A stretch of 26,274 nucleotides of DNA from a virus. The position numbers and the translations under genes were made by a program. The notes beneath the pieces were generated by a model, which was given only the letters and a program-made list of their open reading frames with translations, was not told the origin of the DNA and searched no databases. Location of the stretch: positions 1-26,274 of IMG/VR virus record IMGVR_UViG_3300044630_000986; one strand, written 5' to 3'. Positions 1-26,274 of this stretch are shown in pieces. Position 1 is the stretch's first letter. Each line of letters begins with the position of its first letter.

Positions 1-788
1 CGTGGAAGTGTTTTCCATAGTCGTTGACTGGACTCAATACCTGCTTGGTCATTATCCATTGCAACGATTAAAGTATCTACCAAACTGTTTGCTAGATAAA
101 TCTGTGACTTGCTTACATGTGCTCCAAAGGTTGCTAAACCACTTACAGAATCTGTGACGCTGGCTAAACGAACAACATCCAATGGGGACTCAACAAGCAC
201 TCCAATCTTTGAACGCACTCGCTCTACACCAAACAGGGACTCGCTCTTCTTTACACCGATTGGATAGTTACGCACCCAATCCTTTTTCTTTTCCTGCCAT
301 CCTGTTAATTCACCCTCTGCGGAGACAATAGGAATAACCCATGACTTGTTTGTAGGGTTCCACTTAATTCCAAACTTACGAGCAACCATTTGGTCAAGGT
401 TTCGTTTCTCAAGAAGATGCTCAGGCACATCTGAAAACTTGTTGTATGTAATCCAATCTACGTCTGGTTGTTCTTCAGCAGTTTCTTTCTGTGTCAATTG
501 GTTTAATCCTGATTGAATTAAGAAAGAGTGCACTTCCCAAATAGATTTGTAGTCACCTGTTAGTTCAGATACAAGACTGTAGAGACTTCCTTTGGCACCA
601 CAGGAATAGCAAATCCATGCTCCCGTTGATGCGTTCATTGACCACGATGGAGAACGGTCAACCTTTCCTGTTGTGCGTAGATGCACAGGGCAACAGCCAG
701 ATATTTCACGCTCACCAACACGGCGAACATCTACACCTAACTCAACGAGTACTGACGATAAATCAGTAATACCAGTTGTCATTGTCAT
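1..788 (-). CDS. DNA primase, CHC2 zinc finger plus Toprim (3' end beyond window)
   Basis: DnaG-type primase that would make RNA primers at the phage fork. Reading leftward, a CHC2-like zinc finger is visible with Cys33-x2-His36 and Cys60-x2-Cys63. A linker follows, then a Toprim-like region near residues 210-260 with the acidic VESPLD motif, an ATFGAH segment and the metal-binding MDNDQAG motif. The frame is still open at base 1, so the C-terminus is missing. The gene overlaps the 3' end of the helicase gene. The start is ambiguous: ATG at 797, GTG at 791, ATG at 788 and ATG at 782 are all in frame. A strong GGAGGT lies at 805-800, giving 8 nt to the GTG and 11 nt to the ATG at 788. The domain order is that of DnaG-like primases. 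Association with the DnaB-like helicase is inferred from the neighbouring gene. Confidence 0.9.
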   Translation of the reverse strand, partial: MTMTTGITDLSSVLVELGVDVRRVGEREISGCCPVHLRTTGKVDRSPSWSMNASTGAWICYSCGAKGSLYSLVSELTGDYKSIWEVHSFLIQSGLNQLTQKETAEEQPDVDWITYNKFSDVPEHLLEKRNLDQMVARKFGIKWNPTNKSWVIPIVSAEGELTGWQEKKKDWVRNYPIGVKKSESLFGVERVRSKIGVLVESPLDVVRLASVTDSVSGLATFGAHVSKSQIYLANSLVDTLIVAMDNDQAGIESSQRLWKTLP

Positions 789-2013
789 CACTTTCATCCA
801 CCTCCGTAAAGTCCATGTTCTGCCAGTCCCACTTGATACGCACTTCACCCTTAGGAGCAGTACGAGCAAGGATAACTCTGATGATTGATTGATTGTCAAT
901 GTCAGGGTCTGACTCAACACCAAGCACGAGGTCTGAGTCCTGTACGAATGATGACGAGTACCCAATGGAGTCAGCCGTTACCTGACGTGACTTCTTGTTT
1001 CCTAACTTCCATGACAGCACCTGTGTGGTTCCTACAATAGGGATGTCAAACCTCTGTGCAAGTCGCTTTAGTGAACGTGTGATGTTAGTGAGGGCTTGAG
1101 GGCTTCCTTTAGGCTCACCATTTTCATCGTCCATCAAGTACACACCGTCAACAAACAGAATACCTGGTCTGTATTGCTGTACCTTTGCCGCAATTGCGCT
1201 GACAGTTGTTAAAGATGATGAGTCTTCAGTGAAGTGAAATGGGTGCATGTTCTTTTGCAAACGTAATGCTTTTTGAATCTTCTGCATCTCTTGGTTAGTA
1301 ATGTCACCACGAATGATTTTTGTATGTGACACACCAGACAACAGGGCGTCATAGCGAGCCTCTTGCTCTTCAATGCTCATTTCAAATGACACAAACATTG
1401 GAGTAACACCATGTTGGTGAGCAGAGTTAGCCATGATGAGAGACATCATTGACTTACCTTTCTTTGCTTCACCAACAAAGGTAATCAACTGTTGTGGTCG
1501 TAGTCCTGCGGTGATGCGGTCAAGGCCCATGAACCCTGTTGGGATACCCCGTAGAGCGTTAGGCATGTTACGCATCTCTTCATAACGAGATAGACGTTGT
1601 TCCCAGTTTTGGATGATGTCAACGTCACGAAGACGTGCTGTCTCTAGTGATGCCTTTTGTAAACCCTCAGACAGTTTCTTGTATGCTTCATCTACGTCAT
1701 TGTCATTTAGCAATGGCATTGCATTAGCAATAGATGTAATGATGTGTTCACGCTTGTATGCGTAGTACAACTCATCAATCAAAGCAGAGAATGGTTCTGC
1801 TTCAGCATCATAAACAGTTACATCACCAAACTCTTGTTTGAACACACGAGCAGTTGGAACAGCACCGTGCTTTCTCCAATAGTCCAGCATCCAAATCCAC
1901 ATGCGTTGGTAGTCGCCTGTGAAATGGTCTGGTCGTAAACCTGCTTCAATGACTTCAGAGACAGAACCTGTTTGAAGGACTTTGCTAATTAAGAGATGTT
2001 CGGCATTAGCCAT
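763..2013 (-). CDS. Replicative DNA helicase, DnaB-like
   Basis: RecA-fold replicative helicase of 416 aa. An N-terminal helical domain, DnaB N-like, covers roughly residues 1-110. The ATPase core has Walker A GEAKKGKS at about 181-188, the FEM segment with the likely catalytic Glu at about 210-212, Walker B ending ILFVD at about 285-289, and a sensor-like GTTQ near 328-331. It should unwind the fork as a hexamer. The ATG at 2013 overlaps the stop codon of the preceding gene as TAATG, which argues for translational coupling. An upstream in-frame GTG at 2025 would add only four residues and is less likely. The gene is flanked by a DnaC-like loader two genes upstream and a primase downstream, so the full loading and priming set sits in one operon. 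Length is shorter than bacterial DnaB (about 470 aa) but usual for phage versions. Confidence 0.93.
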   Translation of the reverse strand: MANAEHLLISKVLQTGSVSEVIEAGLRPDHFTGDYQRMWIWMLDYWRKHGAVPTARVFKQEFGDVTVYDAEAEPFSALIDELYYAYKREHIITSIANAMPLLNDNDVDEAYKKLSEGLQKASLETARLRDVDIIQNWEQRLSRYEEMRNMPNALRGIPTGFMGLDRITAGLRPQQLITFVGEAKKGKSMMSLIMANSAHQHGVTPMFVSFEMSIEEQEARYDALLSGVSHTKIIRGDITNQEMQKIQKALRLQKNMHPFHFTEDSSSLTTVSAIAAKVQQYRPGILFVDGVYLMDDENGEPKGSPQALTNITRSLKRLAQRFDIPIVGTTQVLSWKLGNKKSRQVTADSIGYSSSFVQDSDLVLGVESDPDIDNQSIIRVILARTAPKGEVRIKWDWQNMDFTEVDESDDNDNWYY

Positions 2014-2438
2014 TACAAAGTCCACGCTTTCTTGTTGTCTACGACAGTTGCTCGCAATCCAATGACTGCGGCTTGCTCCTGTTCAGGGACGTAAATAGTA
2101 CGCACTGAACGCTTGAAACGCAAGTCGTATGCCAACTCTTCAACGTTCTCATAATAATAAACAGGTAGTGATACACCTTTGCGAGCAAGCCACGCATCAA
2201 TAGCGTCTACTGCTTCAAAATCTAAGAATGTGTAAACCTCAGTATCAACGCCCAATCTGTCAGACGTATCTACTAACGCTTTGAGTGGTAGGTCATGCGC
2301 TTTCCATTTTGACAACTCTTTGTTCCAGTCATTGTTGGAGCGCTTAAATAATCTTTGTGGCGGTGGTGTTGCAAGGAGTCCCTCAAAGATTACACCTTGT
2401 CCAATGTCGTTGAAGTTTGCGATGTCATTCCCCTGCAC
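2013..2438 (-). CDS. Unknown replication-operon protein, 141 aa
   Basis: I do not recognise this protein. It lies between the loader ATPase and the helicase and overlaps both, so it probably works with them. The N-terminal part has a loop rich in proline (LLATPPPQRLF). The rest alternates predicted strands and helices (VDTEVYTFLDF, AVDAIDAWLARKG, SVRTIYVPEQEQA), compatible with a small alpha/beta fold. A longer frame opens at a TTG at 2471, but that would overlap the loader gene by 47 nt. The GTG at 2438 has GAAAGG nine bases upstream and overlaps the loader by 14 nt, so I prefer it. No catalytic motif, signal peptide or membrane segment is visible. It could be a fork accessory factor or a degenerate nucleotide-binding domain; neither can be shown from sequence alone. 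Confidence 0.75.
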   Translation of the reverse strand: MQGNDIANFNDIGQGVIFEGLLATPPPQRLFKRSNNDWNKELSKWKAHDLPLKALVDTSDRLGVDTEVYTFLDFEAVDAIDAWLARKGVSLPVYYYENVEELAYDLRFKRSVRTIYVPEQEQAAVIGLRATVVDNKKAWTL

Positions 2439-3075
2439 TGCTAATGACCTTTCGGTAGTCCTGTCCCTCAACGTTGATAAGGAAGCAACTCTCTTGAATG
2501 ATGGAGAGTAAACGCTTTCCGTATGTGCGTGACAGTTCTGCTGGTGGCAGGATGCTTGTAACGATGGTAATCAAACGCTCTTCATAACGATTGTCAATAA
2601 GAGAAATGATTGCGTTACGAGCAAACTCTGTTGTCGCACGCTCTGAACCTAGACCATCCAACACTAGGATGTCAAATGTACGGCGCATGTACTTGAGCAG
2701 GAATGGGTCTGAGTAAGGTTCGGGCAAGTCTCCGTCATTACGCATCTCGTCATAAACCATCTCAATGTAACGGTCTGCTGTAATGAATATTCCTGAGATG
2801 TTGTGGTTACGAATAACTTGTAATGCCGCACCTTGCGCCAAGTGTGTCTTTCCAACACCCGTGTGACCGTACAGATACAAACCCATACCCTCACTGTGGT
2901 TGCGATTAATAGTTGAACACCAATGCTCTACGGCTTCAAAGGATGTCTCATCACCTTTTGACTTATCGTAGTTTGAAAGGTCTTTATCTCTATAACGAGC
3001 AGGGATTCGTAGATTCTTAACTCTGTCTTCTGCACTACGATTTTGCCAGTACTTGTTGCTATGCCACTCAGCCAT
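2425..3075 (-). CDS. DnaC/IstB-like helicase loader ATPase
   Basis: AAA+ ATPase of the DnaC/DnaI family, 216 aa. It should bind the DnaB-like helicase and load it at the origin, the role played by lambda P or host DnaC. Visible motifs are Walker A GHTGVGKT at 70-77, Walker B ILVLD at 136-140, sensor-1-like TS at 173-174 and a probable arginine finger in GKRLLS near 187-191. An N-terminal segment of about 60 residues (PARYRDKDLSNYD) precedes the core, as in loaders that dock on helicase through the N-terminus. Unusually, the residue after the Walker B aspartate is Gly (LDGLG), where the family normally has Asp or Glu. The start at 3075 overlaps the upstream gene by 8 nt and the 3' end overlaps the next gene, so it is part of a tightly packed operon. 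Confidence 0.9.
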   Translation of the reverse strand: MAEWHSNKYWQNRSAEDRVKNLRIPARYRDKDLSNYDKSKGDETSFEAVEHWCSTINRNHSEGMGLYLYGHTGVGKTHLAQGAALQVIRNHNISGIFITADRYIEMVYDEMRNDGDLPEPYSDPFLLKYMRRTFDILVLDGLGSERATTEFARNAIISLIDNRYEERLITIVTSILPPAELSRTYGKRLLSIIQESCFLINVEGQDYRKVISSAGE

Positions 3076-3493
3076 TGTTGTCTTTCATAAGTCGTGGGTC
3101 AATCTTGGGGTCATCATCATAGACGTAGTTTGTTTCAGAACGTTCCACTTTGTTTGCCAAAGTATCTAGACGACCCAAGAAAGCCTTCCATGCAGGGATA
3201 CCGTCAGTCAATGGCTTTATCTGAATGTCTTTGTGGAACTGTGCAATCATTGCTCGTATATCATCATACGTTCTGCCTGTGTCAAGTATCTTGCGGAACG
3301 CTTTCATCATCGCTGGACCATTCACTTGGGCGTTCATCAAGTTGCTGGTATCCATCATCAGTTGGTCTCGGAACTCGTACACCAGAGATGCCGTAGTGTC
3401 CTTGCGTTTTTGTTTCTTGGGTGCTGGCGGTGTGTACTTGTCTTTGTCTGAGCCAAATGCCAGACCCCAATCGTCTTCATACTTTCCCATCAT
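3068..3493 (-). CDS. Unknown protein with KIDPRLM tail, 141 aa
   Basis: No family recognised. The first 35 residues are charged and proline/lysine-rich (PPAPKKQKRK). The middle looks helical (ASLVYEFRDQL, GPAMMKAFRKIL, DDIRAMIAQFHK). An acidic DDDP precedes the C-terminal KIDPRLM at residues 130-136, the same seven residues that end the initiator encoded just upstream. Its ATG overlaps the initiator stop codon (ATGA at 3493-3490), and its 3' end overlaps the loader start by 8 nt. Position and the shared tail suggest it acts with the initiator and loader, for example as a bridge, a second helicase-loading factor or an ssDNA-binding accessory. That role is inference. A second in-frame ATG at 3490 would remove one residue only. 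Confidence 0.8.
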   Translation of the reverse strand: MMGKYEDDWGLAFGSDKDKYTPPAPKKQKRKDTTASLVYEFRDQLMMDTSNLMNAQVNGPAMMKAFRKILDTGRTYDDIRAMIAQFHKDIQIKPLTDGIPAWKAFLGRLDTLANKVERSETNYVYDDDPKIDPRLMKDNNG

Positions 3494-3948
3494 GACATCA
3501 ACCTTGGGTCAATTTTTCCCTTTCTAGTTTGTTTATTCTTGTTACTTATTCTTATTTGGGTAGCGCCCGTGCTACCCTCGGGGGTAGCGCCCGTGCTACT
3601 ACTGGGTAGCGCCCCTGCTACCCCTAATGGGGAGGGTAGTTCCCCTGCTACCCCCACATAATGTGGGTTATTGAAGTTCACCCAATAAGAGTTGGGGAGG
3701 CTTCTGCCGTTCTTGCTAGACGTTCGTTTTATAATGACACCTAGGTCCACTAATTTATTTACTGACCTAATAACGGTGGTACGGTGGTACCCCGTCTGTT
3801 CTGCAATGTGGTCATAGGTAGTCCACAGTTCTTGAGTCTTTCCGTTCATGTAGCACAGCATTTCCAGTAAAACATCCGTAGTCGTAGCGTCTCCCCGAAG
3901 GTACTCTCTCAACCACTTGGGGTATTGAAGGAAGGCTCCATCAGCCAT
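3490..3948 (-). CDS. Winged-helix replication initiator, lambda O-like, carrying origin repeats
   Basis: Protein of 152 aa. Residues about 22-92 form a winged helix-turn-helix (LWTTYDHIAEQTGYHRTT then VIRSVNKLVDLGVI), the type found at the N-terminus of phage replication initiators such as lambda O. Residues 99-130 are a low-complexity Gly/Ala/Ser/Pro linker encoded by four dyad-symmetric DNA repeats. The last 22 residues are basic and end KIDPRLMS. The protein presumably binds the repeats inside its own gene and recruits the loader encoded two genes downstream. The start at 3948 is supported by AAGGAG six bases upstream and by a promoter-like site further up. The gene is first in the operon. 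Unlike lambda O it has almost no C-terminal domain after the repeats, so the short tail would have to do the recruiting. A plain transcription regulator is the main alternative. Confidence 0.8.
   Translation of the reverse strand: MADGAFLQYPKWLREYLRGDATTTDVLLEMLCYMNGKTQELWTTYDHIAEQTGYHRTTVIRSVNKLVDLGVIIKRTSSKNGRSLPNSYWVNFNNPHYVGVAGELPSPLGVAGALPSSSTGATPEGSTGATQIRISNKNKQTRKGKIDPRLMS
3510..3557. other. T-rich, pyrimidine-biased stretch next to the repeats (candidate DNA unwinding element)
   Basis: From 3511 to 3557, 37 of 47 bases are A or T by my count. The plus strand is almost all pyrimidine, so the strands are strongly asymmetric. It begins immediately beside the first 20-bp repeat, on the side toward the C-terminal codons. 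In lambda, an AT-rich asymmetric region lies at the same place relative to the O iterons and is where the duplex opens. It encodes the basic RISNKNKQTRKGK segment, which could in part explain the bias. Confidence 0.55.
3558..3653. repeat. Four 20-bp dyad-symmetric iterons, candidate replication origin
   Basis: Four copies of GGGTAGC-N6-GCTACCC lie at 3558-3577, 3582-3601, 3604-3623 and 3634-3653. Copies 1 and 3 have perfect 7-bp arms. Copy 2 ends GCTACTA and copy 4 begins GGGTAGT. Spacers are 4, 2 and 10 bp, so start-to-start distances are 24, 22 and 30. Because 22 is not a multiple of three, copies 3-4 encode GVAGxLP while copies 1-2 encode STGAT. The DNA is conserved across a change of frame, which points to a protein-binding DNA site. 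They sit inside the initiator gene next to an AT-rich tract, as in the lambda origin. Confidence 0.75.
3653..3667. repeat. Perfect 7-1-7 palindrome flanking the iteron array
   Basis: CCCACAT-A-ATGTGGG is a perfect inverted repeat with a single central base. It directly abuts iteron 4 on the side toward the DNA-binding-domain codons. Its sequence differs from the iterons. It could bind a second factor, or a dimer of the initiator in another mode, or arise by chance in codons for PHYVG. Confidence 0.4.
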
Positions 3949-3974
3949 ATTGTTCTCCTTATGAGTGGGTTTGC

Positions 3975-4002
3975 ATCATACACCATCGTGCACGCCTGTC
4001 TA
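3975..4002 (-). promoter_or_regulatory. Sigma70-like promoter for the replication operon
   Basis: On the minus strand, TAGACA (4002-3997; five of six matches to TTGACA) is followed after 16 bp by TATGAT (3980-3975; five of six matches to TATAAT). Transcription would start near 3968, about 20 bases before the initiator ATG, with AAGGAG at 3960-3955 in the leader. Confidence 0.6.
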
Positions 4003-4010
4003 TAGGGGCG

Positions 4011-4016
4011 TATGAT
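4011..4016 (+). promoter_or_regulatory. Candidate -10 box for the plus-strand cassette
   Basis: TATGAT on the plus strand mirrors the minus-strand -10 box as ATCATAC...GTATGAT inverted ends. No good -35 is present at 16-18 bp (best GTGCAC). The plus-strand promoter would therefore be weak or activator-dependent. It lies about 35 bases before the first plus-strand ATG. Confidence 0.35.
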
Positions 4017-4049
4017 AGATGATGGACCCTTACACCAGAAAGGCTACAG

Positions 4050-4214
4050 ATGGCTACCAAAAAAGAAGTATGGGATAAACCAAATCCCAAAAAGAAGTCA
4101 GACAAACTTACTCCTGAGCAAAAGTCTGAAGCAAAAGCCCGTGCTAAGAAAGCAGGGCGTCCCTACCCGAATCTCGTGGACAACATGGCTGTGTCCAAGA
4201 AGGATAAGAAATAA
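4050..4214 (+). CDS. Small basic protein, 54 aa
   Basis: Lysine-rich small protein of 54 residues (MATKKEVWDKPNPKKKSDK at the start, AGRPYPNLVDNMAV near the end). Short proteins with a GRPYPNLVDN-like tail occur in many environmental phages, but I know no function for them. It has an AAAGG ribosome site upstream, and its stop overlaps the next ATG as TAATG, so it is translated as part of the cassette. Its first five residues match those of the next gene (MATKK), with different codons. Likely cytoplasmic; nucleic acid or virion association would fit the charge but is inference. Confidence 0.75.
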   Translation: MATKKEVWDKPNPKKKSDKLTPEQKSEAKARAKKAGRPYPNLVDNMAVSKKDKK

Positions 4215-4480
4215 TGGCTACTAAGAAAGACCCACGACTTGAGCGTGCAGGTGTGTCAGGTTTTAATAAGCCAAAAGCAACTCCAGACCACCCCACTAAG
4301 TCACACATTGTTGTTGCTAAAGAAGGTGACCAGATTAAAACAATTCGTTTTGGTCAGCAAGGTGTTCAAGGTTCACCTGATGGTTCTGAGCGTAACAAAG
4401 CGTTTAAGGCTCGTCATGCCAAGAACATTAAGAAGGGCAAGTTGAGCGCCGCATATTGGGCAGATAAGGTGAAATGGTGA
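4214..4480 (+). CDS. Small conserved phage protein of unknown function, 88 aa
   Basis: Basic 88-aa protein. Conserved-looking blocks are KSHIVVAKEGDQIKTIRFGQ in the middle and NKAFKARHAKNI then SAAYWADKVKW at the end. I associate this pattern with a family of unknown function common in aquatic phages, but I cannot confirm the family name. It carries His38 and aromatic residues, but no convincing catalytic set. It opens with MATKKDPRL, whose DPRL matches the core of the KIDPRLM tail found on two replication proteins. It is coupled to both neighbours: ATG overlaps the previous stop, and its own stop overlaps the Dps start (4474-4480). No membrane segment or signal peptide is seen. Confidence 0.85.
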   Translation: MATKKDPRLERAGVSGFNKPKATPDHPTKSHIVVAKEGDQIKTIRFGQQGVQGSPDGSERNKAFKARHAKNIKKGKLSAAYWADKVKW

Positions 4481-4914
4481 GCGCACTTACTGACTCTCTA
4501 AAGACTCTTTTATCCGATACCGTAACAATGTATTTTGTTGCACATGGATTCCATTGGAATGTAGAAGGTCAAGACTTTAGCCAGTACCACTCGTTGTTTG
4601 CAGATATTTATGAAGATGTTTATTCATCCATTGACCCTATTGCGGAAGATGTACGCAAGTTGGGAGAGTACGCTCCGTATACACTCAGTAAGTTCACGAG
4701 TTTACGCACCGTTGAGCCAAAGGATGTCAAGCCCGAACCAAAAGCAATGGCTAAAGAACTTCTCCGCATCAACGAAGATTTGATTGAATCAGTCAACAAG
4801 GCTTTTAAAGAAGCAGAAAAGGCTGACGAACAAGGCATTATGGACTTCTTAGCGGGTCGTGACGACATGCATAAGAAGTGGCGTTGGCAGTTAACTGCCT
4901 CCACTAAGTCCTAG
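4474..4914 (+). CDS. Dps-family ferritin-like protein
   Basis: Dps/ferritin-fold protein, 146 aa, near the lower end of the family range. Dps dodecamers oxidise and store iron and shield DNA. The HWNVEG signature carries His27. His39, Asp54 and Glu58 sit in the order expected for the ferroxidase site formed between subunits. The acidic residue normally four positions after the second His is Ala43 here, with Asp44 next to it, so the iron site may be altered. The C-terminus is basic and helical (MHKKWRWQL). It is last in the plus-strand cassette, and its 3' end overlaps a convergent gene by 24 bp. GTG at 4477 is an alternative start. A role in coping with oxidative stress or Fenton damage during infection is inference. 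Confidence 0.88.
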   Translation: MVSALTDSLKTLLSDTVTMYFVAHGFHWNVEGQDFSQYHSLFADIYEDVYSSIDPIAEDVRKLGEYAPYTLSKFTSLRTVEPKDVKPEPKAMAKELLRINEDLIESVNKAFKEAEKADEQGIMDFLAGRDDMHKKWRWQLTASTKS

Positions 4915-4920
4915 CAGGAC
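4886..4920. terminator. Palindromes at convergent gene ends, possible bidirectional terminator
   Basis: GGCAG-TTAA-CTGCC (4886-4899) is a perfect 14-bp palindrome centred on the stop codon of the minus-strand gene. A second hairpin, GTCCT-AGC-AGGAC (4908-4920), covers the Dps stop. Together they could slow polymerase from both sides. Neither has a T-run, so intrinsic termination is not assured. Confidence 0.35.
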
Positions 4921-5559
4921 ACGCACTTCTTCAACAGTTGCTGGCGTACTAATCACAGTACCATTTGGCATTACAACAGTAATCATACAGTCTCCATCAG
5001 GTGCCACAATTTGTGGTCTTTGTGAAGACGGTGTTGTAATAGTCAAGTTCTCTACAGTACTAGAAGGGTTGCTGGTGCTGTTGCGCTTTTGTACAGCAGG
5101 TGGCATTGACTCAAACTCGGCTTCAGTAAAAGTAGGAGTTTCATCTTTTACGTCAATTGGAATAAGACCATTGGACAATTCCTTTGTCACAATTTTATTG
5201 TCAAATGCGTGATAGATGATGTTGTTCATTTCTTCTGTGTTGTCGTCATCCCACAAGATAAGAAGAGCACCATCTTTCTGCATGATTCGCTCAAGAGTCA
5301 ACTTGGTCGTATTGTCTGTCTGGTAAAAAGACGAAGCATTGTCAATCAAGACTCGTGGTGCCTTACCGTCAGACTCATAAATAACTTCAAAAGATGCTTC
5401 ATTCTCAATAAGAAAATCGTATACACGTTCTTCGTTGGGTGATGGCTTTGTATGACCAACAATAATGAAATCGTTTCCGTCAATTCCTAGGTCTCGTAAA
5501 CCGTCTTCAATGATGTTCTTGGGGCATGTTCCCCCGCCTAGAATTCCGTATGTAGCCAT
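4891..5559 (-). CDS. Rossmann/SLOG-like protein with small C-terminal domain, 222 aa
   Basis: Residues 1-135 look like an alpha/beta nucleotide-binding domain. There is an opening glycine-rich ILGGGTC, then alternating strands such as DFIIVGHTK and RVLIDN, and a late DGALLILWDDDNTEEMNNII that recalls the WDG...GT turn of SLOG/YspA-like proteins. A Ser/Thr/Pro-rich linker follows. The last 35 residues (ITVVMPNGTVISTPATVEEV) form a separate small beta-alpha unit. The function is unknown; ligand sensing is possible but unproven. It is last in the virion operon, 9 bp after the membrane-protein gene. The start has AAGGAAA upstream. Its 3' end overlaps that of the Dps gene on the other strand. I am confident that it is coding and unsure about the fold. 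Confidence 0.75.
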   Translation of the reverse strand: MATYGILGGGTCPKNIIEDGLRDLGIDGNDFIIVGHTKPSPNEERVYDFLIENEASFEVIYESDGKAPRVLIDNASSFYQTDNTTKLTLERIMQKDGALLILWDDDNTEEMNNIIYHAFDNKIVTKELSNGLIPIDVKDETPTFTEAEFESMPPAVQKRNSTSNPSSTVENLTITTPSSQRPQIVAPDGDCMITVVMPNGTVISTPATVEEVRVLLGLSGGS

Positions 5560-5568
5560 CTTGTTTCC

Positions 5569-5823
5569 TTATCGTAATGTTTTACGTTGTACATTGTCTC
5601 CTAAGAGCATCATTAAACGTACCACAGCGTGCCACACCCCTGCAAGGGTTGCTACAGCGAGTCCGTCAATATATGGGTCAGGGGTTCCCAATACTAAAGT
5701 AATTGGGTAACTAAGAACGACAGCAAAGACAATCTTTACCCAGGGCATAGCCTCTTTAGGTGTTAGAGCGTCTGCAAGTTGTACAAGTTTGTATACGGCT
5801 AGTGAAGCAATTAAATAATCCAT
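5569..5823 (-). CDS. Small membrane protein, holin candidate, 84 aa
   Basis: Protein of 84 aa. Hydrophobic stretches lie near the N-terminus (YLIASLAVYKLV), around residues 30-45 (VKIVFAVVLSYPITLVLG) and around 53-72 (GLAVATLAGVWHAVVRLMMLL). The tail is basic (NVQRKTLR). Two or three membrane segments with a charged C-terminus, right after the last tail gene, fit a holin, but no lysin gene is beside it. It could equally be a membrane protein of another kind. I chose the ATG at 5823, which overlaps the upstream stop codon as TAATG. A TTG at 5847 would extend it by eight residues into the upstream gene. Confidence 0.65.
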   Translation of the reverse strand: MDYLIASLAVYKLVQLADALTPKEAMPWVKIVFAVVLSYPITLVLGTPDPYIDGLAVATLAGVWHAVVRLMMLLGDNVQRKTLR

Positions 5824-7541
5824 TATTTTCCGATGTAGTAGTTCCAATCCAAAGTATAGTCGTTAACCATCGTAACTGGAATAACGTACTGAGACAAAAC
5901 TCTCTCAGTTGTCTCAATAGTACGCTGTCGGTCAAGTAGGTAATACGAGTAGTCTGCGTGGGTACCACCATCTCCCCAAAAGTAGTCAAACACACCATCT
6001 CCTGCTGTACCAGATGTAGATGGGATATAACCACCATCACGGGTACTACCATCAAAGTATTCGCCAACAAAAGACGGTTCCCAAAGCCATCGTCCTATAT
6101 ACGCAGAACTTCCAGGAACTAACTTAAATTCTAAAACAGGAACGGCATATATAGTATTAAAACTAGCACCCGCATTGGGAGCATATTCAAATACACGGCG
6201 TGATGATGAATCAGATGGCATAGTAGAAGTGTTGTTCCACGTGGTATCTAGATATAAATCAGAACCAATTAAACCAGTGAAAGGAATCGTAGCCGAGATT
6301 CCAGTGGCATTAGCAGTACTCATCAAATGAACACCACTAAAAGATGCTCCTGCACTAGCGGCTGTATCATAAGAACAATAGTATGTAGTTGTTTCTACAT
6401 AAGGATATTCTTTGACAGGGAATACTAATACAGTTGCTTCGTCACCTGACCATGTAGCACCTAGTGTAATAACAATACCCTCATTAGTATTTGTTACAGT
6501 AAATTCACCAGAAAAAGAACTATCGTCTGTGTATGCAACGACATTCCAAGTTGATGCTGTGTGTACAGAGCGGTAATAGGAATCAACGCTGTCATCTAAA
6601 CTAAAGTAGGTTGTTTCTTCAAATGTGGGGTCAGAGATAAAGTTAATTCTTTGTGCAAGAACATGAAAGATATGGTGAACAGTTGGGGAAGGACTGTAAT
6701 CATATTGGTAAGACGCCCCACAACCTGTCATAGATGAAATATAGGAAATAATGTTACCAATAGTTCCTTTACGTTGTCTTAATGTTCCAATGTTGTTTAA
6801 TAAAGAACGAGTCTTAGTTGTACCAAGGTCATTAATGCCAACCTCTAATCCTGTTTGATACGCAAGTTGCTCTAAAGCAGGGGTTACTGCAAGATTAGGG
6901 TCATTAGAAAGTGCCACGCTGTCAATCAATGTACGAGTTCTGTCAAGTTCGTTTCCGAACAGTTCCAAAAATCCATACAGTGGTGTGTAACCGCTTTCCA
7001 ATGGTGTTTGTTGCTCATCAAGGTTGCGGTAATACATGGGGATATTAGACCACAAAGACTCCACCGACTGGTGTTGTGTTGGCAATTGAATATACAAAGT
7101 TGCTTCACGGTTGTACCAATAGTCTACGTCTGCCTGATACTTTACAAACAAACTGTAGTAGACCCAGCGACCAGGTATTGTTGCTGGTACATCATCATAG
7201 ATAGTTGCACCTGTAGAAGCGGTAATGGTAGTTACCACGGAACCATCAGCAACAGTAATTGGTTCTCCAGTGGTAGATGAAACAATTACAAGAGCAACAG
7301 GTGATGCTACTGATGCTCCAATTACGTCACTTTCAAATGCAAGTGTTTCTCCTAAAGACCATTCAAGACGAACAGTAGTAGGATTTAAGATGTTAGCGCT
7401 AAAAGTACTGTTACCAGTTTCAGTAAGTGCTACAGAAGATACACCATCAGCACGTAGTGAACCATCTGTACGTCCGTTAGCACGGACATAAGAACCAAAA
7501 CCTACAGTTGTTTTACGAATTGTAAATGATGTAAATGCCAT
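5823..7541 (-). CDS. Baseplate protein, gpI-like core with C-terminal beta-rich domain
   Basis: Protein of 572 aa. An N-terminal beta-rich region (about 1-165) resembles a structural or binding module. The centre (about 185-290) has features of the P2 gpI tail-protein family: LEQLAYQTGLEV, repeated Leu/Asn helices, and LRQRKGTIGNIISYI, matching the usual RKGT segment. From about 305 a long Ser/Thr/Tyr-rich beta region follows, ending with a GEYFDGSTRDGGY...FWGDGGTHADYSYY pattern. That is typical of carbohydrate-binding minor tail proteins of actinobacterial phages. It should join the baseplate wedge to host-contact parts. It follows the gpJ-like gene with only 3 bp between, and its stop overlaps the next start. 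Assignment of the ends as sugar-binding is inference. Confidence 0.8.
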   Translation of the reverse strand: MAFTSFTIRKTTVGFGSYVRANGRTDGSLRADGVSSVALTETGNSTFSANILNPTTVRLEWSLGETLAFESDVIGASVASPVALVIVSSTTGEPITVADGSVVTTITASTGATIYDDVPATIPGRWVYYSLFVKYQADVDYWYNREATLYIQLPTQHQSVESLWSNIPMYYRNLDEQQTPLESGYTPLYGFLELFGNELDRTRTLIDSVALSNDPNLAVTPALEQLAYQTGLEVGINDLGTTKTRSLLNNIGTLRQRKGTIGNIISYISSMTGCGASYQYDYSPSPTVHHIFHVLAQRINFISDPTFEETTYFSLDDSVDSYYRSVHTASTWNVVAYTDDSSFSGEFTVTNTNEGIVITLGATWSGDEATVLVFPVKEYPYVETTTYYCSYDTAASAGASFSGVHLMSTANATGISATIPFTGLIGSDLYLDTTWNNTSTMPSDSSSRRVFEYAPNAGASFNTIYAVPVLEFKLVPGSSAYIGRWLWEPSFVGEYFDGSTRDGGYIPSTSGTAGDGVFDYFWGDGGTHADYSYYLLDRQRTIETTERVLSQYVIPVTMVNDYTLDWNYYIGK

Positions 7542-7544
7542 TTG

Positions 7545-9080
7545 TTATACCAAAATTCCCGTAATACCAGAACCAGGTTGTCCAGCCGTAGGGCTAGTAA
7601 CAACAATAGTTCCTTTACGGAGCAACGCTGTATCAGTTGTAGAAACAGTTGTGTACACCTCTTGAGCAACATCTCCGTTCTTTCGGAACCGTGATATGGT
7701 TGCGTAATCAACACCTTCTACGTTTTGAATTGCTCTGTACAAAGAACCAAGAGATAGTACTTGACCAAATGAAACGTTGTCAAAAGTAAAGAATTGATTG
7801 ATTGTTTCTTCTACTGCTTCCTTTACCCACTGTGCTACGTACTGGTCCTGTATATTTACGTTAACTGTAATGTTCACAGGGGATAAAGTAATTGTTGGTG
7901 ATACTCCAACACTTGCCCCTACAACAGTTCGTGTTGAAAAGTATTCAATAACATTATCTTGTAATGCCTGGGAAACAGGCAACGAAGTTGCAGTGGTAGT
8001 TAGATAGTCGGCTTCAAATGGGGCTACATACAACATGATGTTTGGAGCACCTGACGAGTCACATGTTGCTTTTGCAACTTGTGCAGTACGTAGTGCCAAG
8101 TCCTTAAAGTCCTGTACCGAAACCGCACGGTCCTGAGTACGGAACATCAACGGGATGTTTGCTCGCATGGACTCAATGGATTCAGAATCTGAACCACCGC
8201 CTGTAGCACTAGATGCCGACACGTAAGCGTTATTGATGCTTACATCAGTATCAAATGATGAGATGCGGTCAGCACTGACGTTGCCTGCGTACCCAATACC
8301 ACGGCGGTAGTTGACGGATACATCAGCACCATTAGAAGGTATCTTTCCGTTGACACCGTTACCAAAGATAATCTGTGACACACCATCAGCAGATGTTTCA
8401 ATAGTAAAACTCTTACTGTCTGATGCAATGTCTGAAATGTTAGACGAATAATAGTATTGAACAGGAGTCGGAGCACCAGAAACTACAGGACCTTCATACA
8501 CATAGACTTCCACACTTGAAGCCACAACTCCTGTGTAGCGCAAGTTAAAACGCTGTGATGACAAACCGTTGCTGACACCAGCGATACGAGTTACAGCATT
8601 AATAGGTGATTCGTTGCTGACCAAGCGACCCTCTGCTACAGGAACGGTAACTGCTAAAACGGAAGGACCCATGGACGCAGACGCAGTAGACGTAAAGTAG
8701 ACAATGGGGTTGTTGTCAGTAGCAGGGGCAACAAACCCTGTACCTGCGGGAATATTAATTGATTCACTATGCGTGGGCACAGTTGCAGTAACTGTCACAG
8801 TTCCTGTAGATGATGTTTGAAACAAAGGACGATAATCCAAAAGGTTGGCGATAGCCAACACACTGCTGGGCTGTGTTGCAGTGTTGAGGTATGTTTCAGC
8901 GGCAACACGGTCAATGTAGTAATGAAGAATATCTCCCATGTATGCCCACAGGTCAACCATTAAAACACCAAAGTCCCCACGGTCACGTGAAGACCATTCG
9001 GGGATAACAGAGGACGCACGGTTAAACAAGTCTTGACGAATAGACAGATAATCACGACTTGTGTAATCAAAACTTGCCAT
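7545..9080 (-). CDS. Baseplate wedge protein, gpJ/gp6-like
   Basis: Protein of 511 aa in the baseplate J family (P2 gpJ, T4 gp6). The opening DYTSRDYLSIRQDL, then EWSSRDRGDFGVLMVDLWAY and AETYLNTATQPSSV, is the standard start of the family. The middle is beta-rich (TVTVTATVP, INIPAGTGFVAP). The usual late segment follows, with VQDFKDLALR and AKATCDSSG, then ITVNVNIQDQYV and VKEAVEETINQFF, ending LYRAIQNVEGVDYATISR. Its role is to form the wedge ring that triggers sheath contraction. The start overlaps the stop of the gp25-like gene by one base, and the order gp25-gpJ-gpI is the same as in P2-type tails. Confidence 0.92.
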   Translation of the reverse strand: MASFDYTSRDYLSIRQDLFNRASSVIPEWSSRDRGDFGVLMVDLWAYMGDILHYYIDRVAAETYLNTATQPSSVLAIANLLDYRPLFQTSSTGTVTVTATVPTHSESINIPAGTGFVAPATDNNPIVYFTSTASASMGPSVLAVTVPVAEGRLVSNESPINAVTRIAGVSNGLSSQRFNLRYTGVVASSVEVYVYEGPVVSGAPTPVQYYYSSNISDIASDSKSFTIETSADGVSQIIFGNGVNGKIPSNGADVSVNYRRGIGYAGNVSADRISSFDTDVSINNAYVSASSATGGGSDSESIESMRANIPLMFRTQDRAVSVQDFKDLALRTAQVAKATCDSSGAPNIMLYVAPFEADYLTTTATSLPVSQALQDNVIEYFSTRTVVGASVGVSPTITLSPVNITVNVNIQDQYVAQWVKEAVEETINQFFTFDNVSFGQVLSLGSLYRAIQNVEGVDYATISRFRKNGDVAQEVYTTVSTTDTALLRKGTIVVTSPTAGQPGSGITGILV

Positions 9081-9496
9081 TAGAGTGACCCTCCCAACAG
9101 GGTTGTTTGTGAATTAGTTAAATTAAATGTTACTACGGATGAACCAAACGGGGGCACAGAATACTGAATGGACACGTTAATAGAAGTCTCATACTCGGTG
9201 CCGTAGAAGTCCTCTTCAGCCATTGAAATCTGCATGTTAGTTACTTTTCCAATAGTTAAACTTTCATTTAAATCTTGAATAGCATCTATTTTATATTCAG
9301 CAAAGATTAGAGGGTCCATTTCCTCAAAGAGTAAGGAACGGATGTCAGAGCCATACCTTGAAACCATGACACGTTCGCCGTTACCTGTAGTTAAAATGTC
9401 TAGAATTTGTTGTTCAACAATCTTGTTAATGGATTCAGTTGTTGTAACACGTCCCGTATCTGATGTAAATGAAAAGGGTACTGAAATAACTTTCAT
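9080..9496 (-). CDS. Baseplate wedge protein, gp25/gpW-like
   Basis: Protein of 138 aa, the usual size for the T4 gp25/P2 W family with its lysozyme-like fold. The hallmark segment GERVMVSRYGSDIRSLLFEE is at about residues 39-58. It follows a helical EQQILDILTT and precedes a beta-rich end with INVSIQYSVP. It sits between sheath and wedge, and should nucleate sheath assembly on the baseplate. AGGAG lies about nine bases before the ATG. Neighbours are the hub gene upstream (26-bp gap) and the gpJ-like gene downstream (one-base overlap). Confidence 0.92.
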   Translation of the reverse strand: MKVISVPFSFTSDTGRVTTTESINKIVEQQILDILTTGNGERVMVSRYGSDIRSLLFEEMDPLIFAEYKIDAIQDLNESLTIGKVTNMQISMAEEDFYGTEYETSINVSIQYSVPPFGSSVVTFNLTNSQTTLLGGSL

Positions 9497-9522
9497 ACTA
9501 ACAAACTCCTAAATAAATTATA

Positions 9523-10695
9523 TTATGCATAAACATGTACCATATCTGTTTCAGACACCCAACGACCATTTTTCAGGGCGGGAGCAGGTGGGGTACTGTA
9601 AGAAGCAACCATTGTTGGCTCTACCTCACTGGCACCTAATGAGTCTTTTGAAATCTCTATTGAGGTTGAGATAGTAGATTGAAACAGTTCATGATGTACG
9701 TTATTTACATACCAAAATCCATCAAACTGTGAATTGTATTCTTTAATACTTACAACCCCACCAGGTTGGATAGATGTGTCCCCAACTACATCTACGTGTG
9801 CCGTCATAGGAAACTTCTTACGCAACTCGGCACTAACAAACTTGTTTCCCATTTCATATGAGATGGCGTTAGTATTCAAAGTGTTTGTCAATAATGTTTC
9901 AATAGGTTTGCCTAGTCCAGATGTTTCGTCACTATTACTATTAGATGCAGACAGCATTTTGCCAGAGTTATCTAATAAATAAATAGTGTCAGCATTTCTG
10001 TTTCCATCAGGTGTTACACCGCCAATGCGACCATCAAATCTCATGATTTGTCCAGGGCTGGCAGACGGTGCTCCTAGTGACCCCCTCAATGTAAACAACG
10101 CACTGTATGAACGCTTACGTGATATTGCTTTGTAGGGGTCCCAGACGTGTATATGTGTATTTTCAACAGACACGCTGTATCCCAATGAGTTAGCACTCTC
10201 TACTAAAAAAGACCAATCAGATTGTGCTGTTTGCACTAAGCGAGTAAATAGATAAGAGTCATTGGGTACAGATACAGAAAATTGGTATTTATCTGCAAGT
10301 TCCGTAGCAATCTCTGACAATGTGATGGTTTCCCAGACACGTGAGGTCGTAGATTTCATTAAGTAACTAGCGCTTAGGCAATAAGCACGTGTCATTTGAA
10401 ATGGGCTGTTATTAACCATACCATCATAAGATGCGGATACAGGTTCTAAAAATGTAATGTACCCACAGAACTCAAACGCATCACGTTCTCTCATTTCAAT
10501 AGACAATTGAATAGGACGGTCAATGTACTCACTAATAAGTTGTGGGTTTAATCCAGCAAATTCTAAAATAACCATGTTGTGCATGTTTTCTTTTAATTCA
10601 ACTGTCATGCGAACAATGGACAAGTAGTCAACAGGTACATTGTCAATGCGTATAGTCACCTTCGGTGACAGGTCGGAAGAGCCTTTAAAAATCAT
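9523..10695 (-). CDS. Baseplate hub protein, gpD/gp27-like
   Basis: Protein of 390 aa resembling phage late control gene D proteins and T4 gp27, which form the trimeric hub under the tail tube. Signs are the N-terminal beta barrel (VTIRIDNVPVDYLSIV), the LSEIATELADKYQFSV segment and, above all, AQSDWSFLVESANSLGYSV at about residues 158-176. A later beta region GGVVSIKEYNSQFDGFWYV matches the second barrel. The spike is not encoded in the same gene: there is no OB-fold or lysozyme domain after the hub. The ATG overlaps the stop of the LysM-like gene. The C-terminus (PPAPALKNGRWVSE) is a flexible tail. Confidence 0.88.
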   Translation of the reverse strand: MIFKGSSDLSPKVTIRIDNVPVDYLSIVRMTVELKENMHNMVILEFAGLNPQLISEYIDRPIQLSIEMRERDAFEFCGYITFLEPVSASYDGMVNNSPFQMTRAYCLSASYLMKSTTSRVWETITLSEIATELADKYQFSVSVPNDSYLFTRLVQTAQSDWSFLVESANSLGYSVSVENTHIHVWDPYKAISRKRSYSALFTLRGSLGAPSASPGQIMRFDGRIGGVTPDGNRNADTIYLLDNSGKMLSASNSNSDETSGLGKPIETLLTNTLNTNAISYEMGNKFVSAELRKKFPMTAHVDVVGDTSIQPGGVVSIKEYNSQFDGFWYVNNVHHELFQSTISTSIEISKDSLGASEVEPTMVASYSTPPAPALKNGRWVSETDMVHVYA

Positions 10696-10949
10696 AACAT
10701 TGGTATTTTTACAACGGTACCTGCAGTCAACTTGTCAGGATACATAATGTTTAGATTAAGGTCAGCAATCTTCCAGTACATAGAAGCGTCATTAAGGTAG
10801 ATAGATGCAAGGTACTGCAATGTTTGACCGTCTTCCGCAATGATAGTAATAAAGTTATTTGTTGAGTATTTATTAGGTACAGCAACATTCTTTGTTTCGT
10901 TATTGCGGGTTTCAGAGGATTGCGTGTATCGGGAGCCTTTAATAATCAT
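10692..10949 (-). CDS. LysM-like baseplate/tube-end protein, 85 aa
   Basis: Small protein with a LysM-like fold in its last 50 residues: ITIIAEDGQTLQYLASIYLN, then MYWKIADLNLNIMYPDKLTA and VVKIP. LysM domains at this place in contractile tails (as in gp53-like or CIS proteins) hold the hub to the tube rather than bind peptidoglycan. The ATG at 10949 overlaps the upstream stop codon as ATGA, so I take this start. A longer frame from 10979 would add ten residues that read through the upstream gene. The 3' end overlaps the hub gene by 4 bp. The first 35 residues are polar and probably disordered. Confidence 0.8.
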   Translation of the reverse strand: MIIKGSRYTQSSETRNNETKNVAVPNKYSTNNFITIIAEDGQTLQYLASIYLNDASMYWKIADLNLNIMYPDKLTAGTVVKIPML

Positions 10950-12646
10950 GATTGATACCCCAACGAATACATGCGCCACTTAAGACCAGCATTTCTAACC
11001 TTTGCCCAATCCGCTGTGCTGTTAGCACTAAAAGTATGGTTACTACGGTATGAATATGTAACAGTCGCAGGACCACTGTTACTAGTGTATTCCATTGTGT
11101 AATTATGAAGAATAGAAAAAGTAACTTTGTCGGTATCTAAAACCGTTTCTACTTTACCTGCCGTTGGATGAATATACCATCTATCGTTGTTTACTGAACC
11201 AATGACCTTTTTGTTGGCGTTATTTGCAATGTCAGCACCGCCGTTTTCGTGTGGATTATTGTTCATCCGTCTAAAGTTTATTTGAGAAGAAAGTAATTTA
11301 ATTTCACTACGAACAGGACCCGTTGCAGTAGGTCCCTGTGACTGGTTTCCATAGTTTAAGTACATTTCAAATGTAGCGTCATACTTCCATGTAACCCCTG
11401 TGTCTTCCACAGCCGTTTTCATTGCTTGTGACACTGCGCTTGTTAACGTACCCCCGTAATTAACTTTGTACCACGGAGTGTTTGAGTTATACCAATCTTT
11501 AAAAGTTGAGAACTCCTGGTCAGGGGATACCAGCCCTGGTTCTGGAAATAGATTGGCTTGAATAACAGCATCACTATAGTCATCATAGTTTGCACTAAAG
11601 GTAATAGAGTTACTTGTATTACTGTCGTTATCGTTGTAAACAGGTACATAATTAATAAACGTACCTCTCGTAAGTAATCCTTTCATTTTTAACGCTAACG
11701 CATCATCCTTTTTCTTAGTTTCTATTTGGTCTTTCACGGCAGTCTCTAAGGCATCGGTTAAGTAGGCTTTCTCACGAGCAAATCCAATGTATAAAGCCCT
11801 TACAGATAGAGTAACTTTACAAATGGTAGGAACATAGTTACGAGTAAACTTAACAAACTGAACGCTACTTTGCTCTACAAAACCCTCAACCATAAACAAC
11901 GATGAGAATACAATACGTACTGGTAGAGGGCTTAGAAATGCAGAGTTGCCGTAGTTCTTTTGAACTGTTGTTTGAAAAGCAGTGTCATTAAAAGAAAAAC
12001 TAGCACTACCATCTCCAGCCGTGTATGTGCTTTGTGAAAGGTTTGAAGCGTTGTTCCAGTATGACTTTAAAAAGTCAACCATGTCTGGGGTGATAGATTG
12101 ACCAATAATAGAGTCTAAGACATAAAGGTCTGCAAGAACTCCCAAAGTAGACACATCGTCTGGCTTTGTGTTCTCTCCATAAGCATCCAAACTTCCAGTA
12201 ATAGGGGTTGATTGCTTTCGGTTACCAGCACTATCTGTAAATCTGCTTGTTACAACCTCTGACTCACGGTTAAACAAAATGTCAAAAGAAAAAGAAGAAC
12301 TACCAGGAACTGGTTGTAACAAGTTAGTAGGGTCTTGTAACAACGGGTTAAGCATAGACATGTTCATACTTACAGTACGGTCTAGCGTTGTTGGATTAAA
12401 TTGAAAGAACAGTCTACGTTGCTTTACTGTGTTGGAACCACTTACTTTTTGCTTACCTAATACTGCAGGGTAAATGCCACGAATAAAACCACGTTGAATT
12501 GGCTCTGAACCACGACTACCAAGTGGGTTTGTTATGTTACTTGGATAATTAAAGTTAGGGTTATCGTTGTAGTTTCTATTTGTGTTTTTACCGCCACCTT
12601 CATAAGAAGGGAACTTGTAAAACTGGTCGGATGCGTAGTTGGTCAT
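10946..12646 (-). CDS. Contractile-tail tube-end/initiator protein, CIS tube family-like
   Basis: Protein of 566 aa. Near residues 78-95 it has RLFFQFNPTTLDRTVSMN. This FQFNP-type segment is the mark of the contractile injection system tube protein N-domain (Afp7/Pvc7 group), which in those systems is linked to LysM. Here LysM is a separate gene directly downstream with an ATGA overlap, which supports the reading. N-terminal residues 1-60 are Asn/Gly/Tyr-rich and look disordered. A middle part has FSFDILFNRESEV and SSLFMVEGFVEQSSVQFVKF, consistent with tube-like beta sheets. The final third (residues about 330-566) is beta-rich and not recognised. It probably caps the baseplate end of the tube. 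It lies between the tape measure and the hub gene. Confidence 0.72.
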   Translation of the reverse strand: MTNYASDQFYKFPSYEGGGKNTNRNYNDNPNFNYPSNITNPLGSRGSEPIQRGFIRGIYPAVLGKQKVSGSNTVKQRRLFFQFNPTTLDRTVSMNMSMLNPLLQDPTNLLQPVPGSSSFSFDILFNRESEVVTSRFTDSAGNRKQSTPITGSLDAYGENTKPDDVSTLGVLADLYVLDSIIGQSITPDMVDFLKSYWNNASNLSQSTYTAGDGSASFSFNDTAFQTTVQKNYGNSAFLSPLPVRIVFSSLFMVEGFVEQSSVQFVKFTRNYVPTICKVTLSVRALYIGFAREKAYLTDALETAVKDQIETKKKDDALALKMKGLLTRGTFINYVPVYNDNDSNTSNSITFSANYDDYSDAVIQANLFPEPGLVSPDQEFSTFKDWYNSNTPWYKVNYGGTLTSAVSQAMKTAVEDTGVTWKYDATFEMYLNYGNQSQGPTATGPVRSEIKLLSSQINFRRMNNNPHENGGADIANNANKKVIGSVNNDRWYIHPTAGKVETVLDTDKVTFSILHNYTMEYTSNSGPATVTYSYRSNHTFSANSTADWAKVRNAGLKWRMYSLGYQS

Positions 12647-15051
12647 TATGTTGTCCTCATAAGAGAAAGTCTGACCTCACGGTCAAGCAAAGCGGAAACT
12701 TCTTTAGCAAGTTTATGAGCGTCTACTGTTGTAGACCCTGATGAAGTTACAGTGATGTTTGGTGCAATAGTAATATTGTACTCAGGTCCACTTACCTGAC
12801 CTGCTATTGAAGGCGACATTACAAGTGGACTAGACAATGTTTTGGTGGCTGTGCGAGCACTGGTGCGACCACCAGTAGTTGGGTAGATACCATCGCCCTT
12901 CCTACCTGCATTGATAACTTCGCTCATGGACATGTCTGCCCATCGGTAGCCACCACCACCACCACCACCTGCTGATGAGCCTCCTCCACCTGCAGACCCA
13001 GCACTATGACCATAACTAATAGCAACGTTGGACATTGAACTACCAGTTTGTCCATTTAATTCTGTGTTTTCGTCAAAGTCTTGACTTCCACCACCATTAA
13101 GTCCCCAAGGAGCACCAGCCTGTCGGTACTCCCATTGACCACGGTTGAACTCTTTAGCCTGTACGTGCCAAGGTTCATTGTTTACATTGGCAAAGTTAAC
13201 TAGTCCGTATTCTCCTGCGTGTTTTGTAATCCAGTTATCGTCACCGTGGATGTCAGCCGCCATGCCAATTTCATGCATAGACACACCTGGAGGAGCGGCG
13301 TCAGCATCGTTAGGGTTCTTCTTTTTCCAATACTTTCCCTGCCATTTAATGCTGGTCTTCTCATCTGTTGGGGCGTAACGGCTAAGAAACAATGCTTTTT
13401 GTTCTGCAGATGTACGTGAGCCACCTCCAACGTACAGTTTGGGGTTTGCCTCCAGCATCTTTCTGATTCGTGCCGCAAGTCGTGGATTCAACGATTGTAG
13501 ATGTTTTTCAGACTTCTTAACATTAGGAGGTGTATTTCCAGACTTTGTATTAACGGCGTCTATGTTAGTTGCAGTTCCTGTGCTAGTTGTATTGCTTGCT
13601 CCACCACTGGTATCTGGAGATGACGTAACACCGTCACCAAGTGTGCTATCCAATAATGATTTTGTACCAGTAAAAGCCGCAAACCCAACAAAAGGGTTTC
13701 CTGTAGCAACACCAGCGCCAATACCTGCAATGGCAGAGGCACCAAATTTAAGAGCACCTTTTGCAATACTTTGCTTAGTACTAATACGGGCACCTACAAT
13801 TCCAGACAACTTCTCTTCAAACATCTCAAGTGCTCTGTTAACTGCTTGAACGTTTCTTTCCATTTGAGCAAAGTTGTCGTTTTGACGCTTGTAGAAGTTC
13901 TCTTCACGTTGTGCTTTTACACGCTCTGTTTCCTCAGCCTGAGAAGCAAAGTTTCCTTCAACACCCATCAACTCACGTTGACTCTTCTTGGATGGGTCAT
14001 AGAATCCTTGACCACCCTTTTTCTGGAATTGAATGTTTTGCTGTGCGTATTGCAGAAGGGGGTTAATCTGGTCTTCTGTTAATCCAGACATTTGAAGACG
14101 AGCACGGACCGTAGAACCCTGTTGGAAAGCGCCTTTAACGGCGGCTTCACTAGTAAGACCTGTACGGCGAATGATGTCTTGAAACACTTGTTGTTGTGTT
14201 CTTTGTGTACCACCAATGCCGTACATACCTGTACCAGTCATCATGAACATCTGGTTTACGGCTTCTGGAGATGCCATCTGGCGAGTCATGCTTGCAAGGT
14301 CAGATGTGGAGTATGCGTAACCCGAAGATGCTCGCATTGCATCAATGCTCTGTGCCTGCCTACGGGCGTCTAAACCAGTCTGGGCTTGCAGACCCAAAAC
14401 TTCATTAATACCACCCATACCAAGACGGTAGCCTTGCAGTGGTGCACGGTAAGTGTGGTACGTTTGGTTTTGATTAAGACCAGACATCTGCTGGTACAGC
14501 ATGTTCATCTTGTCAGCAGACAATGAATATGACGCACCTCTTGCAATGCGGTTGTCTACAGCCTGACCAATAGCGGAAGCAATCTGTCGGGCAATGTCAC
14601 CCGCCATTCCCTTTCCACCGCCAGTGCCAGTTCCTCCACCACCACCGCCAGCGGCAGTGTAGATATGAGCAATCTGTGTAGGGTTAGCAGTGTTTCCACT
14701 ACCTACAGTAGTGCCACTGCCTGTAATACCACCAGAACTTTGCCCAGGTGTGGGGATGTAACTACCGCCTCCACCACCTTGGGATTCAGACACTTTGCCC
14801 ATGCTCTTGGCAACATTATTAAGAGCCGCCGCCCACTTCTTGGTACCTTCAATAAGGTTAGGCAAGTCTTGTTTAAAGGTCGTTACAAAACCCTGCAGTT
14901 TCTTAAACTCAGCATTGAGTTCTTTAAATGCAGTTGGGTCAATAGATGCTTTAGAGTTTACTTTTACAGAGCCGACTGCTCTACCAGCGTCAGCACCAGC
15001 GCCAGGGTCTGAGTCAAACCCACCACCGCCAATTCTATTTTCAGCCATCAC
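12646..15051 (-). CDS. Tape measure protein with M15/VanY-type peptidase domain
   Basis: Protein of 801 aa. Residues about 1-160 hold a helical segment and Gly-rich linkers. About 170-430 is mostly helical with many Gln and Arg (YQQMSGLNQNQ, AQREENFYKRQ). A hydrophobic Gly/Ala stretch near 450-475 (ASAIAGIGAGVATG) could insert in a membrane. Residues about 515-640 match D-Ala-D-Ala carboxypeptidase/VanY peptidases. GSRTSAEQ precedes SMHEIGMAAD with His593 and Asp600, then EPWH with His629, giving the three expected zinc ligands. It should set tail length and cut peptidoglycan as DNA enters. The last 130 residues are Gly/Ser-rich, ending in a helix. The order, after tube and chaperone and before tube-end proteins, is as expected. 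The size suggests a medium tail. Confidence 0.88.
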   Translation of the reverse strand: MMAENRIGGGGFDSDPGAGADAGRAVGSVKVNSKASIDPTAFKELNAEFKKLQGFVTTFKQDLPNLIEGTKKWAAALNNVAKSMGKVSESQGGGGGSYIPTPGQSSGGITGSGTTVGSGNTANPTQIAHIYTAAGGGGGGTGTGGGKGMAGDIARQIASAIGQAVDNRIARGASYSLSADKMNMLYQQMSGLNQNQTYHTYRAPLQGYRLGMGGINEVLGLQAQTGLDARRQAQSIDAMRASSGYAYSTSDLASMTRQMASPEAVNQMFMMTGTGMYGIGGTQRTQQQVFQDIIRRTGLTSEAAVKGAFQQGSTVRARLQMSGLTEDQINPLLQYAQQNIQFQKKGGQGFYDPSKKSQRELMGVEGNFASQAEETERVKAQREENFYKRQNDNFAQMERNVQAVNRALEMFEEKLSGIVGARISTKQSIAKGALKFGASAIAGIGAGVATGNPFVGFAAFTGTKSLLDSTLGDGVTSSPDTSGGASNTTSTGTATNIDAVNTKSGNTPPNVKKSEKHLQSLNPRLAARIRKMLEANPKLYVGGGSRTSAEQKALFLSRYAPTDEKTSIKWQGKYWKKKNPNDADAAPPGVSMHEIGMAADIHGDDNWITKHAGEYGLVNFANVNNEPWHVQAKEFNRGQWEYRQAGAPWGLNGGGSQDFDENTELNGQTGSSMSNVAISYGHSAGSAGGGGSSAGGGGGGGYRWADMSMSEVINAGRKGDGIYPTTGGRTSARTATKTLSSPLVMSPSIAGQVSGPEYNITIAPNITVTSSGSTTVDAHKLAKEVSALLDREVRLSLMRTT

Positions 15052-15057
15052 TAACCT

Positions 15058-15228
15058 CTATTTATTTGAGTTACGCCAGATAGCCATTGAATACCAATAC
15101 GCTCTTTGTCGTACAGTCATGGTCTTAAGGTCATTCAACCCAAAACCTTTGTACATAGAAGCGATGGCTTCGTACTCCCAATACGTAACTTTTAAGTTAA
15201 CCGAATAGAAGTGATACCCAGTCCATGA
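15058..15228 (-). CDS. Out-of-frame extension of the gp26-like chaperone (probable frameshift product)
   Basis: An open frame of 56 codons runs from just after a stop at 15231-15229 to the TAG at 15060-15058. It fills the gap between the chaperone and the tape measure and overlaps the last 30 bases of the chaperone in the +1 (equivalently -2) frame. The encoded part is rich in aromatic residues (VTYWEYEAIASMYKGF, then MTVRQRAYWYSMAIW), which looks like real protein. The only ATG in frame, at 15156, has no ribosome site and would give just 32 aa. I therefore think it is reached by programmed frameshift from the upstream gene, as in tail assembly chaperones of many phages. No classical slippery site is evident, so an independent short gene remains possible. 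Confidence 0.55.
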   Translation of the reverse strand, partial: SWTGYHFYSVNLKVTYWEYEAIASMYKGFGLNDLKTMTVRQRAYWYSMAIWRNSNK

Positions 15229-15982
15229 CTATGAGAAGAGTTTCCCCACAATTGGCGCACTGAGTATTCACCTCTTCCATCTTTGGACCAGGAGGGTCGG
15301 TGGATAGCGCCTTTACCAACTTACCTCTATCACCGAGGTTAAGACTCTTAGCCCACTGTTCCTTGTCCCGTGGAGGGTTACTGTCCCAAACGGCACAGCG
15401 TGACAACATGAGCGTGTTTTGTTCTGCGGTAGTTTTAGCCTTTTTTGCAACGTATAAACTATCCGCACCAGTCGGATAGTTCAATTTTACCACTGACCCA
15501 TCCTTCAGGCTGACCTCTATAGGGATGTACAGTGGGTTTTTAGGACGCTCAACAGCAAAGTCGTCATCCAGGTTCAAACTCACATAGTTAGTAGCGTCAC
15601 AGTTACTACAAGTGACTTCTAGGTCTCGTACACGTCCATAGGTGGCTTTTACTGTACCGATAAACAACAGGTCTCTATCACCAATGATTAACTGGTCAAT
15701 GAGACCTGAGTTACCTTCTACATCAATATCCCCAATCTTGAGGACTGAACGTGACAAAAGGGCACTCATGTACTCAGCATAAGAAAGGGACTTCTTGGAG
15801 GTGATGGAAGCCAAAGCCTCTTCATCTTCTCCATTCAGTTCCCTGACTTGAGCATGGGTTTCCCAAGTGTCTGTTTCAACGTTATAGATACCCTTTAACA
15901 ACTCAACTGTTGTTTGTGGGGCATCATTGATGTGTGGTACAGGGTCAGCGATAGCGGCATTAGCCGCACTTGTTTCCGACAT
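15197..15982 (-). CDS. T4 gp26-like baseplate/tail assembly chaperone with zinc ribbon
   Basis: Protein of 261 aa similar to the T4 gp26-type base plate proteins that act as assembly chaperones in myoviruses. The VRELNGEDEEALASI segment, SYAEYMSALLSRSVLKIGDI and IIGDRDLLFIGTVKATYG follow the family pattern. Two CxxC pairs, Cys125-x2-Cys128 and Cys242-x2-Cys245, could bind one zinc ion. The gene lies between the tail tube and the tape measure, the classic place for the tail assembly chaperone. A short reading frame in another phase follows and may extend it by frameshift. AGGAG lies seven bases before the ATG. Confidence 0.8.
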   Translation of the reverse strand: MSETSAANAAIADPVPHINDAPQTTVELLKGIYNVETDTWETHAQVRELNGEDEEALASITSKKSLSYAEYMSALLSRSVLKIGDIDVEGNSGLIDQLIIGDRDLLFIGTVKATYGRVRDLEVTCSNCDATNYVSLNLDDDFAVERPKNPLYIPIEVSLKDGSVVKLNYPTGADSLYVAKKAKTTAEQNTLMLSRCAVWDSNPPRDKEQWAKSLNLGDRGKLVKALSTDPPGPKMEEVNTQCANCGETLLIVMDWVSLLFG

Positions 15983-16006
15983 TTGATACTCCTAATTATG
16001 TTTTAT

Positions 16007-16627
16007 TTATCTAAGTGTTGGGAGAGCGGCGATTTCTGCTTCATTCCAAGCAAGTACCCAACCTTCATTATGAAGGGTAAGGTCTTGGATAAGCAATTCA
16101 TTTGCTCCAGCGTTGAGGCCACCCATTGAGTAACCGCCAGGCCAGCAGTTGAAAATCTTAATACCGAGTTTTGGTGTACCAATAAACGTTGTCTTGTTAC
16201 CCACTTCTACGCTGTCATTGTATGAAGCATTAGAGTGTGGGTGGTCAAAGACACGGACAATGATGTCACAACGATAGTCAGAACCGCCAGTAGAACCAGG
16301 AACACCTGACTGCCAGTTATGGATAAAACGTTGCCAACGCCACAGTTGGTCCTGGTTTGAAATAACACCACGGCTAAAGGACACAGGTGCAAAGTCTGTT
16401 TGACCAACCATCTTGTGTGGGTGGGTATTCATTCCACCTTCACGGTACTGGATAATCTCGTTTTGTACTGAAAGTCCTGACATTGCGGCAAATCCAATAC
16501 CATTAATACCTGCGGCAAATTGCGACAAGTTTGTGGCGTTAGGTGCCGCAGGGTTACCCTGGTCAAGCGGTACAAAAGTAACTTCAAACTTAAAGTTACG
16601 AATTGGGTCTGTTCTGACGACTGGCAT
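16007..16627 (-). CDS. Tail tube protein, T4 gp19-like
   Basis: Protein of 206 aa in the T4-like tail tube family. Features are an opening DPIRNFKFEVTF, then IQYREGGMNTHPHKMVGQ, GVISNQDQLWRW, CDIIVRVFDHP, a late IKIFNCWPGGYSMGGLNAGA, and LLIQDLTLHNEGW. Hexameric rings of it form the inner tube through which DNA passes. It follows the sheath gene with a 10-bp gap and an AGGAG ribosome site, an order conserved in contractile tails. Length is slightly above the usual 140-170 aa, the extra residues being in loop regions. Confidence 0.93.
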   Translation of the reverse strand: MPVVRTDPIRNFKFEVTFVPLDQGNPAAPNATNLSQFAAGINGIGFAAMSGLSVQNEIIQYREGGMNTHPHKMVGQTDFAPVSFSRGVISNQDQLWRWQRFIHNWQSGVPGSTGGSDYRCDIIVRVFDHPHSNASYNDSVEVGNKTTFIGTPKLGIKIFNCWPGGYSMGGLNAGANELLIQDLTLHNEGWVLAWNEAEIAALPTLR

Positions 16628-16637
16628 TATTTACTCC

Positions 16638-18131
16638 TTAGAGTGTTTCTTGAACTTGGCTACCGCCAACGAATTGGCTGATATTAATGACAATGAATTC
16701 GGCAGGTGTTTGAAGGGCAACACCAACCTCAATGTTTACTTCTCCAGCCTCAACGCTGGCTGTTGTGTTATTCGTTGAGTCACATGTGATGAAGTACGCC
16801 TCTGATGCGCTGTTACCACGCAAACCTCCGTTTGACCAGAAGGACGAGAGGAAGTTAGCAATACGTGATGATACGTCCGACCACAGTTTCTCACCGTTAG
16901 GTTCAAATACAGCAAATTGTGAAATCTGCTCTACGTTTGCCTTGATAAAGTTAAGACTACGGCGGGTAGGAACGTACTTTGTAAGGTCTGTTTTCTTAAG
17001 AGTACGAGCACCATTTACGATAACGCCTGCTCCAGGAACTGCCTTAACAACGTTAATATGTGCGGTATACAAGTCACCAATCTGGGACTCAGTAAACTTA
17101 CTTACTGTTCCAAAGGTGTTACGCAACTCATAAGCGTATCCAGCAGGTGCTTTTGCTACGCTACGTTCTGTATCAACACGGGTGTAAAGACCTGCAATAG
17201 CACCACCAGGGTAGGTGTTACGCAATGAAGCGGTTCCACCAGCGGCTGGGTTGCTCATTGACAACATACCGTAGTAAACAGCCGCATATGAAGATGCTCC
17301 GTAGTTGGTAACAAGTTGCTTAATTGCAATGGTGTCTGTTCCCAAAGATGCATCTGGGTCAATAATGAGGAACGAATCACCACGTGTTTCAACGTAGTTA
17401 ATAGCATCCACAATGATTGTGGCATTTGACTTTCCTACGAGGTTAAACAAAAGTTGTCCTTGGATGCTGTCATAAGTATCCAAAGCAGACGCCCAAGCCG
17501 CTTGAGTCCCACTGTTGGTGTCATCTGTCAAAGCGGCACCGTCTCCACCACCTGTTAAGGTAAGTGTTTGAGCCGCTACCGTGTAACTTGCACCTGCGTA
17601 GTTAGTAACTCCATAGGTGGTGATGTACTGTGAGTAGTTATTTACAACGTTGTTAATAAAGCGAGTGCTGTCTGGGTTAAGGCTTACCTCTGACCAGCGC
17701 TCAACTTCAGTACCTGCGTTCTTAACAATAAGAGTCATTGCTGGAGTAGAACCAGTTGTGATGGTGCTGGTTTCTACAACGACAGTAAGGCTGTTGCCCC
17801 AAGTACCTGGGTTAGCGGCCTTGACTGACCAGTTGCTGGTGCTTGCTGTAGCGGCGGCATTAGATGCTCCTGCGCCAACCACACGAGTTACATAGGCAGT
17901 ACGACCACCATTTGCAAAGAAGTGGTACAAAGCGTAGCCAAGGTCGTATGCGCTAGAGATGTCACCAAAGAGTGCTTTGTAAGCACCCCATGACTCTACG
18001 GCAACAGGCGTAGTAGGACCACGCAATGCAGTGCCAAGGAAAGCGGCGGCTGTTGTAGTTGGTCCCGTAACGGTAGATGTAGCAAACGTGCTCTCTGTTA
18101 CGTAGACACCAGGTGAGGTGTATTGGGCCAT
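16638..18131 (-). CDS. Contractile tail sheath protein
   Basis: Protein of 497 aa. The N-terminal SPGVYVTE (residues 5-12) and the early GTALRGPTTPVAVESW and DLGYALYHFFANGG match tail sheath proteins. The middle has the low-complexity beta domain (about 100-250) that is variable in the family. The C-terminal domain has GVIVNGARTLKKTD, YVPTRRSLNFIKANVEQ, NFLSSFWSNGGLRG and ITCDSTNNT, followed by the closing beta strands EVNIEVGVALQTPAEFIVI that interlock with neighbouring subunits. It polymerises around the tube and contracts on infection. This gene shows most directly that the virion is a myovirus. AGGAG lies seven bases before the ATG. Confidence 0.96.
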   Translation of the reverse strand: MAQYTSPGVYVTESTFATSTVTGPTTTAAAFLGTALRGPTTPVAVESWGAYKALFGDISSAYDLGYALYHFFANGGRTAYVTRVVGAGASNAAATASTSNWSVKAANPGTWGNSLTVVVETSTITTGSTPAMTLIVKNAGTEVERWSEVSLNPDSTRFINNVVNNYSQYITTYGVTNYAGASYTVAAQTLTLTGGGDGAALTDDTNSGTQAAWASALDTYDSIQGQLLFNLVGKSNATIIVDAINYVETRGDSFLIIDPDASLGTDTIAIKQLVTNYGASSYAAVYYGMLSMSNPAAGGTASLRNTYPGGAIAGLYTRVDTERSVAKAPAGYAYELRNTFGTVSKFTESQIGDLYTAHINVVKAVPGAGVIVNGARTLKKTDLTKYVPTRRSLNFIKANVEQISQFAVFEPNGEKLWSDVSSRIANFLSSFWSNGGLRGNSASEAYFITCDSTNNTTASVEAGEVNIEVGVALQTPAEFIVINISQFVGGSQVQETL

Positions 18132-18171
18132 ATGTTAACTCCTAGGAATCGGTAGGTACAAAAAACGACTG

Positions 18172-18846
18172 TTATTCAATGTAATCAATATTAGCGATTA
18201 CTGAGGTGGCCTGCTTGTATCCATATAGGTCAGTGGATGGCAGTTCTGCCCCCATCTGCAACGTGTAAATCTTGCGGAAAATGCTCTTACGGTAGCCAGA
18301 TTCGGCATCCAAAAGGTCTGCCGTGGTCCAGTCAAGCAACTCCAAACGGCGGTCAGTTCCGTCAGCATCAACGTGGATTGAAGACCTGCGAAAAGGAAAC
18401 ACCTTCTTAATGAGCATAGACGATAGTTGACGGTCATGCAGGGCCGAACGGGTATATGTAGAAACTTGGTATACAAGGTCTACAGGAACAAACTCGTTGG
18501 TAGCAATGATTTTATAAGAATCACGGTTAGTAATTGTTGAGAAATCATCTGATTCGCTAGGCCAATACGTTAGGGCATTAGGTCTCTTCTCCCAGTCCTC
18601 TGGAAGAGTTGCTCCAGCGTTTTGGTTAAAATAAAACAATTCGCTCTCAGAGTGCTGACGATTACGGGCGTGCACAATGTCAATCATTTCAATTGTAATA
18701 AAAGGGTACACACGCTCAGTTTCCGTCTGTGGATAACGGAAAAAGACTTGAATAGGGCGAGCCGCTTCACGGTCATCAGATACAGTTAGGCTAGACAAAC
18801 GCTTTTTGAGAGCCTCGTCTTCAGCCAGAAGGAAACCTGTACGCAT
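18172..18846 (-). CDS. Neck/tail terminator-like protein, 224 aa
   Basis: Not recognised by motif. By position, between an HK97 gp10-like neck protein and the sheath, it is likely the tail terminator or a neck protein. It shows an N-terminal helix (AEDEALKKRLSSL), then RPIQVFFRYPQTETERVYPF and FITIEMIDIVHAR, which is like the first beta strands of tail terminators. Later come VDLVYQVSTYTRSALHDRQL and KIYTLQMGAELPS. The gene order and this strand pattern are the evidence; the name is inference. Its ATG overlaps the stop of the upstream gene. A 40-bp gap precedes the sheath gene. Confidence 0.7.
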   Translation of the reverse strand: MRTGFLLAEDEALKKRLSSLTVSDDREAARPIQVFFRYPQTETERVYPFITIEMIDIVHARNRQHSESELFYFNQNAGATLPEDWEKRPNALTYWPSESDDFSTITNRDSYKIIATNEFVPVDLVYQVSTYTRSALHDRQLSSMLIKKVFPFRRSSIHVDADGTDRRLELLDWTTADLLDAESGYRKSIFRKIYTLQMGAELPSTDLYGYKQATSVIANIDYIE

Positions 18847-19268
18847 CAGTATCCCTTCATGAATTCTGCACCCATAGTGCGGTTAATTGATTCTTCGGAC
18901 TCAAATGCAGACTGCAGAGCGGAAGAACGAAAGAACGGAACAGGTGGGGTAGGGCCATTGCCATACTCCAAGTTCATTGCCTTTTCTTGATTCTTTTTAC
19001 CTTCCACGGTGTATGAGAACATACGCTCTTCGTGGTTGTATTGAACTTTAATATAACGGGCCAGGTCTTTCCAATCCGTGTCGGATGCCCGTGCCATTTT
19101 GCGAAGTTGCTTTTGACGAGTCTTTGCTTCTTCATCAAGGGCGTTCTTTACGATTGAGTCATAGTTATTTAAAATGTACTCAGCGTAGTTAACAACACCA
19201 AAAGCCCCAGTGATAATACCGTCAGAACCCGTGTTGGAATAGGTTGTAGAAGAGCCATTCATTGGCAT
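18846..19268 (-). CDS. HK97 gp10-like neck/tail-completion protein
   Basis: Protein of 140 aa. The C-terminal half has NLEYGNGPTPPVPFFRSSAL, matching the E(F/Y)GTG...P-PFLRPA pattern of HK97 gp10-like proteins, which sit at the head-tail interface. Before it is a long helix (VKNALDEEAKTRQKQLRKMA) and a short KVQYNHEERMFSYTV hairpin, also usual. Its ATG lies 63 bp after the preceding gene, with an 8-bp-stem hairpin in that gap and GAGGAAA near the start. The N-terminal 25 residues are Ser/Gly/Thr-rich and likely disordered. Confidence 0.75.
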   Translation of the reverse strand: MPMNGSSTTYSNTGSDGIITGAFGVVNYAEYILNNYDSIVKNALDEEAKTRQKQLRKMARASDTDWKDLARYIKVQYNHEERMFSYTVEGKKNQEKAMNLEYGNGPTPPVPFFRSSALQSAFESEESINRTMGAEFMKGY

Positions 19269-19296
19269 TTCCTCACAAGGTTCTAGGCGTTGGACC

Positions 19297-19317
19297 CCCT
19301 AACGAGCGCCGTTAGGG
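19297..19317 (-). other. Intergenic RNA hairpin, 8-bp perfect stem
   Basis: CCCTAACG-N5-CGTTAGGG is a perfect stem-loop in the only sizeable gap (63 bp) within the neck genes. No T-run follows on the minus strand, so it is not a standard terminator. It might tune expression by pausing or by mRNA stability. Confidence 0.5.
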
Positions 19318-19331
19318 TTACGTCTATTTTA

Positions 19332-19868
19332 TCAGGTGTTGGCTAGTGTGGGAGGCCAAGGGTCGTTCTGATTGCCTAATCCAGTTGGACCTGGGTCATA
19401 CGGCATTTCTTGATTGATGTAGATTTCCAATCCCTCTACAACAAGCATCAAGTCTTCTCGTGCCCTACCTCGTACACGATAGGACATAACAGACATGTAC
19501 CTACCGTCATATAAGAACAAGTCGTTTAGGTGATAACGATACTCATACGGATTGGATACACCAGCATTTCTGAAGTCCTCAATAGACGCTACAAAGTTAA
19601 CAATCTGGACAGGCTGACGACCTTCTGGAATAGCACGCTTGGTGTCCTCAGCCTCTGTAATCATGAGGGTAGGAATAACAATGCCCTTCTTGTACTTCTT
19701 TCCACCTACGCCAGCGTTTCCTTCGTCATAGACATCATCAAAGGTGGAGCCAGCAGAAGCGGCTGAAGCAAGAGGGTCAAACTCAAACCAGACAATGGAC
19801 TCACCAACGATGTCCTGATAGCGCCGATAATGGCGGCGAATATGGGCTATTTCTCTGCGTGTATCCAT
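19332..19868 (-). CDS. Head-tail connector (stopper-like) protein, 178 aa
   Basis: No firm family. It lies between the 266-aa connector candidate and the gp10-like neck protein, where a stopper is expected. It starts with basic helices (REIAHIRRHYRRYQD). Beta-rich segments follow: IVWFEFDPL, GIVIPTLMI, VQIVNFVASIEDF, YHLNDLFLYDGRYMSV, and LMLVVEGLEIYINQEM. The paired strands around LFLYDGRYMSVMSYRVRG resemble the barrel of stopper proteins. The end is Pro/Asn/Gly-rich and disordered. Its ATG overlaps the previous stop. Function by position only. Confidence 0.65.
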   Translation of the reverse strand: MDTRREIAHIRRHYRRYQDIVGESIVWFEFDPLASAASAGSTFDDVYDEGNAGVGGKKYKKGIVIPTLMITEAEDTKRAIPEGRQPVQIVNFVASIEDFRNAGVSNPYEYRYHLNDLFLYDGRYMSVMSYRVRGRAREDLMLVVEGLEIYINQEMPYDPGPTGLGNQNDPWPPTLANT

Positions 19869-20668
19869 CAGTAGAACGAGTTGTTAAGGAACCCAGTGGG
19901 TGGTTCTGTGTCCACAAAGACGTCATCCCGCAAACTCTCTTCTTCTTCCAAGATGAGGTGTCCTTCAACCTTTTCAGCAAAGATACGCTCTGTTGGACCA
20001 TGGTCTCCCAACTCTTTGGGAAGAAACAACGGAACGTATCGGTTCGTGGTGCGAGAGACACGGCGAAGGCTAAATTGGTCAATCTTCTCAGGACCAATGT
20101 TCAGGTTATTGGCGTGCTTGCGGTACTCTGCTTCCCATTGACCCACCAGACTTTGGAGCATACGGAATCTTTGAGAACTTGGAATGTGTACAGATTCTGA
20201 GGTGCTAATGTCAATGTCACGGGCGTACTCTGTCATAAGGGCCTGTAAAGCCTCTACCAACGCTCCTAGCCCCACTACGTCCAATACAGCAGGACTAGCC
20301 TGCTCTAACGGGATACGGATAGATGGCATGTGGAAGTTAATAGAACGTTCAGCATAGAACTGAAGGTCTGCGGGAAGCATCCACTCATAGTAGTAACCTT
20401 CTACCAGAATCTTACTGTTAGCAGGAGGGGTAGATGTTAGTCGTAAAATGCCATTTCGGTTGTCCAAATGGTATTGGCTGGTGGTTAACTCCGTGGCACT
20501 TGCCCCAATGGTGGATGCAATCCAGAAGGTGTCAGGGTCAATGTTAAGTTGACCTAACTCGTAGGTGCGACCAATGGCATCAAATGAGATTTGAAAGAAC
20601 TTAGGAAAGTCACGAAGGTAGTTACGTGCCAACTCTACTGTATGTTCTAGCGGAGTTAATTTTGCCAT
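19868..20668 (-). CDS. Head-tail adaptor-like structural protein, 266 aa
   Basis: Unrecognised but clearly coding. It starts with a helical LEHTVELARNYLRDFPKFFQ, then a beta sandwich part (GILRLTSTPPANSKILVEGYYYEW), where the LTSTPPANSKILVEG wording is common in phage structural proteins. A long helical portion follows (LDVVGLGALVEALQALMTEYA, RMLQSLVGQWEAEYRKHANNL). The rest is Arg/Pro-rich (NRYVPLFLPKELGDHG). The helical part could be the head adaptor that docks under the portal. Adjacent neck genes support this. Start ATG overlaps the previous small gene's stop as TAATG. Confidence 0.65.
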   Translation of the reverse strand: MAKLTPLEHTVELARNYLRDFPKFFQISFDAIGRTYELGQLNIDPDTFWIASTIGASATELTTSQYHLDNRNGILRLTSTPPANSKILVEGYYYEWMLPADLQFYAERSINFHMPSIRIPLEQASPAVLDVVGLGALVEALQALMTEYARDIDISTSESVHIPSSQRFRMLQSLVGQWEAEYRKHANNLNIGPEKIDQFSLRRVSRTTNRYVPLFLPKELGDHGPTERIFAEKVEGHLILEEEESLRDDVFVDTEPPTGFLNNSFY

Positions 20669-20814
20669 TATTCGTCTCCTGAGCCTTCCCCTGGAACTGT
20701 GTCTTGATATGGTTGGTTAAGTTGAGGTTGTGGGTCACGGTGTCTATGAGACATAACACGCCGAACAGCAGTAATATCCTCAACTGTTCCTTCAGGTTTG
20801 GGCAAAAACTCCAT
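20668..20814 (-). CDS. Small protein, 48 aa
   Basis: A 48-codon frame starts at the ATG at 20814 and ends TAA overlapping the next ATG (TAATG). It fills the 168-bp gap between the adhesin and the connector genes. The product starts MEFLPKPEGTVEDITAVRRV and ends in a Gln/Pro/Gly-rich acidic tail. Ribosome site is weak (AGG close to the ATG). The tight coupling to the next gene and the lack of other content in the gap support it. Function unknown. Confidence 0.6.
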   Translation of the reverse strand: MEFLPKPEGTVEDITAVRRVMSHRHRDPQPQLNQPYQDTVPGEGSGDE

Positions 20815-20836
20815 ACCTAAAGAATACTACAAAGGC

Positions 20837-22069
20837 TCACGGACCCCAGTATTCAAAGTAAATGTAACCGCTTCCACCTAAACCAAGGTAACCACCGCCA
20901 CCCCCACGGTTATCAGTTCCATTACCGTTCCAAACACCACCGTACCCACCAGGGCTTCCAGCGTTTACATAATTTGTTGCAGGGTTTTGTTTTACACCAA
21001 CTCCAGCACCACCGCCACCATACGCATAGGAACGAGATGTACCATCAATTCCTGTCCAACTTAAGGTATTTGCAGGCCCACCACTACCACCAAATGGATT
21101 TGTATATGAAACTAAGTATCCATTAGTTCCTGCTCCAGCGGCACCACCGCCTCCACCGACACCAAAATACAAGTATCCTTGGAAGAAATCCTGGTAACTT
21201 TCTCCAGAACCATTTGAAAACCCATCACCTGATGAACCTAAAGAGTAAAAACTCTTAACACCAGCAATGGCGGTTTGGTCTTTAAAGTTAGTTGATTGGT
21301 CACTTCCACCAATGGAGTAAGAGACATTCCCACCTCCAAAGTTATATGACGTTAAAAGACGTCCTTGACCAGAACCACCTGCTTCACTTGCTCCACCACC
21401 AATTAAAACAAGGTTATACACCGTGTCAATTGATGCACCATTAGTAGGTGTTGGGTTTGTCCATGTACCCGAACCTGTGGCTGTGTAAGTTACTGACCTA
21501 AATTGATAGGTAGTAAAGGAAAGCACAGAACCATTTGCAGTCGTATTAGCGGCAACAAATGACTGCTCGCTTCCGTATGTAAAGCCAACCGTGTTAGTTG
21601 CTCTAATACGATAATAATAAGTTGTTCCTGGAGTAAGTCCAGAAATAGAAGCAGATACTGCTTGAGAAGTTACATTAGAGTAAGTTCCTACCGATGCAAC
21701 ATTAGGGTACACACCACTAGTGGTTCCCCACTCAAAAGAAACGGTAGTTGGAGAAGTGGTAGATACAGTTCCAGCAAGTGACGCTGTAGCGGCATTATTT
21801 GTCCCCACCGCTCTAAAGTAATAAGTTGTGTTACTAGAGAGTCCTGTTAAAGATGAGGAAGAAAGTGCGGTAGAGGGACTAGATGTAGTTCCCCACAAGT
21901 AAGATATTGTGCCCACACTCGTAGAACCATTAAGAGTTGCTGAGTTTTGATTGTAGTTAGTCGCCGCAGACGTTGTAACTGTAGGCACAGTCGTAGTGCT
22001 AGTTGCCGCTCCTGTAACTATTGTAGGAACAGGGCGTGAAGCATGAGCAACAACACCTGGGATAATCAT
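20837..22069 (-). CDS. Adhesin-like protein: fibronectin-III-like repeats and glycine-rich domain
   Basis: Protein of 410 aa. Residues about 20-175 contain two fibronectin-III-like units with the SATLNG, YLWGTTSS and GLSSNTTYYFRAVGTN pattern and then SFEWGTTSG with GLTPGTTYYYRIRATN. From about 205 it becomes a glycine-rich domain (GGGGGAAGAG, YGGGGAGVGV, GGGGGYLGLGGSGYIYFEY). That ending is seen in phage adhesins whose glycine strands pack as a polyglycine-II sandwich, as in gp38-type tips. It probably binds a surface sugar. The ATG at 22069 overlaps the preceding stop as ATGA; the frame extends upstream to 22138, but that part overlaps the previous gene. As it is encoded two genes after the capsid protein and before the neck genes, it may be on the head rather than the tail. 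Confidence 0.75.
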   Translation of the reverse strand: MIIPGVVAHASRPVPTIVTGAATSTTTVPTVTTSAATNYNQNSATLNGSTSVGTISYLWGTTSSPSTALSSSSLTGLSSNTTYYFRAVGTNNAATASLAGTVSTTSPTTVSFEWGTTSGVYPNVASVGTYSNVTSQAVSASISGLTPGTTYYYRIRATNTVGFTYGSEQSFVAANTTANGSVLSFTTYQFRSVTYTATGSGTWTNPTPTNGASIDTVYNLVLIGGGASEAGGSGQGRLLTSYNFGGGNVSYSIGGSDQSTNFKDQTAIAGVKSFYSLGSSGDGFSNGSGESYQDFFQGYLYFGVGGGGGAAGAGTNGYLVSYTNPFGGSGGPANTLSWTGIDGTSRSYAYGGGGAGVGVKQNPATNYVNAGSPGGYGGVWNGNGTDNRGGGGGYLGLGGSGYIYFEYWGP

Positions 22070-22968
22070 GCTGTGGTCAAGTCTCCAAAAAGGAGCCAAG
22101 TTCCATCGGAACGCTTCAACAAAGAAGCAGTAGACCACTGGTCACGAAGTTTAAGACCAAGAGAAGAGTTAACAGTAACGTAGGAACCACCGCTATCAAC
22201 TACAACATTGGATGAAAGTCCACTTGTCTTTACGAGTGTAATGATAGACCCAGTAGGAAATCCTGAGTTAGATGAAGTTGTAATACGAATATTACATGCA
22301 CCAGAGTACTCAACAACATTGTTTACGTCAGTTGTTGTCAATGTATCGGTAGAGCCTGCTTGTTGACGAATACCGTAGTTATAGTGTTCGGCTACGTTTT
22401 CCCATGTTGATGCACCAGTCTTGACCCACAACTGTGATTGACCAGTCATCGTGGTAGTGGTTGTGTTTACATACAAGTCACCAACGGAACCTAATGAGTT
22501 TCCAGGTGTTCCAGCGCCTGTTCGGGCTACGTTGCTTGGAGTCGTAACCCTTTTGTCAATGATTTGAGAACTTCCTACTGTTCCAGAAGTTCCACTTGTG
22601 CGATAGACAGCGGCAAGGATAACGTCCCCTGCAGATAAACTAGGGAATACAGGGTTAGCACTAGCAGTACCAGTACGAACGGCAAGAGCACCAGAAGAGT
22701 TAACAACGACCAAATCAAATCGTGGTCCTGCGCTACTACCTGTACCTACAGATAATGAAGGGTTTGCAGAAACAGAATAATAAGTTCCGTTGATACAAAC
22801 TTCACCTGAAGCAACAACAACAGTTTGGTCAGGGGTTCCTTGTGCAGTTACAGCACACCCAGAAACAACGCCAGTTGCTCTATCACCAAGGGCTATGAAA
22901 TCTACACTGTCTGGCTCAGATTGGTCAATTACTGAGGCGTCAGGAGCATTAGGAATGTAGAAGCCCAT
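22066..22968 (-). CDS. Virion appendage/fibre protein, 300 aa
   Basis: Protein of 300 aa, Ser/Thr/Val-rich and beta-rich. The first 130 residues have the pattern of phage fibre N-domains: GVVSGCAVTAQGTPDQTVVV, ASGEVCINGTYYSV, then RFDLVVVNSSGALAVRTG and PSLSAGDVILAAVYRT. The middle has a GDLYVNTTTTTMTGQSQLWV segment, like phage fibre repeats, and the end carries LKRSDGTWLLFGDLTT. Probably it anchors to the virion and presents the adhesin encoded next (stop/start overlap ATGA). Location directly after the capsid genes suggests a head fibre; a tail fibre cannot be excluded. No intramolecular chaperone or collagen-like repeat is visible. Confidence 0.75.
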   Translation of the reverse strand: MGFYIPNAPDASVIDQSEPDSVDFIALGDRATGVVSGCAVTAQGTPDQTVVVASGEVCINGTYYSVSANPSLSVGTGSSAGPRFDLVVVNSSGALAVRTGTASANPVFPSLSAGDVILAAVYRTSGTSGTVGSSQIIDKRVTTPSNVARTGAGTPGNSLGSVGDLYVNTTTTTMTGQSQLWVKTGASTWENVAEHYNYGIRQQAGSTDTLTTTDVNNVVEYSGACNIRITTSSNSGFPTGSIITLVKTSGLSSNVVVDSGGSYVTVNSSLGLKLRDQWSTASLLKRSDGTWLLFGDLTTA

Positions 22969-22976
22969 TAGTTACC

Positions 22977-23207
22977 TCAGAGAGTGTCGTAGATATTCCC
23001 GTACTTCTTCAAGTGTTCAAAAAGGTCAACGGGAATGTTGAAAGTCTTTCCGTCTTCAAAGTTGTACTTCTTTGTACCCCAGTACATTGTCCACGTACCC
23101 TTGATACGGGCACGCTTCAAATCAGAGCCAGGCGCTGGCGCTGGAGTAGCAACAGTTTCCTCTGAAACGGGTTCAGCAAACGTATTTGAATTGCGGTTAG
23201 TAGCCAT
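22977..23207 (-). CDS. Small protein after the capsid gene, 76 aa
   Basis: Protein of 76 aa. The first 30 residues are Thr/Pro/Ala-rich and flexible. The rest forms a compact part with RARIKGTWTMYWGTKKYNFE, DGKTFNIPVDLFEHLKKYG and NIYDTL. A small domain of this type right after the capsid gene is common in actinobacterial and environmental phages and may be a decoration or head-completion factor. That reading is by position. AGGA lies nine bases before the ATG. The gene is separated from the capsid gene by 93 bp holding two hairpins, and its stop lies 8 bp before the fibre gene. Confidence 0.75.
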   Translation of the reverse strand: MATNRNSNTFAEPVSEETVATPAPAPGSDLKRARIKGTWTMYWGTKKYNFEDGKTFNIPVDLFEHLKKYGNIYDTL

Positions 23208-23246
23208 TGGATTACATCCTTTACTTGTAGTTGTATTGTACCTTCA

Positions 23247-23279
23247 GTGGGGGTACTAGGCTTACGCCGTTCCCCCCAC
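23247..23279 (-). terminator. Stem-loop after the capsid gene (possible partial terminator)
   Basis: On the minus strand GTGGGGG pairs with CCCCCAC (arms 23279-23273 and 23253-23247) around an inner GGC-GTAA-GCC stem. There is no T-run, so it may be a leaky terminator or an RNA-stabilising hairpin. It is placed where phages often set capsid protein expression apart from later genes. Confidence 0.45.
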
Positions 23280-23296
23280 ATCAGAGTATTTAGGGG

Positions 23297-23312
23297 GCTA
23301 TCAGGAGATAGC
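23297..23312 (-). other. Hairpin over the capsid gene stop codon
   Basis: GCTATC-TCCT-GATAGC, a perfect 6-bp stem with a 4-base loop, covers the last codons and the TGA stop of the capsid gene. With the larger hairpin about 20 bases later it forms a tandem pair. Possible roles are 3' protection of the capsid mRNA or pausing. Confidence 0.45.
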
Positions 23313-24389
23313 GCCACCCTTAGTGTTGATAAGTACACGAGACTCGTGGGTGATAACACCGAAGCCCCAGATTGCGTACCATGCGAGACCGTGCTCACGA
23401 CCAAAGTCAATGACGCCACCGTCACGGAGTTCCACTGGCAATGCAATGGCCTGTCCGAAAGCGTTGTCACCAATCATGATTGCTGAGTACGAGTCTGAAG
23501 TTGGGTCTTGATAACCAGAGGTTCCTGGTGCGAGGTCAACAACATCGCCACCTGCAGGTTGTCCCTTAAGGACTTGGGTGGTTTCAATGAACACTACGTC
23601 ATAGAGACGTCCGATTTCACCAAGCATGAAGTTACCTGGAGCGGCATACTTCGTGACTTCAATGAACTCAGGCCAGTCACGGAGTGAACGTGCCTGTGCA
23701 GGGCTTACGAAACATACGTAGGTGTCACCAAGGCGTGGGATGTTCTGGTTAGCAAGAACTTCAACTGCGTCCTTAACGGTTGCAGGTGAAAGCCAGCCTG
23801 GGTTAGAAGCGGAACCAACGGTGCCTGCATCGTATGGCGAGATTGAGCCACGGCTTGCGGCAGGTGTGCGACCAAAGACTACGTTTGGAGCAACAGCGGC
23901 ACCACCACCAAAAGGAACGCCAGGAGCGTAAAGGGTGTTGCGTGCTTGTGCGTCCATTGACTGAGCCATGTGACGACCAAGGAGACGGGAAGCGGAAGCC
24001 ATAACGTCATCAAATGAAGCGTTGAGCAACAATTCGGTGACAGCAACAGACTTACCCTGTTCCTTAACTGTAATTTGAATCTGGCTTGCCGAAAGAGCGA
24101 CTGGCTCCATACGGACACCTTCAGTCAATTCAGCACCTGCGTAATCGTCAACTTCAAGGTTGTTGTAGCGCATGAAGTTGATGGTGAGACCTGGCATAAC
24201 GCCAAGTTCCGTCTTCTTTACTGCAAACTGCTCAAAGCGAAGAACAGGCATTGCTTGGAACAAGATTTCCTTGGACCAAATTGTCTGAATTGCTGGGGAG
24301 AGTGTGGTGTCACTTGAGTAACCTGTGGTTGAAATTGAACCTAGGTTAGCACCAGTAATAGCACCACCTTGTGGGGCGGGAAGGGCCAT
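23301..24389 (-). CDS. Major capsid protein, N4-gp56 family, HK97 fold
   Basis: Protein of 362 aa. The order AIQTIWSKEILFQAMPVLRF, ELGVMPGLTINFMRYNNL, AELTEGVRMEPVALSASQIQ, ITVKEQGKSVAVTELLLNAS and SRLLGRHMAQSMDAQARNTL is that of the N4-gp56-type major capsid proteins. Late segments DTYVCFVSPAQARSLRDW, IGRLYDVVFIETTQV and MIGDNAFGQAIAL agree. It makes the icosahedral shell. No protease or cleavable prodomain is evident, so a separate scaffold (next gene upstream) should guide assembly. GGAGG lies ten bases before the ATG. Two hairpins follow the stop. The gene is likely strongly expressed late in infection. Confidence 0.92.
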   Translation of the reverse strand: MALPAPQGGAITGANLGSISTTGYSSDTTLSPAIQTIWSKEILFQAMPVLRFEQFAVKKTELGVMPGLTINFMRYNNLEVDDYAGAELTEGVRMEPVALSASQIQITVKEQGKSVAVTELLLNASFDDVMASASRLLGRHMAQSMDAQARNTLYAPGVPFGGGAAVAPNVVFGRTPAASRGSISPYDAGTVGSASNPGWLSPATVKDAVEVLANQNIPRLGDTYVCFVSPAQARSLRDWPEFIEVTKYAAPGNFMLGEIGRLYDVVFIETTQVLKGQPAGGDVVDLAPGTSGYQDPTSDSYSAIMIGDNAFGQAIALPVELRDGGVIDFGREHGLAWYAIWGFGVITHESRVLINTKGGAIS

Positions 24390-24425
24390 GGGATTTTATC
24401 CTCCGTGGTTATGGGTTATGTGGGT

Positions 24426-25232
24426 TTAGTACCGACCCCGATTGGGGCGGGCGTTCATGAGCCTGTCTCGCATCTGTGCGTACTTTTCCATTGGCATATT
24501 CCGAATGTCTTCGGCTGTCAACGTTTGATACTCCGTCTGGGTGTCCATTGGCCCAATAGGGGGTGACGTAGGTGTTACCCCCCGCAAACGACTTTGCTGT
24601 TGCGCTGTCGCTTGTTGGATTGATTCAATAATAGCATTACTTCTATCACGAAGCACGCCAATTGAAGTTTCAATCTCATCCTCACTGTTTCCTGCAATCA
24701 GGTCAAGCAGTTCAGGGATGATAGATTCTTGCTCCTCGTGTACACGGCGGGAGCGATATGAGTTGATTTCCTGCAGTCGGCGCTCTTTTTCAAGCAATGC
24801 TTCCTGCTGTTCACGCTGTCGTTCAATTTCGTCAAAGCGAGTTTTGTAGTCTTGTTCAATCTGTGACAACTTAGAGTTGAACTCATCTTCACGCTTGAGA
24901 AGTAGTTCTTTTGCAGAAAGTTCAGCAACCTCACGCTCACGGATAAGTTCTGCTTCCTGCTTTGCACGCTCTTCAGCCTCAGCACGAGCCGCCTCTCGCT
25001 CCTGAGCCAAGATACTAATCTGCTCTTCCATGGTCTTTACACGCATGTCGGCTTCTTCAAGACGCTTATACATCTTGTCTTTTTCCTGCTTACGGATGTT
25101 CTCTACTTCGTCTTCAGAGAATACTTTTCCGTTGGCTTTTGCCATTGCATCTTCTACAAACTGCTCAACCATTGGAGCGTCTGTAGGTACCATGATGATG
25201 TCCCCTTCAGGGACGTTAGGGTTCTTTGCCAT
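24426..25232 (-). CDS. Capsid scaffolding protein
   Basis: Protein of 268 aa. Residues about 40-165 are a long charged coiled coil rich in Glu, Lys, Arg and Gln (KQEKDKMYKRLEEA, EREAARAEAEERAKQE, ERQREQQEALLEKE). The C-terminus contains EDIRNMPMEKYAQMRDRLM followed by a basic ARPNRGRY, which may bind the capsid protein. A coiled-coil protein between portal and major capsid genes is the typical scaffold. There is no protease motif. AGGT lies seven bases before the ATG; a 50-bp gap lies upstream and a 36-bp gap before the capsid gene. Confidence 0.85.
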   Translation of the reverse strand: MAKNPNVPEGDIIMVPTDAPMVEQFVEDAMAKANGKVFSEDEVENIRKQEKDKMYKRLEEADMRVKTMEEQISILAQEREAARAEAEERAKQEAELIREREVAELSAKELLLKREDEFNSKLSQIEQDYKTRFDEIERQREQQEALLEKERRLQEINSYRSRRVHEEQESIIPELLDLIAGNSEDEIETSIGVLRDRSNAIIESIQQATAQQQSRLRGVTPTSPPIGPMDTQTEYQTLTAEDIRNMPMEKYAQMRDRLMNARPNRGRY

Positions 25233-25282
25233 AGTATTTACCTCACTAGTTTGGCTAATTGGAACTTATTTAATGTAACTTT

Positions 25283-26274
25283 TTATTTGTCTTCGTCTGG
25301 ATTCCTACGCTGTGCAAAACGCCCACCGTAAGCCCGTGATACCAATTTGTTAATTAATTCCCCTTCCATCGGAGCGGCGGCACCGATGCCTGGGAGCGGA
25401 GCGGCAGAGCCATCCGCACTAGATACATTACCACTTCCTGCAGGCGCTGGCTGAGCACCCCCGTCAGGAGTTGGCAACATACCTGTTGCAAGCATGATTG
25501 CCTGTTGGACTTGGGCACGCATCATGTCTAATGCACCCTGGTCAATAGCATCGTCTTGCAATTCTTCAAAGATTTCAGACAGTTTCTCACGTGGGAACTC
25601 TTCGCCAAGAAGACGCAATGCGCCTTCTTTGGACTCCAAGCCCAATTGCATCTTTGCCTGAACTTCATTAAGTTTAATAAGAACATCAACAGGCAATGGC
25701 TCAGGCCAGTGAACTGTCGTTTTATAAATAAGAGGGTCAGCAGGGTCTAACTGCGTCAATTGGTCTTTTTCTGGCTGTTCCGCACGTGAAGGGTCCCATG
25801 TCAGCATGTATGGTTCAAAGATTGCCGCAGTGCGAATAACCAGTTCGTTAATGCGTTCAAGACCTTTGGTGAAGTGTATTTTCTTCATTGTAAAGCGGTT
25901 CATCATTGGCTGGTATTGGATAGCAAGAGCCACACCAGAGGTATTAGATACTGGTTGGAATTGACCAAGGGCGCTTTCAGGAACACCAGTAATCTCGTGC
26001 ATAGTGCGCTTAATAACGTTGATGTACTCCAAAGCACCAGACATCTCACCACGGGATTCAAGGTTAAACACGCTTGCATCCTTAGGAAGTCCAGCCCAGA
26101 CCTTCTTAGGTCCACGCTCTAATTGAGAAGCCTTAGCGCCAGTGATGATAGTGACAGGAGCGGCGTGGTAGTTGATGATGTCCGAGACTTCAAGCATCTT
26201 TTCATTGAGTTCACGGTTCAGAGGGATGATGTCCCAAATGTCTGACTGACCCCAAGGAGACGATGAAATAGTTG
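25283..26274 (-). CDS. Portal protein (5' part beyond window)
   Basis: The frame runs open to the right edge, so the N-terminal part is missing; about 330 residues are visible. The segments TMHEITGVPESALGQFQPVS, ALAIQYQPMMNRF, KKIHFTKGLERINELVIR and a late KLNEVQAKMQLGLESKEGAL with LGEEFPREKLSEIF are typical of SPP1-like portal proteins. Twelve copies form the DNA channel at one capsid vertex. The C-terminus is Pro/Gly/Ala-rich (APAGSGNVSSADGSAAPLPG). The next gene is the scaffold, then the capsid protein, the usual order. The terminase is expected just outside the window. Confidence 0.9.
   Translation of the reverse strand, partial: TISSSPWGQSDIWDIIPLNRELNEKMLEVSDIINYHAAPVTIITGAKASQLERGPKKVWAGLPKDASVFNLESRGEMSGALEYINVIKRTMHEITGVPESALGQFQPVSNTSGVALAIQYQPMMNRFTMKKIHFTKGLERINELVIRTAAIFEPYMLTWDPSRAEQPEKDQLTQLDPADPLIYKTTVHWPEPLPVDVLIKLNEVQAKMQLGLESKEGALRLLGEEFPREKLSEIFEELQDDAIDQGALDMMRAQVQQAIMLATGMLPTPDGGAQPAPAGSGNVSSADGSAAPLPGIGAAAPMEGELINKLVSRAYGGRFAQRRNPDEDK

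Follow-up and report, generated by a model that had tools for sequence, protein, structure and literature searches.

A predicted theta-type replication origin inside the initiator gene of a myovirus that probably infects actinobacteria

Why should a phage gene carry four copies of one 20-bp dyad within its coding sequence? The window considered here is the whole 26,274-bp stretch of IMG/VR record IMGVR_UViG_3300044630_000986, and the gene in question lies at 3490-3948 on the minus strand. In phage lambda the iterons and an AT-rich region lie inside gene O (PMC7466680, PMC6022878), and an earlier note on this DNA had called the locus a lambda-like phage origin. From comparison of sequences we argue, with considerable confidence, that it is the theta-type origin of an actinobacterial myovirus and that it sits inside the virus's own initiator gene.

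The first thing to settle is what the gene encodes. Its product of 152 aa has a Pfam HTH_36 match above the cut-off (E 3.9e-9) at residues 26-70, and this match and an alignment place the winged helix-turn-helix (wHTH) core at 3739-3873 on the minus strand. The wHTH region also matches PHROGs 270, 678, 428 and 391, which are O-like or replication initiation families (E 2.6e-14 to 5.8e-8). The AlphaFold model is a winged helix that resembles MarR-type folds. In an alignment of the initiators the putative recognition helix includes Y54-H55-R56-T57-T58. The N-terminal winged-helix domain of an O-like initiator is thus found by both Pfam and PHROG, and the earlier description of a winged-helix protein gene with repeats is borne out. 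Residues 94-142 have pLDDT below 50 and form a low-complexity linker that is probably disordered. The protein ends in a short tail of 21 aa (3490-3555, minus strand) that finishes KIDPRLMS. Past the last dyad there are no more than about 21 residues, which agrees with the very short region after the repeats that had been described before. No loader-binding C-terminal domain was found within this polypeptide. The four PHROG models are 298-455 positions long and the window's protein spans their N-terminal part only. The candidate for the C-terminal module is a separate gene in the window.

That gene, which we call gene 2 (3068-3493, minus strand, 141 aa), was previously unannotated, and it shares 4 bp of its start with the stop of the initiator gene. 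All of the operon runs on the minus strand in the order initiator, gene 2, loader, a 152-aa gene, DnaB and primase. The loader (2425-3075) is a DnaC/IstB-type AAA+ protein (PHROG 50, 2.5e-43; Pfam IstB, 6.2e-11). The DnaB-like replicative helicase (763-2025) matches PHROG 19 (4e-61) and Pfam DnaB_C (4.1e-30). The DNA primase (3-965) has a CHC2 zinc finger and Toprim, is cut by the window edge, and matches PHROG 47 (1.2e-32), Pfam Toprim_2 and Zn_ribbon_DnaG. These matches uphold the loader, helicase and primase that had been read from the sequence, and tail sheath, tube and baseplate genes confirm that the virus is a myovirus. The 152-aa gene between loader and DnaB (2013-2471) has no family match below 0.03; a counterpart at the same operon position in record L086 (7041-7469) makes it a conserved replication-operon gene.

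Just upstream, on the opposite strand to the initiator, is a phage-encoded ferritin-like/Dps-type protein (4474-4914, plus; Pfam Ferritin 6.6e-16, PHROG 3636). It overlaps the gene for a small conserved protein of PHROG 7595 (4214-4480, plus; 4.5e-36) in which DPRL occurs close to the N-terminus. A 222-aa protein (4891-5559, minus), with no Pfam match and no convincing one in PHROGs (best E 0.02), is encoded between the replication and tail gene clusters. The hosts are probably actinobacteria, judging from gene content: a scan of the relatives found two WhiB-family genes in the records of each of nine, and in the control set Corynebacterium alone matched. A scan of GTDB genomes with the initiator alignment, for prophages or hosts, found no relative.

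The dyads themselves are clear. They follow the pattern GGGTAGC-N6-GCTACCC and lie in the 3' third of the initiator gene, spanning 3558-3653. In the coding direction they are dyad 1, GGGTAGCAGGGGAACTACCC (3634-3653), dyad 2, GGGTAGCAGGGGCGCTACCC (3604-3623), dyad 3, TAGTAGCACGGGCGCTACCC (3582-3601), which has two mismatches in one outer arm, and dyad 4, GGGTAGCACGGGCGCTACCC (3558-3577), which adjoins an AT-rich tract. Counted over both arms, two dyads have no mismatch, one has one and one has two. Their starts are spaced 24, 22 and 30 on the plus strand, or 30, 22 and 24 in the coding direction. When at most two mismatches were allowed, a search for the pattern across all 26,274 bp of the record returned exactly these four, and the reversed pattern used as a control gave 0 matches. 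The four dyad-symmetric repeats reported previously are therefore confirmed and are the sole sites in the record.

The tract beside them (3515-3557) is A-rich on the coding strand and is a candidate DNA unwinding element on the grounds of duplex stability, synonymous constraint and conservation. Its duplex stability falls in the lowest 0.3-0.5% of the record's windows (0.3% for the least stable 30-bp window), and of 4000 windows within 1.5-5.5 kb only 3 are less stable than the least stable 40-bp one there. This rank agrees with the AT-rich tract already noticed beside the repeats. It must be noted that in a 94.5-kb relative the tract reaches only the lowest 1.5% of the contig in stability, which counts against the origin reading.

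How far does the comparison with lambda hold? The N-terminal DNA-binding domain, the four dyad iterons (18-20 bp) in the linker-coding part of the gene, the coding-strand-A-rich AT tract 3' of the last iteron and the loader gene downstream are all shared. The lambda iterons start at spacings of 20, 24 and 23. The iteron sequences are unrelated, and lambda O has about 155 aa past its iterons where the window's initiator has 21. The lambda loader is P, whereas here it is of the DnaC/IstB type, and unlike lambda this phage encodes its own DnaB and primase. A search for homology to lambda O gave no match with hmmsearch and an E of 0.2 with hhalign. "Lambda-like" is therefore right for the architecture, and it fails for sequence homology to O and for a P-type loader.

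One can imagine a scenario where the dyads are operators, the winged-helix protein is an autoregulator of the replication operon downstream, and the true origin is elsewhere. Winged-helix and MarR-like folds are common among regulators, and dimeric dyads are typical of operators. However, the dyads are in the 3' third of the coding region rather than at a promoter, and a conserved AT-rich tract comes after them. The best family matches are to replication initiators, the loader, DnaB and primase are in the same operon, and a four-site array at fixed spacing mirrors ori-lambda. We consider the operator scenario improbable.

If the locus is an origin, the array should be kept in relatives. The five closest records (86-93% aa identity to the window's initiator) retain it. 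Broader scans brought the working set to 50 initiator records, counting the window's own, with identities down to about 32%, and a half-site array or a remnant of one is at the same point in 50/50. These relatives are all metagenomic contigs, which may be incomplete. In the nearest clades the coding-direction spacing is 30/22/24 or 26/22/24, and a few records such as L045 and L072 have imperfect arms. Almost every relative has a similar AT tract after its last dyad. It is read in another frame in L076 and L083-L085: the stretch ACCCAA...AAGA is translated TQIRI in most relatives, and TPNKE or SPNQE in L076 and L083. In long contigs the arrays cluster only at the initiator gene, with scattered two-mismatch matches elsewhere, and the 94.5-kb relative has one dyad cluster.

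Relatives whose initiator gene lacks the repeats had been named as a check on the origin reading, and none was found; L082 alone lost most of the array and has one dyad left. Its initiator (L082:4980-5440) is truncated and frame-shifted, and the AT tract and the old tail run on in another frame. This state is either a real deletion between iterons or a repeat collapse in assembly. Cumulative GC skew, another check that had been proposed, lends no support: in the 94.5-kb relative the minimum is at 63.1 kb and the dyads are at 24.9 kb.

The half-sites differ between relatives. Most relatives have GTGTC/GTGAC, the window's clade has TAGC/T, L069 has GTATC, and L086/L087 have GGGTCA. In a tree of the wHTH domain the TAGC/T type is one group (89/98; 8 distinct sequences) nested in a supported set (98/94) that also holds five GTGTC-type rows, and L069 branches separately, among GTGTC types. 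Within an array the half-sites have all switched together, in one lineage from GTGTC/GTGAC to TAGC/T and in a second lineage to GTATC. The recognition helix differs too: position 55 is H in the TAGC/T clade and S or D in the others, and position 57 is I in L069 and R or S in its neighbours. That half-sites and helix change together is indirect support for the initiator recognising its iterons specifically. The tie between half-site type and particular helix residues is suggestive only, since the independent switches are few and the tree was built from the domain including its own recognition-helix residues.

Whole-array switching bears on a second scenario, where the dyads are RNA hairpins (attenuators, processing sites or regulatory stems) in the mRNA of the replication operon. 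Each dyad could form a short stem with a 6-nt loop, and dyad symmetry is retained when the sequence changes. A stem needs only self-complementarity, yet all copies in a genome share their arms and change together, and where the arms change, so does the recognition helix of the DNA-binding protein that the gene encodes. This fits a protein acting in trans and does not fit RNA hairpins, which we regard as very improbable. A third scenario, less probable again, is a centromere-like site for partition or plasmid-like maintenance bound by the wHTH protein. The fold matches do include TubR and the pNOB8 centromere proteins, which are winged-helix proteins that bind tandem sites; against this, no partition ATPase was recognised alongside, the adjacent genes being those for loader, helicase and primase, and conservation extends to the AT-rich tract.

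The remaining question is whether the dyads are kept as DNA at all. We compared synonymous differences per opportunity (pS) among eight sequences from the window's clade: the value is 0.849 in the wHTH and 0.120 across the dyads and AT tract together (p about 5e-5 by column permutation). Over the first 96 columns of gene 2 pS is back at 0.75-0.81, so the constraint is local to the dyads and tract. Within the dyads, nucleotide diversity (pi) is 0.034 in the inner arms vs 0.342 in the 6-bp centres. Recombination was considered as a source of the low synonymous diversity and rejected because the centres vary freely in the same stretch; frozen arms around variable centres mean that recent homogenisation is not the cause of the pattern. 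Dyads 1-2 are read as VAGALP and dyads 3-4 as STGAT, which are different frames, and the tract is read in two frames as well, so the encoded protein is not what is preserved. At the level of sequence this shows that dyads and tract are held as DNA rather than for the protein. The idea that the repeats come from a repetitive linker peptide or from chance gains something from the low-complexity, low-pLDDT linker encoded here, and we give it almost no weight, as the repeats are read in two frames, no further repeats occur elsewhere in the record and, decisively, synonymous sites are nearly frozen with arms conserved and centres not. The phage origin that the earlier note had inferred is supported by the array in 50 homologues, the synonymous constraint, the conservation of arms over centres and the concerted change.

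An origin needs more than recognition, and this brings us back to the short initiator. Lambda O binds DNA through its N-terminal part and P through its C-terminal part, and a linker joins the two (PMC6022878). In the window's initiator the missing C-terminal part appears to be the next, overlapping gene, which is the likely reason why the region after the repeats is so short. Gene 2 directly follows the initiator in 41/41 records with enough downstream sequence, the window included. In the distant relatives L086/L087 there is instead a single ORF of 396 aa with the wHTH, three dyads and then a gene-2-like region. Gene 2 matches the fused region of L086 with hmmsearch (18.8 bits, i-E 2.7e-5) and hhalign (E 4e-7), the fused protein also matches PHROG 270, and the L086 operon agrees with the window in its order of loader, DnaB and primase. 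Since the gene-2 domain is fused to the initiator there, the initiator is probably split in the window. We lean towards a division into a wHTH protein with the origin and a separate gene-2 module that would contact the loader; gene 2 would then be the loader-contacting half. We put about the same, modest trust in the broader claim that the split initiator and at least two wholesale half-site switches with the recognition helix make a series of distinct initiator/origin pairs.

Other searches with gene 2 gave little. Nothing significant was found in the PDB by profile or Foldseek, nothing below 0.01 in PHROGs, and nothing by tblastn in the phage collection. Matches in BFVD to HTH/initiator proteins and to phage BRock are suggestive, but at E 0.03 or more. 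The best VIA fold match is to lambda P residues 32-119 (Z 6.7), within the noise range for helical folds; such folds reach this Z by chance, so the match is a lead only. The initiator and gene 2 share the C-terminal motif KIDPRLM (codons 3490-3513 and 3068-3091). Paired tails within one genome occur elsewhere (IDPRLKRKK and IDPRLKK in L054, VDERLK and LDGRLR in L084), and such pairs suggest a common docking partner.

Is there a better model than lambda? SPP1 has oriL in gene 38, with repeats and an AT-rich DUE, and its own loader gp39 and DnaB helicase gp40; it has a second origin, oriR, and relies on host DnaG (PMC6316719). Compared by layout and gene content, the window has the parts of an SPP1-type module: an initiator gene with the putative origin inside, a loader and a phage DnaB. 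It differs in having its own primase, and there is one dyad cluster in the 94.5-kb relative rather than an oriL and oriR. As a model, SPP1 gp38/gp39/gp40 is no less close than lambda. The kind of origin is already known, as lambda O/ori-lambda and SPP1 gp38/oriL share the architecture. Within the open-access full-text literature, what sets this one apart is the separated C-terminal module, the DnaC-type loader together with the phage's own helicase and primase, and the series of specificity switches.

BRock, a Streptomyces myovirus (Borockvirus), is one of the closest isolated relatives when capsids are compared (59% identity). A profile search finds a gene-2 homologue there, gp115 (29.7 bits; L104:6272-6733), near a DnaC-like loader, and DnaB and primase are in the same region. 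The first 100 kb of BRock has no detectable wHTH initiator of the window's family, so its origin-recognition step may differ. BRock gp120 was considered as a hidden initiator and rejected, as it has no wHTH match and no dyad array. Gp115 is an unannotated gene in an isolated virus, and that makes BRock a cultured system for gene 2.

By analogy with lambda and SPP1 (PMC7466680, PMC6022878, PMC6316719) the predicted origin could work as follows. As in lambda, dimers of the winged-helix initiator would bind each of the four dyads and wrap them. The resulting strain may melt the adjacent AT-rich tract. The gene-2 protein and the initiator's short tail would bring in the DnaC-type loader. Judging from gene content, the loader would put the phage DnaB helicase on the DNA, and the phage primase would then prime.

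It is rare for the origin of an uncultured environmental phage to be located. Here a predicted one can be narrowed down from sequence to about 140 bp, and about 50 related records share the prediction. The half-site types GTGTC, TAGC/T, GTATC and GGGTCA, with their helix variants, make co-change of specificity between initiator and origin directly testable. If the split initiator is true, the two halves of an O-type protein, one for DNA recognition and one for helicase recruitment, would be separable, and a previously unannotated gene, BRock gp115 included, would gain a candidate function.
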